DNA from: Brevibacillus agri
Lineage (GTDB): Bacteria; Bacillota; Bacilli; Brevibacillales; Brevibacillaceae
Assembly: GCF_004117055.1 (NCBI RefSeq)
Contig: NZ_CP026363.1
Coordinates: 2,906,001 to 2,970,000 of the forward strand
Length of the DNA stretch: 64,000 bases
Reading direction: 5' to 3'
The notes under the pieces: generated by a model
The model's input: only the letters and a program-made list of their open reading frames with translations
Told to the model about the DNA's origin: nothing
Databases searched by the model: none
Made by a program: the position numbers and the translations under genes
Shown: piece by piece, positions 1 to 64,000 of the stretch
How positions within the stretch are numbered: position 1 is the stretch's first letter
How the letters are laid out: each line of letters opens with the position of its first letter

Positions 1-147
1 GGCGTGCAAGTCCTGCCGCCAGGGCAATTCTGGATCAACCCGGATTGCGGGCTGAAGACGCGGGGCCGAGAGGAAACAATCGCGTCTCTGAAAAACATGG
101 TAGCGGCGACACACGCAGTACGAAACCGCCTGGCACAAAAAGCATAA
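1..147 (+). CDS. metE: Cobalamin-independent methionine synthase, C-terminal end (partial)
   Basis: Frame 1 is open from the window edge to TAA at 145-147, giving the last 48 residues of a protein. It contains the stretch [11 protein letters not shown], typical of the C-terminal catalytic domain of MetE-type enzymes, where the Cys is a zinc ligand. The family transfers a methyl group from methyltetrahydrofolate to homocysteine in the cytoplasm. Only the tail is present, so a short MetE-like paralogue (YxjG/YxjH type) cannot be excluded. Confidence 0.75.
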
Positions 148-171
148 GCATGAGCGAGAGGAGCAGTACAG

Positions 172-666
172 ATGGCAACAGAAGCCCAGATCGCAACAGA
201 AGCACGGCCTGTCGGGCAGTCGAGAACTTTTTTGACAGACCTCGTCTTCCCGCCGGATACGAACCATCACAATACGATCTTCGGCGGCAAAGTAATGGCG
301 TACGTCGACAAGATCGCCTGCATCGCGGCGATGCGCCATTGCCGCAAGCCGGTAGTCACCGCGTCCAGCGATTCGTTCGATTTCCTCGCGCCGATCAAGA
401 CAGGGGAAGCGATCAACCTGGAAGCGTACGTCACCTGGACGCACAACACGTCGATGGAAGTGTTCGTGAAGGTGGAGTCGGAAAATCTGTTGACAGGCGA
501 AAAACGCATGACCGCGAGAGCGTACTTGACGATGATCGCCCTCGACGAGCAAGGCAAGCCGACGCTGGTGCCCGCCGTCATCCCGGAAACCGAGGAGGAG
601 CGCCTCCAGCACGAAAAGGCGAAGCATCGCTACGCGCTGAGGAAGCAGCGGAAGGCGGAGTTGTAG
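172..666 (+). CDS. Acyl-CoA thioesterase, hotdog fold (YkhA/YciA type)
   Basis: A 164-residue cytoplasmic protein starting at ATG 172 after a GAGAGGAG ribosome site. The segment from residue 32 (HHNTIFGGKVMAYVDKIA) is the signature of the BFIT/YciA hotdog thioesterases: the Asn/Gly-rich turn binds CoA and the Asp on the long helix is catalytic. The family hydrolyses acyl-CoA to free acid and CoA. The C-terminus is a basic, Glu-rich tail typical of the Bacillus YkhA group. It sits 24 bp behind metE and ends before a good intrinsic terminator, so it may share the metE transcript. Substrate length cannot be read from sequence. Confidence 0.85.
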   Translation: MATEAQIATEARPVGQSRTFLTDLVFPPDTNHHNTIFGGKVMAYVDKIACIAAMRHCRKPVVTASSDSFDFLAPIKTGEAINLEAYVTWTHNTSMEVFVKVESENLLTGEKRMTARAYLTMIALDEQGKPTLVPAVIPETEEERLQHEKAKHRYALRKQRKAEL

Positions 667-708
667 TCACCGTTGCAAGAAACAGCATACAGCAACAAAA
701 GCAATGCC

Positions 709-740
709 AAAAGCCCTCACCGACAGGTTGAGGGCTTTTG
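709..740 (+). terminator. Intrinsic terminator after the thioesterase gene
   Basis: Inverted repeat AAAAGCCCTCA / TGAGGGCTTTT around a 9-base loop, ending in a T-run. The A-tract on the other side could let it work in both directions, which would suit the convergent gene at 811-1275. Confidence 0.8.
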
Positions 741-810
741 CTGTGAGCGGCACGCAGGCACTAAGGGATCAAGGGCAAACACACAATGCGGCACGGGGAA
801 AGCCGCAACG

Positions 811-1275
811 TCAAAACAACTGTTGCCGCACCAACGGCCGCAGCTCCTCTGTAAACTGCTCGACTAGCTCGGGCCGTCCGTGAAACTGTGCAGGCGTATT
901 TTGAAACAGTACGGCTTCCCACTGCTCGCCCTGCTTTTTCGCTACGAGCGTCTGGTGCGCATGGAGCGCTGGATCAAGCTCGTCTTTTCCGGGAGGGATC
1001 ATGCCGACCATGGCGCGAACCATCCCCACTTCCTCGCTGAGCAGGCATGCGGACTTGATTTTGTACACAAAGGGGGGAGTCAGATGGTGGGAAAAAACGT
1101 CGTGCAGGTGCGTAAAAATGGCGGCTCGTCCGATCAGATGGCTGCCGTCAAAGCCGATAAGCTCGCCGTCTGCCGCGAACGGAGCGGACATGCCGGATGC
1201 ACTGTGTTCGTTCCAGCCGCGAATGACTTGCCGGTAGAGGGTGCGAATCGCATCTTCGTGTGTGGCTGTGCCCAT
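811..1275 (-). CDS. SnoaL/SgcJ-like small alpha+beta protein
   Basis: 154 residues, starting at the ATG whose complement is 1273-1275, preceded by AGGAGG. A longer reading frame to 1359 exists but lacks a ribosome site. The pattern (an N-terminal helix, 'AFAADGELIGFDG', then a long sheet region) fits the NTF2-like SnoaL/SgcJ/EcaC fold used by small cyclases, isomerases and hydrolases. No catalytic set specific to one reaction is obvious. It converges on the thioesterase gene and stands alone. The fold assignment is reasonable; the function is unknown. Confidence 0.65.
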   Translation of the reverse strand: MGTATHEDAIRTLYRQVIRGWNEHSASGMSAPFAADGELIGFDGSHLIGRAAIFTHLHDVFSHHLTPPFVYKIKSACLLSEEVGMVRAMVGMIPPGKDELDPALHAHQTLVAKKQGEQWEAVLFQNTPAQFHGRPELVEQFTEELRPLVRQQLF

Positions 1276-1502
1276 CCTGGCGTACCTCCTTGGGTGGCTG
1301 TTTGAACCATAGTGTATCATACGAACCCGAAACGATGTCAAAGGCTTGTGAGCACGCACCGAACGCTACTTTCAGGATCGCGCCGCGCGTGTGCATGGTC
1401 TGCTGTGGCTGCCGTGCGCTTCGCTGCGAGTGTGTTTCCATCCGGATGGAGTTCCGGTCGTACAGCGATGGCAGGCAGCAAACTGAAGGATAAACTACAT
1501 TT

Positions 1503-1542
1503 TTCAATATGTATTGAAGTGAATTAATGCAAAAGATATACT
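1503..1542 (+). promoter_or_regulatory. Promoter with palindromic operator for the rpiR operon
   Basis: A perfect palindrome TTCAAT-ATGT-ATTGAA (1503-1518) overlaps the -35 box TTGAAG (1514-1519). A 17-bp spacer leads to the -10 box TATACT (1537-1542). The rpiR start lies 46 bp downstream. RpiR-family proteins often bind such palindromes and regulate their own operon, so this is the likely autoregulatory site. Between 1276 and 1500 I see no gene. Confidence 0.6.
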
Positions 1543-1588
1543 ATTCTCAAAACTTGCACCAAACGAAACGCAAAGGAGTCTTTTCGGT

Positions 1589-2488
1589 ATGGATCAGGAT
1601 CAGCACCAGCACGTAAAAGAACGCATTCGCAAGCAATACGGCCATTTGACCGCCAGCCAAAAGATCATTTCCAAAATCGCCCTCGAAAAGCCGAGCCTGC
1701 TAGCTATCCATACGGCCAAAAAAATCGCGGAGCTGACGAATACGAGTGAGGCGACCGTCATTCGTTTTTGCTACGCGCTGGGCTATTCCGGCTACACAGA
1801 GTTGCAGGAGGAGATCAAAAAGTCGCTGTTGATCGGCGACCAGAGAAAGGGGCCGATCCAGAAATACCGCGACACCGAAGCTGCGCTCACCCGCGACAAT
1901 TACGCGCACCAGGTCATCGAAACCGACATCGCCTACCTCCAGCAAAGCTTGCAGCAGATCGACTACGGCTTGCTGCATCAGGCTGTGCAAAGCATTATGG
2001 CGGCGCACCGGATCGTCGTCGTAGGGTTTCGCTGGTGCCACATCCCGGCGAAGTGGCTGTTTTCCGCCTTGAACGCGATCAAGGGCAACACCCACCTGTA
2101 CACGGGCGCGGTCGACAACGCCGACTACTTTTTGACCGAACGCGAGCAGGAGTGGCTCGTCATTGCGCTTTCTTTTCCGCGCCATCCGAGCGAGACGGTC
2201 GCCATGGTGCATTCCGCCAAGGCATTGGGGGCAAAAGTGCTCGCGATTACCGAGGGCGAGCTGTCGCCGATCAGCCAGGCTGCCGATCTGCTGCTGAAAA
2301 TCACGACGCCGCAGCCTGTTGCGACCAGCGGCATGCCTACGCTGTTTTCGGTGCTGAATGTCCTCGTCAAAGGGGTGATGGTCCACGATGCTGCGCGTGT
2401 GCAACAACGGCTGCAGCACTACGATGAGATCAGCTCGAAGCTCTACTCCTTCGTCGGAGAAGAGGAAGAAGACTTTTCGATCTATTAA
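1589..2488 (+). CDS. RpiR/MurR-family transcriptional regulator (HTH + SIS)
   Basis: 299 residues; ATG 1589 follows AAAGGAG. Residues 1-80 form the HTH_6 domain (LTNTSEATVIRFCYALGYSG is the recognition helix region). Residues ~120-250 form a SIS sugar-phosphate-binding domain ending in a typical AITEGELSPISQAADLLL stretch. Such regulators sense phosphosugars and control adjacent catabolic or transport genes. It leads an operon with a CapA-like protein (39 bp gap) and an MFS transporter, behind a palindromic operator that overlaps the -35 box. The effector is unknown. Confidence 0.88.
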   Translation: MDQDQHQHVKERIRKQYGHLTASQKIISKIALEKPSLLAIHTAKKIAELTNTSEATVIRFCYALGYSGYTELQEEIKKSLLIGDQRKGPIQKYRDTEAALTRDNYAHQVIETDIAYLQQSLQQIDYGLLHQAVQSIMAAHRIVVVGFRWCHIPAKWLFSALNAIKGNTHLYTGAVDNADYFLTEREQEWLVIALSFPRHPSETVAMVHSAKALGAKVLAITEGELSPISQAADLLLKITTPQPVATSGMPTLFSVLNVLVKGVMVHDAARVQQRLQHYDEISSKLYSFVGEEEEDFSIY

Positions 2489-2527
2489 AATCCAACGCTT
2501 ATCAAAAAAGTAAGGGAGGATGCAGCC

Positions 2528-3832
2528 ATGTCTTTGCCCGTTTGGTTCGCCGCTACAGGCGACAGCTTTCTCACATGCGACTTGCCTTATCGCGATCACG
2601 CTTTTCAGGAAGTAGCCCGTTTGCTGCATCGTGCCGATGTGCGCATCGCCAATCTGGAGTCGACCGTGCACGACAACGAAGGCTATCCGAGCGCGCAAAG
2701 CGGCGGCACCTGGGCGATGTCGCCGCCAGCTTCGTTGCAGGTATTGAAGGACTATGGCTTTAACATGATCGGCTGGGCGAACAATCACACGCTCGACTAT
2801 TTGTACGGCGGGCTGGAAGCGACGGAGCGCCACCTGAATGAATACGGCTTCGTCCATGCCGGCGCTGGCAAAAATCTCGCGGAGGCGTCCGCTCCCCGCT
2901 ATCTCGAATGCGAGTCGGCGAGAGTGGCCTTGATCGCGGCGACATCGACGTTCCATCCGTGGTGGGCGGCGGGCGAACAGCGTCCAGACAGCATCGGCCG
3001 CCCCGGAATCAATCCGCTGCGCTACGTCATGACGCATTATTTGCAGCCGGAAAAGCTCGCCAGGCTGCAAGAGATTGCCGCTGTGACAGACATCAACGCC
3101 TTCAACAAGCTATTGATCGAGGAAGGCTTCATGAACGATCCGGGCAAAGACGTTTTTTTGTTCGGAAACGCCCGCTTTATGGCGGGAGAAGAGGAGGGGA
3201 CGACGACTCAGCCGCATCCGCGCGATCGGGCCCGGATCGTGCAGCGGATCGGGGAGGCGAAGCGGCGCGCCGACTACGTCGTGGTCAGCATTCACGCGCA
3301 TGAGATGAAAGGCGATGCCAAAGAGGTGCCCGCAGACTTTTTGCCTGTTTTCGCCAAAGCGTGTATCGACGCCGGGGCGCATGCCGTGGTTGGGCACGGT
3401 CCGCATCTGCTGCGCGGCATCGAAATTTACAAAAACAGGCCGATCTTTTACAGCCTGGGCGATTTCGTCTTCCAGACCGAGTTAGTGACGACGCAGCCGG
3501 CCGATTTTTACGAACATTACGGGCTGGACCATACGCACAACGTCGCAGACGCGCTGGAGGCGATGAGCGCGAACTACACGCGCGGCTTGTGCGTGCACAA
3601 AGAGGTGTGGCAGTCGGTCATTCCGCTGTGGAGTATGCAAAATGGCGAGCTGGTCGAGCTGGAGCTGCACCCGATTGAGCTTGGCTTCGAGCAGCCTGTC
3701 TATCGGATGGGCTGGCCGAGACTGAGCGCGAACCCGGAGATTTTGCTCGGACTGCGGGCGCTTTGCGAACCGTACGGCACGGTTATCGAAATGGACAACG
3801 GCATCGGGAGGGTGCGGCTGCAAAAAGGCTGA
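2528..3832 (+). CDS. CapA-family metallophosphatase-like protein, no signal peptide
   Basis: 434 residues, ATG 2528 after AAGGGAGG. It begins directly with the CapA core (FAATGDSFL, then NLEST and WANNHTLDY), and later has the HAHEM and VGHGPHLLRG/YSLGDFVFQ motifs of the CapA/PgsA calcineurin-like fold. Classical CapA (poly-gamma-glutamate synthesis) is membrane anchored; this one has no signal or membrane segment, so it is probably cytoplasmic. With an RpiR regulator upstream and an MFS carrier downstream, a role in processing an imported compound is more likely than capsule synthesis. That role is inference. Confidence 0.75.
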   Translation: MSLPVWFAATGDSFLTCDLPYRDHAFQEVARLLHRADVRIANLESTVHDNEGYPSAQSGGTWAMSPPASLQVLKDYGFNMIGWANNHTLDYLYGGLEATERHLNEYGFVHAGAGKNLAEASAPRYLECESARVALIAATSTFHPWWAAGEQRPDSIGRPGINPLRYVMTHYLQPEKLARLQEIAAVTDINAFNKLLIEEGFMNDPGKDVFLFGNARFMAGEEEGTTTQPHPRDRARIVQRIGEAKRRADYVVVSIHAHEMKGDAKEVPADFLPVFAKACIDAGAHAVVGHGPHLLRGIEIYKNRPIFYSLGDFVFQTELVTTQPADFYEHYGLDHTHNVADALEAMSANYTRGLCVHKEVWQSVIPLWSMQNGELVELELHPIELGFEQPVYRMGWPRLSANPEILLGLRALCEPYGTVIEMDNGIGRVRLQKG

Positions 3833-3884
3833 GCTGGCTGCGCCGAATCTGCTTTCCATCCCATACTTGAATGGAGTGATTCAC

Positions 3885-5141
3885 ATGATGGCGAGAATCA
3901 CCATGGTCATGCTGTTCGTGCTGTACATGATTAACTATGCGGACAAAACGATTGCGGGCTATTCTGCGGTACCGATTATGGCAGAGTTTTCCCTGTCGCA
4001 AAAAGAGTGGGGGCTGGTCGGAAGCAGCTTCTTCTGGTTTTTCTCGATCGCCGGAATCCTGGGGGCGGCGCTCTCGGACCGGATCGGGACGAAAAAGATG
4101 CTCGCCATCATGGCTTTGTCCTGGACGGTCATCCAGTTTGGCGCTTATGCGATCGCCGGATTGCCGATGCTCGTGGTCGCGAGGGTGCTGCTTGGCATCG
4201 GCGAAGGCCCGTTTTGGGCGACGGTGGTCAGCCACCTGAACAAATGGTTTCCCGAAGAAAAGCGCGGGCTCGTCTATTCGACCGTCAACTTCGGCGCTTT
4301 TGTGGGCGCTGTGGCCTCGGCTCCGCTGCTGGTTTCGCTCATTGACAGCAACGGCTGGCGGTTTGCCTGGGCGTTCATGGGCGCTCTCAGCCTGATTTGG
4401 CTTTTGATCTGGCTGTGGGTCGGCAAGGACAGACTGCCGATCAGCGTCGAGGCGGCAAAGCCTGCGGCAGCTTTGCCCAAAGCCAGGTGGACGGACATCT
4501 CCGGCGTCCTGCTCTCGGCGACGTTTTTGCTCTGCTTTCTCATTTATTTCGCGCAAATTTGGGGCACGACGTTTGCCTCTGTATGGGAGCCTGTCTACCT
4601 GGTGCAAGTCATCCATTTAACGAATCAGCAAATGGCCTACTCGATTGCCGGGATGGGGCTTTTGGCAGGGCTGATGACCATCCTGATTTCCTGGACAGGG
4701 GATCGCCTCTATAAAAAGCATCGCAGCTACCGAAAATCGTACGTGCTGGTAGGGGGAGTCTCGATCATTTTGGGTGGCGTGTGCTTTTATGCGGTCACCT
4801 TCGTCCAGTCGACGCCGCTTGTGCTAATCGCGCTCTGCCTGGGAAAAGGGTTTGCTTTTTCCGTGGGCACGGCCGCCTCTGTCATCGTCAGCAGCATGCT
4901 GCCAGAACGCACGGGCTTGCTTGTAGGCGTGCTGTCCAGTCTCGTCACGCTGGCCGGGATAATTTCTCCGCTCGTCACGGGCTCGATTGTGCAGGCAGCA
5001 GGGAATGTCGGCGTCGGCTTCAGCCATGCGATGATCGTGAATGCGCTCTTGTTTGTCGGCTGCGGCGTCCTCTTTCTGCTCTTTGCCAAACGGGAAGAAA
5101 AAAAGACGCCGTTGCTCGCAGAAATCCCTACGGTTTCCTAA
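3885..5141 (+). CDS. MFS transporter (anion:cation symporter / sugar acid type)
   Basis: 418 residues from ATG 3885, which has GGAGTG six bases upstream; a TTG at 3867 is in frame but poorly placed. About 12 membrane segments. The loop DRIGTKKMLAI is the MFS motif A between helices 2 and 3, and VARVLLGIGEGPFWATVV resembles the ACS/phthalate-permease family. It most likely imports an organic anion such as a sugar acid. It is third in the rpiR-capA operon, 52 bp after capA. Confidence 0.8.
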   Translation: MMARITMVMLFVLYMINYADKTIAGYSAVPIMAEFSLSQKEWGLVGSSFFWFFSIAGILGAALSDRIGTKKMLAIMALSWTVIQFGAYAIAGLPMLVVARVLLGIGEGPFWATVVSHLNKWFPEEKRGLVYSTVNFGAFVGAVASAPLLVSLIDSNGWRFAWAFMGALSLIWLLIWLWVGKDRLPISVEAAKPAAALPKARWTDISGVLLSATFLLCFLIYFAQIWGTTFASVWEPVYLVQVIHLTNQQMAYSIAGMGLLAGLMTILISWTGDRLYKKHRSYRKSYVLVGGVSIILGGVCFYAVTFVQSTPLVLIALCLGKGFAFSVGTAASVIVSSMLPERTGLLVGVLSSLVTLAGIISPLVTGSIVQAAGNVGVGFSHAMIVNALLFVGCGVLFLLFAKREEKKTPLLAEIPTVS

Positions 5142-5202
5142 AAGAAATGCTTTATCCGGCTCGTTTCAGGTGTTAAAATTTTCTGAAAAGGGGGTAGATG
5201 TG

Positions 5203-6699
5203 ATGTATCATTTGAATGAAAACTTGCGGCAAAGCGCACAAAATTTCCCGGACCATCCCGCCTACATATTTTCGGGGGAGACGACCACGTACCGAGAATT
5301 GAACCAGCAGGTGGATGAGCTGGCCTCCGGCTTGGCCAAGCTCGGGATCGGAAAAGGAGACGCTGTTGCGCTCATCATGGACAATCGGCCACAGTTTGTA
5401 AGCGCTTACTACGCGATTTTGCGGACAGGTGCTGCCGTCGTCCCGATGAATCCGATCTACACGCCGCGGGAGATCAGCTTTATCCTCGCCAACAGCCAGG
5501 CTAAAGCCGTGATCGCCCTCGCCGCGCTCGAACCTGTCCTTACCCCCTTGAAGGAACAACTGGAGCATGTGACACATCTCATCTACACGGAGGCGACAGG
5601 CGACGAGCTGACGCTGGAGCAGGTCGCACAAGCGGGGGACGGCAGCTTTGTCGAGCCAGAGCGACACGAAGACGATCTCGCTGTGATTTTGTACACGTCC
5701 GGCACGACCGGGCAGCCGAAGGGCGCGATGCTCTCTCACCGCAACATGGCTTCCAATGCAGAAGCGATGGGGATTTTGTTCGAGCTGCTCCCCGAAGATC
5801 GGGTGGTAGCGGTGCTGCCGATGTTCCACGTCTTTTGCATGACGGTTTGCCTCAACGGTCCGATTCGCTACGGCGCATCCATTATCATCATTCCACGCTT
5901 CCATCCGGTAGAAGTGGTCAATACGATCCGCGAGCAAAAAGCGACCTGCTTTGCGGGCGTGCCGACGATGTACAACTACATGCTCCAACTGCCGAATGCG
6001 ACGAAGGAAGATTTCGCTTCCGTCCGTCTCTGCTGCTCGGGCGGCGCATCCATGCCAGTCGAGCTCTTGCACAAGTTCGAAGCCAAGTACGAAGTAATGA
6101 TCTTAGAAGGCTACGGGCTGTCCGAGGCGGCTCCGGCCACTGCCTTCAACCCGTTGCGCGGGACGAGAAAGCCTGGCTCGGTCGGAGTGAACATCCCCCA
6201 TGTCGTGAACAAGGTCGTCGATCCGGAGGGCAACGAGCTGCCGCGCGGCGAAGTCGGCGAGCTGGTGGTGCAAGGCCCGAATGTCATGCTCGGTTATTTG
6301 GGACTGCCGGAAGATACGGCCGCTACGCTTCGAAATGGCTGGCTGTACACGGGCGATATGGCGCGGATGGACGAGGAAGGGTATGTGTACATCGTAGACC
6401 GCAAAAAAGACATGATTCTCGTCGACGGCTACAACGTCTACCCGCGCGAGGTGGAGGAAGTGCTCTACCAGCACCCGGCGATTATCGAGGCGGCGGTGAT
6501 CGGCGTGCCGGACGAAGTGCACGGCGAAGCAGTCAAAGCTTTTGTCGCGCTCAAAGAAGTAGCGGTGTCCCAGGAAGACATCGTCGCGTTTTGCCAGGAC
6601 AAATTGGCGAAGTACAAAGTGCCGCGCCTGGTCGAAATCGTACCGGAGCTGCCGAAAAACAGCACGGGCAAAATTTTGCGCCGCAGCTTGCGCAAGTAA
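5203..6699 (+). CDS. Long-chain acyl-CoA synthetase (AMP-forming)
   Basis: 498 residues. The open frame extends upstream to 5041 inside the MFS gene, but the likely start is ATG 5203, after AAAAGGGGG and matching the family's N-terminus. Motifs in order: YTSGTTGQPKGA (ATP/AMP loop), GYGLSEAAP, the TGD aspartate, and the C-terminal NSTGKILRRSLRK with the adenylation Lys. It activates a fatty or other carboxylic acid to its CoA thioester. The gap to the MFS gene is 61 bp, so it may be cotranscribed; a terminator follows. Chain length is not readable. Confidence 0.85.
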   Translation: MYHLNENLRQSAQNFPDHPAYIFSGETTTYRELNQQVDELASGLAKLGIGKGDAVALIMDNRPQFVSAYYAILRTGAAVVPMNPIYTPREISFILANSQAKAVIALAALEPVLTPLKEQLEHVTHLIYTEATGDELTLEQVAQAGDGSFVEPERHEDDLAVILYTSGTTGQPKGAMLSHRNMASNAEAMGILFELLPEDRVVAVLPMFHVFCMTVCLNGPIRYGASIIIIPRFHPVEVVNTIREQKATCFAGVPTMYNYMLQLPNATKEDFASVRLCCSGGASMPVELLHKFEAKYEVMILEGYGLSEAAPATAFNPLRGTRKPGSVGVNIPHVVNKVVDPEGNELPRGEVGELVVQGPNVMLGYLGLPEDTAATLRNGWLYTGDMARMDEEGYVYIVDRKKDMILVDGYNVYPREVEEVLYQHPAIIEAAVIGVPDEVHGEAVKAFVALKEVAVSQEDIVAFCQDKLAKYKVPRLVEIVPELPKNSTGKILRRSLRK

Positions 6700-6753
6700 T
6701 CTGCGCTTGGACGTGTGCGACATAGTTAGCTGATTGTGATTGACAGAAGGAGA

Positions 6754-6787
6754 AGAGCCAGACCCGCGCGGGATCTGGCTCTTTTTT
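6754..6787 (+). terminator. Intrinsic terminator after acyl-CoA synthetase
   Basis: AGAGCCAGA / TCTGGCTCT stem around a GC-rich loop, followed by TTTTTT. Confidence 0.85.
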
Positions 6788-6851
6788 GCCCAGAGCGGAT
6801 TCTTATACGGAATAACGGGAGGGCACCTTTCATCAAGGGTATTTCGTTTAC

Positions 6852-7195
6852 GTGATCGTCGTAAGCTGGACTGACTGGCTTTGGGCAAACAGTCGAGGCG
6901 CGCGGCGGCAAAATTCAGGCGGAAATGGGCGGCGCAACACCGGCGTCGATCCGTACATGCTGGCATCGGTCATTCAAAAATTTTGTACGGTACTTACCAA
7001 AACGCGACCTTTTGCGCCGACCACATGCCCAAAAGACTTGCAGCTCTATGCAGCAGCAGCCCACGAACAGCACGTGCCCGTACTCGTCGGAGACACGGTA
7101 TCGCAGATGTACGAAGTAGCAAAGGCACAGGACAAAGGAAGCTGGAATTCGTCCGCGGTCTGCACGACGACAGAGAAGCAGGTTGGGTGAGTATT
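6852..7195 (+). pseudogene. Remnant of a beta-hydroxyacid (3-hydroxyisobutyrate-type) dehydrogenase
   Basis: No intact frame, but pieces in different frames resemble the C-terminal domain of this family: VDPYMLASVI, then KDLQLYAAAAHEQHVPVLVG, then SQMYEVAKAQDKG; the usual 'G-K-L-D-F-S-A-L' end appears only by switching frame (RKLEF, then SAV). The NAD-binding N-terminal half is missing. This is a gene fragment with several frameshifts. A hairpin terminator follows at 7228. Confidence 0.5.
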
Positions 7196-7227
7196 GGGCG
7201 GTAGGGTTTTCTACATTTGCAAAAAGT

Positions 7228-7262
7228 CGATGCTTCCTGTAGAGGAGCATCGGCATTTTTTG
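7228..7262 (+). terminator. Intrinsic terminator after dehydrogenase remnant
   Basis: Stem of CGATGCTTCC with GGAGCATCG (one mismatch), followed by GGCATTTTTT. Confidence 0.65.
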
Positions 7263-7398
7263 TCGCTTGCTTGCAGATAGCTGTATTTTTTTGTGAATGC
7301 GGGAAAAAGAGGATTGCTTACTCCACCGCATCATCGGTCGATAACGGATAGCTGCTCTCATAAGAAAAGGGCTTCTGCTTCACTTGGTGACCGTTAGC

Positions 7399-7509
7399 AT
7401 GGCAAACACCGCGTTACAGTTTGAATTCTTAGTAAATAGTTTGAACGAAATTGGGGAAGATAGATTGAAGATCGTGTTAATGTATTGGATCGTATTACAC
7501 AATGTCTAA
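7399..7509 (+). CDS. Possible 36-residue ORF of unknown function
   Basis: ATG 7399 to TAA 7509 encodes a peptide that ends in KIVLMYWIVLHNV. A weak GGTGA lies nine bases upstream. It marks the start of the AT-rich patch. It could be a gene fragment rather than a functional peptide; I do not recognise it. The rest of 7263-7635 has no other gene. Confidence 0.2.
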   Translation: MANTALQFEFLVNSLNEIGEDRLKIVLMYWIVLHNV

Positions 7510-7594
7510 TTACAAGGTTATTCCTGATGCACATTAAAAATGGTCGGAATCGACAAAACATTATAGACGATTCTGAGTGCAAATGTTGATACGA

Positions 7595-7605
7595 AATGGT
7601 ATAAT
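7595..7605 (+). promoter_or_regulatory. Extended -10 promoter of the protease gene
   Basis: ATGGTATAAT: a perfect TATAAT (7600-7605) with the TG extension upstream, 31 bp before the likely GTG start at 7636 and followed by AAGGAGG. No good -35 box is evident, which extended -10 promoters do not need. Confidence 0.5.
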
Positions 7606-7635
7606 GTGTAATAAAATACATAAGGAGGTAATTTG

Positions 7636-8068
7636 GTGTTTAAGAAACTAATCTCATTATTTTTTTGCATTATCGCTCATCTTAGTACAAGCAACATTTG
7701 TCGCACAAGCAAAGAGCAACGAAGTGACAGAAGAAGTTGTAGATCAAGTAGCAAAAGAATATTTGAAGAGATTGAAGACTACTGTAGAGTTTGAAGACAA
7801 AACCAATGTGATTCCATTTTATGACCTTGATGATAACGAGTTAGGTTACTATTATCAGTTTGAGAATGGGGAAGAGAGCTTCTTTATGTTACTATCATCC
7901 AATACTGACTACTCACCGCTTTTCTCAGCCGGAAGTGGCGAACCTGATATTAAGATCATAGACGATGATGGTAAATATTATTACGCTGGTAATGTGACTC
8001 TCTATAAAGCTGAAAGTGATACAAATGTTGTAGATAGAATTAATGATGCATTGAAAAAAGCTCTTTGA
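7636..8068 (+). pseudogene. Signal peptide and pro-region of a secreted C39-like protease (frameshifted)
   Basis: GTG 7636 after AAGGAGG starts MFKKLISLFF, then a run of seven T (7660-7666) shifts the frame. Removing one T gives a textbook signal peptide ending VQATFVAQA|KS and continues into the open frame at 7724-8068. That frame (YYYQFENGEESFFML...) resembles the pro-domain of secreted papain-like proteases. The stop TGA (8066-8068) lies just after an A6 run; one extra A would continue directly into the protease at 8068. Both lesions are homopolymer indels and cancel each other. Either real decay, slippage expression, or sequencing error. Confidence 0.55.
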
Positions 8069-8772
8069 TGCAGAAAAGCGTAAGCAAAAGTAATCAGTTA
8101 GATAAAAGAGAATTGCGCATTAAGAAAAACTCAAAATCAATAGATAAATGGGAGTTGTTTATCTCTGATAGTAAAACCACATCTCGTAAAGATACATCAG
8201 CTGTTTCAACCGCAGCAGTAAAAGAGGATTATATCAAAGGTGTTGAAATAATGAATCAATGGGGGAGCGGTGTGGACTATCCAGCTAGTTCTTGTGGGCC
8301 GACTACCCTCGCAACAATAGCTGAATACTGGAGATCTGAAGAAAGCAAAAGTAAAATACGCGGACTTGATTATTACTCGGAAGCGGATATGATTAACCAC
8401 ATGTGGGATACACATGGAGGGACAGTTTTAGGGATGACTACTGGTAAACTAAGAGATGCTATAAAAATTCACACTAATGAACATGGAGGTAAGTATTCTG
8501 TTAAAACAAATAGTTTCAATAATTTCACTACCTATAAATCGGAAATTAGAGCAGATAGACCTCTAGCAATTAAATTCGATGATTGGTTTGTGTTTGACGA
8601 TAGTTGGGGGGATGAATATGTTTATGATTACCATTGGACAACAGGAGTAGGATATATTGAAGGTGATGGCGATGAAATAATGTATATCCATGATAGTGTA
8701 GGCGGTGTTGCTTATATCGATTATGTAACTCATGAGGATATTGTTACTATGGTATCAATAGATATTAATTAG
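8068..8772 (+). CDS. C39-like (papain-fold) cysteine protease domain protein
   Basis: 234 residues from ATG 8068, which overlaps the previous TGA by one base (TGATG). No Shine-Dalgarno is visible. SSCGPTTLATIAEYW carries the catalytic Cys, YHWTTGVGY the His and YIHDSVGG the third residue, as in C39-like/papain-fold peptidases. It has no signal peptide of its own: it reads as the mature domain of a pre-pro-enzyme whose 5' part is 7636-8068. Translational coupling through TGATG could still give a separate cytoplasmic product. AT-rich compared with neighbours, suggesting transfer. Confidence 0.65.
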   Translation: MQKSVSKSNQLDKRELRIKKNSKSIDKWELFISDSKTTSRKDTSAVSTAAVKEDYIKGVEIMNQWGSGVDYPASSCGPTTLATIAEYWRSEESKSKIRGLDYYSEADMINHMWDTHGGTVLGMTTGKLRDAIKIHTNEHGGKYSVKTNSFNNFTTYKSEIRADRPLAIKFDDWFVFDDSWGDEYVYDYHWTTGVGYIEGDGDEIMYIHDSVGGVAYIDYVTHEDIVTMVSIDIN

Positions 8773-8780
8773 TTAATAGT

Positions 8781-8815
8781 ACGTCTAGGGTAAGTAAGAG
8801 ACTTACTCTAGACGT
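8781..8815 (+). repeat. 15-bp inverted repeat just ahead of a lipoprotein ribosome site
   Basis: ACGTCTAGGGTAAGT and ACTTACTCTAGACGT pair with one mismatch around an AAGAG loop. The right arm ends directly at the AAGGAG ribosome site (8816-8821). There is no T-run, so this is more likely an RNA stabiliser, translation-modulating hairpin or protein-binding palindrome than a terminator. Confidence 0.6.
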
Positions 8816-8830
8816 AAGGAGATATCGAAT

Positions 8831-9130
8831 ATGCTGAAACGAATTATAAAAATCGTTGGGGTTCTTTTGATCCTAGCAGTTCTTGTTAGTGGATGCTCTG
8901 AATTCTTCGGAACGATCAATGGTAGAATAGCAGCAAACAAACATGCTATTGAGTACATAAGCAAGAAATACAATGTTCCTATCGAACAACTTGGAGCAGA
9001 TATACCTTCTTATAGATATGGACAGCGATTGTATGTTACAGGTATCAATGATAAACAAGAACAAAAAAAGTATACTGTATATGTCAGAATGTGGGGAGAG
9101 GGTGAAGTTATGAATATTTATGAGGAATGA
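8831..9130 (+). CDS. Small lipoprotein of unknown function
   Basis: 99 residues, ATG 8831 after AAGGAG. The N-terminus is a type II signal peptide with lipobox LVSGC, so the mature chain starts at Cys22 and is membrane anchored. The rest (~75 residues) contains AIEYISKKYNVP, resembling small Bacillus lipoproteins without assigned function. It follows the secreted protease, separated by a strong hairpin, and shares its AT-rich composition. An accessory or immunity-like role is possible but not shown. Confidence 0.65.
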   Translation: MLKRIIKIVGVLLILAVLVSGCSEFFGTINGRIAANKHAIEYISKKYNVPIEQLGADIPSYRYGQRLYVTGINDKQEQKKYTVYVRMWGEGEVMNIYEE

Positions 9131-9312
9131 TAAATGGACCTCTGTCAATAGATTAAATACACTAAACCGAGAGAATTACGTAAGTGAATCAGAGTTTATG
9201 TTCGTATTGGTTTGGAGAGATACCCGATTAATGAGTGGAGAAGCATGTGATGTATCGACTTTCCCAAATTTACTTGACACGAAGGTAAGACCAATATTGG
9301 ACTTTCATCAAT

Positions 9313-9366
9313 CCTCTTTACACGGAGTTAAGACGAAGGATAACTTTGTGTAAAGAGGTTATTTTT
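9313..9366 (+). terminator. Hairpin terminator ending the AT-rich patch
   Basis: CCTCTTTACAC (9313-9323) pairs with GTGTAAAGAGG (9348-9358); GGAGTT/AACTT nearby extend the stem. It is followed by TTATTTTTC. The stretch 9131-9312 holds no convincing gene. Confidence 0.65.
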
Positions 9367-9368
9367 CT

Positions 9369-9553
9369 ATGCGTAAAAGTATGACAACGCCTTAAAGATA
9401 ACTGCCGTGTTGCAAATCATGCATGAAGGAATGAAAGTCTCCCCTGTTGCGAAAGCTTCAGGCCTTCCTCCTACGACGCGTAGCCGATGGGAGTATGAAT
9501 ATCAAACACACGGTGATGAAGCCTTTGCAGGTAACGGGAAACGTATCAATTGA
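9369..9553 (+). pseudogene. IS3-family transposase OrfA fragment
   Basis: With one base restored near 9377, the frame reads MRKKYDNALK..., then VLQIMHEGMKVSPVAKASGL and SRWEYEYQTHGDEAFAGNG, the helix-turn-helix pattern of IS3/IS911 OrfA proteins. It breaks off at a stop at 9551-9553, there is no OrfB, and no terminal repeats are evident. A relic of an insertion sequence at the edge of the AT-rich patch. Confidence 0.6.
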
Positions 9554-9666
9554 GATAGTTGGCTGTGCGTTCATTTCCGTTCTTTTCCTTTTCCCTCCGC
9601 CCATTGACAAGGCATTCCCGACATGCCTAGCATAAAGAATCAAGAAAAAGGAAGGGAAGGCGCCAG

Positions 9667-9978
9667 ATGCAAGAAATCGACACCACCACGCTCAACCGCC
9701 TTTGCCAACAAAACAAGCCCTTCGCCTTGTTCATCTACACTCCCATGTGCGGCACCTGCAAGCTGGCGGAGCGGATGCTGCACGTCACCAGGGAAGCGCT
9801 CCCGGAGCCGCTTCCGTTGTACCAGCTCAACATCAACACGGCCGCAGCCCTTGCAGAGCGGCTGCAAATCACGAGCGTCCCGGCCCTGTTCCTGTTTCGC
9901 GGGGAACAGGTCACAGGCAGGCATTATGCGCTGCGCTCCGTCGGTTATTTGTACGACGTGCTGAAAACACTCGTCTAG
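9667..9978 (+). CDS. Thioredoxin-family protein
   Basis: 103 residues, ATG 9667 after AAGGGAAGG. The active site is MCGTCKLA (Cys-Gly-Thr-Cys), and SVPALFLFRG carries the conserved cis-Pro. Like YtpP-type thioredoxins of Bacillus it is short and cytoplasmic. It probably reduces protein or small-molecule disulfides; the partner is unknown. Stand-alone between the IS fragment and the spore glycosidase gene. Confidence 0.85.
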   Translation: MQEIDTTTLNRLCQQNKPFALFIYTPMCGTCKLAERMLHVTREALPEPLPLYQLNINTAAALAERLQITSVPALFLFRGEQVTGRHYALRSVGYLYDVLKTLV

Positions 9979-10042
9979 ACAAACACCTATCTCCTTCGTC
10001 CTGAATAAAAGAAAGAGAGACATATTGCGAAGGGGGAGGCGC

Positions 10043-11326
10043 ATGCAAATCCATGTCGTGGAAGAAGGACAGACGCTGTCCGGAATAGCAGCAGCGTATG
10101 GGACGACGGCTGAGGAGATCGCGGAGGCAAACGAGCTACCCGATCCGGGCAGGCTCGTCGCGGGACAGGCGATGGTGATTCCGATTGTCGGGAGCTACTA
10201 CTGGGTCAGGCAGGGAGACACCTTGTACACGATCGGGCAGCGCTACCAGATCAGCGCAGCCGAGCTGGCCCGCGTCAATAACATATCGCAGTACCGCCCG
10301 TTGCAAATCGGGCAACGCTTGTACATCCCGCCCCGTCCGCGTCGGGCGGCGGATTTCAACGCGTATGCGGAGCCGCGCAGGACGGTGTCGGCAGCACTGG
10401 AAGCGGACGTGCGCACGGCGGCACCGCATTTGACGTACCTGGCGCCGTTCAGCTTTCGGATCAGGCGGGACGGGACGCTGGCCCGGCCGCCATTGAACGA
10501 TTTTCCTGCCATTGCAAAAGAAAACCAGGTCGTGCTGATGCTCGTCGTCACCAACCTGGAAAGCGACCAGTTCAGCACCGAGCTGGGCGGGCTTATCCTG
10601 AACGACCAGGAGCTGCAAAACAAGGTGCTCGACAACATTTTTCAAACGGCGAGAGAGCTTGGGATGGGGGACATCCATTTCGATATGGAGGCGCTCCCGG
10701 CTGCGGATCGCGAGGCGTACATCCGCTTTTTGCGCAGGGCTCGCGACCGGGCGCACGCTCAGGGGATGATGATTTCCGTCGCTTTGGCACCGAAGACGAG
10801 CGCCGAGCAGCAAGGCAGATGGTACAGCGCCCACGATTACCGGGCGATTGGCGAAATTGCCGACTTTGTCGTCATCATGACGTATGAGTGGGGCTACAGC
10901 GGGGGGCCGCCGATGGCCGTGTCACCGATCGGGCCTGTGCGTCGCGTCCTCCAATACGCGCTGACCGAAATGCCGGCCGAAAAAATTTTGATGGGTCAAA
11001 ACTTGTACGGCTACGACTGGACGCTGCCTTATGAGCAGGGGACGACGGCGAGAGCGTTGAGTCCGCAAGCGGCGATTGCCTTGGCAGCGCGGGAAAACGC
11101 CGTGATTCGCTACGATTACCGGGCGCAGGCGCCGTTTTTCCACTATACGGCAGACGACGGCAGGCGGCATGAAGTATGGTTTGAGGACGCCCGCTCGATT
11201 CAAGCCAAGTTCGATCTGGTGAAGCAACTGGGCATACGCGGAGTCAGCTACTGGAAGCTCGGTTTGCCGTTTCCGCAAAACTGGCTGTTGATCGAAAGCA
11301 ACTTCCGCGTCCGCAAACGGGCGTAG
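10043..11326 (+). CDS. LysM + GH18 spore peptidoglycan hydrolase (SleL/YaaH-like)
   Basis: 427 residues from ATG 10043 (AGGGGGAGG upstream); a TTG at 10027 region is in frame but weaker. Two LysM repeats occupy residues ~2-50 and ~52-98. A glycosyl hydrolase 18 barrel follows, with the acidic motif DIHFDMEALP holding the catalytic Glu, and YEWGYSGGPP further on. SleL/YaaH proteins are N-acetylglucosaminidases acting on cortex fragments or sitting in the spore coat. There is no signal peptide, as usual for mother-cell-made coat proteins. A terminator follows at 11331. Confidence 0.85.
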   Translation: MQIHVVEEGQTLSGIAAAYGTTAEEIAEANELPDPGRLVAGQAMVIPIVGSYYWVRQGDTLYTIGQRYQISAAELARVNNISQYRPLQIGQRLYIPPRPRRAADFNAYAEPRRTVSAALEADVRTAAPHLTYLAPFSFRIRRDGTLARPPLNDFPAIAKENQVVLMLVVTNLESDQFSTELGGLILNDQELQNKVLDNIFQTARELGMGDIHFDMEALPAADREAYIRFLRRARDRAHAQGMMISVALAPKTSAEQQGRWYSAHDYRAIGEIADFVVIMTYEWGYSGGPPMAVSPIGPVRRVLQYALTEMPAEKILMGQNLYGYDWTLPYEQGTTARALSPQAAIALAARENAVIRYDYRAQAPFFHYTADDGRRHEVWFEDARSIQAKFDLVKQLGIRGVSYWKLGLPFPQNWLLIESNFRVRKRA

Positions 11327-11330
11327 CGAG

Positions 11331-11367
11331 AAGGCGTGCAATCCACTTTCGGCTTGTACGCCTTTTT
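11331..11367 (+). terminator. Intrinsic terminator after spore glycosidase gene
   Basis: AAGGCGTGCAA pairs with TTGTACGCCTT (one mismatch), followed by TTT. The remaining interval 11368-11667 shows only a probable extended -10 (TGGTATGAT, ~11629-11637) ahead of the next gene. Confidence 0.7.
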
Positions 11368-11667
11368 CGTTTTCCGGCTGGTACTTTTTTCGCCGTGTGC
11401 CTGTCAGCCAGTCAGGAGGGCGCACGCTCCTTTTGTCTGCTGGCGCAGTTCCCGGCAATGGACGACGACTCGTTGCAGAACAGATAGCGGTTCGTCGCCA
11501 GAGGCGGGTACAAAACAGCCAGGCTGTCCGACAAAACGAGCCCCTCGCTGTTTCGCGCGTGCTTTTTCAGCAACGCCGGGCCGCTGCAAGTGTTGGCCCG
11601 GTCACGTTTTCGATTGGCAGCAATCGTGGTATGATGGAAAAAGAATACGTAGAAAAGGAGAGAAAGT

Positions 11668-11895
11668 ATGGGAGAATGCAAGCTGGATCACAGCAAAGAG
11701 GATGTGCAAAAGAAGTTGGCCGAGCAAGCGCCGTTTTTGTCCGAAGAGCGGGTAGGACAGTTCCAGCGCATGCTGGAAGGAGAGCTTAGCCAGGAGCGTT
11801 TGAACGAGCTGTTTCACCTGTTGAAAAAATACGATCTGGCAAGCCCGGAAGAGCGCCTCGTGCGCGAACAGCAGATGGATCGGCTGTTTGGCTAA
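11668..11895 (+). CDS. Small helical conserved protein of unknown function
   Basis: 75 residues, ATG 11668 after AAAGGAGAG, with an extended -10 about 30 bp upstream. Charged and predicted all-helical; no membrane segment or Cys motif beyond Cys4. I do not recognise a domain. It converges on the DUF2203 gene with only 8 bp between stops. Confidence 0.6.
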   Translation: MGECKLDHSKEDVQKKLAEQAPFLSEERVGQFQRMLEGELSQERLNELFHLLKKYDLASPEERLVREQQMDRLFG

Positions 11896-11903
11896 AAAAG
11901 CCG

Positions 11904-12290
11904 TCACCGGATCGGCTTGCGGCCCATGAAGCCCTCGCGCAACCCGTGGTAGTGGGTGATGGATTCCTCGCCCTCGCGCCAGCACAGGAGCACTTCTTCG
12001 CCGTCGATGATCGCGGGAAAGTCGAACAGGCCGATGTCGATGTCCTTCACCTGGATGCCTTTGCCGATCAGTTGGGTGACGTGCATCTTCGCTTCCAGTT
12101 CGAGAAACTCAAGCTGGCATTCCACCGAAAAGAGCGCCTCTTCGTCAACGGGCTGCTGCTTTTTGATTTGCTCGCGCTTTTGATACATTTCGTAGAAAGA
12201 GCGCTTCGATTTTTGCAAAAACGAGAGTTCTTCACGTACATAGGGCAACAAGTCGTTCGCTTCCTGAAGCGTAAAGATTTTTTTGTTCAC
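11904..12290 (-). CDS. DUF2203-family protein
   Basis: 128 residues on the minus strand. Starts KKIFTLQEANDLLPYV, and the C-terminus has GLFDFPAIIDG, LCWREGEESITHYH and REGFMGR, the conserved blocks of DUF2203. The family is cytoplasmic and of unknown function. It is divergent from the AlaX-type gene, with about 115 bp between the two starts. Confidence 0.8.
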   Translation of the reverse strand: MNKKIFTLQEANDLLPYVREELSFLQKSKRSFYEMYQKREQIKKQQPVDEEALFSVECQLEFLELEAKMHVTQLIGKGIQVKDIDIGLFDFPAIIDGEEVLLCWREGEESITHYHGLREGFMGRKPIR

Positions 12291-12404
12291 GGATCATCCC
12301 TCCACGATCTCTATTTTATTAGTATAATATCACCCTTGGCGGGAGAAAATGGCCGGAATGGAAAAAGCGCAAATGGCTTTCCGCTCCGGCGGCAAGGAGC
12401 AAAG

Positions 12405-13616
12405 ATGGAAGACAGAATCTATTATCAAGATGCGTATGCGACAACGTTTTCGGCGCGCGTACTGCGGCAGGGCACGGAAGAGGATGGAACGCCGTACGCT
12501 GTGCTGAGCCAGACGGCGTTTTACCCGACGGGAGGCGGACAGCCCGGGGATGTGGGCACGCTCAGAGAATGTCGGGTCATCGACGTGGAAGAAGTAGCGG
12601 GCGAGGTGCGTCATCGGCTGGAAGCTCCGCTGCCGGAGGACTGCGCGGAAGTGGTCGGGCAGATCGATTGGGACCGCCGCTTCGATCACATGCAGCAGCA
12701 TGCCGGACAGCACATTTTGTCCGCCGCGTTTCTGGAAGTCGCGCGGGCGGAGACGGTCGCGTTTCATTTGGGAAAAGAACGCGTGACGATCGACGTGCGC
12801 CTGGATGAGCTGACAGCGGATTTGTGGGAAGCAGTCGAGCAGCGGGCCAACCAGGTCGTGCTGGAAAACCATCCGATCATCGCCCGGTTTGTCGACGACG
12901 AGGAGCTGGCTACGTTGCCGCTGAAAAAACAGCCGACGGTCACGGAAAATGTCCGCGTCGTCATCATCCCCGAGTACGACTACAATCCGTGCGGCGGCAC
13001 ACATCCTGCGCGCACGGGCGAAGTGGGCATGATTAAAATTCTCGGCTGGGAGCGCCATCGCGGAAACATCCGGCTGGAGTTCATCTGCGGCTTGCGGGCT
13101 TTGCGGGATTACACGCGCAAGCAGGCGGCTGTGCGCGAGCTGGCGAAGCGGTTTGCGACCAGCGAGGCGGAGCTGATCGCGCAGGCAGAGCGCGTACTGG
13201 CCGAACGGGACAGCTTGAAAGCAAGGCTCGCCGACGCCGAAAAGCAACTGCTGGAAGGCGAAGTCCGAAAGCAGCTTGGCGTGGCAGAGCAAGTGGGAAC
13301 TGTGCGTGTCATCGCGCAAGTTTTCCCGGACAAAACGATCCAGCAACTGCAGCAGTACGCCCAGCTCGCAGTCGCGGAGGCGCCGGACGTCGTATGCTTG
13401 CTGGCCGCAGCGACTGACGAGAAGACCCAGCTTGTGTTTGCGCGGGGGCAGGACGTGAACGTCGCCGTCAACCAGCTTATCAAGGAGACGCTGCCGTTGA
13501 TTGCCGGAAAAGGCGGCGGCAATCCGGCGATGGCGCAGGGCGGCGGTCAACCAGCGCCTGCTGCGGACGAAGTGTTGGCGCACGCCCGCAAGCTGCTTGC
13601 CCAGTCGCTGGCCTGA
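12405..13616 (+). CDS. Alanyl-tRNA editing protein (AlaX-L type with DHHA1 domain)
   Basis: 403 residues. The frame is open far upstream across the opposite gene, but ATG 12405 has GGCAAGGAGC just before it and matches the family start. Residues ~85-100 (HMQQHAGQHILSAAF) carry the HxxxH zinc ligands, and CGGTHPARTGEVG the third/fourth ligands, of the AlaRS editing core. A C-terminal Gly-rich DHHA1 segment (AGKGGGNPAMAQGGG) follows a coiled-coil region. Such proteins hydrolyse Ser-tRNA(Ala) or Gly-tRNA(Ala) in trans. Confidence 0.88.
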   Translation: MEDRIYYQDAYATTFSARVLRQGTEEDGTPYAVLSQTAFYPTGGGQPGDVGTLRECRVIDVEEVAGEVRHRLEAPLPEDCAEVVGQIDWDRRFDHMQQHAGQHILSAAFLEVARAETVAFHLGKERVTIDVRLDELTADLWEAVEQRANQVVLENHPIIARFVDDEELATLPLKKQPTVTENVRVVIIPEYDYNPCGGTHPARTGEVGMIKILGWERHRGNIRLEFICGLRALRDYTRKQAAVRELAKRFATSEAELIAQAERVLAERDSLKARLADAEKQLLEGEVRKQLGVAEQVGTVRVIAQVFPDKTIQQLQQYAQLAVAEAPDVVCLLAAATDEKTQLVFARGQDVNVAVNQLIKETLPLIAGKGGGNPAMAQGGGQPAPAADEVLAHARKLLAQSLA

Positions 13617-13687
13617 CGGACTAGCTGTGGGCAAGGCCGTTCACGCCTGGCCCCTACCATGATGGATGATGCGAGGAGGAAACGACG

Positions 13688-14071
13688 ATGTTTTGGAACC
13701 CCGGCGATAAAGTTCGCGTGACGCAGCGGACAGGAGAATATATCGCGGAAGTGCTGGAAATTCACGATACGAAGCTGTTGGTCAAGGTGCTGGCGGTGAC
13801 GAAATACCCGCAGCAGGGCGACCTGCATACGTCCTACGAGGTGGATGTGCCGCTGTTCCACCAGCGCCCAGCGCTCTCCTACCAGGAAAAATTCATGACC
13901 CCGGCCGCATCCGTCATCCGCTACAACGGCGAAGTGCCGGACTACAAGGAGTCCGTGCGCAAAGCGATGGAGCGGGAAATGGAGAAGCTGAAAAAAATGG
14001 CGGCCTGGTCCGAGCGCTGCCTGGTTGAACTGGAAGCGATGTACAAGGAAACCTTTACAAACACGAAATAG
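13688..14071 (+). CDS. kapB: Kinase-associated protein KapB
   Basis: 127 residues, ATG 13688 after GAGGAGG. The order GDKVRVTQRTGEYIAEVLE, VLAVTKYPQQGDLH, DVPLFHQRPALSYQEK and NGEVPDYKES matches KapB of Bacillus over its whole length. KapB supports KinB-dependent input to the sporulation phosphorelay in B. subtilis. It lacks a lipobox. The gene sits alone between the AlaX gene and the TPP riboswitch. Confidence 0.85.
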   Translation: MFWNPGDKVRVTQRTGEYIAEVLEIHDTKLLVKVLAVTKYPQQGDLHTSYEVDVPLFHQRPALSYQEKFMTPAASVIRYNGEVPDYKESVRKAMEREMEKLKKMAAWSERCLVELEAMYKETFTNTK

Positions 14072-14119
14072 AATGGTACTGTAATACTCGAACGTACGAC
14101 AATTTCATAGGTTTACTAC

Positions 14120-14212
14120 CAAACGGGGGCCGAGCATCGTCGGCTGAGATTGTAACGAGCGTGTTACTGACCGTTGAACCTGACCTGGGTCATGCCAGCG
14201 GAGGAAGAGGTA
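14120..14212 (+). promoter_or_regulatory. TPP riboswitch (THI element)
   Basis: The conserved core CGGCTGAGA (14151-14159) and later TTGAACCTGACCTGGGTCAT with GCCAGCGGAGGAAG match the thiamin pyrophosphate aptamer; P3 is the short helix GTAAC/GTTAC. It lies upstream of thiS and is followed 77 bases later by an intrinsic terminator, so TPP binding is expected to cause premature termination. Confidence 0.95.
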
Positions 14213-14288
14213 TATGAATCGATTTCACGGTGCGGCAGTTGCGGCGTATTTGCCGGAATGCTGCTACCAGATGATGAGATCAACTCAA

Positions 14289-14314
14289 CCATCCCACGGC
14301 GGATGGTTTTTTTC
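14289..14314 (+). terminator. Riboswitch-controlled intrinsic terminator
   Basis: CCATCC-CACGGC-GGATGG followed by seven T. It stands between the TPP aptamer and thiS and is the likely expression platform. Confidence 0.8.
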
Positions 14315-14433
14315 TTCCATCTGTCCGATGGGATACATATACGGCTTCCACCGTTTGACTGGGGTGACTTCCGGCAAGCGAGGGAGGCCGTTTTTTCGTC
14401 CCTCGACAGGTGCCATCAAGAAGGAGGAATACA

Positions 14434-14637
14434 ATGGTTGTTGTGCTGAACGGAAAAACAGCAGAGCTGTCGGCTGAGATCAACACAGTCCGCGCCTTGC
14501 TCGCTTCGTATTCCCTGCAAGAGAAGATTGTCGTCGTGGAGCGCAACGGAAAGATCATCGACCGCTCCCAGTATGAACAAACGCCGATTGCAGACGGAGA
14601 CCGCATCGAAATCGTTCATTTTGTCGGAGGAGGATGA
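14434..14637 (+). CDS. thiS: Sulfur carrier protein ThiS
   Basis: 67 residues from ATG 14434 (AAGGAGG upstream). A ubiquitin-like beta-grasp protein ending in HFVGGG; the C-terminal Gly-Gly is thiocarboxylated and donates sulfur for the thiazole ring. First gene of the TPP-controlled operon; overlaps or abuts thiG. ThiF, needed to adenylate ThiS, is not in the window. Confidence 0.95.
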
Positions 14638-14642
14638 CCAGC

Positions 14643-15413
14643 ATGGATACATGGAAAATTGGCCCTTACGAGTTTCGCTCCCGCCTCTTGCTCGGGACCG
14701 GAAAATTCGCAGATTTGGAAACGCAAGGAAAAGCAGTCGAGGTGTCGGAAGCAGAAATTTTGACGTTTGCGATTCGCCGGCTCAATTTGGAAAATCCGCA
14801 AGAGCCGAACTTTTTGGAACAGCTCGACCTGAAAAAATTCACCCTGCTGCCGAACACAGCGGGAGCCTATACGGCAGAGGAAGCGGTGCGTATCGCCCGT
14901 CTGGCGAAAGCATCCGGCTTGTGCGATATGATTAAGGTGGAGGTCATCGGCGACCCGAAAACGCTGCTGCCTGACCCGATCGGCACGCTGGAAGCGTCGA
15001 AAATACTGGTCGAAGAAGGCTTCATCGTGCTGACCTACACCAACGACGATCCGATTCTCGCCAAGCGTTTGCAGGAAGTGGGCGTGCATGCCGTCATGCC
15101 GGGCGCGTCCCCGATTGGCTCCGGACAAGGCATCGTGAACGAAAACAACCTCCGCTTCATCATCGAGGACGCGAAAGTACCGATTATTGTGGATGCAGGC
15201 ATCGGTTCGCCAGCCGATTGCGCGAAAGCGATGGAGCTGGGCGCTGACGGCGTGCTGCTGAATACGGCAGTCGCGCTCGCGGACAATCCGGTGCTGATGG
15301 CCGAAGCGATGAAGCTCGGCGTGGAAGCGGGGCGCAAAGGCTTCCTCGCGGGACGGATTGCGAAAAAGCGCTACGCGTCGGCGAGCAGTCCGACCGAAGG
15401 GATGATTGAGTAG
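14643..15413 (+). CDS. thiG: Thiazole synthase ThiG
   Basis: 256 residues from ATG 14643; an ATG at 14634 overlapping the thiS stop is in frame but too close to GGAGGAGG. A TIM-barrel with the Schiff-base Lys in [10 protein letters not shown] and phosphate-binding loops [14 protein letters not shown] and [14 protein letters not shown]. It condenses deoxyxylulose-5-phosphate, dehydroglycine and ThiS thiocarboxylate into the thiazole moiety of thiamin. Next comes ylmB, overlapping by a few bases if TTG is its start. Confidence 0.95.
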
Positions 15414-16701
15414 CGTGAACCGACTGACAGAAGCGGTAGAATCGATTGCCAGGCGCAAAGAAGAGTTGTTTGCCCTCCTGGCAGAGCTCGTTTCCCATCC
15501 GACTGTAAGTCCGCCAGCGCGAAACAGCGACGCGGCGCAAACGGTACTCGCCCATCGGCTCGCGGCCATCGGCTTTGAGGTCGACCGCTGGACCGTCTAC
15601 CCCGGCGACGACAACGTCGTCGGCCGACTGCCGGGCAGCGCTTCTGCCCAGGCGAACAGCTTGATTATCAACGGGCACATCGACGTTGCGGAAGTGGGCG
15701 ACGATGCGAGTTGGACGTATCCGCCGTTTTCCTTGACGCGTGGCACAGACGGACGGCTGTACGGACGCGGTGTAGCAGACATGAAAGGTGGACTGGCTGC
15801 GAGCCTGTTCGCCATCCAGATGCTGCGCGAGCACGGCGTCGAGCTGGCAGGCGATTTGCTGTTCCAATCGGTAATCGGCGAGGAAGCGGGCGAAGCCGGG
15901 ACGCTGGTCGCGCTCGAACGCGGCTACCAGGCGGACTACGCCATCGTCGTCGACACGAGCAACCTGCACATGCAAGGGCAGGGCGGCGTGATTACCGGCT
16001 GGATCACGATTGAGAGTCCGACGACCTTGCACGACGGGATGCGGGCGAGAACGATCCATGCCGGAGGCGGCGTGCGCGGCGCGTCTGCGATTGAAAAAAT
16101 GGCGAAAATCATTACGGCGCTGCAGGAGCTGGAACGCGACTGGGCTGTGATGAAGGCGTACCCCGGCTTTGCGGCTGGCAGCAATACGATCAACCCTGCC
16201 GTGATCGAGGGAGGACGCCATGCTGCGTTTATTGCGGATCGCTGCGCGCTCTGGATTACGGTTCACTTTTATCCGAACGAATCATACGAACAGATCATTC
16301 GCGAGATCGAGGACCATGTCGGACGCGCAGCGGCGGCCGATTTGTGGCTGCGCGACCATCCTCCTGTGTTTCGCTGGGGCGGTCGCTCCATGATCGAGGA
16401 GCGCGGAGAAATTTTCCCGTCCCTGGAGCTGGACACGGAGCATCCGGCTTTGGCGCAGTTGCAAGCCGCCTATGAGAGCGAGCTGGGCGAGGCCCCTGTG
16501 GTGGACATGTCTCCTACCGTCACAGATGCGGGCTGGTTCGCGCACGCAGGCATTCCCGCCGTACTGTTCGGCCCGGGCGAGCTGAAGCACGCCCATGCCG
16601 TCGATGAGTCGATTGATCCTGACCAGCTTGTCCGGTTTGCCCAGATTATGGCCCGTTTTATCGCGAACTGGTGCAACACGCCAAAGGAAGCGAAGGAGTG
16701 A
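15406..16701 (+). CDS. ylmB: Formylaminopyrimidine deformylase (YlmB-like, M20 family)
   Basis: 431 residues from TTG 15406, with AAGGG four bases upstream; GTG 15415 is the alternative. M20 metallopeptidase fold: [10 protein letters not shown] (zinc His-x-Asp), [10 protein letters not shown] (bridging Asp), GEEAGEAG (catalytic Glu-Glu) and the late zinc His in LKHAHAVDE. In B. subtilis YlmB deformylates the pyrimidine salvaged from base-degraded thiamin, producing the TenA substrate. Position in a TPP-controlled operon next to tenA and thiXYZ supports that role over ArgE/DapE. Confidence 0.88.
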
Positions 16702-16709
16702 AAAAAAGC

Positions 16710-17390
16710 ATGGCAACCTTTACAGACCGTTTGTTACGCAGCGTCGCCCCGATCTGGGAGCGCGTTCACCAGCATCCATTTGTAACCGGCCTTGGTGACG
16801 GCACGTTGCCTGTAGAGTCGTTCAAATTTTACATGAAGCAAGACTACATCTACCTGATCGATTACGCCAAAATGTTCGCGCTCGCCAGCGTGAAGGCCTA
16901 CGATCTGGAGACGAGCGCCCGGTTCGCCGCCCTGCAGGAATCGACGCTCAACATGGAGATGGAGCTGCACCGCCAGTATGCGGCGCGCTTCGGCATTTCC
17001 CGCGAGGAGCTGGAAGCGACCGAGCCGTCCTTTGTCATGCTGGGCTACACCAGCTACATGCTGCGAGTCGCGCACCAAGGCTCGCTGGCAGAGCTGGTCA
17101 GCGCGCTTTTACCGTGCACGTGGAGCTACTGGGAGATCGGCAAGCGGCTGGCGCAGGTAGAAGGGGCGCTGGACCACGAGCTGTACGGCGAGTGGGTGCG
17201 GATGTACAGCTCGGACGAGTTCGGACAGCTTGCGATCTGGCTGATCGACATCATGAACGAGCTGGCAGACGGGAAAAACGAGCAGGAGCTGGCGAGACTG
17301 GAAGAGTATTTCGTCAACACCTCCAAAATGGAGTACATGTTCTGGGATATGGCCTATAGAGAGGAAATGTGGCCGTGCGCGATCAACTAG
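16710..17390 (+). CDS. tenA: Aminopyrimidine aminohydrolase TenA
   Basis: 226 residues from ATG 16710, after GAAGGAG. All-helical TenA fold: FYMKQDYIYLIDYAK near the N-terminus, the catalytic Cys in LLPCTWSYWEIG, and the C-terminal MFWDMAYREEMWP with an active-site Glu. It converts aminomethyl-aminopyrimidine to HMP. It starts 8 bp after ylmB and its 3' end overlaps thiZ by 22 bp, so the two are translationally linked. Confidence 0.93.
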   Translation: MATFTDRLLRSVAPIWERVHQHPFVTGLGDGTLPVESFKFYMKQDYIYLIDYAKMFALASVKAYDLETSARFAALQESTLNMEMELHRQYAARFGISREELEATEPSFVMLGYTSYMLRVAHQGSLAELVSALLPCTWSYWEIGKRLAQVEGALDHELYGEWVRMYSSDEFGQLAIWLIDIMNELADGKNEQELARLEEYFVNTSKMEYMFWDMAYREEMWPCAIN

Positions 17391-18154
17391 CTTTCTCCAA
17401 CGTCCGCTTTTCCTACACAGGCACGCCGATTCTCGAAGACTTTGATCTGCGAGTGAAAAAAGGCGAGTTCGTCAGCATGATCGGGCCAAGCGGGATCGGA
17501 AAAAGCACGTTGTTTCAGCTTATCGCGGGACTTTTGCAGCCCGAACAGGGAGAAATCCGGCTGGGCGAGGAACGGATGGAACAGCGGCTGGGGCAGGTAG
17601 GCTACATGCCCCAGCGCGATCTGCTCATGCCGTGGCGCACGATTGTGGAAAATGCCGCCTTGCCGCTGGAGATCAAAGGCGTGCCGAAAAAGGAAGCGCA
17701 TGTGCGCGTCCGGCAAGAGCTGCCCCGGTACGGACTGCACGAGTGGGCAGACGCCTATCCTGCCCAGCTTTCCGGCGGCATGCGGCAGCGCGTCTCTTTT
17801 TTGCGGGCGCTCTTGTCCGGGACAGACCTGATGCTGCTCGACGAGCCGTTCAGCGCGCTCGATGGCATTACGCGGCTCGACATGCAGGAATGGCTGATGG
17901 AAAAATGGCAAGAGACAGGCAGTACGATGCTGATGATTACGCACGACATCGACGAGGCGATCTTGCTTGCTGACCGCGTGATCGTCCTGCTGGGCAAGCC
18001 GATTCGCCAGCCTGTGGAGCTGCACGTGTCGATTCCGCGGCCGCGAGCAGTGGGCAGCCGGAATCAGCCCGGCTTTCTGGCCTTGCGCGAACAAATCTGG
18101 GCCTTGCTGCGCACAGAGCAGTCCAGGTTGCAATCGCTGGGGAGGGAAGCGTGA
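17369..18154 (+). CDS. thiZ: Thiamin-pyrimidine ABC transporter, ATPase ThiZ
   Basis: 261 residues from GTG 17369, with AGAGAGG upstream inside tenA. Walker A GPSGIGKSTL, Q-loop GYMPQRDLLMPW, signature LSGGMRQR, Walker B LMLLDEPFSALDG and the switch His in ITHDIDEA. The nitrate/taurine/HMP-type importer ATPase. It powers ThiX/ThiY uptake of formylaminopyrimidine. Its stop overlaps the thiX start (TGATG). Confidence 0.92.
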   Translation: MAVRDQLAFSNVRFSYTGTPILEDFDLRVKKGEFVSMIGPSGIGKSTLFQLIAGLLQPEQGEIRLGEERMEQRLGQVGYMPQRDLLMPWRTIVENAALPLEIKGVPKKEAHVRVRQELPRYGLHEWADAYPAQLSGGMRQRVSFLRALLSGTDLMLLDEPFSALDGITRLDMQEWLMEKWQETGSTMLMITHDIDEAILLADRVIVLLGKPIRQPVELHVSIPRPRAVGSRNQPGFLALREQIWALLRTEQSRLQSLGREA

Positions 18155-18915
18155 TGGGCAGAGGGATCTGGTTCGGCATTTCCATCGCGCTGTTTTTCGT
18201 CGCCTGGGAGGCTGTTTGCCGCCTGCTGGCTGTGCCGCCGTTCATCTTGCCGCCGCCGAGCGCAGTCGTGCTGGCGCTGTGGGAGCTGCGCGGCTCGCTT
18301 CTCGGGCTGCATTTGTGGGCGACCTTGAAGGAAGTGCTGCTCGGCCTGTCTGTCTCGATCGTGTTTGGCGTTTTGCTCGCTTTTGCGATGAATATGAGCC
18401 GAGTCGTCGAGCGACTGGTCTATCCGTATATCGTCATATCCCAAACGATTCCAATTATAGCATTATCCCCTGTTTTTATTTTGTGGTTCGGATACGATTT
18501 GTCCGGAAAAATCGCGGTGACGATCCTGTTTACCTTTTTCCCGATTGTCGTCAATACGTATGACGGACTGCGCTCTACCGACAAAGAAATGCTGCAGCTA
18601 TTGAAAACGATGGGCGCTACCCGCTGGCAAATGTTCGCGAAGCTGCAACTGCCGTCGAGCTTGCCGCATTTTTTCAGCGGCTTGAAGGTGGCTGCGACAT
18701 ACAGTGTCGCGGGTGCAACGATCGGGGAATGGCTCGGCGCGAGCGAGGGACTTGGCTACTTCGGCAGACGGGCATCGGGCAATTTTCAGGCGCCTGCGCT
18801 GTTTGCCTCGGTCCTGCTGCTCTCCGTCCTCGGCATGCTGCTTTTCTGGCTCGTCGGGCGGATCGAGCGCCATCTGTCCCCGCACACAAAAGCGAAACAC
18901 CCAACATCCAAGTAA
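18154..18915 (+). CDS. thiX: Thiamin-pyrimidine ABC transporter, permease ThiX
   Basis: 253 residues from ATG 18154, overlapping the thiZ TGA by one base. About six membrane helices; the EAA loop is recognisable around GATRWQMFAKLQLPSSLPHFFSG and further IGEWLGASEGLGY. BPD_transp_1 superfamily. It forms the membrane channel of the pyrimidine importer. Confidence 0.9.
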   Translation: MGRGIWFGISIALFFVAWEAVCRLLAVPPFILPPPSAVVLALWELRGSLLGLHLWATLKEVLLGLSVSIVFGVLLAFAMNMSRVVERLVYPYIVISQTIPIIALSPVFILWFGYDLSGKIAVTILFTFFPIVVNTYDGLRSTDKEMLQLLKTMGATRWQMFAKLQLPSSLPHFFSGLKVAATYSVAGATIGEWLGASEGLGYFGRRASGNFQAPALFASVLLLSVLGMLLFWLVGRIERHLSPHTKAKHPTSK

Positions 18916-18936
18916 GAAAAGTAGGGAGATCAAACT

Positions 18937-19977
18937 ATGAAACCGATGAGTAATAAATGGACAAAAGTCATCCTGGCCCTGACGCTGGCTACCGGACTTG
19001 CTGCGTGCGGCAATCAGTCTGGCGCTGGCACGACCGCGCCGCAGACACCAGCTCCGGCTGAAAAAGCGGCGGAGCCTGCCGAGCTGACGATCGCGCTCGA
19101 CTGGTATCCGAATGCGGTGCACTCTTTCCTGTACGCCGCAGAGGAGCAAGGCTTTTTCAAGGAAGAAAACCTCAAGGTCAACCTGCAAATGCCATCGGAC
19201 AGCAACGATCCGCTGAAAATGGCGGCGGCAGGCAAAGTCGACCTGGCTATCAGCTACCAGCCGCAGCTCGTCCAGGCGCGCGCCGAAGGGATTCCGGTCG
19301 TGGCTGTCGCGGCACTCGTGCGCCATCCGCTCAACGTCATCATGACGCGCAAAGACGGCGACATCGACAGCCCGCAAAAGCTGGCAGGCAAAAATATCGG
19401 CTACCCGTCCATTCCGCTCGACGAATCGATCGTTCGCCAGGTGGTGAAGCATGCGGGCGCAGACGACTCCGGCCTGTCCTTTACCGACATCGGCTTTGAC
19501 ATCGTTCCGGCCTTGACTGCGAAAAAAGTAGACGCGGTAGTAGGCGGCTATATCAACCACGAACAGCTCATTCTGGAGAAAAACGGCATCCCGGTTCACG
19601 TCATCAAGCCGTCTGATTCTGGCGTGCCGGATTACTACGAGCTTGTGCTCGCGACCAGCGACGAGACGCTTGGCAAAAAGCAGCAGGCGGTCGAAGGCTT
19701 CCTGCGCGCGATTGCCAAAGGCCAAGACTACGTGAAAAACAACAAGGAAAAGGCGCTCGACTTGCTGCTCGCCAAGCAAGCCGCTGAGTTCCCGCTGGAA
19801 AAAGACATCGAAACAAAAAGTCTGGACATCCTGATTCCGTTGATGGATGCGGGCGACAAGCCGTTTGGCTCCATGACAGCCGAGTCGTGGCAAACGTTGA
19901 TCGACTGGATGAAACAAGAGAAGCTGATTACGACCGATGTGAAAGTGGAAGACATCATGCGCGATCTGGTGAAATAA
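18937..19977 (+). CDS. thiY: Thiamin-pyrimidine ABC transporter, substrate-binding lipoprotein ThiY
   Basis: 346 residues, ATG 18937 after AGGGAG. Signal peptide with lipobox GLAAC (Cys26 lipidated), then a Pro/Ala linker and an NMT1/THI5-like periplasmic-binding fold beginning LTIALDWYPNAVHSFLY. It captures the formylated pyrimidine outside the membrane. Last gene of the TPP operon; a terminator follows. Confidence 0.92.
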   Translation: MKPMSNKWTKVILALTLATGLAACGNQSGAGTTAPQTPAPAEKAAEPAELTIALDWYPNAVHSFLYAAEEQGFFKEENLKVNLQMPSDSNDPLKMAAAGKVDLAISYQPQLVQARAEGIPVVAVAALVRHPLNVIMTRKDGDIDSPQKLAGKNIGYPSIPLDESIVRQVVKHAGADDSGLSFTDIGFDIVPALTAKKVDAVVGGYINHEQLILEKNGIPVHVIKPSDSGVPDYYELVLATSDETLGKKQQAVEGFLRAIAKGQDYVKNNKEKALDLLLAKQAAEFPLEKDIETKSLDILIPLMDAGDKPFGSMTAESWQTLIDWMKQEKLITTDVKVEDIMRDLVK

Positions 19978-19999
19978 GCACAAGCGCAGAAGCAAATAG

Positions 20000-20069
20000 C
20001 AACCCCCGTTAGCCAAACAGCCCGGAACGATTTCTCGTTTCCGCAGGGCGAGGCTGTCGGGGGGTTTTG
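20000..20069 (+). terminator. Terminator of the thi operon
   Basis: AACCCCCG (20000-20007) pairs with CGGGGGGTT, with an inner pair ACAGCC / GGCTGT, followed by TTTTGC. A long, interrupted stem. Confidence 0.7.
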
Positions 20070-20089
20070 CATAAGGGGCAATAGGTGAG

Positions 20090-20164
20090 TTGACTGGAAG
20101 GTTTTTACATGGTATCTTTGAGTTAGTTATTTTGATAAATTTCTAAATATCTAATAAAGATATT
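20090..20164 (+). promoter_or_regulatory. Promoter and operator of the sdpRI cassette
   Basis: TTGACT (20090-20095), 17-bp spacer, TATCTT (20113-20118). Downstream, AATATC-TAATAAA-GATATT (20146-20164) is a perfect inverted repeat of the kind bound by ArsR-type repressors, placed between the promoter and the sdpR start at 20186. It fits autorepression. Confidence 0.65.
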
Positions 20165-20185
20165 CTGAAAGTAGGATCGATCACT

Positions 20186-20458
20186 ATGTCCATGAATCAT
20201 GCCTTTAAGGCGCTGTCTGATCCCACAAGGCGAAAAATTCTTGATCTGCTGCGGGAAAAAGACAGGACGGCCGGGGAAATTGCCGAGCATTTTCAAATGA
20301 CAAAACCGAGCATCTCGCATCACCTCAATCTGTTAAAGCAGGCGGAAATGGTTTTCGATGAGCGAAAAGGGCAAAACATTTACTACTCGTTAAATACGAC
20401 CGTTTTTCAGGACCTGTTGAAATGGTTTATTCAATTCCATTCGAAAGAGGAGTCATGA
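20186..20458 (+). CDS. sdpR: ArsR-family repressor, SdpR-like
   Basis: 90 residues. Begins FKALSDPTRRKILDLLRE, with winged-helix recognition segment MTKPSISHHLNLLKQA; no metal-binding Cys pairs. This is the SdpR type, an autorepressor relieved when its partner SdpI binds toxin. Two bases separate it from the sdpI-like gene. The start has a weak ribosome site; an alternative ATG at 20192 is three codons in. Confidence 0.85.
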   Translation: MSMNHAFKALSDPTRRKILDLLREKDRTAGEIAEHFQMTKPSISHHLNLLKQAEMVFDERKGQNIYYSLNTTVFQDLLKWFIQFHSKEES

Positions 20459-20459
20459 A

Positions 20460-21074
20460 ATGAAAATATCCCGCTTGACTATTTTGTGTTTCCTTGCCAG
20501 CGTCGTGATGGCGGTGATTTGTTATCCCTCCATGCCTGACACCATGGCCGTTCACTGGGGAATAAACGGCGAGCCGGACGGTTTTGCGCCCAAGCTCGTG
20601 GGCGTAGCTTTTGTTCCGATCATGATGGTGGTACTATTTCTGGCTTCCCGCTATCGCGAGCAGAGCTACCAAAAGTTTGCGAGCAGCAAGGACGCGATCA
20701 TGCATACGCTGATGGTTGCGCTCCTCGTCATCCACGGCCTTATCATCGGATATGGTTACGGATATATGGTGAACATGGCGACCGCAGCGACGCTCATTCT
20801 CGGGGTTTTGTTCATCACGATGGGCAATTTTATGCCGCGTTTTCGCCATAACTATATGATCGGGATTCGCACGCCGTGGACGCTGGCTAGCGAAGAGGTC
20901 TGGAAAAAGACCCACCAACTGGGGTCCCGTGTATTTTTTATCGGCGGGCTGCTCATCGTCCTCACCTCATTTTTGCCAGCACCGCTTCACTTTATCGTGC
21001 TGTTGTTTCTGATCGTGGCAACGATTCTTGTCACGATGGGGAGCAGTTACTACTATGCCAAAAGGAGGGAATAA
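20460..21074 (+). CDS. sdpI: SdpI-family immunity/signal transduction membrane protein
   Basis: 204 residues, ATG 20460 after AGAGGAG. DUF1648 at the N-terminus (MPDTMAVHWGINGEPDGFAPK) and the SdpI domain later (NYMIGIRTPWTLASEEVWKKTH). About six membrane helices. In B. subtilis SdpI gives immunity to the SdpC toxin and sequesters SdpR. The toxin operon sdpABC is not visible here. Followed directly by a CPBP protease gene. Confidence 0.85.
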   Translation: MKISRLTILCFLASVVMAVICYPSMPDTMAVHWGINGEPDGFAPKLVGVAFVPIMMVVLFLASRYREQSYQKFASSKDAIMHTLMVALLVIHGLIIGYGYGYMVNMATAATLILGVLFITMGNFMPRFRHNYMIGIRTPWTLASEEVWKKTHQLGSRVFFIGGLLIVLTSFLPAPLHFIVLLFLIVATILVTMGSSYYYAKRRE

Positions 21075-21075
21075 A

Positions 21076-21831
21076 ATGAAGAACTTGAAAATAGCGTTAT
21101 TTTTGTCGGGGCTGAGTGCGATCGGGTTTGTCGCGGCCACGCCTTACTTGCTAACCATGATAGGGGATGCGGTAGCTATGGTGCCGCTTCCGTTGCCTGC
21201 TGTGATCGCCTTGTTCGTCTTGCAGGGCAGCATCACGGCGTTTCTGCTTTCGTGGGCGGGCTTGACTTTGGCGGGCAAGGTCGGGCTGGATGCTCCGATC
21301 TTGCGGAAATGGTTGTATAAAACGGGCGGTGCATCGTTTAACCGACAAGGAATCGTGCAGGCGGTCATCTTCGGGCTGCTCGGAACGCTGATGATCTATT
21401 TGCTGGAACGGCTGATTTTTCAACCGCTCATGCCGATACTCGCGGAAAAGGCGCAAGAGTTGAATGCGCCGGTCTGGGCAGGCGTCCTGACCGCCATTCA
21501 GGGCGGAGTGTACGAGGAAGTCATGGTACGGCTGTTCATGATGACACTCGTGGTCTGGATTTTGAGCAAGCTGTTCGGGCGTCAGTCCTCTCCAAAGCCG
21601 TGGATGTACTGGATCGGAATTTTCGGCGCAGCCTTTTTGTTCGGGCTCGGCCATCTTCCGGCAGCGTCCGTCTATTTTGGAGAGATTACTCCGCTCTTGT
21701 TTGTCCGGACCATCGCCTTGAACGGGGTGGCAGGCATTTTGTTTGGCTACCTCTACTGGAAGCGCGGGCTGGAGTACGCGATGATTGCCCACGCGATCGG
21801 CGATATCCTGCTTCACGGCTTTTTGAGCTAA
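21076..21831 (+). CDS. CPBP-family intramembrane glutamic protease (Abi)
   Basis: 251 residues from ATG 21076, with AAAGGAGGG upstream; the sdpI stop is 2 bp away. Several membrane helices and the CPBP motifs: EEVMVRLFMM (Glu-Glu...Arg), FGLGHLPAAS (His) and HAIGDILLHG. The family includes bacteriocin-immunity proteins and eukaryotic CAAX proteases. Position with sdpR-sdpI suggests self-protection or processing linked to an Sdp-like toxin. Confidence 0.85.
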   Translation: MKNLKIALFLSGLSAIGFVAATPYLLTMIGDAVAMVPLPLPAVIALFVLQGSITAFLLSWAGLTLAGKVGLDAPILRKWLYKTGGASFNRQGIVQAVIFGLLGTLMIYLLERLIFQPLMPILAEKAQELNAPVWAGVLTAIQGGVYEEVMVRLFMMTLVVWILSKLFGRQSSPKPWMYWIGIFGAAFLFGLGHLPAASVYFGEITPLLFVRTIALNGVAGILFGYLYWKRGLEYAMIAHAIGDILLHGFLS

Positions 21832-21948
21832 GGGAAGCAGGTTTGTTTTTGCAACTTACTGGGAAATAACGGAATGTCTCCCGTAAACTTACAAGGTTGC
21901 GGTGAGCTAAACTTTAAAAAAATTAGAAAAAATTGGAAGTATCGCTCG

Positions 21949-22125
21949 ATGCCGGATATGCAGCTTCTCGCCCCGCTTATTGCCATTCAATTGCTTCTGA
22001 TGATTATCGCCTTGATCGACCTCGTTCGCCGCGACCCAGCCAGAGTCGCAGGCGGGAAAAAATGGCCGTGGGCGCTCGGTATCGTCTTTATTAACACCCT
22101 GGGTCCCATCGTTATTTCTTCGTAG
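21949..22125 (+). pseudogene. yxlE: YxlE-like PLDc_N membrane protein, frameshifted at the C-terminus
   Basis: From ATG 21949: two helices and the PLDc_N pattern (LIDLVRRDPARV, KWPWALGIVFINTLGPIV). After GPIV the frame ends at TAG 22123. Adding one base near 22114 gives YFFVGRKD then TAG, the normal end of this family. Thus a single-base loss probably truncates it by about ten residues. In B. subtilis YxlE is a two-helix protein acting with YxlD as anti-SigY; here it precedes yxlF/yxlG homologues. Weak ribosome site. Confidence 0.55.
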
Positions 22126-22169
22126 GCAGAAAAGACTAGCCCAAGACACGAAGAAAGGGTTGACATGGT

Positions 22170-23087
22170 TTGCGCGTAATCGAATGCGAAAGTCTCACAA
22201 AGGAATACAAAGACCATAAAGCGCTGAAGGATGTATCTTTTACCATCGACAGCATCGGCTGCGTCGGTTTTTTCGGCGGAAACGGTGCCGGGAAAACGAC
22301 GACGATCCGCATCCTCACAGGCTTGGCTGCCCCGACAGCGGGCAAGGTGAAAGTGGTCGGCTACGATGTCGTAACCGAGCGCAACAAGGTCACCAGCGAA
22401 GTCGGCTATTGCCCGCAAATTCCCGCCTTTTACAACTACATGACAGCGACTGAGTGGATGCACTGGGTAGGCAAACTGTACGGGCTGGACAAGCGTACGG
22501 TGAAAGAGCGAACCAATGAACTGTTGGAGCTGTGCGGAATCAGCGAGGCGCGGAACCGCCCGATCAGCGGCTACAGCGGAGGGATGAAACAGCGTCTGGG
22601 AATTGCCCAGGCGCTCATCCACAACCCGAAGCTGCTCGTTTTGGACGAGCCAGTCTCCGCCCTCGACCCGATGGGCAGACACGACGTTTTGCTGTTGATC
22701 GAAAAGCTGAAGCGGCACATGACCGTCTTCATGTCGACCCACATTCTCGATGACATCGAGAGAATCGCCGACCACATCATCATCATCAAAGACGGCACCG
22801 TGCTTTTGTCGTCCAGCCTGGAAGAGTTGCGGGCCAACCACGTGGAGCCGCTAATCGAGTTCAAGCTCGATCAGGAGGACCTTGATTTGACCGATGTGTT
22901 GGACGGGCTTGCGTGGGTCAGGGAGTGGAGCCAGGATGGGGGCACGTACAAGGTGATGGCCAGTGACATGGAAAAAGCCAAGGAAAGCTTGCCGCACATT
23001 CTTCTGGAGTCGGGCGGAACGCTTGCGTACTACCGTCTGTCAGCATTGACACTTCAGGATATTTTCCTAAAGGTTGTGAATGGATGA
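22170..23087 (+). CDS. yxlF: ABC transporter ATP-binding protein, YxlF-like
   Basis: 305 residues from TTG 22170, with AAAGGG about ten bases upstream. Walker A FGGNGAGKTTT, signature YSGGMKQRLGIAQ, Walker B LLVLDEPVSALDP and switch His STHILDD. A ~70-residue C-terminal extension is typical of exporters of the bacteriocin/antibiotic-resistance type. It overlaps the permease gene by 4 bp. Confidence 0.85.
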   Translation: MRVIECESLTKEYKDHKALKDVSFTIDSIGCVGFFGGNGAGKTTTIRILTGLAAPTAGKVKVVGYDVVTERNKVTSEVGYCPQIPAFYNYMTATEWMHWVGKLYGLDKRTVKERTNELLELCGISEARNRPISGYSGGMKQRLGIAQALIHNPKLLVLDEPVSALDPMGRHDVLLLIEKLKRHMTVFMSTHILDDIERIADHIIIIKDGTVLLSSSLEELRANHVEPLIEFKLDQEDLDLTDVLDGLAWVREWSQDGGTYKVMASDMEKAKESLPHILLESGGTLAYYRLSALTLQDIFLKVVNG

Positions 23088-23869
23088 CTTCCTACCCAAT
23101 GATTCGAAAAGAATTTCAGGAACTGATGAAAACGTACAAAATTCTCATCGTTCCGATTGTGTTTATCGCCTTGATGATTACACAGCCGATTACGATGAAG
23201 ATGCTGCCGGATATTTTGGCCAATTCCACCGGACTGCCGAAGGGAACGGTCATCAATATTCCCACCCCGTCTGCTCCGGAAGTGCTGTCGACGGCGATCA
23301 GCAAGTTCAGCTCGCTCGGCACTTTTGTGCTGATTCTCGTCGTCATGGGCACGATTGCCGGGGAAAAAGCGTCAGGGGTTGCCTCCATGGTATTCGTCAA
23401 GCCGGTCAGCCGGGCCAAGTACTATCTCGCCAAAGCCATTACCTATTACACGTTGACAATCGGAAGCATGCTGATCGGGATGGGGATAACCGCTTACTAC
23501 ACGGAGCTGCTTTTCGGCAAACTCGATTGGGCGCACGTGTGGCTCGGGACGTTCATGTACATACCGAATCTGTTGCTTGTCGTCACCACGACCCTTTGCG
23601 CCTCCAGCTTTTTTGCCAACGCCGTCGGGGCGGGGGGAGCGTCGCTGGTCTTCAATATCGTGGTCTTCACCGTCCCGCAATTTCTCGGCAAATTTTTGGA
23701 CATGGTCTCCCCGGGCGGATTGCCCAATGCCGCGATGATGATGATTCAGGAAAATTCGACGCTGGCTGAAGCGGCGATCACCGGGTTGCCGGGGCTGGCG
23801 GGCGTCTTTGCGCTCAACATCGTGTTTTTCTTCATGGGCTGGTACTTCCTGGAGCGATCTGAAATCTAG
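23084..23869 (+). CDS. yxlG: ABC transporter permease, YxlG-like
   Basis: 261 residues, starting in an ATGA overlap with the ATPase gene. ABC-2 type: N-terminal helix after MIRKEFQELMKTYK, a large extracytoplasmic loop (~residues 40-75) and five further helices; SGVASMVFVKPVSRAKYYLAK is the typical coupling region. With YxlF it forms an exporter of unknown substrate, in B. subtilis linked to SigY stress. Confidence 0.85.
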   Translation: MTSYPMIRKEFQELMKTYKILIVPIVFIALMITQPITMKMLPDILANSTGLPKGTVINIPTPSAPEVLSTAISKFSSLGTFVLILVVMGTIAGEKASGVASMVFVKPVSRAKYYLAKAITYYTLTIGSMLIGMGITAYYTELLFGKLDWAHVWLGTFMYIPNLLLVVTTTLCASSFFANAVGAGGASLVFNIVVFTVPQFLGKFLDMVSPGGLPNAAMMMIQENSTLAEAAITGLPGLAGVFALNIVFFFMGWYFLERSEI

Positions 23870-23884
23870 GCAGGGGGCGTCGCT

Positions 23885-24592
23885 GTGGAACACTTTTGGC
23901 TAATCTGGACGGTCAGCGTGCTGTGCGCTTTCTGCATCATCCCGGTGCAGTCCAGGACGATTCGCAGGCAAGTGCAGCTACAAGCAGAAGTCCATCCCAC
24001 TGGCAGAGTCCCGCCAGTCCCAGTCCTGGTTGCGGTGATGATGCTTCAGACCTCTGTATTGCTCGCTCTGGCGACTGCGGCAGGTTTGTGGCTTTTGCCT
24101 GCAACCGGACTGCGGCTGTGGGTGGTAGAGCACTCGTCGCAAGGAGTGGCGCTACCTTTTTCGCTCCAGGCTTTTTGGGTTGTCTCCGTCGTCTCGGGGG
24201 TTGTGGCAGGGATCGTGGTCAACTTCGTGGACCGCTGCTGGTTTCAGCCGCACATGACCGCGAAAAGGGGACAAGCAGCGATCTCATCACGATTCCTCGG
24301 TTTGCTCTCGTCTTTTTACGGTGGGGTTTGCGAGGAAGTGCTCATGCGGCTCGGGGTGATGACCGTTGTCGTGTTTTTCGCCCAGAAGCTCGGGCTTGGC
24401 GGCAGTTCCTACTGGCTCGGCATCGCTGTCGCCGCCATCGTGTTCGCTTGCGCCCACCTCCCGGGGAATTACATGACGTATGGAAAAGGCAGCATCGTCA
24501 CATGCTGGACGCCCGTAATCCCCCTTTTCTATTCTGGAGAGGGGGATTCTGTTGTCGCGCACAGAAAAAAAGCGAGTGTTTTTATAGATTAA
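23885..24592 (+). CDS. CPBP-family intramembrane protease, C-terminally truncated
   Basis: 235 residues from GTG 23885 after CAGGGGGC. Membrane helices and CPBP motifs EEVLMRLGVM and FACAHLPGN are present. The last ~35 residues (after MTYGKG) are hydrophilic and unlike the family, which should end with two more helices and a third motif. The end overlaps a hairpin (24517-24548). Probably a deletion or frameshift removed the tail. Follows yxlG by 15 bp. Confidence 0.65.
   Translation: MEHFWLIWTVSVLCAFCIIPVQSRTIRRQVQLQAEVHPTGRVPPVPVLVAVMMLQTSVLLALATAAGLWLLPATGLRLWVVEHSSQGVALPFSLQAFWVVSVVSGVVAGIVVNFVDRCWFQPHMTAKRGQAAISSRFLGLLSSFYGGVCEEVLMRLGVMTVVVFFAQKLGLGGSSYWLGIAVAAIVFACAHLPGNYMTYGKGSIVTCWTPVIPLFYSGEGDSVVAHRKKASVFID
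24517..24548 (+). repeat. Inverted repeat inside the truncated CPBP reading frame
   Basis: AATCCCCC / GGGGGATT around a 16-base loop with no T-run on the plus strand. It may be a former terminator brought into the frame by a deletion. Confidence 0.4.
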
Positions 24593-24659
24593 ACGCAGCT
24601 TCAGTGTGTGGCTGCGGTGTCAAAAAACTGCTTGTGTGAAGACAAAGGGGAGTACAACT

Positions 24660-24748
24660 TTGAAATATTTCACAAAAGATTGGTATGCCCTTTTTCAGAA
24701 ATGAAAATCGTCGCTGAAAACGTCTTGATCGAGGAACAACCGGCGTAA
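24660..24748 (+). pseudogene. Possible N-terminal remnant of a DUF4085-like protein
   Basis: TTG 24660 after GGGGAG gives MKYFTKDWYALFQK then TGA; ATG 24701 overlaps it and continues MKIVAENVLIEEQPA then TAA. The first stretch resembles the start of DUF4085 proteins of bacilli. A tiny fragment, low confidence. Otherwise the interval 24593-24974 has only structured DNA. Confidence 0.2.
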
Positions 24749-24760
24749 CGAAAAGAAAAC

Positions 24761-24825
24761 CCCCTCCGGGCAGAGGCGGCCAGCCACGGTGGCGTGGCTG
24801 GCAGATCCATGTCTGCTTGGAGGGG
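24761..24825 (-). terminator. Nested stem-loop, likely terminator for the minus-strand gene
   Basis: Outer arms CCCCTCC / GGAGGGG (24761-24767, 24819-24825), middle GCAGA / TCTGC, inner GCCAGCCAC / GTGGCTGGC (24779-24787, 24794-24802). Read on the minus strand it is followed by TTTTCTTTTC, so it can act as a terminator about 150 nt past the stop at 24975. The plus side is followed by a less T-rich stretch. Confidence 0.5.
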
Positions 24826-24974
24826 AGCCTGTTACGAGCGGCGTTTTCTTTTGCTTCCTGAACGTATTTGCTACGTTCCATTTCATCAGCGCTTCGCTTC
24901 CTGTCATGTGGGAAACGGGAAGAAAGGGGACGATGCAACGGTGATGCGAGCTGGTGCTTTCACTGCGAGAGCGG

Positions 24975-25541
24975 TTACGAAATCTGTTTTTCCGAGACGA
25001 CAGTTTCGCCGTCCTTGCCGAAAGCCGTGATGGAAAACATCTCGCCCTGTTTGACCGGGAGCTGGGCGTACCACAGACGGAAGGGGAACAGCTCGTTGTC
25101 GATAATTTCCGCCTGGAGCGCCTTTCCGGTCTTTTCGCTTACGACCATCAGGCTGTCAACTTCCGGGTCGAGAATGACGCCAAACAGCATCGGGAACGGG
25201 GAGTCGAACGGGTTTTCTTTTCCATTGGCAATGTATTGCGTGGAAAAGGCAGAATCAGGCAGCGGAACTTCGGAAACAGCGGGGATGGTGTGACTGCCGC
25301 CATTTCCCCATTTCCAGCCAAGGATCGTTTTCTTGGCAAATTCGGCGTCAATTATCTGGCTATCCTCGCGAACGAGGAAGAACAATGTGCCTTTATCTGT
25401 ACTTGCTTCATGAAAAACGGTGCCGATTTCTTCTCGCATGCTTTCGATCGCCTCAAGCGCAGTGGGAGAAGAATCGTCGGTCAGAACATAACTGAAGGTG
25501 AAGAGGGTGAGCAAACATAAAAAAAGGGCAATTCGTGTCAT
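24975..25541 (-). CDS. Exported hypothetical protein
   Basis: 188 residues; ATG complement at 25539-25541 after AGGAGAG. An N-terminal hydrophobic segment (residues 3-20) is a signal peptide or anchor without a lipobox Cys. The rest is an acidic beta-rich domain with no motif I recognise. Stand-alone, with a probable terminator near 24761-24825. Confidence 0.6.
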   Translation of the reverse strand: MTRIALFLCLLTLFTFSYVLTDDSSPTALEAIESMREEIGTVFHEASTDKGTLFFLVREDSQIIDAEFAKKTILGWKWGNGGSHTIPAVSEVPLPDSAFSTQYIANGKENPFDSPFPMLFGVILDPEVDSLMVVSEKTGKALQAEIIDNELFPFRLWYAQLPVKQGEMFSITAFGKDGETVVSEKQIS

Positions 25542-25687
25542 AGTGAACTCTCCTGTAAGTGTTTTTCCATGACAGAAAGCTTTTGCTACAGTCTTATTTT
25601 ACCAACAAATCATCATATAATCCATAGCTTATATGTGTGAATTTGCTGTGAACGGAATTACGGTTTTCTTTTCAGGCAAAACCCCCC

Positions 25688-25842
25688 TATAATAGAGAGG
25701 AATGCTTGTACGAGGGGAAGTTTTCATGAGCGACAAACACGATCAAAAAACGAACAACAAATGGGTCATCCTGGGCTTTGTCGGCTGTGTGCTGGCTTGT
25801 GCCGTCTCTATGGTGATTTTCATTTACGTCATGAGAAGCTGA
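25688..25842 (+). CDS. Small single-pass membrane protein (38 aa)
   Basis: ATG 25726 to TGA 25842, after GAGGGG; a -10 box TATAAT is at 25688-25693 (coordinates given from there). Residues 1-12 are hydrophilic (MSDKHDQKTNNKW) and 13-36 form one membrane helix. A strong terminator follows at once, so this is a compact monocistronic unit. Function unknown. Its 3' end overlaps the opposite gene's stop by about 19 bp. Confidence 0.55.
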
Positions 25843-26444
25843 CTTGAGGTGCACGCCAAAAAACCGCTCGCCGGACGGGAGCGGTTTTTTGGCGACTTTG
25901 CTAACGGCTGCAGGCTTTTCAGCTTTTGCTCGATCTCTTCCAACGACAGTTGATTGAAGTCGGCAAAGCCGACACCTTGCAAGGCGATGGTTTTGCCTTG
26001 GTACAGCGGGTACACGCCTTGCCATAGTCCGGTGAGGCTGTGCAGCGACGAACCTTTCACCTTGCGCAAAAACACGAGGTAGTTTCCTTCGCCAAGCGGG
26101 CCCGTGTACGTGAGGTTCAGCGAGCTAGAAGTGTCGGGGAGCGGCTCGACGCCTATGCTGAGCACGGTCAGCAAGCGGGGCGATGCGCCCTTGAACACTT
26201 TTTTGACGTGCAAGGTTTGGGTGTAATTGACGATTTTGCCCTGGGGGATGCTGCGCCCCGTCGGGTATGATTTATGCGCGCTGTCCATCCAGCCGATGAC
26301 GATGTAGTCGCTTTGCTGGACAAGCTCTTTGGCGTTTTGGACAGAAGTGATCGGCACATGGAGATGGCCGATGTTCGTTTCGGCGGAAACGGGCAGCATG
26401 ACGGCGCACAGCAGGATGATGAGGATCAGCAGGCGGTATCGCAT
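25824..26444 (-). CDS. Exported hypothetical protein
   Basis: 206 residues, start at 26444 with GAGGGG about eleven bases upstream. Signal peptide ending SAETNIG; the mature part contains ELVQQSDYIVIGWMD and YTGPLGEGNYLVFLRK, resembling exported proteins of unknown function in bacilli. The last ~27 residues are translated through the terminator at 25855-25893 and into the opposite 38-residue gene, which suggests that an original stop was lost. Confidence 0.6.
   Translation of the reverse strand: MRYRLLILIILLCAVMLPVSAETNIGHLHVPITSVQNAKELVQQSDYIVIGWMDSAHKSYPTGRSIPQGKIVNYTQTLHVKKVFKGASPRLLTVLSIGVEPLPDTSSSLNLTYTGPLGEGNYLVFLRKVKGSSLHSLTGLWQGVYPLYQGKTIALQGVGFADFNQLSLEEIEQKLKSLQPLAKSPKNRSRPASGFLACTSSQLLMT
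25855..25893 (+). terminator. Bidirectional terminator
   Basis: CAAAAAACCGCTC / GAGCGGTTTTTTG with a short GC loop. T-runs on both strands allow it to serve the small membrane protein and the converging minus-strand gene. Confidence 0.85.
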
Positions 26445-26622
26445 GGATAAATATCCCCTCGCTCTTCGTTGTCATGCCGATAGTATGGTCGATAGAGCCA
26501 AGGTTCATCCTCTGTTTCCTTTTAGTAGGATAGTAATATTCCGAAAAGTCTAAATAGATGCTATCATTGGGGCGTACTGTGGAATTTGCGTAAAACGTCA
26601 AGACTAGGACAAGGAGGGTAAC

Positions 26623-29520
26623 ATGAATCAGTTGGTTGTCTTTCGACGCGTCTGTACGTGCTTTCTGCTTTTTGCGCTTGTGTTGCAGCTCGCGGCGTCT
26701 CCTGCTTTTGCGAGGGAAGACACCGCCACCAGGGGCGCGCTCGCCGATCACATCGAGAAATACTTGACGGACCTGAAGCGCGACGAGAACAGCGTGGGGC
26801 TGTATGCGGGGATTGTCGTCTACGACCTGACGGACAAAACGTATTTGTATCGGCACAACGCCGAGCGCAACTACATTCCCGCCTCGAACATGAAGCTGTT
26901 TACCACGGTTGCCGGACTGGATAAGCTCGGGCCGGACTACCAGTGGAAGACGGAGCTTTTCCTGCAAGGAAAGGTCAGTGCGGACGGCGTTTTGCAGGGC
27001 GATCTGGTGTTGAAAGGCTACGGCGACCCGACCTTGACGCCAGCGGACTTGCAGCAGATGGCAAGCGTATTGAAGCAGGCCGGGATCAAGCGGATCAACG
27101 GCCATTTGCTGCTGGACGAAAGCTACTTCGACGATACGCGCCTTGGCGTCAGTTGGATGTGGGATGATGAGCCGTATGGCTACAGCGCCCAACTGAGCGC
27201 TCTTTCTGTGCATAAAAATGTCACGACGTTGACCGTTACACCGGGGAAGGCCGTGAATGCGCCACCGACATTGGCGGTGGAACCGGCTACTACATACGTA
27301 AAAGTCATCAACAAGCTGCAGACGGTGGAAGGCAGCGAGTCCAACATCACACTTGAGCGGCCGCGTGGAAAAAACGAGGTTGTGCTGACAGGAACGATTG
27401 GGCTTGCCGCCAAACCGTATGAGGAGGATGTCACGCTGGAGGACCCGGCGCTGTTCGTCGGGGATGTCTGGAAAGAGCAACTGCTCGCGCAAGGCATCGG
27501 GCTGAATCCGGGCGCAGCCGTGAAAAAGACAGTGGTGCAATCCGGCGTGCCTTTTTCTACCCATCTCTCCAAGCCGCTCGGCGAAGTGATCGTGGAGTTG
27601 AACAAGGAGAGCGACAATTTTTACGCCGAAATGCTGCTCAAGACGCTCGGCGCGACGCAAAAAGGGGCGGGCACATTCGCAGCCGGAAGTGAAGCGGTAG
27701 CGGACGTCATGAAGCGTGCCGGCATCGACAGCGGCTATCGCCAGGTTGACGGCTCGGGCCTGTCGCGTTTTGACCTGGTTTCAGCCGAGCAGATCGTGCG
27801 GCTTTTGGCGTTTGTGCAGCAGCAGAGCTACAGCGTGGAGTTGGAAAAATCGTTGCCAGTCGCGGGCGTCGACGGCACGTTGAAGACCAGAATGCTCGGT
27901 ACGGCGGCAGCGAAAAACCTCATCGCCAAAACAGGCTCGATGGGCGGCGTCAACAGCCTGTCCGGCTACGTCACGGCGCAAAACGGCCATAAGCTGGCCT
28001 TTTCCATCCTGATTAACGGCATTTACAAGTCGAAGTATGCGCGCGACCTGCAAGACTTCGTGGGCACGCTGCTCGCGTCTTATCCGCAGCTCGCCGCCGT
28101 GCAAGGGGATCCACCGGAAGCAAACAAAACCTACGCGCTCTCGGCCTTGCTCGATCCGCTGTTCGAGCAGCCGCAGGCAGTCGGCATGACCGCAGGCGTC
28201 CTCGTCAAGTCGCTAGACAAAACGGGGGACGCAGCCATTTTGTACGAAAAAGAGGCCGATGCACTGCTCACGCCCGCGTCCAACCTCAAGCTGCTGACGA
28301 CGGCTGCGGCGCTTTCCCAGCTCGGAGAGGACTACACGTTCAAGACGGAGCTGTACGGGGATGCGCCCGTCGCCAAAAACGGCGTGCAGCGAGGCAATCT
28401 GTACGTCAAAGGCTACGGCGATCCATCTCTGCACACCGAAAACGCCCTGAAGGTGCATGAAGGCGTCTCGATTGAAAAAATCGCCGCATGGATCAAAGAG
28501 CAAGGAGTCAAAGAGATTCAGGGGAACCTGGTGCTCGACGAAAGCTACTTCGACGCGCAACGGCTCGGTCTGGGCTGGGCCTGGGATGACGAGAGCTACT
28601 ACTACAACCCGACGCTCGGCGCATTGTCCGTAAACCGCGGCACAGTCATGGTCGAGTACGAGCCTGCCGCAAAAGCCGGAGACGCCGTTTCGTTCAATCT
28701 GCTGCCGAAAACGTCCTACGCAGAGGTCATCAACGAAGCGAAAACGGTAGAGCCAGGCCAGGAAAACACGTTTGCCATCGTGCGCGACCGGGGAACGAAT
28801 ACGATTCGCCTGACCGGAAACCTCCCGCTCGACCATCCCGGCGACTACGAGCGCGTGCCTGTGGAGGAGCCTGCGAAATACGTCGGGACGCTGCTCAAGG
28901 AAGCGCTGGAGAGCGAGGGCGTCCGCTTCGCTCCGGGCAGCGAGTTGCTCGTTTCGCCTGTGCCTCATACAGCGGTCAAGTGGAACGAATTTGCCTCGCA
29001 GCCGTTAAAAGAAATCGTTTCGTACCTGAACAAGAAAAGCGACAACTTTTACGCGGAAATGCTGTTGAAAACGTTAGGCGCCGTGAAAAAAGGCGAAGGC
29101 AGCGCGGCAGCAGGCGCACAAGTCGTCCAGGAAGCTGTGCAGGCAATGGGCGGCAAGGCGAATTTTGACATGGTGGACGGCTCCGGGCTGACGCGCTACA
29201 ACCTCATCTCGGCCCGCCACATCGCCACTGTGCTGGAAGGCATGGCGAAGCAGCCGGCTTTTTCCACTTACGAGGCGTCACTGCCTGTCGCGGGCGTAGA
29301 CGGTACGTTGAAAAACCGGCTGGTGGAAACGGCCGCCGCCCATAGCCTGCATGCCAAAACCGGGTCGATGACCGGAGTAAACAGCCTGTCCGGCTATCTC
29401 ACGACGAAAAGCGGCGAGAGGCTGATCGTCTCGATCATCTTCAACGGCTTCGTAGAGGACGAGGACTTTTTCGTCGAGCTGCAGGACCGGATCGTTTCGA
29501 CTGTCGCCACATACGAATAA
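26623..29520 (+). CDS. Tandem two-domain D-Ala-D-Ala carboxypeptidase/endopeptidase (PBP4 type, S13)
   Basis: 965 residues, twice the family length, ATG 26623 after AAGGAGG. Signal peptide to about residue 30. Two complete S13 domains: domain 1 (about 55-490) with SxxK at 88-91, SDN at 330-332, KTG at 436-438; domain 2 (about 510-960) with SxxK at 553-556, SDN at 806-808, KTG at 912-914. Both repeats share blocks such as GHLLLDESYFD / GNLVLDESYFD and ESDNFYAEMLLKTLGA / KSDNFYAEMLLKTLGA. Single S13 enzymes trim or cleave peptidoglycan peptides outside the membrane. The duplicate is internal and both active sites look intact. Confidence 0.92.
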   Translation: MNQLVVFRRVCTCFLLFALVLQLAASPAFAREDTATRGALADHIEKYLTDLKRDENSVGLYAGIVVYDLTDKTYLYRHNAERNYIPASNMKLFTTVAGLDKLGPDYQWKTELFLQGKVSADGVLQGDLVLKGYGDPTLTPADLQQMASVLKQAGIKRINGHLLLDESYFDDTRLGVSWMWDDEPYGYSAQLSALSVHKNVTTLTVTPGKAVNAPPTLAVEPATTYVKVINKLQTVEGSESNITLERPRGKNEVVLTGTIGLAAKPYEEDVTLEDPALFVGDVWKEQLLAQGIGLNPGAAVKKTVVQSGVPFSTHLSKPLGEVIVELNKESDNFYAEMLLKTLGATQKGAGTFAAGSEAVADVMKRAGIDSGYRQVDGSGLSRFDLVSAEQIVRLLAFVQQQSYSVELEKSLPVAGVDGTLKTRMLGTAAAKNLIAKTGSMGGVNSLSGYVTAQNGHKLAFSILINGIYKSKYARDLQDFVGTLLASYPQLAAVQGDPPEANKTYALSALLDPLFEQPQAVGMTAGVLVKSLDKTGDAAILYEKEADALLTPASNLKLLTTAAALSQLGEDYTFKTELYGDAPVAKNGVQRGNLYVKGYGDPSLHTENALKVHEGVSIEKIAAWIKEQGVKEIQGNLVLDESYFDAQRLGLGWAWDDESYYYNPTLGALSVNRGTVMVEYEPAAKAGDAVSFNLLPKTSYAEVINEAKTVEPGQENTFAIVRDRGTNTIRLTGNLPLDHPGDYERVPVEEPAKYVGTLLKEALESEGVRFAPGSELLVSPVPHTAVKWNEFASQPLKEIVSYLNKKSDNFYAEMLLKTLGAVKKGEGSAAAGAQVVQEAVQAMGGKANFDMVDGSGLTRYNLISARHIATVLEGMAKQPAFSTYEASLPVAGVDGTLKNRLVETAAAHSLHAKTGSMTGVNSLSGYLTTKSGERLIVSIIFNGFVEDEDFFVELQDRIVSTVATYE

Positions 29521-29710
29521 ACTGTCCGTAAAAGTAGAGAAGCTCCTTTTGCCGCGAAAAGCGCAAGGGGCTTCTCTTTTTCGCGTGCCGCCGTGTCGGC
29601 AAGCCGCTCTCTCCGCTACCGGGTCAATGCCTGTGACGGTCGCTGCGGCGCCGACATATTTATATTCAGATGCAGATCGAAAAAACGAAGATCGGGGAGG
29701 GAAAGCGAAG

Positions 29711-30775
29711 GTGAACCCTACACGCTTTCATTGGAAGGGGTTGGAGCAGGTCGCTGCACAGGTCCTTTCTCGCGCGGGCGTCAGGGGAGAAGACGCGCAG
29801 CTTGTGGCCCGGTCGCTCGTCCATGCGGATTTGCGCGGAGTCGAATCCCATGGCTTGTCGCGGCTGCCGATCTACGTGCAGCGGATCGAGGCGGGACTGA
29901 TCGAGCTGACGCAGCCGCCAGCGCTCGTCGTCCGGCAAGGCGCGACCGCCCTCATCGACGGCAAAAATCAGCTCGGCGTTGTCGTCGGAGTAGCGGCGCT
30001 GGACGAAGCGAAGCAGCTTGCCCGCCAACACGGCATCGGATTGGCCGGGGTGCGGCATTCCAACCACTTTGGCTCCTGTTCGTACTACGCGGAGCAGGCA
30101 GTGGACGAGGGATTGATTTTGCTCGTCTTGTCAAATGCGCCCGCATCCATGGCACCAACCGGAGGGATTGTGCCGTTTTTCGGAACGAATCCGATTGCGA
30201 TTGGCATTCCGGCTGGCGAGCAGCCGCCTTTTTTGCTCGACATGGCGACGAGTGTGGCTGCGCGCGGCAAAATCGCTCTGGCTGCGAAAAAAGGGAGCGC
30301 CATCCCCGAAGACTGGGCGATCGACGCCGACGGCTTGCCCACTCACGATCCGACGAAAGCCTTGCTCGGCTCGCTTTTGCCGATCGGGGGAGCAAAAGGC
30401 TACGGACTTGCCATGTTCATTGATATTGTCTGCGGGCTGCTCACGGGCGCGGCGGTCGGCCCCGGCGTGAAAAGCTTGTACGACAACTGGCAAGACCCGC
30501 AAGACATCGGACACGTCTTCCTGTGCATCGACGTACAGCGCTTCCTGCCGCTCGATGCATTCAGGCAAAGCATGGACGCATACATTCGCCAAGTCAAAAA
30601 CGTCCCGACTGCTCCCGGTGTCGCGGAAATTTTGATTCCCGGCGAGATCGAGCAGCGAATCATGACGGCCCGCAAGCAGGACGGCATTCCTTTTCCGCAA
30701 ACCGTGGTGGAGGAGCTCGCCAAGCTGTGCTCCGCCTATGGAATTGATCTGGCACAGGCAGTCTGTACGGCGTGA
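29711..30775 (+). CDS. Malate/L-lactate (Ldh2/ureidoglycolate) family dehydrogenase
   Basis: 354 residues from GTG 29711 with GGGGAGGG upstream; the frame opens earlier (29549) without a ribosome site. Family blocks: ADLRGVESHGLSRLPIYV, the catalytic His in VRHSNHFGSCSYYAE, FGTNPIAIGIPAG and PIGGAKGYGLAMFID. These NAD(P)-dependent enzymes of the Rossmann-lacking 'Ldh2' fold oxidise 2-hydroxyacids such as malate, lactate or sulfolactate. Substrate not determinable. Stand-alone, before panD. Confidence 0.85.
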   Translation: MNPTRFHWKGLEQVAAQVLSRAGVRGEDAQLVARSLVHADLRGVESHGLSRLPIYVQRIEAGLIELTQPPALVVRQGATALIDGKNQLGVVVGVAALDEAKQLARQHGIGLAGVRHSNHFGSCSYYAEQAVDEGLILLVLSNAPASMAPTGGIVPFFGTNPIAIGIPAGEQPPFLLDMATSVAARGKIALAAKKGSAIPEDWAIDADGLPTHDPTKALLGSLLPIGGAKGYGLAMFIDIVCGLLTGAAVGPGVKSLYDNWQDPQDIGHVFLCIDVQRFLPLDAFRQSMDAYIRQVKNVPTAPGVAEILIPGEIEQRIMTARKQDGIPFPQTVVEELAKLCSAYGIDLAQAVCTA

Positions 30776-30860
30776 GCAATCCTTTTGGCTGTCCATGGTT
30801 TCCCGGACATTCTCTCGCACATAGACTGATGTCAGCGGTTTGAAAAGGAGTGAACATCCG

Positions 30861-31253
30861 ATGCAACGCCACATGTGCAAAGGTAAAATCCACCGGGCGA
30901 CGGTGACGCAGGCCGAGCTGGACTACGTCGGAAGCATTACGATTGACGTGGCCCTGATGAAAGCGGCCGATATCAAGCCCTACGAGATTGTGCAAATTAC
31001 CAGCCTGCGCAATGCGACGCGCTGGAAAACATACGTTCTGCCGGCAGCAGAAGGAAGCGGGAAAATTTGTCTGAACGGCCCGCCTGCCCACCTGTTTTCC
31101 CCAGGCGACATCGTCATTATTTTAAGCATGGGCATGTACGACGAGAGCGAATGCGATCAACTGGTGCCCAAGGTCGTGTTTGTGGATGAACACAATCGCA
31201 TCACCAAAATCGAAGAGCATCATCTCATTACGAATGGAGAGACATTGCCATAA
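30861..31253 (+). CDS. panD: Aspartate 1-decarboxylase PanD (proenzyme)
   Basis: 130 residues, ATG 30861 after AAAGGAG. Contains KIHRATVTQAELDYVGSIT: self-cleavage between Gly24 and Ser25 makes the pyruvoyl group. Lys9 and the NGPPAHLFSPGDIVIIL block are also conserved. It makes beta-alanine for pantothenate/CoA. panB and panC are not next to it. The next ORF starts at or just before its stop. Confidence 0.95.
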   Translation: MQRHMCKGKIHRATVTQAELDYVGSITIDVALMKAADIKPYEIVQITSLRNATRWKTYVLPAAEGSGKICLNGPPAHLFSPGDIVIILSMGMYDESECDQLVPKVVFVDEHNRITKIEEHHLITNGETLP

Positions 31254-31291
31254 AAGCGCCAAACGTAGGAAAATGGGGCAAGCATCAGCAC

Positions 31292-31984
31292 ATGGTCCAA
31301 GATGAGTTGTTGCGGGAGCACCTGCCCAAGACCCGGTTGTTTTCTCCGGAGGCGTTATGGGAGTACGCGGAAAGCTACAAGCGCGTGATGCTCAAGCCGT
31401 CCGGCGGCGGAGGCGGAGCAGGGATCATCCAGTTGACCGACCTGGGCGAAGAGCGCTACCTCGTCCATAGCGGCAATGTGCGGCGGACTATCGAAGGCAA
31501 GGAAAAAACCGTGCAGTACGTCCGCTCGCTGTTCCGTCCGAAAAAGTATTTGCTGCAGCCGCGCATTCCGCTCGGCCGGATCAACGGCAAGCCTTTTGAC
31601 GTGCGCGTGATGCTGCAGCGCACTGGCAAAGCTTCGCCTTGGCTCATCACGGGCTGGGTGGCAAAGCTCGCTGGACCAGGCTTCGTCGTCACGAACGTGG
31701 CGCGCAGCAGGGGAAAGGTGCTGCCGCTTCGCACCGCGATTCGCCAGTCCAACGTCGCGGCCGGACCGGATTTGCTCAGGGAGATCAGAAGCGTGTCGCT
31801 TGCGGTCGGACATTGCTTGGGCAAAGCGTACCCGACCTTGCGGGAAATCGGCTTGGATATGGGTATCGACATTCACGGGAAGCCGTGGATTATCGAAGCG
31901 AATTTTCGCCCGTCGCTGTCCTTGTTTCAACAGCTTTTGGACCAGACTTTTTACAGACGCATTTTGGCCATGCGAAAACGATGA
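31292..31984 (+). CDS. YheC/YheD-type ATP-grasp protein
   Basis: 230 residues from the first ATG (31292). In-frame homology-like sequence extends upstream (NVGKWGKHQH), which is the usual YheC/D start, back to about 31244-31250, where only ATT or ATA codons are available, with GGAGAG just before. So the start is either internal ATG 31292 or a rare codon. ATP-grasp features: MLKPSGGGGGAGI, LQPRIPLGRING, DVRVMLQR and the C-terminal DMGIDIHGKPWIIEANFRPS. YheC/D are spore-coat-associated in Bacillus. Confidence 0.8.
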   Translation: MVQDELLREHLPKTRLFSPEALWEYAESYKRVMLKPSGGGGGAGIIQLTDLGEERYLVHSGNVRRTIEGKEKTVQYVRSLFRPKKYLLQPRIPLGRINGKPFDVRVMLQRTGKASPWLITGWVAKLAGPGFVVTNVARSRGKVLPLRTAIRQSNVAAGPDLLREIRSVSLAVGHCLGKAYPTLREIGLDMGIDIHGKPWIIEANFRPSLSLFQQLLDQTFYRRILAMRKR

Positions 31985-31986
31985 GC

Positions 31987-32049
31987 GGATAACCACCTAG
32001 TCGGGTGCAGCCAGAAAAGCGACAGGTGGTTATCCCATCGCTTTTCTGG
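31987..32049 (+). repeat. Two interleaved perfect 12-bp inverted repeats
   Basis: GGATAACCACCT (31987-31998) with AGGTGGTTATCC (32024-32035); and CCAGAAAAGCGA (32011-32022) with TCGCTTTTCTGG (32038-32049). The arms alternate, so both cannot form as simple hairpins at once except as a pseudoknot. It lies just after the YheC/D stop and about 150 bp before brnQ. See findings. Confidence 0.8.
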
Positions 32050-32201
32050 CGTGGACAAGCCGATTTCCGGGATTGGCTGGCCAGGCCTTGCGCAAGCTGT
32101 CGCAATGCACTTGCTATTGCGAAAAAAGGAGAAGCACTGGCGTATTATATCAAAAGTTGATAGAATGCCTCTCATTATGGAGGGAGGTAGTATGTTCGAC
32201 A

Positions 32202-33542
32202 ATGACAACAATGTCTAAAAAAGAATGGATGCTCATCAGCTTTATGCTCTTCTCCATGTTTTTCGGGGCAGGCAATCTGATTTTTCCGCCTTATCTCGGT
32301 CAGGAAGCAGGCTCGCTTGTCTGGTCTTCGCTGCTCGGCTTTGTTTTATCGGCCGTCGGCTTGCCGATTCTCGGCGTGGTGGCGGTGGCAAAAGCTGGCA
32401 GCTTCCACAGCCTGGCGAGCCGGGTTCATCCCGTTTTTGCTCTTATTTTTCCGTTTTTGATTTACGTTTCGATTGGGCCTGCGCTCGCGATTCCGCGTGC
32501 GGGAAGCCTTGCCTTCGAGATGGGGATGGCTCCGTTTTTGCCTGAACCGCTGGTTGCCTCCAAACTCAGCCTGTTCGTGTACACGGTCGTCTTTTTTCTG
32601 ATCGTCTTCTGGCTGAGCCTGTCTCCTTCCAAGCTCGTCGATCGCTTTGGAAAGCTGCTGACACCGGCTTTGCTGGCCTTGATCGCGCTGATTTACGTGA
32701 AAAGTCTGGTGACGCCGCTCGGAGCGATGGGGACGCCGACAGGGAAGTACGGCACCAATCCGATTGTCCAAGGGTTTCTGGACGGGTATTTGACGATGGA
32801 TGCGCTGGCCGCACTTGTGTTTGGCATCGTCATCGCCAACACGTTGCGCGCCAAAGGGATTACCGACACGAAGAAGCTGTCGGCGAGCATGATCCGCGCG
32901 GGGATCGGGGCAGGGCTATTGCTCACAGTCATCTACGTGATTTTGGGGATCATGGGCGCTTCCGCCGCTTCGCTGGGCAAGGCGGAAAATGGCGCACAGC
33001 TTTTGGCGAACATGATGAATCAGTTGTTCGGGTCGAGCGGAACGTTGATTCTCGGCGTGATCTTCACCGTCGCGTGCCTCTGTGTGTCGATTGGCCTTGT
33101 GACCTCGTGCAGCCAATATTTTCATGGGCTGTTCGGCGGCTTGCCGTACAAAGGATGGGTGACGGTGCTCAGCGTCTTGAGCATGATCGTGGCGAACATG
33201 GGGCTGACGCAAATTTTGACCGTATCCGTACCCGTGCTCGGCGCGATTTATCCGGTTGCGATCGTTCTTATTTTGCTCGCGCTGGTGGAGCGGTTCATTC
33301 CGGCGACTTCGCTCGTCTACATCACGACAGTTGGGGTCGTCGCGCTGTTCGGGCTGGCCGATTTGGTCAATGTCTTGTTCCTCGCTCGCGGGTGGGATGG
33401 CGTGCTGACGGCTTTGCCGTTTTACAAGGAGGGCGCTGGTTGGCTGCTGCCTGCCTTGATCGCTGTTGCGGTCGGCATGGTTTTGGATATGTGGAAAAGA
33501 GCTTTGCGTCCACACGGGAAAACGACTTCCCAACCCGATTAA
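32202..33542 (+). CDS. brnQ: Branched-chain amino acid transporter BrnQ (LIVCS)
   Basis: 446 residues from ATG 32202 (or ATG 32211). A strong GGAGGGAGG lies upstream, but best placed for ATG 32192, which opens a 9-codon overlapping ORF. Twelve membrane helices; typical start LISFMLFSMFFGAGNLIFPP, and GPALAIPRAGSLAFE. Na+ or H+ coupled uptake of Leu/Ile/Val. A terminator follows at 33558. Confidence 0.92.
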   Translation: MTTMSKKEWMLISFMLFSMFFGAGNLIFPPYLGQEAGSLVWSSLLGFVLSAVGLPILGVVAVAKAGSFHSLASRVHPVFALIFPFLIYVSIGPALAIPRAGSLAFEMGMAPFLPEPLVASKLSLFVYTVVFFLIVFWLSLSPSKLVDRFGKLLTPALLALIALIYVKSLVTPLGAMGTPTGKYGTNPIVQGFLDGYLTMDALAALVFGIVIANTLRAKGITDTKKLSASMIRAGIGAGLLLTVIYVILGIMGASAASLGKAENGAQLLANMMNQLFGSSGTLILGVIFTVACLCVSIGLVTSCSQYFHGLFGGLPYKGWVTVLSVLSMIVANMGLTQILTVSVPVLGAIYPVAIVLILLALVERFIPATSLVYITTVGVVALFGLADLVNVLFLARGWDGVLTALPFYKEGAGWLLPALIAVAVGMVLDMWKRALRPHGKTTSQPD

Positions 33543-33557
33543 TAGAGGCATGGCTGG

Positions 33558-33594
33558 CAAAAGAGCTTCGCACAAGCGGGGCTCTTTGTTTTTG
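33558..33594 (+). terminator. Intrinsic terminator after brnQ
   Basis: CAAAAGAGC / GCTCTTTG stem, then TTTTTG. Confidence 0.8.
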
Positions 33595-33666
33595 CCTGAT
33601 GCAACACCGTTACTTTTTCCCGGGCTTGCTCGTAGTAAAAGAGTACGGAAAGAGAAGGAGGCTATC

Positions 33667-33765
33667 ATGCGCTTTGACACTCTCATGACGATCGCTGTCG
33701 TGCTTGTGCTGACATCCTGTTACTGTTATTTGTGGAAATGGCTGCGTTCCAAAACGTCCGGTTGA
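33667..33765 (+). CDS. Small single-pass membrane peptide (32 aa)
   Basis: ATG 33667 after AAGGAGG at ideal spacing; one hydrophobic segment (TIAVVLVLTSCYCYLWKWL) with two Cys and a basic tail. The stop codon lies inside the following terminator stem. Function unknown. Confidence 0.5.
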   Translation: MRFDTLMTIAVVLVLTSCYCYLWKWLRSKTSG

Positions 33766-33782
33766 TCCGGGCGTTTTTCTTT
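33751..33782 (+). terminator. Terminator overlapping the small gene's stop codon
   Basis: AAAACGTCCGG / CCGGGCGTTTT (one mismatch) then TTCTTTT. The TGA of the upstream peptide is in the loop. Confidence 0.75.
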
Positions 33783-33894
33783 TGCCAACAGGCCGTTTCG
33801 TCCAATTCCATGCGGACAGACAGGATAAAAGTGGCATGAATGGGGCAAAATTTCCCTAACTCATTTCACAGCTTGACTCATTCCGGGGGGAAGC

Positions 33895-35490
33895 GTGACT
33901 GTTTGGGAATCAGGGGGTGGGGGTGTGAGCCGGAACGCGCGAAAATGGTGGAGATCGCACAAGCAAAGGGTCCAGCAACAGCAGGCAGTGCCTTCGCATA
34001 CGCCTTTGCACAGGGAGCTTGCCGAGAACGAGCAGCAACTGCGCGCTCTTTATGCCAATTGCGCCGATGTGGTTTTCCGCTCTTTTCGCATCGGAGGATC
34101 GACCCGGGCGCTTGCGATCTACATCCAAGGCTTGACGAACAACGAGGAGCTGGAGCGCACCGTCTTGTCCGTGCTGATGAAGACGAAGCTGCCGAAGGAT
34201 TCGGCGATCAGCAAGCTGCTGGACAATGTTGTGTCCGTATCGAAAACGCATGAGCTGGCGACCTTCGAGGACTGTCTGGAATCTGTCGCAAACGGCTATC
34301 CGATCCTGTTGATCGATCAGCAGCAGCGCGCTCTTTCCTTTGGCCTGGCACGATGGGAAAAAAGGCAAATCGAGGAGCCGATGGCCGAAGGAGTCATCCG
34401 CGGTCCGCGCGAAGGCTTCACCGAATCGCTTCAGGTCAATACGGCGCTGCTGCGGCGGCTCATCAAGACGCCGGCATTGAAAATGGAGCAAATGCAGATT
34501 GGCGGCTACACGAAGACGCAAGTCGTGCTCGCGTACGTGGACGGGCTTGTGGACGCGGATTTGGTCACGGAAGTACGGGCGAGGCTGAACCGGATCGACA
34601 TCGACGGCGTGCTGGAGAGCGGGTATATCGAGGAGATGATCGAAGACTATCCCGCTTCGCCCTTCCCGCAAATTTTGACGACGGAGCGCCCGGATGTGAC
34701 GTGCGGCAACTTGCTGGAGGGCCGGATCGCCATTCTCGTAGACGGCACGCCGTTTGTGATGATTGCGCCGACGACGCTGTTCTCCCTGCTGCAATCGAGC
34801 GAGGACTACTACCAACGGTCGATTGCGAGTACTGCGATTCGCTGGCTCCGCTACTTGTTCACGGTGATTTCCTTTTTGCTGCCTTCGCTGTACGTGGCGC
34901 TGATTACGTACCACCACGAAATGGTGCCAACCTCTCTGTTAATCAGCATGGCGGCGTCCCGCGAGTCCGTGCCTTTTCCTGCCCTGGTCGAAGCGCTCCT
35001 GTTGGAGATTACATTCGAGGCGCTGCGGGAAGCTGGCGTCCGGCTGCCCAAACAGGCAGGTGCCGCTCTCAGTATCGTGGGCGCGCTCGTCATCGGTCAG
35101 GCTGCCGTACAGGCGGGGCTGGTTTCCGCTCCGATGGTCATTGTCGTCGCCATTACCGGGATCGCTTCCTTTATGATTCCGCACTACATCGCAGGCATCT
35201 CGATTCGGCTGCTGCGCTTTCCCCTGATGTTTCTCGCGGGCACGCTCGGGCTGTTGGGGATTATGCTCGGCATCATCGTCACCGTCATTCATTTGAGTAC
35301 GATTCGCTCTTTAGGGGTTCCTTATTTGACGCCAGTCGGGCCGATGAAGTTTTCGGAGTGGAAAGACACCATCGTCCGCGCGCCGTGGTGGATGATGAAC
35401 GAGCGACCGCACCTGACTGGCGATTATCAAAAAATAAGGCAGGGGGCCGACCAGAAGCCAGGTCCGGAAAAAGGGGGAGATCCTGCTTGA
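33895..35490 (+). CDS. Germinant receptor A subunit (GerA family)
   Basis: 531 residues from GTG 33895 (GGGGGGAAGC upstream); GTG 33925 is the alternative. A hydrophilic N-terminal half (LYANCADVVFRSFRIGG, then VRGPREGFTES-type block 'IRGPREGFTESL'), then DGTPFVMIAPTTLF and five or so membrane helices including TSLLISMAASRESVPFP. Inner spore membrane. GerA-type proteins form the receptor with B and C subunits and respond to nutrients. First gene of the receptor operon; stop overlaps the next TTG. Confidence 0.93.
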   Translation: MTVWESGGGGVSRNARKWWRSHKQRVQQQQAVPSHTPLHRELAENEQQLRALYANCADVVFRSFRIGGSTRALAIYIQGLTNNEELERTVLSVLMKTKLPKDSAISKLLDNVVSVSKTHELATFEDCLESVANGYPILLIDQQQRALSFGLARWEKRQIEEPMAEGVIRGPREGFTESLQVNTALLRRLIKTPALKMEQMQIGGYTKTQVVLAYVDGLVDADLVTEVRARLNRIDIDGVLESGYIEEMIEDYPASPFPQILTTERPDVTCGNLLEGRIAILVDGTPFVMIAPTTLFSLLQSSEDYYQRSIASTAIRWLRYLFTVISFLLPSLYVALITYHHEMVPTSLLISMAASRESVPFPALVEALLLEITFEALREAGVRLPKQAGAALSIVGALVIGQAAVQAGLVSAPMVIVVAITGIASFMIPHYIAGISIRLLRFPLMFLAGTLGLLGIMLGIIVTVIHLSTIRSLGVPYLTPVGPMKFSEWKDTIVRAPWWMMNERPHLTGDYQKIRQGADQKPGPEKGGDPA

Positions 35491-35705
35491 AATGGGGCCA
35501 GATTGTCACGATGAGCGCCTTTGCCTGTATCCTGTTCGCGTTCGAATGGCCGCGTCTTTCGCGCTTGCCGAGGCGGGACAAGGCGTCCTTCATCACTCTG
35601 CTGTTCACAGGCTGGGTTTTGTCGTTGCTGGATTTGCCGAACTTGCCGGGGCCGACTACGCTCATCAATGCGATTTTCAAGCCGCTAGGTCAATTTCTGG
35701 AGTAA
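35487..35705 (+). CDS. Small two-helix germinant receptor D-type subunit
   Basis: 72 residues from TTG 35487, overlapping the A-subunit stop (TTGA), with AAGGGGGAG seven bases upstream. Two membrane helices (SAFACILFAFEW and FITLLFTGWVLSLL) joined by a basic loop. Position between A and B subunit genes and size match the D-subunit proteins known in some Bacillus ger operons, which modulate receptor activity. Sequence similarity cannot be tested here. Confidence 0.7.
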   Translation: MKWGQIVTMSAFACILFAFEWPRLSRLPRRDKASFITLLFTGWVLSLLDLPNLPGPTTLINAIFKPLGQFLE

Positions 35706-35720
35706 AAAAGGGTGGGGCGT

Positions 35721-36866
35721 TTGCTAGAACAGGGAAAAATCTCTTCCGCTCAGATGGGCAAAATGGTCTTTTTAGCCATCGTGGCCTCGGCTGTGACTGT
35801 GGTGCCGAGCTACACGGGCAAATACGCGGAAAACGACTTGTGGCTGTCGCCTTTCTTGGCATCGCTAATCGGATTTTTTACGGTGTACATCGCGTTTGCA
35901 TTGAACAGGCTGTATCCGCAGCAAACGGTGATCCAGTACAGCACAGATATCATCGGCAAAGTCCCGGGAAAAATTTTCGGACTGCTTCTTTTGTTTTTTT
36001 ACGTTCACATGACGGGCCTGATCGCCAGAGGCTATGCCGAGTTCATCATCGGGAACTTTTTGCCGCAAACGCCGATCAGCGTCGTCATTCTCACGATGAT
36101 AGCCGTGTGCGCGTATGCCGTAAGGGCAGGGTTAGAGGTGATCGGCAGGACAGCGCAAGGCTTTTTCTTGCTCTTCCTGTTTCCGTTGCTCCTGATGCCG
36201 TTTTTGCTCCAGGACATGCACTTCGAGTTTCTGTTCCCGATGTTTGAACGCGGCTTGCTGCCGTCGGTGAAAGGGGCGCTGATTCCCCAAGGCTACTTCA
36301 GCGAAGTTTTCCTGATGTCGTTTTTGCTTCCGTATGTGACGAACCGGGACAAAAGCATGCGCGCAGGAATGCTCGTCATCCTCGGGATCGCCTTGCTATT
36401 GACCTGTATCAATTTTTTCATCCTGCTCGTCTTCGGGCGGCAGGCGGCGGATTACATGTACCCGGTCATGGTCGCCTTTCGCTACATCAGCATTGCGGAC
36501 TTCTTTGAAAATCTGGACTCGGTGGTCATGACCGTCTGGATTTTGGGGATGTACGTCAAAATCAGCGTGTTTTACTACGCCACTGTGCTGGGGACGAGCC
36601 AGTGGCTGGAGCTATCAGATTATCGCCCGATTGTCATTCCGATCGGGATGCTCATTGCGGCGCTCAGCTTCTGGTCGATGCCGAATCTGAACGAGGCAGG
36701 CCGCTTCGACATTGTCGCGTTCCCTTTTTACGGCCCGCTCATGCAGACAATTTGCCCGTTGCTGCTGCTCGGCTTCGCCTATTGGCGCAAAAAAGGCAAG
36801 CAGCAAAGCCAAGCCCAAATAGCCGCGGTGTCCGGCAGTGCCCATTCCGAAAAGCAAGAAGGATGA
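35721..36866 (+). CDS. Germinant receptor B subunit (GerAB/spore permease family), first copy
   Basis: 381 residues from TTG 35721 (GGGTGGGGCG upstream), giving MLEQGKISSAQMG, parallel to the second copy's MLETGKISALQMG. GTG 35712 is the alternative. Ten membrane helices of the APC superfamily; ligand recognition resides in this subunit in Bacillus. Shared blocks with the second copy: NDLWLSPFLASLIGFF, DSVVMTVWILGMYVKISVFY. Confidence 0.9.
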   Translation: MLEQGKISSAQMGKMVFLAIVASAVTVVPSYTGKYAENDLWLSPFLASLIGFFTVYIAFALNRLYPQQTVIQYSTDIIGKVPGKIFGLLLLFFYVHMTGLIARGYAEFIIGNFLPQTPISVVILTMIAVCAYAVRAGLEVIGRTAQGFFLLFLFPLLLMPFLLQDMHFEFLFPMFERGLLPSVKGALIPQGYFSEVFLMSFLLPYVTNRDKSMRAGMLVILGIALLLTCINFFILLVFGRQAADYMYPVMVAFRYISIADFFENLDSVVMTVWILGMYVKISVFYYATVLGTSQWLELSDYRPIVIPIGMLIAALSFWSMPNLNEAGRFDIVAFPFYGPLMQTICPLLLLGFAYWRKKGKQQSQAQIAAVSGSAHSEKQEG

Positions 36867-36872
36867 GGAACC

Positions 36873-37979
36873 ATGCTCGAAACGGGAAAAATATCAGCCT
36901 TGCAGATGGGGATGATGATGTATCCAGTCCTCGTGTCCACAGCGATGCTTGTCGGACCAAGCATCATGGCACAGCACGCGCAAAACGACTTGTGGCTCAC
37001 TCCGCTATGGGCTTCGCTTATCGGTTTTTTCAGCGTGTGGATTGCGATCCATCTCAACAAGCGCTTCCCCGGCATGTCGGTCATCGAACATGCGCGGGAA
37101 ATTACCGGAAAAGTTCCTGCGGCAGTCCTCGGCTTCTTGTACTTGTACTTTTTGCTGCAAGTAAACGGCATCATCGTGCGGGAGTATGCGGATTTTATCG
37201 CCTTGTTCCTGCAGGAAACCCCGCTTGGCGTCATCTCGTCCGCCCTGATCTTCGTCTGTTCGCTCGCGGTAAAAGGCGGCATCGAGGTGCTGGGGCGGAC
37301 GGCGCAAGTGTTTTTCCCGGTGTTCATCCTCCCGCTGCTGCTGATGATCGGCCTTGTTTTTCCCGCTCTGGACCCTGGCAACCTGTTTCCGATTTTGGAC
37401 AACGGGGTGTTGCCGTCGATGAAAGGAGCGGTCACGCCGCTTGGCTGGTTCACCGAGGTGTTTCTGATTTCCTACCTGCTGCCCTTCCTGTCCAACCGCA
37501 GGCAAGGTACGCGGTCGGCCTTTTTCGTAGTGGCCGGCGCCATGCTGACGATGACGATCGCGAATTTGGTCACGCTGTTTTTGATGGGGGACGCGCTCGG
37601 CAACATCTTGTTTCCGATTATGGATACGGCCAAGTATGTGAACGTCGCCGATTTTTTTGAGAATATGGAATCGGCCGTCATGGCGATCTGGGTTATCGGC
37701 GCTTTCGTCAAAGTCTCGATGTTTTACTACGCGACCGTGCTCGGCACCGCGCAATGGCTGAACCTGACTACTTACCAGCCGCTCATTTTGCCGAGCGGAG
37801 TGTTGACGGTGATATTCAGCTTTTGGGGCATTCCGAGCTTCTCCATGCTCGGAGATGTCACCACGTTTGCGATTCCGGCCTTGCTGACGCTGTTCTTTTG
37901 CTTCATTCCGGCGGGGCTGCTCGTCTGGGCGATCATGCGCGGGAAGCGCAGCAAGACAGAGGAGGCAGAATCCGGGTGA
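36873..37979 (+). CDS. Germinant receptor B subunit, second copy
   Basis: 368 residues, ATG 36873 six bases after the first B gene. Same fold and blocks (NDLWLTPLWASLIGFF, ESAVMAIWVIGAFVKVSMFY). The two copies are clearly paralogous but diverged, so they may recognise different nutrients. Its stop overlaps the C-subunit start. Confidence 0.9.
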   Translation: MLETGKISALQMGMMMYPVLVSTAMLVGPSIMAQHAQNDLWLTPLWASLIGFFSVWIAIHLNKRFPGMSVIEHAREITGKVPAAVLGFLYLYFLLQVNGIIVREYADFIALFLQETPLGVISSALIFVCSLAVKGGIEVLGRTAQVFFPVFILPLLLMIGLVFPALDPGNLFPILDNGVLPSMKGAVTPLGWFTEVFLISYLLPFLSNRRQGTRSAFFVVAGAMLTMTIANLVTLFLMGDALGNILFPIMDTAKYVNVADFFENMESAVMAIWVIGAFVKVSMFYYATVLGTAQWLNLTTYQPLILPSGVLTVIFSFWGIPSFSMLGDVTTFAIPALLTLFFCFIPAGLLVWAIMRGKRSKTEEAESG

Positions 37980-39160
37980 GGGCGCGAGGGAGCGTGTTAA
38001 TTTTGTTGGCCTGTTGTGTGTTGCTTGGCGGCTGCTGGGATCGGACGGAGATCAACGACCTTGCGATTATTACTGCGGCTGCTGTGGACAAGGGGGGAGC
38101 GGGCGAGATTGTGTTGAGCATCCAGGTGCTTATCCCGCGAGCGGTGGGGGAAGGCGGGCTCGGCGGACCGACCATGAGCGCGGATCGCGAGCTGACGACC
38201 GTGCTGAGCGGAAAAGGGATCAATATTGCCGATGCGATGTCCAAGGTTCAGGCCAAGCTTTCCCGCAAAGTTTTTTGGGGGCATTGCAAAATTTACTTGT
38301 TTGGAGAAGCGGTTGCCAAAGAAGGGATTGCCGATCATATCGATTTTCTCGTGCGCCATCCGGAGCCGCGCAACCGGGCCTATCTGTACATCTCCAAAGG
38401 AAAAGCAATGGAAATTCTCGGGATTAAAACCTTGCTGGAGCGTTCCACGGCGGAAGCGCTGCGGGAATACGCGACTCTGCACATCGGCATGTCCGTGACC
38501 TTGGTTGATTTTCGAAACATGCTCAATGGAGAAGCCCAGGCTGTGGCCCTTCCCTATATTCAAAAAGGGAGCAAGCTGGACGAGCAGGCGCAAATCCAGG
38601 AAAACTCGCTCTTGATGGGAACGGCCATCTTCCGCAACGATAAAATGATTGGCGCGCTGACGACAAAGGCCACAAGAGGCTTGCTCTGGCTGCGAAACGA
38701 GATCATCCGCGCATCCGTCAGCGTCAACATTCCGGGGGGACAAGGGCTTATATCGGTCATCCCGCTTCGGGCTACGACGAAGCTGGTTCCGAAGATCGAG
38801 AATGGGAAGTGGTCCATCCTGGTCAAAATTGATACGGAGGGCGACGTCGTCGAAAACGGAACGCGGCTGAACATGATGGATCTGAGCAGCATCGCGCTCG
38901 TGGAAAAAGCGGTCGAAAACGAAATTCGCTCCCGCGTCAGCCTGGCGTTGTTTTATTTGCAAAAGGAGCTGCACGCGGATGTGACCAACTTTGCCGCCGC
39001 TTTTCATCGGAAGTACCCGCAACAATGGGACGAAGTCAAACAAAGCTGGGACGAAATCTACCCGCAGGTCGAGGTGAGCACGAAGATTCACGCTGCGATC
39101 CGCCGCCCGGGACTGACCTCGGAATCGGTGGGCTATCCGGCAAGCCAAGAAAAACGGTAG
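37976..39160 (+). CDS. Germinant receptor C subunit (Ger(x)C lipoprotein)
   Basis: 394 residues from GTG 37976, overlapping the previous TGA (GTGA), with AGAGGAGG upstream. Lipobox LLGGC followed by WDRTEINDLAIITAAAVD, the GerC signature. The three-domain extracytoplasmic part includes VFWGHCKIYLFGEAVAKEG. Anchored on the outer face of the spore inner membrane. Confidence 0.92.
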   Translation: MRARGSVLILLACCVLLGGCWDRTEINDLAIITAAAVDKGGAGEIVLSIQVLIPRAVGEGGLGGPTMSADRELTTVLSGKGINIADAMSKVQAKLSRKVFWGHCKIYLFGEAVAKEGIADHIDFLVRHPEPRNRAYLYISKGKAMEILGIKTLLERSTAEALREYATLHIGMSVTLVDFRNMLNGEAQAVALPYIQKGSKLDEQAQIQENSLLMGTAIFRNDKMIGALTTKATRGLLWLRNEIIRASVSVNIPGGQGLISVIPLRATTKLVPKIENGKWSILVKIDTEGDVVENGTRLNMMDLSSIALVEKAVENEIRSRVSLALFYLQKELHADVTNFAAAFHRKYPQQWDEVKQSWDEIYPQVEVSTKIHAAIRRPGLTSESVGYPASQEKR

Positions 39161-39232
39161 TCGCGCACGTCAAGCGACGGTTGCAAGCAGCAAAAGAGGC
39201 TGGAACCAGCATGCTCGCAGGAGGTGGATGAA

Positions 39233-40645
39233 ATGAACGGGAGATGGATGGATTTTTTAATAGGCTCGTTTGTAGGAACGCTCGTTGCAGGCATCCTGTT
39301 TGCGCTGCTGGCGTTTTTCACGTTTCGTCCTGCGGTGCAGTGGCTGCTCGGGCGCTTTATGAAGCGATTGATGTCGGACCGCTATCCGGAAAATATTTTC
39401 GAGATGGTGTCGGCATTGACCAAGGTCAGTCCGCGCTACGTCGTGGAAAACAGCTTGCGTGCGACGACAGGGCAGGCGATTGAACGGCCATTCGGCAGTC
39501 CGCGCAAATTTCTGAACTTCGACGGGCTGATCTTTTCCCCGGCCCAGCTTGCGGTGCTGCCGGCTGACGAGGACGCCGAGGTCGACATGAAAATCACGAT
39601 CGGACCGAAGGCAAAACGGCCGCTGACCCTCGATATCCCGCTCCTGTCTGGGGCCATGGGCTTTGGCATCGGCATCAGCGAGAGCGTGAAGATTGCGATC
39701 GCCAAAGGAACGGCGGCTGTCGGCAGCGTGAGCAATACGGGAGAAGGGCCGCTTTTGCCAGAGGAAAGAAAATACGCCAAGTATCTCATCATTCAATACA
39801 ATTCCGGCACGTGGTCCAAGGAGCCGGAGACGCTGCGGCAGGCAGACGCCATTGAAATTCACTTCGGGCAAGGCGCGACGGCGGCAGCGGCCAGCTTTAT
39901 CCCCGGTGAATACATAACGGGCAAGGCAAGCCAACTGATGGGGGTGGAGGGCGAGGAAATGGTCGTCATTCCTTCGCGCCAGCCGGAGGTCAACAGCCCG
40001 GAAGACTTGCGCAAGCTGGTCGACAAGCTGCGCGCGATCACAGACGGAGTTCCGATTGGCGTGAAAATATGCGCCAGCGCTGTGTTGGAGCAGGATTTGG
40101 AAATTGCCATCCAGGCTGGCGTCGATTTCATCAGCATTGACGGGGGGCAGGCAGGGACGAAGGGCGGCCCGCCGATTTTGGAGGATGACTTCGGCTTGCC
40201 GACGATTTACGCCTTGTGCCGGGCCGTCCAGTACTTGAAGGAGAGAGGGGTCAAAGACCGCATCTCGCTTTTGTCAGGTGGCGGCTACACGACCCCTGGC
40301 GAGTGTCTGAAGGCGATTGCGCTGGGGGCGGATGGCATTTTTATGGGAACGGCCATGCTGTGGGCGATGACCCACGATCAGGTGACAAAGGCGATCCCTT
40401 GGGAGCCGCCGACAGAGCTGACGAATTACCCGGGAAAGCTGAAGGACAAATTCAACGCCGAGCAAGCAAGCAAATACTTGGCGAATTTTTTCCTTTCTTT
40501 TGTAGACGAAATGGAAATTGCCATACTCGCCCTGGGAAAAACTTCGTTACGTGATGTGACAGCAGACGACCTCGTAGCGCTTGATGAGTTGACGAGCAAA
40601 GTGACGAAAGTACCGCTCGCCTTCCATTCTTCTGCGGAAAGTTGA
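39233..40645 (+). CDS. Membrane-anchored FMN-binding glutamate synthase-like protein (YerD-like)
   Basis: 470 residues from ATG 39233 (GGAGGTGG upstream). An N-terminal membrane helix (FLIGSFVGTLVAGILFALLA), then the GltB central FMN barrel: PLLSGAMGFGIGISESVKIAIA, SVSNTGEGP, SIDGGQAGTKGGPP, GADGIFMGTAML. The Cys cluster and amidotransferase domain of true GltB are absent. Similar proteins (B. subtilis YerD) have no proven role. It lies inside the ger cluster, 72 bp after the C gene. Confidence 0.8.
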   Translation: MNGRWMDFLIGSFVGTLVAGILFALLAFFTFRPAVQWLLGRFMKRLMSDRYPENIFEMVSALTKVSPRYVVENSLRATTGQAIERPFGSPRKFLNFDGLIFSPAQLAVLPADEDAEVDMKITIGPKAKRPLTLDIPLLSGAMGFGIGISESVKIAIAKGTAAVGSVSNTGEGPLLPEERKYAKYLIIQYNSGTWSKEPETLRQADAIEIHFGQGATAAAASFIPGEYITGKASQLMGVEGEEMVVIPSRQPEVNSPEDLRKLVDKLRAITDGVPIGVKICASAVLEQDLEIAIQAGVDFISIDGGQAGTKGGPPILEDDFGLPTIYALCRAVQYLKERGVKDRISLLSGGGYTTPGECLKAIALGADGIFMGTAMLWAMTHDQVTKAIPWEPPTELTNYPGKLKDKFNAEQASKYLANFFLSFVDEMEIAILALGKTSLRDVTADDLVALDELTSKVTKVPLAFHSSAES

Positions 40646-40686
40646 ACAAACATGACGATGGCTGGCGACGTTGGGGAGGGATTCGT

Positions 40687-41451
40687 ATGAACCAGGGAAT
40701 CATTCCAATCAGGGAAAAGCGACAACAGAAAGGCTGGAGGATGACGCAGACGTGGGAGCATTTGCTGTTTGCGCACTGGGCCGTTTCGCCCGAGGCGATC
40801 CGCAGCCTGATTCCGGCAGGCCTGGAACTGGATACGTATGACGGGCACGCCTGGATCAGCGTCATTCCGTTTCTGCTCACCAGAGTCCGTCTCCGCCGCC
40901 TGTTTCCAGTCCCGTATGTCACGACCTTTCCCGAGATCAATGTGCGAACATATGTGAGGGCAGGCTCCACACGAGGCGTTTACTTTTTGTCGCTGGATAC
41001 TTCCCATTTGCTCGTGACGAAAATCGCCGAGTACTGGTATCGGCTGCCCTATTATCATACGAAGATGGATCTTCTGGTTCACGCTGACCGCATTGATTTT
41101 CAGTCGGAGCGGTTTTCGGCAGGAGCGGATGCGGCTGCATTTCGCGGCAGCTACTGGCCTGTATCCGAGCCGGCCCTCGCCCGCGCCGGTACGCTGGAGC
41201 ACTGGCTGACCGAACGCTATACGCTGTTTTGCCAGTGCAAGAAAACAAACGGACTTTATTGTGCCAACGTGTTCCATGAGCCGTGGATGCTGCAGCGGGC
41301 CGATGCGCATATCCGCGAAAACTCCATGCTCGCCCCGTTCGCGCTGCCGATCAGCGAGAAGCCTGATCTGCTCGTGTACGCGCGCGGGGTCGAGAGCTTC
41401 ATCTGGCCGCTAGCGAAACTCTCGCCCTTCGAAGGGGAAAGGAGCCGATGA
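40687..41451 (+). CDS. DUF2071 (YqjF-like) protein
   Basis: 254 residues from ATG 40687 with GGGAGGG upstream. Contains WEHLLFAHWAVSPEAIRSLIP, FPEINVRTYVR and GVYFLSLD, the conserved DUF2071 blocks. Related to the acetoacetate-decarboxylase-like fold; function unknown. It ends in an ATGA overlap with the second C-subunit gene, so it is cotranscribed with germination genes. Confidence 0.85.
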   Translation: MNQGIIPIREKRQQKGWRMTQTWEHLLFAHWAVSPEAIRSLIPAGLELDTYDGHAWISVIPFLLTRVRLRRLFPVPYVTTFPEINVRTYVRAGSTRGVYFLSLDTSHLLVTKIAEYWYRLPYYHTKMDLLVHADRIDFQSERFSAGADAAAFRGSYWPVSEPALARAGTLEHWLTERYTLFCQCKKTNGLYCANVFHEPWMLQRADAHIRENSMLAPFALPISEKPDLLVYARGVESFIWPLAKLSPFEGERSR

Positions 41452-42608
41452 AGCGGCTTGCTTTCCTTTTTTGCCTGTGCGCAGGTCTGCTTGGCGGGTG
41501 CTGGGACCGCGTGGAGATAAACGATGTCGCACTCGTGACCGCTGCCGCCATCGACTGGTCATCGCCAAACGATATCGAACTGTCGATTCAGGTGTTCATC
41601 CCGCGCTCGCTCAGCGAGGGAAGCGGAGCAGGGAACGCGATGACGCTCATTCGCACGGCAAAAGGGGTCAATATTGCCGATGCGATGTCCAAAGTGCAGT
41701 TGAAAATACCGCGGAAAGTGTTCTGGGGCCATTGCAAGGTGTATATTTACGGGCAAGCGCTCGCCCGGCACGGCTTGAAGGAGTACGTCGACTATTACGC
41801 CCGTCACCCCGAGCCGCGCAACCGGGCTTTCGTGTACGTGAGCAGGGGACAAGCCCGCGAAGTTCTGGAGATGCTGCCGCCGCTCGAACGATACTCCGCC
41901 GAAGTAGTCCGCAAGCTGTCTGACATGAATGTCGGGCTATCGGTCACTCTGCTAGATTTGCAAAAAATGTTTGCCGCAAGAACAGAGGCGGCCGCCTTGC
42001 CGATGATCGACATCATGAAGCCGCCGAAGAAAGGACAGCCGAAGAAGACGAGCCCGTATTTGTCGGGTACGGCTGTCTTTCAAAATGGCAAGATGATCGG
42101 TCTTTTGTCTGACCGGACGACGAGAGGGGTACTCTGGCTGAGGAATGAAGTCCCCAACACGACGGTGACGGTCAAGCTCAAACAGGAACACGGATTCGTC
42201 TCGTTAAACCCGATTCGCGAGGTGACCAAGCTGACGCCGCGGATCGAAAACGGGAAATGGAAGATGCTCGTGAATATCGACACGGAGGGAGACATCGTGC
42301 AAAACGGCACCAGGCTGACCTTGAACAATCCCCAGCAGATCGCGATGGTCGAGGAAGCGCTGCGCGAAGATATCAAAACGAGAGTCCGGCTCGCGCTCAA
42401 ACAGGTGCAAAAGGAATTAAAGGCAGATATATTGAACTTCGCCCAGCAGTTTCATCGCAACTATCCAAAAGAGTTTGCGGCAGTGCGAGCGGACTGGAAT
42501 CAGGTGTTTTCCGATATCGAGGTAGACATAAACGTGAAGGCTTTTGTCAGGCGGCCTGGGCTGATCGCCGTTCCTGGCGGCCTCCCGCATTCCGAGGTGC
42601 AGCACTAA
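41448..42608 (+). CDS. Germinant receptor C subunit, second copy
   Basis: 386 residues, ATG 41448 overlapping the DUF2071 stop. Lipobox LLGGC followed by WDRVEINDVALVTAAAID. Parallel blocks to the first C copy (VFWGHCKVYIYGQALARHG, NGTRLTLNNPQQIAMVEEAL). Likely pairs with one of the two B subunits. A terminator follows. Confidence 0.92.
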   Translation: MKRLAFLFCLCAGLLGGCWDRVEINDVALVTAAAIDWSSPNDIELSIQVFIPRSLSEGSGAGNAMTLIRTAKGVNIADAMSKVQLKIPRKVFWGHCKVYIYGQALARHGLKEYVDYYARHPEPRNRAFVYVSRGQAREVLEMLPPLERYSAEVVRKLSDMNVGLSVTLLDLQKMFAARTEAAALPMIDIMKPPKKGQPKKTSPYLSGTAVFQNGKMIGLLSDRTTRGVLWLRNEVPNTTVTVKLKQEHGFVSLNPIREVTKLTPRIENGKWKMLVNIDTEGDIVQNGTRLTLNNPQQIAMVEEALREDIKTRVRLALKQVQKELKADILNFAQQFHRNYPKEFAAVRADWNQVFSDIEVDINVKAFVRRPGLIAVPGGLPHSEVQH

Positions 42609-42673
42609 GAAATGACCGAAAGCCAGGCTGGGCAAACGACCCCTTCTGGATGTGCCAATAAAAAAAGAAAGCA

Positions 42674-42704
42674 GGCGGATGCCGCGGCGGCATCGGCCTT
42701 TTTG
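42674..42704 (+). terminator. Terminator of the ger cluster
   Basis: GGCGGATGCCG / CGGCATCGGCC stem with short loop, then TTTTTG. Confidence 0.8.
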
Positions 42705-42858
42705 TACAGATAAGAATTTAGAAGATTCTCATCCAGTATAAGGGCAACTAAGCTGCGCCAATGAAGTTTGCTAACATGCAGGGTTGCCTGTTGCCGTACG
42801 GATCTGTAAGATGAGGATGACACTTGTCCAATAAAACAGGGAGGATCTGGTAGTTTCT

Positions 42859-44031
42859 ATGGGCCGAAAAGAACGAATAGCAGAGCTTGACCTCATTCGC
42901 GCCTTTGCCTTTCTCGCGGTCGTCTATCAGCATGTGATCGGCGTCTTTATCAGGGAAAAAGGGTTGAGCGAGCAAGCGGCTATCGTATATGGAATGTTGT
43001 TTCATCTGCTAAAATTCGCCGTTCCGGCATTTATTTTTATTACCGGACTGGTCTTGTTTTACAACTATTACGAAAAAGTCAACTACTTTTCTTTCATGCG
43101 CAAGCGGGTAACGGAAATTTTGGTGCCGTACGGGATTTGGTCGGCCATCTACCTGGCTGTGCAGACGAAGCCGCTGGGCGAGGGCAGCGCCTTTTTGTGG
43201 ACAATCGCCAAAAAGCTCGTGACGGGAACTGCGTCCTATCACTTGTGGTTTGTCGTGATGATCTTCCAGTTTTATTTGCTCTATCCGCTGTGGCAAAAGC
43301 TGTTTCAATTTTTGCATCGCCTGGTCACGGGCCGCCTCCGCCTTCTTGCGGTCGGAGCGGTTGCCGGGGGCGTGTATGCGGGCTTGATGTGGTTTTCCGC
43401 CCGCTATATTCCGGCGCACCCTGGCGAATTTGCCGAGGGCTGGCTGGAAGCGTACTTTATCAAGTACCGCGATCGCAACAGCTTCTACTACTTCTTTTAC
43501 TTTTTGCTCGGCGGTGTGGCTGCCGTGGCCCTGCCGGCTTTCAGGGACAGTCTGCGCAAGCGCTGGCCGCTGATCGCGGCGGCGTTTTGCCTGCTGTACG
43601 CCTGGATTGGCTACGAGCTGTTCCGCGACTCTAACAGCGGCACTATCAATTTGAATGTCGCGACCTCCTTGAAGCCGTCCATGTTTTTGTACACCGTCGC
43701 TTCGCTCTTGGGCGTGTACGGCCTGGCGCTCTGGCTCGGGAAAAAGAAAGCGGCTTGGACGCACTGGCTCGGGCTTGTCGGAAAGTATTCGTACGGCGCG
43801 TATTTGATGCACGCATTGATCCTCACCTACTTGATGAAGGGGCTGCGCGCGATTGGCCTGTTTCACACCGGGATCATCGGCAGCCTGGTCGTTTTTGCCA
43901 TCTGTGCGGCCGGCTCGTTTTTGCTGTCGTACGGGTTGGGCAAACTGCCATTTGGCGCCTTGCTCGTGGGCGCAGCCGAGAAAAAACGGGCGAGCGAGCC
44001 TGTGCAAAAGCAACTGCAAAACGCCGGGTAG
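42859..44031 (+). CDS. Membrane acyltransferase (acyltransferase 3 family)
   Basis: 390 residues from ATG 42859; GGGAGG is 14 bases upstream, rather far. Starts with ELDLIRAFAFLAVVYQHVIG, the acyl-3 start with its Arg and His, and has about ten membrane helices. Such proteins O-acylate cell-surface glycans. Stand-alone; partner unknown. Confidence 0.8.
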   Translation: MGRKERIAELDLIRAFAFLAVVYQHVIGVFIREKGLSEQAAIVYGMLFHLLKFAVPAFIFITGLVLFYNYYEKVNYFSFMRKRVTEILVPYGIWSAIYLAVQTKPLGEGSAFLWTIAKKLVTGTASYHLWFVVMIFQFYLLYPLWQKLFQFLHRLVTGRLRLLAVGAVAGGVYAGLMWFSARYIPAHPGEFAEGWLEAYFIKYRDRNSFYYFFYFLLGGVAAVALPAFRDSLRKRWPLIAAAFCLLYAWIGYELFRDSNSGTINLNVATSLKPSMFLYTVASLLGVYGLALWLGKKKAAWTHWLGLVGKYSYGAYLMHALILTYLMKGLRAIGLFHTGIIGSLVVFAICAAGSFLLSYGLGKLPFGALLVGAAEKKRASEPVQKQLQNAG

Positions 44032-44176
44032 CCGAAAGAGAGAAAACGTTTGGCGGATCGCAGGCAGCAGTTGCAGCCATTAGCCTGAAAAAAGCGCGAC
44101 ATTTTTTCACAGTAAAAGGAATTGGGGCAGGGCGAATGGAAAAGAGTAGGAGCACGAAGGGAGGAAAAGATAACGC

Positions 44177-45076
44177 TTGCTGTTCGCCTACATTCAGTTG
44201 GCCCTATCAATGGCATTGGTAGGCATGAACATTTCCATCGGAAAGGAAATCGTTTCGCACGTCCCTGTCTTTTTGTTTTCCGAGCTGCGCTTTTTGCTCG
44301 CGATGGTCATTTTGCTGCCGCTGCTGGCTTTGCGCGGCGAGTGGAAGACATCGTGGAAAAAGGAAGAGGGAAGCGTCCTGTTCTGGCAGTCGTTTTTCGG
44401 CGTGTTTCTGTTCAGTATTTGCATGTTGTACGGTGTCCGATGGACTACCGCGACGGCAGCAGGGATCATTACCAGCACCGTCCCGGCCTGCATCGCTCTT
44501 TTTTCCTTCTGGCTTTTGAAGGAAAAGCTTCAGGTGAACAATGTCGTGGCGATCATTCTCTCGGTATGCGGCATCGCCCTGATTACGTTTACGGGCGGAG
44601 CAGGGGCACAGACGCTGGCGAGCATGCTCGGCAACCTGCTCGTCTTTTTGGCAGTCGTGAGCGAAGCGCTGTTCACCATTTTCGCCAAGCGGCTGTCGGG
44701 CAAAATCACGCCGTTTCAAATGACGGCTGCGATCAATGTCATCAGCTTCGCCATGTTTTTGCCGTTTGCCGTCTGGGAGGGCATCCGCTTTGACTGGGGA
44801 CTGGTTCCCGCCCATATTTGGTGGCTGCTCGTCTACTATGCCGTGACGGCCAGCGTCCTGTCGTTCTTTTTCTGGTACAACGGAGTCGCCAAGGTCGAGG
44901 CGTCCAAGGCCGGCTTGTTTACCGGGATGATGCCGATCAGCGCGGCACTCGTCGCCGTGCTGTTTTTAAACGAAGCGTTCACCTGGCTGCATGGCATCGG
45001 CATGCTGCTCGTGCTTGCCTCCATTTTCGTCGGCACGCAGCAGACAAGGCAAAAAGGCACAACGCTGGAACGGTAA
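44177..45076 (+). CDS. DMT-superfamily (EamA) transporter
   Basis: 299 residues from TTG 44177 with GGGAGG about twelve bases upstream. Two EamA repeats, ten membrane helices; ITSTVPACIALFSFWLLKEK in the first and GLFTGMMPISAALVAVLFLNE in the second. Probably a metabolite exporter. A bidirectional terminator separates it from the converging aminotransferase gene. Confidence 0.85.
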   Translation: MLFAYIQLALSMALVGMNISIGKEIVSHVPVFLFSELRFLLAMVILLPLLALRGEWKTSWKKEEGSVLFWQSFFGVFLFSICMLYGVRWTTATAAGIITSTVPACIALFSFWLLKEKLQVNNVVAIILSVCGIALITFTGGAGAQTLASMLGNLLVFLAVVSEALFTIFAKRLSGKITPFQMTAAINVISFAMFLPFAVWEGIRFDWGLVPAHIWWLLVYYAVTASVLSFFFWYNGVAKVEASKAGLFTGMMPISAALVAVLFLNEAFTWLHGIGMLLVLASIFVGTQQTRQKGTTLER

Positions 45077-45144
45077 TCGCATCGCCATGAACCTGCCGGG
45101 CTGGTCGTCCTCTTTGGAAACAAGAAGCGGCAGCTTGCCCATAG

Positions 45145-45188
45145 CAAAAAAAGCGCTTTGGCTTCCGGGCCAAAACGCTTTTTTATTA
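45145..45188 (+). terminator. Bidirectional terminator between transporter and aminotransferase
   Basis: AAAAAAAGCG...TTTGGC paired with GCCAAA...CGCTTTTTT: long stem with T-runs on both strands. Confidence 0.85.
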
Positions 45189-45199
45189 CTCCAACCTCT

Positions 45200-46507
45200 T
45201 TATTTAGCCAAGGCTTTTTCCAAATCCTTGACGCCGTTGTAGATCAAATCGAACAAGTCGTCGATGTTGCCTTCCTCGATGCAAGAGAAGGCGATGCGCA
45301 GATCGGTTTGGCCGAGGGCGATTGTGCCTACGCCGTATTGATCCAGGAGATGCTGGCGGAGTGTTTCCGCATCGACGGTTTTCAGCTTGAGGCACATGAA
45401 GTAGCCGGAGTTGAACGGATAGTAGCTCCACGCGTCGTCGTATTTTCCGCTGTCGAGCAACTGCTTCACGCGGTTGGCGCGGCCTTTCATGATTTCGTAC
45501 TTCTCCTGCTTCTGCGCCTTGAACTCCGGAGAGGTGAGGGCGTGCAGGACGAACGTTTGCGATGGGTGCGCTCCGCTGGAGATCGTGGCGCGGATGATGC
45601 CCAACGTCTTTTGTTCCAGGGCGGCCAAAAGGTCGCTGGAAGGAGCGGCGTATGTGATGAAGCCCACGCGGAAGCCCCACACGTACTCTTCCTTGGTCGC
45701 TCCGTCGACTTTTACAGGAAGAATGCGCGGATGCACGTTGTAGAGGCTTGGGAAAAGCGACTCGTGCAGGGAGTCTTCAAAGAACAGGCCAAAGTACGCA
45801 TCGTCTGTCACCGCTACGATGTTGATGCCAGCTTCTGCGCCTTCCTTGAGAGCTGCGACGATTTGACGGCCTTCCTCTGCGCCGGGCGTATAGCCTGTCG
45901 GGTTGTTCGGGAAGTTCAGGACGACAATCGCCTTTCCTTTATCTTTTTGCGCCAGGATCGCATCGCGCAATCCGGTGGCATTAAATTTCATTTCGTCGTT
46001 ATACAATGGATAGTAGACCATTTCGGCACCACGGCGGATGGAGAAGGTCAGCTCGTAGTTTTCCCAGTTCTTGTCCGGGATAATCACGCTGTCTCCGCTG
46101 TCTGCGAACAGGTCGGCCACGATGCTGAGCCCGTGCGTCAGAGCGTTGGTGACGATCGGGTTGCTGAAGGAATAGTTTGCCAGAGCAGGTTGTTCCTCGA
46201 TCATTTTTTGCCGCCATGCTGCGCGCAACTCAGGCTTTCCGGCAGGAGGAGCGTACTCATACAAATCTTTTGGCTGGAAGGCAGACAGGTTGTCTTGAAT
46301 CACCTTCAGATGCATAGGTTGTCCGTTTTCCAGCGCGATGCCGATGGTGGCGTTGTATTTTTTCGCTTTTGCTTTCGCTTCAGCCGATTGGCTCAGGATG
46401 CCCTCTTTTGGAAAGTAAATCAGCTTGCCGATGTTGGACAGCATGTCAAAAACGTGTGGATTTTCCCGCTGAATCGTGTCATTCAGCTGTGATGCCAGTG
46501 AATGCAT
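45200..46507 (-). CDS. PLP-dependent aminotransferase, class I/II
   Basis: 435 residues; start at ATG complement 46505-46507 with GGGAGG upstream, shorter than the open frame. Fold type I features: NPIVTNALTHGLS, VVLNFPNNPTGYTPG (cofactor Asn), AVTDDAYFGLF (Asp) and the Lys in GATKEEYVWGFRVGF with the carboxylate-binding Arg later. Amino donor and acceptor are not readable. Confidence 0.85.
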   Translation of the reverse strand: MHSLASQLNDTIQRENPHVFDMLSNIGKLIYFPKEGILSQSAEAKAKAKKYNATIGIALENGQPMHLKVIQDNLSAFQPKDLYEYAPPAGKPELRAAWRQKMIEEQPALANYSFSNPIVTNALTHGLSIVADLFADSGDSVIIPDKNWENYELTFSIRRGAEMVYYPLYNDEMKFNATGLRDAILAQKDKGKAIVVLNFPNNPTGYTPGAEEGRQIVAALKEGAEAGINIVAVTDDAYFGLFFEDSLHESLFPSLYNVHPRILPVKVDGATKEEYVWGFRVGFITYAAPSSDLLAALEQKTLGIIRATISSGAHPSQTFVLHALTSPEFKAQKQEKYEIMKGRANRVKQLLDSGKYDDAWSYYPFNSGYFMCLKLKTVDAETLRQHLLDQYGVGTIALGQTDLRIAFSCIEEGNIDDLFDLIYNGVKDLEKALAK

Positions 46508-46622
46508 GGTAGCCTCCCTCTTCCTTTGGAACATCTGTTTATCATCATCAATAAAGATAGCGCATCTACATGCATTTGTCATCTAGCAGGCGGGGATTTT
46601 TCAGATTTTTGCACGGATTCCT

Positions 46623-46652
46623 TTGACAAGGAACGAAAAGCTTTGCTACGGT
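46623..46652 (+). promoter_or_regulatory. Promoter for the deformylase gene
   Basis: Perfect -35 TTGACA (46623-46628), 18-bp spacer and TACGGT, 34 bp before the def start. Confidence 0.5.
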
Positions 46653-46685
46653 GTAAGCACATATAGGGGCAGGGGGGATTGTACG

Positions 46686-47216
46686 ATGGCAGAACGGACG
46701 ATCGTACGACTTGGCGATCCGTTTTTGCGCGAAAGGTCACGACGAATTTCATCCATGACTCCTCATACAGAAATGATCGCGGAAGACATGAAGCAGACGC
46801 TTTACGCGAAAAAAGGACGGGCCGGACTGTCGGCCGTACAGATCGGCGTACCGCTGCGGCTGATTGTCATTGACTGCGGCAGCGGCCTGATCGAGCTGAT
46901 TAACCCCGAAATTGTGGAAATGAGCGGCGTGCAGGTTGGCCCGGAGGCTTGCCTGTCCATCCCCGGCGTCGTCGGAATTGTCAGCCGCTCGCGCTACGTC
47001 AAAGTGAAGTCGCAAAACCGCAGGGGCGAGCCGACCGTGCTGGAAGCGGAAGATTTTCTCGCCCGCTGCGTGCAGCATGAAATCGACCATCTCGAAGGCG
47101 TTTTGTTCATCGACCACGTCGAAGCTCTGTACTCTGCCAAAACCGGAAAGCCGCTCAGGCAAAAGGAAGCCAACGCCATTTTGGCCTACAGAAGAGAGAC
47201 GTACCGCAAAGCATAG
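46686..47216 (+). CDS. def: Peptide deformylase
   Basis: 176 residues from ATG 46686 (AGGGGGG upstream). Motif 1 GLSAVQIGVP, motif 2 EACLSIPG, motif 3 QHEIDHLEGVLFIDH with the two zinc His and catalytic Glu. Motif 2 has Ala where EGCLS is usual, and motif 1 has Ser/Val changes, so it is a divergent paralogue. It removes the formyl group from nascent proteins. The next gene follows after 32 bp. Confidence 0.9.
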   Translation: MAERTIVRLGDPFLRERSRRISSMTPHTEMIAEDMKQTLYAKKGRAGLSAVQIGVPLRLIVIDCGSGLIELINPEIVEMSGVQVGPEACLSIPGVVGIVSRSRYVKVKSQNRRGEPTVLEAEDFLARCVQHEIDHLEGVLFIDHVEALYSAKTGKPLRQKEANAILAYRRETYRKA

Positions 47217-47248
47217 AAACCGTTTGGCGACAGCAAGGAGAATGACAA

Positions 47249-48271
47249 ATGAAGCGTTGGAACATCGTACTGACAGGATTCGGAACAGTAGGCAAGCAGA
47301 TTGCGCGGCTTCTTGCGCAGCGCCAGGACAGGTACCGCAAGCTGTACCAGGCAGACGTCCGGCTGGTGGGGGTCGCCAGGTCGGCTTGTGCGCTCTACGA
47401 TCCTGAAGGGCTTGCAAACGAACAGATTGAGTCGTTGACGCAGTCCAAGCAGCCCGCTCATCCGGCATGGAAGGCAGAAAAGTGGCTGTCGACCGTAGCA
47501 GCGGACGTGCTGATCGAGGCAGGCCCGTCTGATGCCCGGACAGGGGGGCCAGGGCTTCGCTACATCCGTCAGGCGCTTGCAGGCGGCATGCACGCGATCG
47601 CCGTGTCCAAAGGCGCGCTCGTCGTCGACTACGCCGGCTTGTCTGCCCTGGCGAAAGCAAAAGGCGTGCAGTTAAAAATCAGCGGCGCAACAGCGGCCGC
47701 CCTGCCGACGATCGACCTGTTCAGCTACAATCTCGCGGGCTGTGAAATCAAGCATGTGGAAGGCATTTTTACCGGAACGACCAACTTTGTCTTGACAAGC
47801 GTCATGGAGGAAGGCGTCACGAGCGAGGAAGCGATTCGCCGGGCGCAGCAAATGGGCATCGCCGAGCCGGACCCGACCTACGACATCGACGGCTGGGATA
47901 CGGCCTCGAAAATCGCGATTTTGGCCAACGCCGTGTTCGACGCCAGGCTGAAGCTCTCCGATATCCCGCGGGCGAGCGTTCGCGACCTGTCTCCCGCCCA
48001 AATCGCCGAGTGGAAACGCGCCGGACGGGTGCCGAAGCTGATCGGCACGATCCGGCCGACAGCAGACGGCGTAGCGGCAGCGGTTGAGCTTGTCGCAGTC
48101 GATGCGATGCATCCTTTTGCCCAAGTAAAAGGGACGACGAAAGCGATCCGCGTGGAAACAGACGTCATGGGCGAACTGATGGTCGTGGGCGGGAAGTCGG
48201 ACCCGGCAGCAGCGGCGGCGGCAGCACTGAAAGACCTGGAACATATCATGAGTAGACACGGCGCTGTCTGA
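47249..48271 (+). CDS. Homoserine dehydrogenase-like protein without ACT domain
   Basis: 340 residues, ATG 47249 after AAGGAG. N-terminal Rossmann motif LTGFGTVGKQIARLL, then GTTNFVLTSVMEEG and AEPDPTYDIDGWDTASKIAILAN with the catalytic Asp/Lys. It lacks the C-terminal ACT domain of the usual ~430-residue Hom, so feedback control by threonine is unlikely. Reaction: aspartate semialdehyde to homoserine, or a related 2-hydroxyacid step. Confidence 0.8.
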   Translation: MKRWNIVLTGFGTVGKQIARLLAQRQDRYRKLYQADVRLVGVARSACALYDPEGLANEQIESLTQSKQPAHPAWKAEKWLSTVAADVLIEAGPSDARTGGPGLRYIRQALAGGMHAIAVSKGALVVDYAGLSALAKAKGVQLKISGATAAALPTIDLFSYNLAGCEIKHVEGIFTGTTNFVLTSVMEEGVTSEEAIRRAQQMGIAEPDPTYDIDGWDTASKIAILANAVFDARLKLSDIPRASVRDLSPAQIAEWKRAGRVPKLIGTIRPTADGVAAAVELVAVDAMHPFAQVKGTTKAIRVETDVMGELMVVGGKSDPAAAAAAALKDLEHIMSRHGAV

Positions 48272-48383
48272 CAGCGGCAGCTTCCTTGCGCCGCTTTCCA
48301 GCGATCGGCAGGAATGACCCGGTTTGTTTTTCGCGCATACTAGGGACGTACCACGAACAAATAGCGGCGAGGGGGCCATACGG

Positions 48384-48542
48384 ATGAATCAATCGTCTGA
48401 TGTCAATGCCGAACTGCAGCAAGTTTCTGCCTATCCAACGAAGCAGAAGATGAACCAGAAGGAAGTCGCTCTGTTTGACGAGCAGGAAGGCTGCGGCTGC
48501 ACCCCCAAAGCGAAAAACGCGGCAAATACGGAGCAAGGATAG
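48384..48542 (+). CDS. Small hypothetical protein with C-x-C motif (52 aa)
   Basis: ATG 48384, GAGGGGG about nine bases upstream. Hydrophilic; contains EQEGCGCTPKAK. Followed closely by a terminator, supporting a real transcript. No family recognised. Confidence 0.5.
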   Translation: MNQSSDVNAELQQVSAYPTKQKMNQKEVALFDEQEGCGCTPKAKNAANTEQG

Positions 48543-48550
48543 CTCCACAC

Positions 48551-48594
48551 GAAAAAAGCCGGGCCTCTTTGGAAAAAGAGTACCCGGCTTTCGT
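48551..48594 (-). terminator. Bidirectional terminator
   Basis: AAAAAAGCCGGG / CCCGGCTTT with inner CCTCTTT / AAAGAGT pairing; T-rich on the minus side, where it ends the CAP-protein gene. Confidence 0.8.
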
Positions 48595-48612
48595 GTACAG
48601 GGAAAGACGTTC

Positions 48613-49311
48613 TTAGCCGATAAATTCCTGAACCCAGTAACCGTTGGTGTAGCCGACACCGATTTTGGTGAAGGCCGGGTTCATGATGTTTTTGCGGTGG
48701 CCTTCGCTGTTCATCCACTGCGTCATCACTTCTTGCGGACTGCGTTGACCCATGGCGATGTTCTCGCCTGCGGTCATGTAGGAAATGCCGAATTGCTTCA
48801 TCATGTCAAACGGAGAACCGTACGTTGGGCTGGTGTGGTCAAAGTAGTTGTTGTTCGACATATCGGCTGCTTTCGCCAGAGCGACTTTGGACAGGGCAGC
48901 ATCCATCGTTACAGGCGCCAGACCTGCTTTGGCGCGTTCCTGGTTGACCAGATCAGCAACCTGCTTGGCAAAGTCGCCAGCCTGTGCCTGGTTCGCCGGA
49001 GCAGCCGGCTTTGTGACGTTCTGTACTGGCTTTGCTGGTGCTTGTGGCGCTTGTTGCACCGGCTTTTGTACGGGCTGCTTTTGTACAGGCGCCTGATTTA
49101 CTGGCGCGGCAGGCTGTTGTGGCTGTGCGCTAGGTGCAAATGGAAGCTGACCCATATATGGAATCCATTGATACTGGATTTGGTATTGTATGCCAGTTGG
49201 TACCGGGCAATTGGCTGCAGCAGATGCAGATGGGGTAAAGCCGGTCAAAGCCAAGCCCAATCCCAGAGTCATCGCGATGGCAGTAGCTCCAAAACGTTTC
49301 ATATTCAACAT
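48613..49311 (-). CDS. Secreted CAP-domain (SCP/PR1) protein, YkwD-like
   Basis: 232 residues; ATG at 49311, or ATG 49302 at better distance from AAAGGAG. Signal peptide to about SASAAANC. A Pro/Gln/Val-rich linker (residues ~60-105) precedes the CAP domain: LVNQERAKAGLAPV, YFDHTSPTYGSPFDMM, GENIAMGQRSP, WMNSEGHRKNIMNP, conserved His/Glu included. Extracellular, related to spore-coat/wall proteins YkwD and SafA-type partners. Preceded by a ydaO-type riboswitch. Confidence 0.9.
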   Translation of the reverse strand: MLNMKRFGATAIAMTLGLGLALTGFTPSASAAANCPVPTGIQYQIQYQWIPYMGQLPFAPSAQPQQPAAPVNQAPVQKQPVQKPVQQAPQAPAKPVQNVTKPAAPANQAQAGDFAKQVADLVNQERAKAGLAPVTMDAALSKVALAKAADMSNNNYFDHTSPTYGSPFDMMKQFGISYMTAGENIAMGQRSPQEVMTQWMNSEGHRKNIMNPAFTKIGVGYTNGYWVQEFIG

Positions 49312-49325
49312 CGTCTCCTTTTTTT

Positions 49326-49485
49326 GGCCTACGAGGTTAGTTGTCGGATTCGGATTGAGGAAACAACCCTACGCTCCTTCGAGCGATTCACCCCTTAGTG
49401 GATGCGTGACCCACAAAAAGATCCCCCGCACTTCCATTCGTGAGGAAGCTTCGGCTTATTGGTTTGGCATGACCCAGAATATCAG
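49326..49485 (-). promoter_or_regulatory. ydaO/yuaA-type c-di-AMP riboswitch
   Basis: Read on the minus strand: GGGGTGAATC, then a hairpin GCTCGAAGGAGC and AATCCGAATCC...CAACTAACCTCGTAGGC, the conserved 3' half of the ydaO motif; the 5' half has GAAGTGCGGGGGATC. It ends about 15 bases before the CAP-gene ribosome site. In Gram-positives these leaders turn off wall-hydrolase and osmotic genes when c-di-AMP is high. Exact ends are approximate. Confidence 0.8.
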
Positions 49486-49550
49486 ACTATCCCACCCGAA
49501 ATAAAGAAGTAATATCTGCCAAACCGCTGGAAACGCTGGCGCTACTGGGC

Positions 49551-49895
49551 TTATTCGCCCTCGCTCTCCGGCTCGTTCCACGCTGTCAGTCCGCCGAGCA
49601 GCGCTTTTGCCTCGTATCCGTGCTCGCGCAGCAGAGCAGCCGCTTTTTGCGCTTTGTTGCCCGACGTACAGACCGTGATGACCTGTGCTTTTCGCGCCAC
49701 GGATTCTGTTTCTTCATCTAAGGGCTTGTCACGTTCGAGCATGTGCACATAGGGAACGTTTTTGGTTGCGGCCAATTCGCTGGTGAGCGTTCCGTTCCGG
49801 AATTTTGCCTCGTCGCGGACGTCAAGGATGAGTACAGGTGTCTGTTTTTCCAGCAACTCGATTACTTCCTGTTTCGTCCAGATGTTTTTTTGCAT
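49551..49895 (-). CDS. Rhodanese-like domain protein
   Basis: 114 residues from ATG complement 49893-49895 after GGGAGGG. LILDVRDEAKFRNGTL and the active-site loop VCTSGNKAQKAA with Cys; single domain, cytoplasmic. Probably sulfur transfer. Confidence 0.85.
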   Translation of the reverse strand: MQKNIWTKQEVIELLEKQTPVLILDVRDEAKFRNGTLTSELAATKNVPYVHMLERDKPLDEETESVARKAQVITVCTSGNKAQKAAALLREHGYEAKALLGGLTAWNEPESEGE

Positions 49896-49955
49896 TCGCA
49901 ATCCCTCCCGAGCCTATTGTAGCAGTTGCCTTTCTGATAGAGTAGTAGTAAATGG

Positions 49956-49985
49956 TTGATTTTTACGGTCTGGTTATGGTAAAAT
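49956..49985 (+). promoter_or_regulatory. Candidate upstream promoter of the cold-shock transcript
   Basis: TTGATT, 18-bp spacer, TAAAAT (49980-49985). Transcription from here would give a leader of about 320 nt before csp, containing a 51-codon ORF and a 15-bp hairpin. Confidence 0.4.
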
Positions 49986-50033
49986 GATAATGCTACTTGA
50001 ATACTTGAGCCTAAATCTTCGAGGTGTATGCTG

Positions 50034-50190
50034 ATGGATAACGTTTTTGAAATCCCGATTCACACTGGCGCGGTCATCGGAGCCGCAAGGATGGAAGAGA
50101 GGAAGGGCTTTCGTCGTTTTAGGTTTTCAAAAAGTTTTGGTTTTAACATGGCAGTTCCGTCCTATGACACTTTCATTTTAGCGAAGTAGA
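50034..50190 (+). CDS. Possible 51-residue leader ORF
   Basis: ATG 50034 (GAGGTG eight bases upstream) to TAG 50190. Basic, aromatic-rich middle (RKGFRRFRFSKSFGF). No family recognised. It sits between a candidate promoter and a strong hairpin upstream of the cold-shock gene. Confidence 0.3.
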
Positions 50191-50197
50191 TCAACTT

Positions 50198-50256
50198 CAC
50201 ATATCATGAAGGCGTATCGCGATCTCGCTCTGGGGTATTTCTTCATGATATGTGAG
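50198..50256 (+). terminator. 15-bp hairpin between leader ORF and cold-shock gene
   Basis: TCACATATCATGAAG / CTTCATGATATGTGA, perfect, with a 29-base loop and a weak T-rich tail (GCTTTATTTG). Terminator, attenuator or 5'-UTR structure. Confidence 0.5.
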
Positions 50257-50315
50257 CTTTATTTGCTTCGGTAAATATGACTAGCATATTCAAATTGACT
50301 TTTGGAGGTTTTCTC

Positions 50316-50519
50316 ATGCAAGCGAACGGAACAGTAAAATGGTTTAACGCAGAAAAAGGTTACGGCTTCATTCAAGTAGAAGGCGGAGACGACGTATTCG
50401 TACACTACAGCGCAATCCAAGGCGACGGCTTCAAAACTTTGGAAGAAGGCCAGCGCGTTGAGTTCAACATCGTAACAGGCAACCGCGGTCCTCAAGCTGA
50501 GAACGTAGTAAAACTGTAA
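50316..50519 (+). CDS. Cold-shock protein (CspA family)
   Basis: 67 residues, ATG 50316 after TTGGAGG. RNP1 KGYGFIQV and RNP2 DVFVHYS are complete. Single-stranded nucleic acid chaperone. A strong terminator follows. Confidence 0.95.
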
Positions 50520-50533
50520 GTCTCCTTTATAAA

Positions 50534-50568
50534 AGAAACTGTCCGTCAGCGGGCAGTTTCTTTTTTTC
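50534..50568 (+). terminator. Terminator of the cold-shock gene
   Basis: AGAAACTGTCCG / CGGGCAGTTTCT then T-run. Confidence 0.9.
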
Positions 50569-50812
50569 TCGCAAGATCACGGTGTTTGACGAGCATCACC
50601 CGGTAAAAGTCGGCGTGCGCCTGGATGTGGCCGAACAGCCCGATGAACGAAGGCGGAACCGGGTCGCCAAACTGAAAGGCCGCGTTCTCGCCCGTCGCTG
50701 CGAGCTGCGCCATCAACTTCGGCAAGATTTCGTCTGTACACGCAAAAAGCAAATCGAGCTTCCCGGCGTTTTTTTCTACCAATTGCTGCCACGGCTGTCG
50801 TATAATCGAGCA
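50546..50812 (-). pseudogene. C-terminal remnant of a TetR-like regulator
   Basis: The open stretch on the minus strand (from after a stop near 50817) encodes ...QQLVEKNAGKLDLLFACT... to ...FGHIQAHADFYRVMLVKHRD, resembling the ligand-binding C-terminus of TetR proteins. The DNA-binding half is absent and no start with ribosome site exists. Its beginning overlaps the promoter (TATAAT near 50796) of the next gene. Confidence 0.4.
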
Positions 50813-50851
50813 TGCTGCTTTTTATCACAGACCGGGAGGAGAGTGAACGAA

Positions 50852-51769
50852 ATGGAAGACTGGCTGGTGTCGCTGCAAAAAACGGTTCCGCTTTTGCAAC
50901 AGGCGGGGAGCGTGGAGGAAATCAAAAAAGGGCATTCGGCAGACCGGAAATATCGCGTCGAGTTGGCAGCAGGAGGCCCTGCTGTCTTGCGGGTAGCCAG
51001 CTACGAGCAAGCCGGGCAAAAAGAGCAGGAGTATGCGCGGTTGCAGGCGTTGCAGCCTCTGCCGATCAAAGCTTCCAGGCCGCTCGATTTTGGCGTGCGA
51101 AAAGAATGGGGCATTTGCTACATGCTCGTCTCTTACATCGAAGGAGAGGATGCGCGGGACGCACTGCCGACCTTCACGGACAGCGAGCAACAGCAGGTCG
51201 GCTTTTTGGCGGGACGGGATTTGGCCGCCATGCACCAGCTCGCGGCTCCCGCGTCGACATCGCCATGGGCAGAGCGCTGTGTGCAAAAGCATCGCATGTA
51301 TGCAGCAGCCTACGCTGCCTCTGCTTCCGCGTTCAAAGACGGCGAGCGCATTCTCGCATTCATTGACCGGCACTTGCCCCTGCTGGCTGGGCGGCCGAAC
51401 TGCTTTTTGCACGACGATTTTCACGTCGGAAACTTGATCGTCCGCGACCGCAGCTACGCAGGCGTGATCGACTTCAACCGCTACGACTGGGGCGACCCGG
51501 TGCATGAGTTCGTCAAGCTCGCCTTTTTCAGCAAAGAGGTGAGTGTTCCGTTTTGCAACGGCCAACTGGCGGGCTATTGGAACGGGCAGGAAATTCCCGA
51601 CTCTTTCTGGACGCTGTACAACGTGTACACGGCGATGGCCATTTTCTCCTCGATCATCTGGACAGAGCGGACTGTCCCCGCGCTGCTGCCGGACATGATG
51701 AAGCGGATCCAGACGATTGTCGAGGAGCACGACGCGTTTGAAAGACGCATCCCGTCCTGGTATAGCTGA
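50852..51769 (+). CDS. Aminoglycoside phosphotransferase-like kinase
   Basis: 305 residues from ATG 50852; GGGAGGAG upstream. APH/choline-kinase fold: N-lobe RKYRVELAAGGPAVLRV, catalytic loop CFLHDDFHVGNLIV (HxDxxxxN) and metal-binding VIDFNRYDWGDP. Likely a small-molecule kinase; an antibiotic substrate is not implied. Confidence 0.85.
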   Translation: MEDWLVSLQKTVPLLQQAGSVEEIKKGHSADRKYRVELAAGGPAVLRVASYEQAGQKEQEYARLQALQPLPIKASRPLDFGVRKEWGICYMLVSYIEGEDARDALPTFTDSEQQQVGFLAGRDLAAMHQLAAPASTSPWAERCVQKHRMYAAAYAASASAFKDGERILAFIDRHLPLLAGRPNCFLHDDFHVGNLIVRDRSYAGVIDFNRYDWGDPVHEFVKLAFFSKEVSVPFCNGQLAGYWNGQEIPDSFWTLYNVYTAMAIFSSIIWTERTVPALLPDMMKRIQTIVEEHDAFERRIPSWYS

Positions 51770-51783
51770 ATCGAAAAAGAAAA

Positions 51784-51820
51784 AAGAACTATGGAATTAG
51801 AGCCATAGTTCTTTTTACAG
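51784..51820 (+). terminator. Bidirectional terminator between kinase and beta-rich protein genes
   Basis: AAAGAACTATGG / CCATAGTTCTTTTT around AATTAGAG; A- and T-runs on both sides. Confidence 0.85.
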
Positions 51821-51832
51821 GGAAAGCGAGAA

Positions 51833-52273
51833 TTACAGGCAGCCATCGACTTCTATGGTGAGCAGTTGGCTAGGCAGAACAGACAGGCCGTTGACTTGAC
51901 CGCCGCCGATAGAAGTACGGCCATACGTGGTCAGAAGGACATTTTCACGGTTGCCGTTGCGGCCGACAGTCAGGCGCACTTCGTAGTGGTTCGTTGCAAC
52001 GACAGTCGCGTTCAGCGCAACCCGTGTGTTTGCGGCGAGCGTTTGTGTGACGTCGAGCAGTGAACCTACCGGATTGGTTTGTGTGACCGCTGTGCCCCAG
52101 TTCAGCACTTGCACACGCACCTCCACTGGCTCGTCATTGAGGTTGACCAAGTCGATGTGAGCGGTAAGAGCCGTGTTCAGGTTGTTTTGCAGAATGCCAG
52201 TCGTGTAAACAGTTGTTCTCCTTGGTCTTCCACCCCCTCGGTCGCTGGTGCTTTCAAACTCCATTTCAGACAT
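51833..52273 (-). CDS. Hypothetical beta-rich protein
   Basis: 146 residues, start 52273 with GGAG nine bases upstream. No signal peptide; Thr/Asn/Val-rich strands (TGILQNNLNTALTAHIDLVN, VEVRVQVLNWGT). Pattern resembles spore-surface or appendage proteins of bacilli, but this is only composition. Followed by a hairpin with T-run at ~51783-51820 on the minus strand. Confidence 0.5.
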   Translation of the reverse strand: MSEMEFESTSDRGGGRPRRTTVYTTGILQNNLNTALTAHIDLVNLNDEPVEVRVQVLNWGTAVTQTNPVGSLLDVTQTLAANTRVALNATVVATNHYEVRLTVGRNGNRENVLLTTYGRTSIGGGQVNGLSVLPSQLLTIEVDGCL

Positions 52274-52399
52274 CCCAGATCACTCCATTTCTTGTTGTTT
52301 AACTAATGGGACAATACTACAATATTAAGTCTTGTCTCCTTTTGTAACGGCGAACGTAAGGGGACAAGTAACCATTTCTGATAGAAAGCGGTGGAATGG

Positions 52400-53167
52400 A
52401 TGAGCGAAGCTTCCATATTTAAACAGCTAGACTATACGGCGCGGTTTGAATGGGGATATGAAGGGGTAGAACAGTTGGCGCCCCAGTCAGACATCGTCGT
52501 CATGATAGATGTGCTGTCGTTTTGCACCTGTGTGGATGTCGTGTGCGGGCGCGGTGGGATCGTCTATCCGTACCGCATGCGAGACGAGACGGCAGCGCTT
52601 TACGCGCGGGAAAAAGGAGCACTGCTCGCCGGGAAACGCGGAGAGCCAGTGTCGCTCTCTCCGGCGTGTCTCGCGACGATTCCAGCCGGGAGCAAACTCG
52701 TCCTGCCTTCCCCCAACGGTTCGACCTGCACTGTGCTGGCGCAGCAAAGCGGAGCCGTGGTCGTCGCAGGCTGCTTGCGAAATGCAGCGGCGGTAGCTCG
52801 CTTCATCAACGCGCACAAAGGAACCGTGAGCGTGATCGCCTGCGGAGAAAGATGGCCCAACGGCGCCCTGCGTCCTGCCATCGAAGACATGCTGGCCGCA
52901 GGCGCGATCCTCGACGGATTAAGCGGCTACCAGCTCTCCTGCGAAGCGCAAATGGCGGTCGCCGCATTCCGGGCGGCCAACGAGCAGCTTGCTGCCGTCC
53001 TCGCGGAAAGCGGCTCTGGACGCGAGCTTGCCGCAAAAGGATATCCGCAGGATGTTCAGATCGCAGCCGAATGGAACCGCAGCCAGACCGTTCCGCTACT
53101 GGGAAAAGACGGCGGGTACGTTGCCGCTTCTTCTGCTCTCGGTTCAGCGCCGGGCTTTTTCGCATAA
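52400..53167 (+). CDS. 2-phosphosulfolactate phosphatase (ComB) family protein
   Basis: 255 residues from ATG 52400 with GGTGGA upstream. ComB blocks: VVMIDVLSFCTCVDVV with the catalytic Asp, LVLPSPNGSTCTVLA, VVVAGCLRNAAAVA and CGERWPNGALRPAIEDMLAAG. Mg-dependent hydrolase. In non-methanogens the substrate is uncertain; an Ldh2-family dehydrogenase (29711) elsewhere in the window could act on sulfolactate but the link is speculative. Confidence 0.85.
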   Translation: MSEASIFKQLDYTARFEWGYEGVEQLAPQSDIVVMIDVLSFCTCVDVVCGRGGIVYPYRMRDETAALYAREKGALLAGKRGEPVSLSPACLATIPAGSKLVLPSPNGSTCTVLAQQSGAVVVAGCLRNAAAVARFINAHKGTVSVIACGERWPNGALRPAIEDMLAAGAILDGLSGYQLSCEAQMAVAAFRAANEQLAAVLAESGSGRELAAKGYPQDVQIAAEWNRSQTVPLLGKDGGYVAASSALGSAPGFFA

Positions 53168-53230
53168 AGACTCCCTTTTTCGGAAACCATTTCTCATGAT
53201 CGAGTGAGAAACTGGACAGGGAGGATGAAC

Positions 53231-54826
53231 ATGGAAGAATCGAAGAACAGCACACAGGGCAGGTCAACCGAGGAAGAGCTGCTGACCAATCGGCAGGGCC
53301 ATCCGATCACAGACAACCAAAATATGCGCACAGTAGGCAATCGCGGTCCTACCGTTCTGGAAAACTATGATTTTCTGGAAAAAATTACGCATTTCGACCG
53401 TGAGCGAATACCGGAGCGGGTCGTGCACGGGCGTGGCGCAGGCGCACACGGATACTTCGAGGCGTACGGAACGGTCGGGGATGAGCCGGTTGCGAAGTAC
53501 ACGAGAGCGAAGCTGTTTGCGGAGCGCGGCAAAAAAACGCCTGTGTTCGTCCGTTTTTCGACCGTCATTCACGGCACGCACTCGCCTGAGACTTTGCGCG
53601 ATCCGCGCGGCTTTGCCGTGAAGTTTTACACGGAGGACGGGAACTGGGATCTGGTAGGGAACAATCTGAAAGTCTTCTTCATTCGCGATGCGATGAAGTT
53701 TCCTGATCTCGTCCACGCGTTCAAGCCAGACCCGGTGACGAACATTCAGGACGTCGAACGCATTTTTGACTTCATTTCCAATACGCCTGAAGCGATGCAC
53801 ATGATTACGTTTCTGTTCTCCCCGTGGGGCATCCCGGCGAACTACCGGCAGATGCAAGGATCCGGCGTCAATACGTACAAATGGGTGAATCAAAAGGGCG
53901 AAGCGGTGCTGGTCAAGTACCATTGGCAGCCGCTTGCGCAAGGGATCAAAAACTTGACGCAAAAAGAAGCCGAGGAAATTCAGGGGAAAAACTTCAATCA
54001 CGCGACACAGGACCTGTACGAAGCGATCGAACGGGGAGACTATCCGGAATGGGAGCTGTGCGTGCAAATCATGAGCGATGACGAGCATCCCGAGCTTGAT
54101 TTTGATCCGCTTGATCCGACGAAGCTGTGGCCGGAGGAGCAATTTCCGTTTTTGCCTGTTGGAAAAATGGTGTTGAACAAAAATCCGGAAAACTACTTTG
54201 CCGAAGTAGAACAGGTCGCGTTTGGCACAGGCGTGCTCGTCGACGGCCTGGACTTCTCGGACGACAAGCTGCTGCAAGGCAGAACGTTTTCCTATTCCGA
54301 CACGCAGCGCTATCGGGTGGGAGCCAACTATTTGCAGTTGCCGATCAACGCGCCGAAAAAGCACGTCGCCACCAACCAGGAAGGCGGGCAGATGCTGTAC
54401 CGCGTCGACCGCAAGCAGCCGCACATCAACTACGAGCCGTCCACGATCGGCGGTTTGCACGAGGCCAAACAGTCCGCTCCCGACCATCAACCAGAGGTCG
54501 CGGGCAAGATCGTCCGGCAAAAAATCGACCGCACCAACGATTTCAAACAGGCTGGCGAACGGTACCGGCTCATGGAAGACTGGGAAAAAGACGACCTGAT
54601 CGCCAATTTGACCGATGCTCTCCTGTCCTGTGACCGGCGCATCCAGGAGAAGATGCTCGATTACTTTTTCCAGTGCGACGAAGAGTACGGCTCCCGGGTG
54701 AAGCAAGGAATCGAGCAAGGTCGCCGGAACCGGGACAACGGCCACGGCGGACCGATGGGAGCGACCAATCCCGGCGCTGGCGTGCGTCAGGCCGAACAGG
54801 ATGGACATCCGGCGGAGCCGTATTGA
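53231..54826 (+). CDS. katA: Catalase (haem, monofunctional)
   Basis: 531 residues from ATG 53231 (GGGAGG six bases upstream; ATG 53225 is too close). Distal His in [15 protein letters not shown], Asn in [14 protein letters not shown], and proximal haem Tyr in [14 protein letters not shown]. Clade 3-like small-subunit enzyme with a ~40-residue Gly/Asn-rich tail ([14 protein letters not shown]). Cytoplasmic; breaks down H2O2. Confidence 0.95.
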
Positions 54827-54867
54827 TCGCTTGAATAAAGGCCATCAGAGCCAGAAAACAGCGCCTG

Positions 54868-54912
54868 ACCCCTTTGCGTGTGCCGATTGGCTGCAAAGGG
54901 GTTGGCTTTTTC
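54868..54912 (+). terminator. Terminator after catalase
   Basis: ACCCCTTTGC / GCAAAGGGGT, then TGGCTTTTTCC. Confidence 0.75.
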
Positions 54913-55088
54913 CCTCTCCTGCCGTACCCTTTTGCGCGAGGAAGCAAAAAGGCTGCTTGCACAGTCGCCCTTTTTCCGTTATTCGAACGGTTCCGCTTTC
55001 AAGCTCATTCTCGTAGCCTTTCGCATGATGGTGGAAGTGCCACAGGAAAATATAGGATTAGACTAAAGTTATTGAACCTGTGCGGTTT

Positions 55089-55198
55089 TTGAATAGTAAA
55101 ATCAGCAGTCGCTATAAAAAAGTGGTAGATTGACCGCGTAAAAGAAACAGCGGCGGACTAGGACTCAAAAATAAAGGCTGAGACTGCCGCTGTTTTTT
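55089..55198 (+). ncRNA. Candidate small RNA (promoter to terminator, ~75 nt)
   Basis: TTGAAT (55089-55094), 18-bp spacer, TATAAA (55113-55118) predict a start near 55125. A hairpin AACAGCGGC (55146-55154) / GCCGCTGTT (55186-55194) with TTTTTT ends at 55198. No ORF between. This sits in the 520-bp gap 54827-55344, where I see no gene. Confidence 0.35.
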
Positions 55199-55344
55199 GA
55201 GCGAGCGGTTTTCGGTTGTTCAATGGCAAGGTTGAACGAAAAAAGCAATGGTTCTTTCCAGCGCTGCGCGGCAATCTGTTAGCAGAATCGTAACTTGCGG
55301 GAGGCCGTGAAGGCTGCTTCTTTAGTTCTTGCTGCCGTCTACTT

Positions 55345-55788
55345 TTACTGGTCGCGCAGGTGCGTCGCCAGATTGTCGAGCGTACCAGACCAACCGTCGT
55401 ACACATACTGATCGCCGGGGTGACCAGCGAATCCGCGCAGGTGGAAGATCATCTCGGTGCGCTCGCCCTGTGCGGTAAGGGTCAGGGTCACGACAGGGGT
55501 GCCCTCGACGGGATCATCGGGGGAACCCCAGGTGAAGACGAGCCGTTCGAAAGGAATGACGTCAAGGAACACACCCCCGGTGTGATACTCCTGGCCGGTC
55601 TGCTTATTGACCATAGTATAGCGGTAGCGTCCGCCTTCGCGGACGTCGAAGGAGATAGACTCTAGCGGCGTTGAAGGGAGCCAGGCGGCGAGATCGTTCT
55701 TCTCGGTCCAGGCGCGCCATACGAGCTCGCGGCGGGCATTCAGGGTGCGGACGATGGTGAACTCCGGTGCAGATGCGGTCATGTTCAT
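55345..55788 (-). CDS. SRPBCC/AHSA1-family protein
   Basis: 147 residues, ATG 55788 complement after AAGGAGG. START-like fold: RTLNARRELVWRAWTEKNDLAAW, FDVREGGRYRYTM, ERLVFTWGSPDD and the C-terminal GWSGTLDNLATHL. Ligand-binding or stress protein of unknown ligand. The 400 bp upstream (55789-56190) contain no gene I can support. Confidence 0.85.
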   Translation of the reverse strand: MNMTASAPEFTIVRTLNARRELVWRAWTEKNDLAAWLPSTPLESISFDVREGGRYRYTMVNKQTGQEYHTGGVFLDVIPFERLVFTWGSPDDPVEGTPVVTLTLTAQGERTEMIFHLRGFAGHPGDQYVYDGWSGTLDNLATHLRDQ

Positions 55789-56193
55789 TGTTCCTCCTTT
55801 TTGGTCATGGACTTGAGGGGAAATTCCAGTGCGTCGAAATGCTTGTTCCAGGCTAAGGATGCTGCTCCTGCCCGTTAGTTGAGCGCCGCCACCTGAGTCT
55901 ACTCTATGTTATTTTTCAGTCTACAACTTAATTTCCCCAGTCTGATGCTTTATTTTCACAGAACAGGAAGTGCATGGTAGATTCGGCGCACGCCTTGAAA
56001 TTCTCTCTATTACCTAGCTTTAAAAACCGAACAAATGTTCTGATTCGATTCTATCATAAATGGAAATTTCCCACAATCTGTGCAAGAGAAAACTTTTCAA
56101 AAACTTGTGTTGGAAAAAGGTAACTTTTGCCGCCACCGCACGTCTAACCAGTTGATTTTCCTCTAAATCCCAATAGTGGTGGTGGAACGGGCA

Positions 56194-58335
56194 ATGTGGA
56201 ACGGCAATCACGCAAAAGCATGGCTGTGCAGCAGTTTGGCGTTGGTGCTCGCAGTCTCAGGAAGCGTGCAAGCGCAACAGCTATCTGCGCAAACAGCTCC
56301 TGCGCAAAAACAGGCTATTGGCAGTAAAACAGCAGCGGAAAAAGCAAGGCAGGTGCCGATGAAAGCGTGCGGGGAGGACGAGCAAAAAGCCGGGCAAAAG
56401 AAGCCTGCTGCAAACTCCCTGGCGTCCCTCGATGAAGCTTCCGCCTCGCCTCTGTCCGGCATCCGGAAAATTGCCACGGGCGTTATTTTCGATGAAGCCG
56501 GGTACGGCTGGCGTCCGGGCATTTCCTATGCGATCGACCAGGCAGGTAACGCGTGGCGCTGGGGCGTGCAGGCAGGCCAGTGGCTGGATTTTCCGCAAAA
56601 GCTCGCAGGCATCGAGAACGTCAAGGAGGTCACATGGGGCTACGCTCTGACGAATGCGGGTGAGGTATGGCGGCTGGGTGAGCAGGCGCAGCCGGAAAAA
56701 ATCGCGGGGCTCGATCACATCCGCTCGATCCGCGAGCTAATCGGAAACGAAGAGATACTTGCCCTGTTAAAAGACGACGGGACCGTGTGGACGCTCAAGC
56801 AGGGAGAGCGACAGCCGCGGCGATTGGGGTCGTTTGCCAAAGTCAGCGCGCTCTACGGCTCGGCCTTCTCCCTGTTTTTGCAAGAGGAAAGCGGCAAGCT
56901 GTTTTATTTGGACGGAAAGCGACAGGAGCTGAAAGCCGAGCTTACCCATGTCGTGGATGTACCTGGAGCGGTGAAGCAAATCGCGCTCGATTATTCGGAT
57001 CGGGCTATGATCCAGACCGCAAATGACGAGGTTTACCTCTTTAATGCGAAGGAGAAAACGTGGACGCGGGCGCCGCGCGAAGCCGAGGAGGCAGTCAAGA
57101 TGGCGGTTGGCGGAGACGGGCTGTACCTGTTCAGCAAAAAGGACGGCACGCTCTGGGGCTGGGGCCACAACACGCTGGGGATGCTCGGCGAGCAGTACCC
57201 GGATCGGGTCGAGCTGCCTGTCCGGATTGCCGACCTGACCGATATTGTCGATGTGCAGGCAGGCACCGATCACATCCTCGCCTTGCAAAAATCCGGCCAC
57301 GTCTTTTCCTGGGGAAGCAATATGACAGGCCAGTTGGGCAGAATGCCGCGCCTTTTCACGGAGTGGACCGAGATCGGCGAGCTGAAGGACGTAAGGCAAA
57401 TCGCAACCGGACTTGGCCAGCCTTATTTTGTGCGCAAGGACGGCACGGTTTGGGGGATCGACGAGCAGCGGCAGCCTTACCAGGTGGCAGGGCCGAAAAA
57501 TGTCCAGACGATTGACAGCGTGTTGAATGCGGCAGTCACGCTGGATACGGCGGGCCATGTACAGCTTTGGACCGATCAGTTCGGCACGTGCCAGACGTTG
57601 GCGCTGCCGGGCACTGTCAAAGATGTGGTCGCTGGGGAAGAACGACTGCTGCTGCGCCTGGCGGATGACGGCCTGTTCGCCGTAGAACTGCGCCATGAGC
57701 TGGTCGAGAAAAACGGCGTCTACGTGCCCGCCAACATCACGGTCGGCGAGATGGAAGCTGCGCAGATCGACCCGGCCGTGGCAGCGCGCATTGCCAAGCT
57801 GTACGCCAACGCTTACCTGTTTTTCGCCACAACCAAAGAGGGCGAGGTGCTGTACGCCGAGCAAACTGCCAGGCAGCCCTCGTTTCAAAGCGTACCTGGC
57901 GTAAAAGGCGTGCGGGAGCTGGCTCCGCAATATTTTGTACGCTACACGGCCGACCCGCTTTCCGTATGGGCTTTATCCGATGCGGGCGCGGTCCGCGAGC
58001 TGCAATTTCAACTGGACCGCCACAAAGACGAATGGAACATCGCGCAAGTCAGCGTGGCAGGGGAAGCGGAGGAAGGGATCGCCTTTGCCAGCGGCCGGCT
58101 GCGCATCACGAAGGACGGGCAATTGTATGAAAAAGACTGGAGTCCGCTTGTGAAAAAACAGATTCCTCGCCCTGTCCGCCTGGTAGCGTCCACGTACGAC
58201 TACGCCATCGAGGGACCCGGATCGCACTATCATGTCATCGTCACGGAAGATGACAAAGTAGTCGTCCTCGGCTATAACCCGTTTGAAAAAAGCTCGCTTC
58301 AGCCGCAACTGGTCCAGACCAAAGCGAAACCATAA
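56194..58335 (+). CDS. Exported RCC1-repeat beta-propeller-like protein
   Basis: 713 residues from ATG 56194 (only GGTGG upstream; GTG 56176/56179 are alternatives). Signal peptide ending SGSVQAQQ. RCC1-type repeats of about 50 residues, e.g. LWGWGHNTLGMLGE and VFSWGSNMTGQLGR, spread over residues ~90-450, followed by less regular repeats to the end. Bacterial RCC1 proteins are secreted or surface proteins, function mostly unknown. Monocistronic. Confidence 0.75.
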   Translation: MWNGNHAKAWLCSSLALVLAVSGSVQAQQLSAQTAPAQKQAIGSKTAAEKARQVPMKACGEDEQKAGQKKPAANSLASLDEASASPLSGIRKIATGVIFDEAGYGWRPGISYAIDQAGNAWRWGVQAGQWLDFPQKLAGIENVKEVTWGYALTNAGEVWRLGEQAQPEKIAGLDHIRSIRELIGNEEILALLKDDGTVWTLKQGERQPRRLGSFAKVSALYGSAFSLFLQEESGKLFYLDGKRQELKAELTHVVDVPGAVKQIALDYSDRAMIQTANDEVYLFNAKEKTWTRAPREAEEAVKMAVGGDGLYLFSKKDGTLWGWGHNTLGMLGEQYPDRVELPVRIADLTDIVDVQAGTDHILALQKSGHVFSWGSNMTGQLGRMPRLFTEWTEIGELKDVRQIATGLGQPYFVRKDGTVWGIDEQRQPYQVAGPKNVQTIDSVLNAAVTLDTAGHVQLWTDQFGTCQTLALPGTVKDVVAGEERLLLRLADDGLFAVELRHELVEKNGVYVPANITVGEMEAAQIDPAVAARIAKLYANAYLFFATTKEGEVLYAEQTARQPSFQSVPGVKGVRELAPQYFVRYTADPLSVWALSDAGAVRELQFQLDRHKDEWNIAQVSVAGEAEEGIAFASGRLRITKDGQLYEKDWSPLVKKQIPRPVRLVASTYDYAIEGPGSHYHVIVTEDDKVVVLGYNPFEKSSLQPQLVQTKAKP

Positions 58336-58394
58336 CCTAATAGGAAAAAACTCACGCCCGGATTGTGGGGCGTGAGCGTCGCGCGCAGGGGAGA

Positions 58395-58790
58395 TTATTT
58401 GCCCCTGTGCTTTTCTTTTGCCTTTTGCACTTTTCGCTGCCATTTTTGCTCCAGGCGTTCGAGCTTTTGCTTGCGCCCGGCCACCTTTTTTTCGGCCTTG
58501 CGCGTTTCCCATTCCAGCTTGATCGCTTCCTGGGCATAGGTCGAGGGGCCTTTTGTGCGCAACTCTTTGGCAACTTGACGGGCCAGCCGCTTCGGATTGA
58601 CTTTGGTCGGAACGGCTTCTTGCACTTCCACGGACGCTTTCCGATTGTCCAGTCCAGGCAACAGCCGATGCAGGACAAAATCGAGCACTTCGCCGTCTTT
58701 TGGCTCCGCCATCTATCATAGGGGATGGTGTCTTTGCTGGCAAAATGCCGCAATGCGGGAAAACAGCTATCCATTGTCACGAACGGTCAC
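58395..58790 (-). pseudogene. yjdF: YjdF-family gene with decayed 5' end
   Basis: The open frame (105 residues from ATG 58712) starts EPKDGEVLDFV and has NPKRLARQVAKELRTKG, STYAQEAIKLE and the C-terminal KAKEKHRGK, as in YjdF (DUF2992). The N-terminal ~40 residues of the family appear only in another frame (VRDNG, then FPALRHFASKD). ATG 58712 lacks a ribosome site. So probably a truncated or frameshifted gene; a shortened product is possible. Confidence 0.6.
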
Positions 58791-59058
58791 GGACCGCAGG
58801 CAGCGGAGGCTGGCCCTGCATTTTCTGCAAGTAGACGGCCATGATGAAACCGAGGCAGATGGGTACGAAATCCGCATCGCTGCAGCCGATGGTGAGCCTC
58901 CAAACGGTCAAGCATAGCTTGTTTGGAATATTGTAACAATCTTGTGCAACCTATGGATAAACATGGGAGGAAAATGTAGAATCATGTCGAATGTGTAGAC
59001 ATAACAACCCGGCATGAGTCCAAAATTTTTGGTTCAGGTAGCAAAGGAGTTTTGTGGA

Positions 59059-59152
59059 ATGGATCATTTTTCTCACCTATTTAAGAGCGATCACCATTCA
59101 TGCAGCGAGTCGTCGATTGGGCAAAACGATGATTCTCCCCGCATCTCTTTAC
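59059..59152 (+). pseudogene. 5' part of a globin-coupled GGDEF-EAL gene, interrupted by an IS
   Basis: ATG 59059 (AAAGGAG nine bases upstream) opens 31 codons plus one base (MDHFSHLFKSD... to RISL) before the insertion site TTTAC (59148-59152). Joined to position 60976 it continues RISLQGNPEVLAQL in frame. The N-terminus resembles that of HemAT-type globin sensors. See 60976-62786. Confidence 0.75.
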
Positions 59153-59340
59153 AGATTTTCCGAACGAGAAAGCCCGCTACGGTGCGATAGCACCCCCTTT
59201 AGGGGCGGGATGAGAGTGAGGTCAAATACGGAGTACCACGAATAAATCGAAGGTTTGTGGTACTTCAAGTATTTGAAAATTCCACTCTTTTTTGTTGTTC
59301 ATATGTTGTAGTATATAAAGAAAACTGATACAATAGGTGT

Positions 59341-59739
59341 ATGAACGAATACAGAAGAACAAGCACAACCCTTTCATTATTAAACTACCATTTTGTGTTC
59401 TGCCCTCGGTACAGAAGAAAGATTTTTCTGCAAGCAGATGTAGAACAACGCTTCAAAGAGTTGGTACATGAAGGGTGTGAGGAACTGCAAATTGTGATTG
59501 TTGCTCTTGAATGCGACAAAGACCATACGCATATGTTTCTCAACGCACTCCCATCATTAAGCCCTGCGGATATGATGGCAAAAATGAAAGGAGTGACTTC
59601 TAAGAAATTGCGTGAAGAGTTTCCACATCTTCGGCATTTGCCGAGTTTGTGGACACGCTCATACTTCGTTTCTACCGCAGGAAATGTATCAAGTGAAACG
59701 ATAAAGCGATATGTCGAACAACAGAAAACAAGGGGGTGA
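59341..59739 (+). CDS. tnpA: IS200/IS605 Y1 transposase TnpA
   Basis: 132 residues, ATG 59341. HUH motif H62-T-H64 in DKDHTHMFLNA and the nucleophile Tyr124 in SSETIKRYVEQQ are present, so it appears active. It cuts and rejoins single-stranded DNA at the element's ends. The five-base gap to tnpB suggests coupled translation. Confidence 0.95.
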   Translation: MNEYRRTSTTLSLLNYHFVFCPRYRRKIFLQADVEQRFKELVHEGCEELQIVIVALECDKDHTHMFLNALPSLSPADMMAKMKGVTSKKLREEFPHLRHLPSLWTRSYFVSTAGNVSSETIKRYVEQQKTRG

Positions 59740-59744
59740 AAATC

Positions 59745-60821
59745 ATGTCGCAGACCATCACAGTCAAAGTGAAATTGCTTCCAACAAAAGAACAGGCTTC
59801 TATTTTGCGTGAAATGAGTCAAACGTACCTCTCCACTATCAATACTCTCGTTTCCGAAATGGTTGCTGAAAAGAAAAGCACAAAGAAGTCGAGTAAGGAT
59901 ATTTCTGCTTCTTTGCCAAGTGCCGTTAAAAATCAAGCTATCAAGGACGCGAAAAGTGTGTTTAAGAAAGCGAAGAAAAGCAAATTCACTACTGTTCCTG
60001 TTTTGAAGAAACCTGTCTGCATTTGGAACAATCAAAACTACTCGTTTGATTTCACGCACATTTCCATGCCGATTATGATTGACGGCAAGGTAACTAAAAC
60101 ACCTATCCGTGCTTTGTTAGTTGATAAAGACAACCGTAACTTTGCTTTGCTAAAACACAAATTAGGTACGCTTCGAATCACACAGAAAGCAAATAAATGG
60201 ATTGCCCAAATTTCTGTCACCATACCTACTATGGAAGGAACAGGAGTAAAAGTCATGGGTGTTGATTTGGGGTTAAAAGTTCCTGCCGTTGCTGTAACAG
60301 ATGATGAAAAGGTACGTTTCTTTGGGAATGGCAGACAAAATAAGTACATGAAGCGTAAGTTTCGTTCTGAACGCAAAGCATTAGGCAAAAAGAAAAAGGT
60401 AAATGCGATTCGTAGTTCAAAAGATAAAGAACAACGTTGGATGAAAGACCAAGACCATAAGGTTAGTCGTGCTATCGTAAATTTTGCAAAAGACAATAAA
60501 ATTTCTGTCATTCGCTTGGAACAACTGGCGAATATTAGACAGACGGCAAGAACAAGCCGTAAAAACGAAAAGAATCTGCATACTTGGTCATTTTATCGCC
60601 TATCTCAGTTCATTGAATATAAAGCGAATTTAGTTGGTATTAGAGTTGAGCATGTGAATCCTGCATACACAAGTCAGACATGCCCTAAATGCTCTGAGAA
60701 GAATAAGGCACAAGACCGTAAGTATAAATGCAAATGTGGATTCGAAAAACATCGTGATTTAGTCGGTGCTATGAACATTCGATATGCACCTGTGATTGAT
60801 GGTAACAGTCAATCAGCCTAA
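59745..60821 (+). CDS. tnpB: RNA-guided nuclease TnpB
   Basis: 358 residues from ATG 59745 (GGGGGTG upstream). RuvC residues Asp174 (MGVDLGLK), Glu259 (IRLEQLANI) and Asp338 (KHRDLVGAMN) are all present, with the zinc ribbon CPKCSEKN...CKCG between the last two. TnpB uses a guide RNA from the element's right end to cut sites next to the TAM, here probably TTTAC/TTAC. Apparently intact. Confidence 0.95.
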   Translation: MSQTITVKVKLLPTKEQASILREMSQTYLSTINTLVSEMVAEKKSTKKSSKDISASLPSAVKNQAIKDAKSVFKKAKKSKFTTVPVLKKPVCIWNNQNYSFDFTHISMPIMIDGKVTKTPIRALLVDKDNRNFALLKHKLGTLRITQKANKWIAQISVTIPTMEGTGVKVMGVDLGLKVPAVAVTDDEKVRFFGNGRQNKYMKRKFRSERKALGKKKKVNAIRSSKDKEQRWMKDQDHKVSRAIVNFAKDNKISVIRLEQLANIRQTARTSRKNEKNLHTWSFYRLSQFIEYKANLVGIRVEHVNPAYTSQTCPKCSEKNKAQDRKYKCKCGFEKHRDLVGAMNIRYAPVIDGNSQSA

Positions 60822-60995
60822 GATGCTATATGCACTGTCTTAGGAGGGGCAATGAGATGTCCTCATCTTGAAGGCTGTTCAAAACAGAAATGGACTGCGA
60901 ACGCTTAGTCATTCAAGAATCCCACCCGTACACCGCAAGGTGGAAGGCTTGCGGCTTTAGCCGTGGGAGTCTCAAAAGGTAACCCAGAAGTTTTG
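60822..60995 (+). ncRNA. TnpB omega/re-RNA with guide
   Basis: The 3' end of tnpB and the right end fold into hairpins, the last being TCCCACCCGTA...TAGCCGTGGGA (60931-60968). The scaffold should end at the right boundary TCAA (60975); the next ~16-20 bases (AAGGTAACCC...) are host DNA and serve as guide. Boundaries inferred from the family. Confidence 0.6.
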
Positions 60996-62786
60996 GCTCA
61001 ATTGAACATGATTAATTTGACGCAAAAAGACCTGGAGCTGATTGCAGGGCTTCGTCCTGTCGTCGTGGAGCAAATTGAGCAAATCACCGCCTCGTTCTAC
61101 GAAGCGATCCTGCACGTCGATTCATTAAAAGAGATTATTACGAGCCATACGACGGTCAATCGTCTGCGGCAAACGTTGTCCAGCCATTTGATTGAGATGT
61201 TCGACGGCCGTATTGATGAGGCTTTTGTTGAAAAACGGATGCGAATTGCCATGGTGCACCAAAAAATCGGGTTGCCCTCGAAGTGGTGTATGGGCTCGTT
61301 TCAAAATCTGCTCAGCACCTTGCTGCGCATCGTCGATAGTTTGCAAGGCACTCACCCGGACTGCTCCGGTCTGGCACAGGCTGTCACCAAGCTGCTCAGC
61401 CTCGAACAGCAGTTGGTTTTGGAAGCGTACGAGCATCAGACGCGGATGGAGGAGCAACGGGCGAAAGCGATTATCGAATACCAGGCGCTTCACGACGATT
61501 TGACGGGCTTGCCCAACCGGAGGAAGCTGCATGTAACGTTGCAGGAGACGATTGAGATAAGCAGGGAGGACAACTCCCGTTTTGCTGTGCTGGTGCTGGA
61601 TATTGATCGGTTTAAATTGATTAACGATTCGCTTGGACACACGTACGGAGATCGCTTTTTGCAAGAGGTGAGCGACCGCATTCGCAAAAGCACCGAAGGA
61701 TTCGACGTCATGATCGCGCGGATGGGGGGAGACGAATTTACGCTGATTTGCAAAAACGTGTCCTCCGACCGGGATTTTTCGGAGCTGTCCGAGCAGGTCG
61801 TCAAGGAGATTGAGATTCCGTACCGTCTGCAGAGCAACGACTATTACGTCTCGGCGAGCATCGGCATTGCCATCTATCCCGATCACGGCACAACTGTGGA
61901 GGAATTGCTGAAAAATGCCGACACGGCGATGTACGAGGTGAAGAAAAACGGCAAGAACGGCTACCAGTTTTTCACCAACGAGCTGGACAACCAACTGCTG
62001 CTGCGCTTTGAGCTGGAAAGCGACTTGCGCAAGGCAGTCAAGGAAAATGAGTTCACGCTGTTCTACCAGCCGCAGGTGCAGGCGCTCAGCAATGAAATCA
62101 TCGGGGTCGAAGCGCTTGTCCGCTGGAACCACCCGACAAAGGGCATGCTCTCGCCGGGCATTTTTATTCCGTTGGCGGAGGAAACAGGACTCATCTACGA
62201 CATCGGCACATGGACGCTGAGGGAAGCTTGCCGGCAAATGAAAGAATGGCATGATGCAGGCGGGCCGCTCATTCCCGTCTCCGTCAACTTGTCTTCGCGG
62301 CAGTTCCACCAGGCGAACCTGGTCGAATACATTCGCGACATCCTGGAAGAAACGGGGCTGGAAGCGAAATATTTGGAGCTGGAAATTACGGAGAGCATGA
62401 TGATGGACCCGGATTTGTCCACGGAAATTCTCAACAAGCTGAACGATTTTGGGGTGAAAATCAGTCTCGACGATTTTGGTACCGGATACAGCTCGTTGAG
62501 TTACCTCAAGCTGTTGCCCATTCATAAGCTGAAAATTGACCGCTCCTTCATTACCGACATCACGCGAAATGCGAGCGACCAGGCTATCGTGGCGACGATC
62601 ATCTCGATGGCGAAGCATTTGAACATGGACGTGATCGCGGAAGGAATCGAAACACAAGGCCAACTGGACTTTTTGACGGAAAACGCCTGCAAGGAAATTC
62701 AGGGCTATTACTTCAGCCGACCGTTGCCAGCAACTGAAGTAGAGGAAACTTTTTTTGTCCCTTACAGACTGTCCCAGCTCTCCTAA
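60976..62786 (+). pseudogene. 3' part of globin-coupled diguanylate cyclase/phosphodiesterase
   Basis: Together with 59059-59152 it would encode about 634 residues. Globin sensor (~60-200) with the proximal haem His in IAMVHQKIGLPSKW and FYEAIL; GGDEF domain with GGDEF at 61725-61739 and DIDRFKLINDSLGH; EAL domain with GVEALVRW, ELEITESMM and DFGTGYSSLSYLK. An intact 607-codon frame from 60963 starts inside the IS right end (GTG), so a shortened product remains possible. Would link oxygen sensing to c-di-GMP. Confidence 0.75.
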
Positions 62787-62846
62787 GAGATTGACAGCCG
62801 ATGCATAGAATGGAATCATTTTGTAATTCCTGCTACAATAAAGAGA

Positions 62847-62870
62847 GTCCCTTCGGGGGCTATTTTTCTA
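62847..62870 (+). terminator. Short hairpin after the GGDEF-EAL gene
   Basis: AGTCCC-TTCG-GGGGCT, then ATTTTTC; close to the next ribosome site. Confidence 0.5.
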
Positions 62871-62884
62871 AGGAGGTTTTTTCG

Positions 62885-62956
62885 ATGAAAAACATGGCGT
62901 TCATCAAACTCGTCTATGAAAAACAACTGGGGGGTGACATTTATTATGAACCCTAG
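62885..62956 (+). CDS. Possible 23-residue leader peptide overlapping the next gene
   Basis: ATG 62885 after a perfect TAAGGAGG; ends at TAG 62956, eleven bases past the downstream start ATG 62946. Could couple translation of the Gre-like gene. Confidence 0.35.
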   Translation: MKNMAFIKLVYEKQLGGDIYYEP

Positions 62957-63404
62957 TATTTTGCAAGGCACGCGAAAGCATCTGATTAACCAGCTTGTCT
63001 TTTTCGATGAGCAATATTCGCTCTTTTTCGATCATTATGTCCGGGATTACGGAAAAGAAAAACAGACGGTTGACGACATGATCCAGCGCTACAAGCAGAC
63101 GCTGGAACAACTGCTCGCCAAAGACGACAGTGCGCTGTTTGAGTCGCTCAAGTCAGTGACTTTGCTTGGCAGCAGCGTGAAGGTGCTATTTGAAGAGGAT
63201 GGCTTTGAGGAATCATTCACTGTGGTGTACCCCACAGACATTGATCCAGACAACAACAGAATCTCATTCTTGTCGCCCATCGGCAGACAGTTGCTGCTGG
63301 CCGCTCCACACGATTTTGTTGTTCTGGAGAGCCCGGTCGGCAGGCAGCAGGTGCAAGTGCGGGAGATAAGCTTTACATATATGGGCGGTTTTTCAGCTCA
63401 GTAG
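62946..63404 (+). CDS. GreA/GreB C-terminal-domain-like protein
   Basis: 152 residues from ATG 62946 (GGGGGGTGA upstream); ATG 62916 is in frame but lacks a site. N-terminal helical hairpin (~20-75) and C-terminal Gre-like domain (VVYPTDIDPDNNRISFLSPIGRQL, then LESPVGRQQVQVREI). The conserved Asp/Glu tip of true GreA is not obvious. Likely binds the RNA polymerase secondary channel; role unknown. Confidence 0.7.
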   Translation: MNPSILQGTRKHLINQLVFFDEQYSLFFDHYVRDYGKEKQTVDDMIQRYKQTLEQLLAKDDSALFESLKSVTLLGSSVKVLFEEDGFEESFTVVYPTDIDPDNNRISFLSPIGRQLLLAAPHDFVVLESPVGRQQVQVREISFTYMGGFSAQ

Positions 63405-63415
63405 TCATGATGAAG

Positions 63416-63456
63416 GGAAAAGGCGCTAACGGTTCGGTTAGTGTCTTTTCTTTTTC
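63416..63456 (+). terminator. Imperfect hairpin terminator after the Gre-like gene
   Basis: AAAAGGCGCTAAC / GTTAGTGTCTTTT with mismatches, then CTTTTTC. Confidence 0.6.
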
Positions 63457-63478
63457 CAGGCAAAAGGAGGAGAGCAAA

Positions 63479-63682
63479 ATGACAGGATACGACCAGCTCG
63501 ATGGCGTACACATCCCTTGGCAACGGTTGACGACCGCATACGGGCGAGGAACCGAGCTGCCTGCGCTGATGGCAGCGCGCGCCTACGAGAAAATCGCTCC
63601 GCTGATCGAGCATCAGAGCACACTGTGGCAAGTGACTCCCACATTATCCCTTTATGGAATCAGGTTGCCCGCCGCTTTGTAG
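63479..63682 (+). CDS. Hypothetical protein, perhaps a truncated gene start
   Basis: 67 residues, ATG 63479 with AAGGAGGAG upstream, a strong start. N-terminal 50 residues look like an ordered helical domain (LMAARAYEKIAPLIEHQ), but the last ~15 overlap the opposite gene's end by 31 bp. Possibly the 5' part of a longer gene cut by a rearrangement. Confidence 0.45.
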   Translation: MTGYDQLDGVHIPWQRLTTAYGRGTELPALMAARAYEKIAPLIEHQSTLWQVTPTLSLYGIRLPAAL

Positions 63683-64000
63683 ATGCGGTACCATTCTTCC
63701 CGGGTCAAGCTCAGGTCTGCCCCTTTGCACGCGTCCTTGAGCCGTTGCGCATTGGTCGTCCCGAGCACTACTTGAATATTGGCGGGATGGCGGGTAATCC
63801 ACGCGACAGCGATGGCGGTGTTCGTCACCTCGTACTTTTCCGCGATGCTGTCGATCACCTTGTTCAGCTCCGGGAAATGAATCAGGTCGCCGAGAAACGG
63901 GCCGCTGAACATGCCGTGCTGGAAAGGCGACCACGCCTGCATCGTAATGTCGTGCAGACGGCAGTATTCCAGAATGCTACTGTCGCGGTTGAGCGATTGG
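63652..64000 (-). CDS. Aldo/keto reductase, C-terminal part (partial)
   Basis: Open from the window edge to TAA (63652-63654). AWSPFQHGMFSG, AVAWITRHPANIQVVLGTT and LTREEWYRIYKAAG are typical of the C-terminal half of YcsN/YdhF-type aldo/keto reductases, which reduce carbonyls with NADPH. The active-site Tyr/Lys lie beyond the window. Confidence 0.85.
   Translation of the reverse strand, partial: QSLNRDSSILEYCRLHDITMQAWSPFQHGMFSGPFLGDLIHFPELNKVIDSIAEKYEVTNTAIAVAWITRHPANIQVVLGTTNAQRLKDACKGADLSLTREEWYRIYKAAGNLIP

Follow-up and report, generated by a model that had tools for sequence, protein, structure and literature searches.

We consider it probable (roughly 70%) that a complete IS608-like element inserted recently, as an ordinary insertion, into a DcpG-type gene for an oxygen-sensing c-di-GMP enzyme, at its 5' end, and that the element's RNA-guided nuclease, TnpB, would ratchet the site toward retention; we see no sign of an evolved switch. 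The locus lies in the window, by which we mean the whole 64,000-nucleotide stretch of DNA analysed, from a Brevibacillus genome assembled as a single contig of 5,374,818 bases (5.37 Mb); the same-genus relatives referred to below are Brevibacillus as well.

The insertion splits the gene after codon 31 and leaves all three domains on its 3' side (Table 1). An AAAGGAG ribosome-binding site stands directly upstream of ATG 59059, and the 5' fragment ends in TTTAC at 59152. When base 59152 was joined to 60976, a frame of exactly 634 residues was obtained whose sole stop is the terminal one; an earlier note on this DNA had put this frame at about 634 residues, and its start at ATG 59059, its 31 codons, the left flank and the closing TCAA (60972-60975) were likewise borne out by the coordinates and by other copies of the element. 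The gene content named there, globin-GGDEF-EAL, corresponds to three Pfam domains above their cut-offs, with the protoglobin match beginning at residue 36 of the joined protein, four residues past the split codon. Pfam and motif inspection together recovered the DcpG-type features (protoglobin, GGDEF and EAL domains, a proximal His and the GGDEF/EAL motifs), and the encoded enzyme would be expected to link oxygen to c-di-GMP. A Paenibacillus dendritiformis protein of 631 aa (P0027), 56% identical over 95%, is presumably DcpG itself, which likewise combines a globin sensor with GGDEF and EAL. The O2 form of DcpG is reported to degrade c-di-GMP and the NO form to make it (PMC10882959; this and the other papers cited here are drawn on from excerpts). 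Unlike DcpG, which is intact and studied, the window gene is interrupted and carries Cys136, and its activity is predicted from sequence.

Table 1. Features of the interrupted gene and of the inserted element, in window coordinates.
Feature	Position	Strand	Comment
5' fragment of globin-GGDEF-EAL gene	59059..59152	+	ATG + 31 codons + one base, 94 nt; variable N-terminal tail
TTAC target / left cleavage site	59149..59152	+	expected to serve TnpB as well, as its target-adjacent motif
IS608-like IS200/IS605 element, copy A, 1823 bp	59153..60975	+	boundaries from copy comparison; tnpA and tnpB intact
Left guide AAAG (59169-59172) and subterminal hairpin GGTGC-GATA-GCACC (59181-59194)	59169..59194	+	
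tnpA, Y1 HUH transposase, 132 aa	59341..59739	+	HTH motif at 62-64; catalytic-type Tyr at 124
tnpB, RNA-guided nuclease, 361 aa	59736..60821	+	from GTG 59736; NF040570 guided_TnpB 2.9e-57
Right end, presumed omegaRNA (reRNA) scaffold	60822..60975	+	GAAT right guide 60917-60920, closing hairpin, TCAA 60972-60975
Predicted 16-nt TnpB guide, first bases of the gene's 3' part	60976..60991	+	inferred from ISDra2
3' part of gene	60976..62786	+	frame resumes after TCAA; protoglobin, GGDEF, EAL, with GGDEF and EAL motifs
Protoglobin domain	~60987-61439	+	Pfam, above cut-off
Cys136 of joined protein (TGT)	61287..61289	+	ten residues after proximal His
GGDEF domain	61485-61958	+	Pfam, above cut-off
EAL domain	62022-62723	+	Pfam, above cut-off

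The ends of the element were fixed independently, from other copies in the same genome that start and end at identical bases. For this purpose, the genome was searched with the element, TnpA and TnpB, and the fetched stretches were aligned. Nine recent copies, A (the window copy) to I, cover the left end or tnpA; outside these nine lie a 435-nt right-end fragment at 4.41 Mb (98% identical, TCAA end) and diverged copies at 0.82 Mb (73%, TCAA end) and 3.62 Mb (right end not reached). Each of the eight recent copies with a preserved left end (A, B, C, D, E, G, H and I) is preceded by TTAC, and TCAA closes all seven in which the right end survives (A-G); mis-set element ends are ruled out by these boundaries. 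The TTTAC flank described in the earlier note is present at 59148-59152, but the constant target is TTAC only, the preceding base varying among copies (TTTAC, GTTAC, ATTAC). A genome of another family (G047) carries an element that is ~80% identical, with TTAC and TCAA at 3/3 copies; the first element base of these copies is C, as opposed to A in the window element, and A is the base that follows TTAC at the window site. A search of phage records in 'near' mode left the element unmatched.

The tnpA product matched Y1_Tnp (IS200-type; 2e-37) and the sequence of the IS608 TnpA structure (5.1e-28; phmmer), and it has the HxH motif and the one catalytic Tyr that a Y1 HUH transposase requires. Alignment of TnpB to solved TnpB/Cas12f sequences placed the RuvC residues D177, E262 and D341 and the zinc-finger residues C316, C319, C332 and C334, and for tnpB an alternative start, ATG 59745, has a better ribosome-binding site than GTG 59736. 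A TldR-like, nuclease-dead TnpB acting as a repressor is ruled out, since the D-E-D residues are intact. DNA folds at the element ends scored z -2.10 and -3.66 (the latter for 60912-60980), and the RNA fold of the right end alone (60822-60975) was no better than shuffles (z -0.67). The right end, at 91.6-92.9% identity with the G047 copies compared with 78% in tnpB, is conserved as expected of a functional RNA or DNA end. Scanning 58700-61100 for promoters and terminators gave 4 promoter-like matches (3.9 in shuffles) and 1 terminator-like match (2.0 in shuffles).

Ends, guides, TnpA and TnpB all agree with the IS605-type, IS608-like assignment made in the earlier note. As in IS608 of Helicobacter pylori, TTAC is kept at the left and TCAA forms the right end, AAAG and GAAT guides lie by subterminal hairpins, a Y1 HUH TnpA is accompanied by TnpB, the orientation is that of the lagging strand and a target duplication is absent; TTAC is the reported IS608 target and AAAG (left) and GAAT are reported IS608 guides (PMC5934647). 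The window element differs in its distant sequence (see the phmmer value above), in its host and in the A after TTAC, a base that IS608 is reported to disfavour (PMC5934647).

Among the nine recent copies, a full-length tnpA is confined to copy A, and tnpB is intact in six (A-E and G). Junction strings revealed a 23-nt tnpA deletion common to B and C, a 12-nt one common to C, D and F, and a 115-nt one common to E, G, H and I; copy D is additionally without 47-447, and copy F is without the left end and start. Since the same tnpA lesions occur at separate loci, damaged copies must have moved or exchanged sequence, and the TnpA needed for this could have come from copy A or from diverged elements; the other open TnpAs in the genome are one at 3.62 Mb (66% identical) and two at 29-30%. 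Copy A is slightly apart from B-E (5-7 differences in 1240 nt; B-E mutually 2-5).

Because no match to B. subtilis dif was obtained within 3 mismatches, GC skew was used to place the terminus, calculated from 20-kb stretches along the chromosome and, for F, G, H and I, from neighbouring stretches. The skew changed sign twice, becoming positive between 0.29 and 0.54 Mb and negative again between 3.06 and 3.09 Mb. Copies A, C and D are on the + strand in the positive arm, and B, E, F, G, H and I are on the - strand in the negative arm. Judged from this skew, the strand cut by TnpA would be the lagging-strand template in 9/9 recent copies, which are perhaps not independent.

The uninterrupted gene was sought, and found, in other genomes. 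A protein database entry of 634 aa (P0001; 16 cluster members, on two contigs, the longest of 5,679,319 bases) shares 633 of its 634 residues with the joined window protein, the sole difference being residue 136, which is Tyr in P0001 and Cys in the window. On this evidence, an uninterrupted allele exists in another genome. P0001, represented by its protein sequence only, could be either ancestral or a revertant, since excision leaves no scar. When the 607-aa downstream frame was used as the query, P0001 was returned again, and no further entry corresponding to a shortened protein appeared in this database, which is clustered at 90%. Filled (window) and empty (P0001) states both occur, between genomes only, and no empty copy of the insertion site was present in the window's own single assembly.

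The nearest named relatives of the gene are those of B. gelatini (91%) and B. parabrevis (90%). In both orthologues the 5' region, start and tail align with the joined window sequence, which agrees with the earlier note in that the 5' fragment matches its homologues, and the junction is free of indels; a gap in B. parabrevis lies upstream of the junction, within the variable tail, which is shorter there. This gap-free junction in two uninterrupted orthologues argues against a target-site duplication or scar. Together with the exact frame on joining, it also speaks for the scarless restorability that had been proposed. The junction letters differ (CTCTTTGAAAGG in B. gelatini, CTCTTTACAAGG in the joined window sequence), and the TTAC target is absent at the junction in both species; a different junction sequence, which the earlier note would have counted against its reading, was thus found in letters but not in length or frame.

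Searching 25 same-genus genomes, with at most 21 candidates scored per genome and orthologues counted as those with the globin part, gave 11 orthologues among the matches listed, 7 of them uninterrupted and 4 damaged in other ways; for 14 of the 25 genomes there was no comparable orthologue among the matches listed. The orthologues of B. porteri, B. fortis and a third genome (G019) are without most of the EAL part, these three EAL-less genomes retaining a globin-GGDEF frame of 372-402 aa, and that of B. panacihumi carries a frameshift (draft genome).

The course of events that we favour draws on ISDra2, whose reRNA is reported to end in ~16 nt of right flank that guide TnpB, the TnpB motif being the TnpA target (PMC8612924), and whose TnpB, in a proposed model, cleaves the donor site once it has been resealed, with repair reinstating the element (PMC8612924; also PMC11870625). 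By analogy, we assumed that the TnpB motif of the window element is its TnpA target. TnpA would lift the element out of the lagging-strand template, which would restore the gene scarlessly; the resulting empty site, in which TTAC is followed by the opening bases of the 3' part, would be recut by TnpB with copy A's own guide; and repair from the sister copy would put the element back. The net effect would be a ratchet, in which sensor expression is low or altered and chemically reversible, yet biased to the filled state. Since the catalytic residues of TnpB are kept and the guide is the gene's own sequence, the restored site should be recut, and TTAC plus the 16-base predicted guide occurs nowhere else in the genome within two mismatches except at the element's own end. 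Recent insertion with such retention is supported by the scarless join, the copy-set ends, the gap-free orthologues and the natural 634-aa allele, and also by the catalytic residues of TnpA and TnpB, the 9/9 lagging-strand placement, the conserved right end and the unique TTAC-plus-guide site; weighed against it are the right-end RNA fold and the disfavoured A after TTAC. Quite doubtful, in our judgement, is a broader version in which TnpB would act as an RNA-guided allele ratchet and convert any uninterrupted TTAC allele, restored or from a sister strain, to the filled state; if this were true, the sensor state would be set by a nuclease-backed gene drive and not by a free switch.

How far the insertion silences the gene bears on two other explanations. 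The native start and its ribosome-binding site (-9.0 kcal/mol, good spacing) are severed from the gene's 3' part, and sensor expression has most likely been reduced or lost. The earlier statement that the gene is switched off nevertheless goes too far, as all domains are intact downstream and weak alternative starts exist: GTG 60963 (-7.0 kcal/mol, ~15 nt away, inside the end hairpin), TTG 60993 (-4.0 kcal/mol) and ATG 61008 (-3.3 kcal/mol), with energies computed against an anti-Shine-Dalgarno sequence. A shortened but complete sensor could be made from one of these starts on tnpB read-through transcripts, and the 32 lost residues are a variable tail that is shorter in B. parabrevis; we find this unlikely, given that the well-spaced native start is gone and that processing of the TnpB guide would cut transcripts near the alternative starts. 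In a comparison with two relatives over 597 codons, 41 synonymous and 8 non-synonymous codon changes fell on the window branch, a ratio resembling those of B. gelatini (68/16) and B. parabrevis (135/22), and relaxed selection is not visible on it; this would suit a gene that is still in use, although the insertion may be too young for visible decay. Residue 136 was counted against continued function of the filled allele. By our own alignment-based measure, which is not a published definition, a Tyr ten residues after the proximal His is present in 29/29 protoglobin homologues (all those among the best 120 of 289 proteins), and the window has Cys there, which may have arisen from a sequencing error at that base. 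HemAT likewise has a Tyr at the corresponding position, which we take to be Tyr133. Somewhat short of even odds, and compatible with insertion and ratcheting, is the explanation that a dispensable gene is being lost, the genus having acquired several independent lesions, this insertion among them, and the filled allele already drifting. The damage in 4/11 orthologues (among the matches listed, from the 25 same-genus genomes) makes dispensability a better fit than regulated switching, and the change of Tyr136 to Cys in the globin domain is in line with it; however, the codon changes counted for the window branch still resemble those of a gene under selection, 602 codons of the 3' part run without a stop or frameshift, and the globin-GGDEF frame kept in the three EAL-less genomes may represent remodelling and not decay.

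The potential on/off switch of the earlier note, in which excision and insertion at this site would toggle the oxygen-sensing c-di-GMP enzyme in the population and be kept since it is useful, we regard as very improbable. In favour of such a switch are the scarless join, the two alleles that are both found in nature, and a copy A whose full-length tnpA could let it mobilise itself. It also has a parallel in the tetA assay in Deinococcus radiodurans, where an ISDra2 derivative, again an IS200/IS605 element in a gene, restored tetA by excision at ~2e-3 per cell (PMC2806898), although that was a laboratory construct with tnpB removed and a TTGAT target. Frame restoration, however, is automatic for the IS200/IS605 family, and nothing directs the element back to the same site; IS608-type elements are reported to insert at TTAC generally (PMC5934647). 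TnpB would be expected to recut an empty site, the assembly holds no empty copy, and the damage in the four other orthologues took different forms. No natural gene switched by an IS200/IS605 element was found among the literature titles and abstract openings listed, from a body that covers few subscription papers; an excerpt of one review describes ISDra2 insertion into thyA under selection and mentions precise IS5 excision, and not a switch by the IS200/IS605 family (PMC8944449).

Recent ordinary insertion with retention by TnpB is no evidence for a new kind of switch; it is a known kind of element in a DcpG-type gene. The window and P0001 supply a filled and an empty version of the site from nature, and apart from the insertion their proteins differ at a single residue. 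This pair lends itself to measuring the rate at which an IS200/IS605 element carrying a TnpB departs from a gene and to testing whether TnpB renders such mutations effectively irreversible, and the oxygen/c-di-GMP coupling expected of the interrupted gene would offer a phenotype for the readout.

Restoration of the reading frame upon scarless excision would not be peculiar to the IS608-like copy in the window (copy A), since copy B of the same genome (L066, L177) also lies within an apparent reading frame, with the frames of its left and right flanks open and in the same phase.

When the nine recent copies of the B. agri genome (A–I) were compared, we observed that tnpA carried a deletion or frameshift in eight (B–I), whereas tnpB was intact in six. 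Among copies B–I, identical tnpA deletions were present at different loci. The copies of this genome thus offer a snapshot of a shift towards tnpB-only elements. An approximately 80% identical element is present in three copies in a genome of another family (G047; L071, L072, and L073). All three have lost the same 3' portion of tnpA, and two of them have what remains of tnpA joined in frame to tnpB. Plasmid records (H1–H4) revealed relatives of the window copy on an Aneurinibacillus plasmid (87%), on Bacillus plasmids (83%), and on a plasmid of Klebsiella grimontii (76%), a species in which an element of the Bacilli type is unexpected.

Rfam matches in the window
Feature	Position	Strand	Score
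TPP riboswitch	14113-14223	+	
c-di-AMP riboswitch	49311-49466	-	
BsrC sRNA	50040-50127	-	
cspA thermoregulator	50219-50564	+	81.9 bits (threshold 78)

Orthologues of the interrupted globin-GGDEF-EAL gene in B. porteri, B. fortis, and a third genome of the genus, G019 (L032, L033, and L034), lack most of the EAL domain and retain globin-GGDEF, a possible conversion of a dual enzyme to a cyclase. In the B. agri genome itself, there are four strong protoglobin matches besides the interrupted gene (L154, L156, L157, and L158) and a weak sixth match; the comparison covered the strong ones. Since these four resemble chemotaxis-type (HemAT-like) proteins when their sequences are judged by eye, the interrupted gene may, among the strong protoglobin matches, be the sole globin-coupled c-di-GMP enzyme of the genome.
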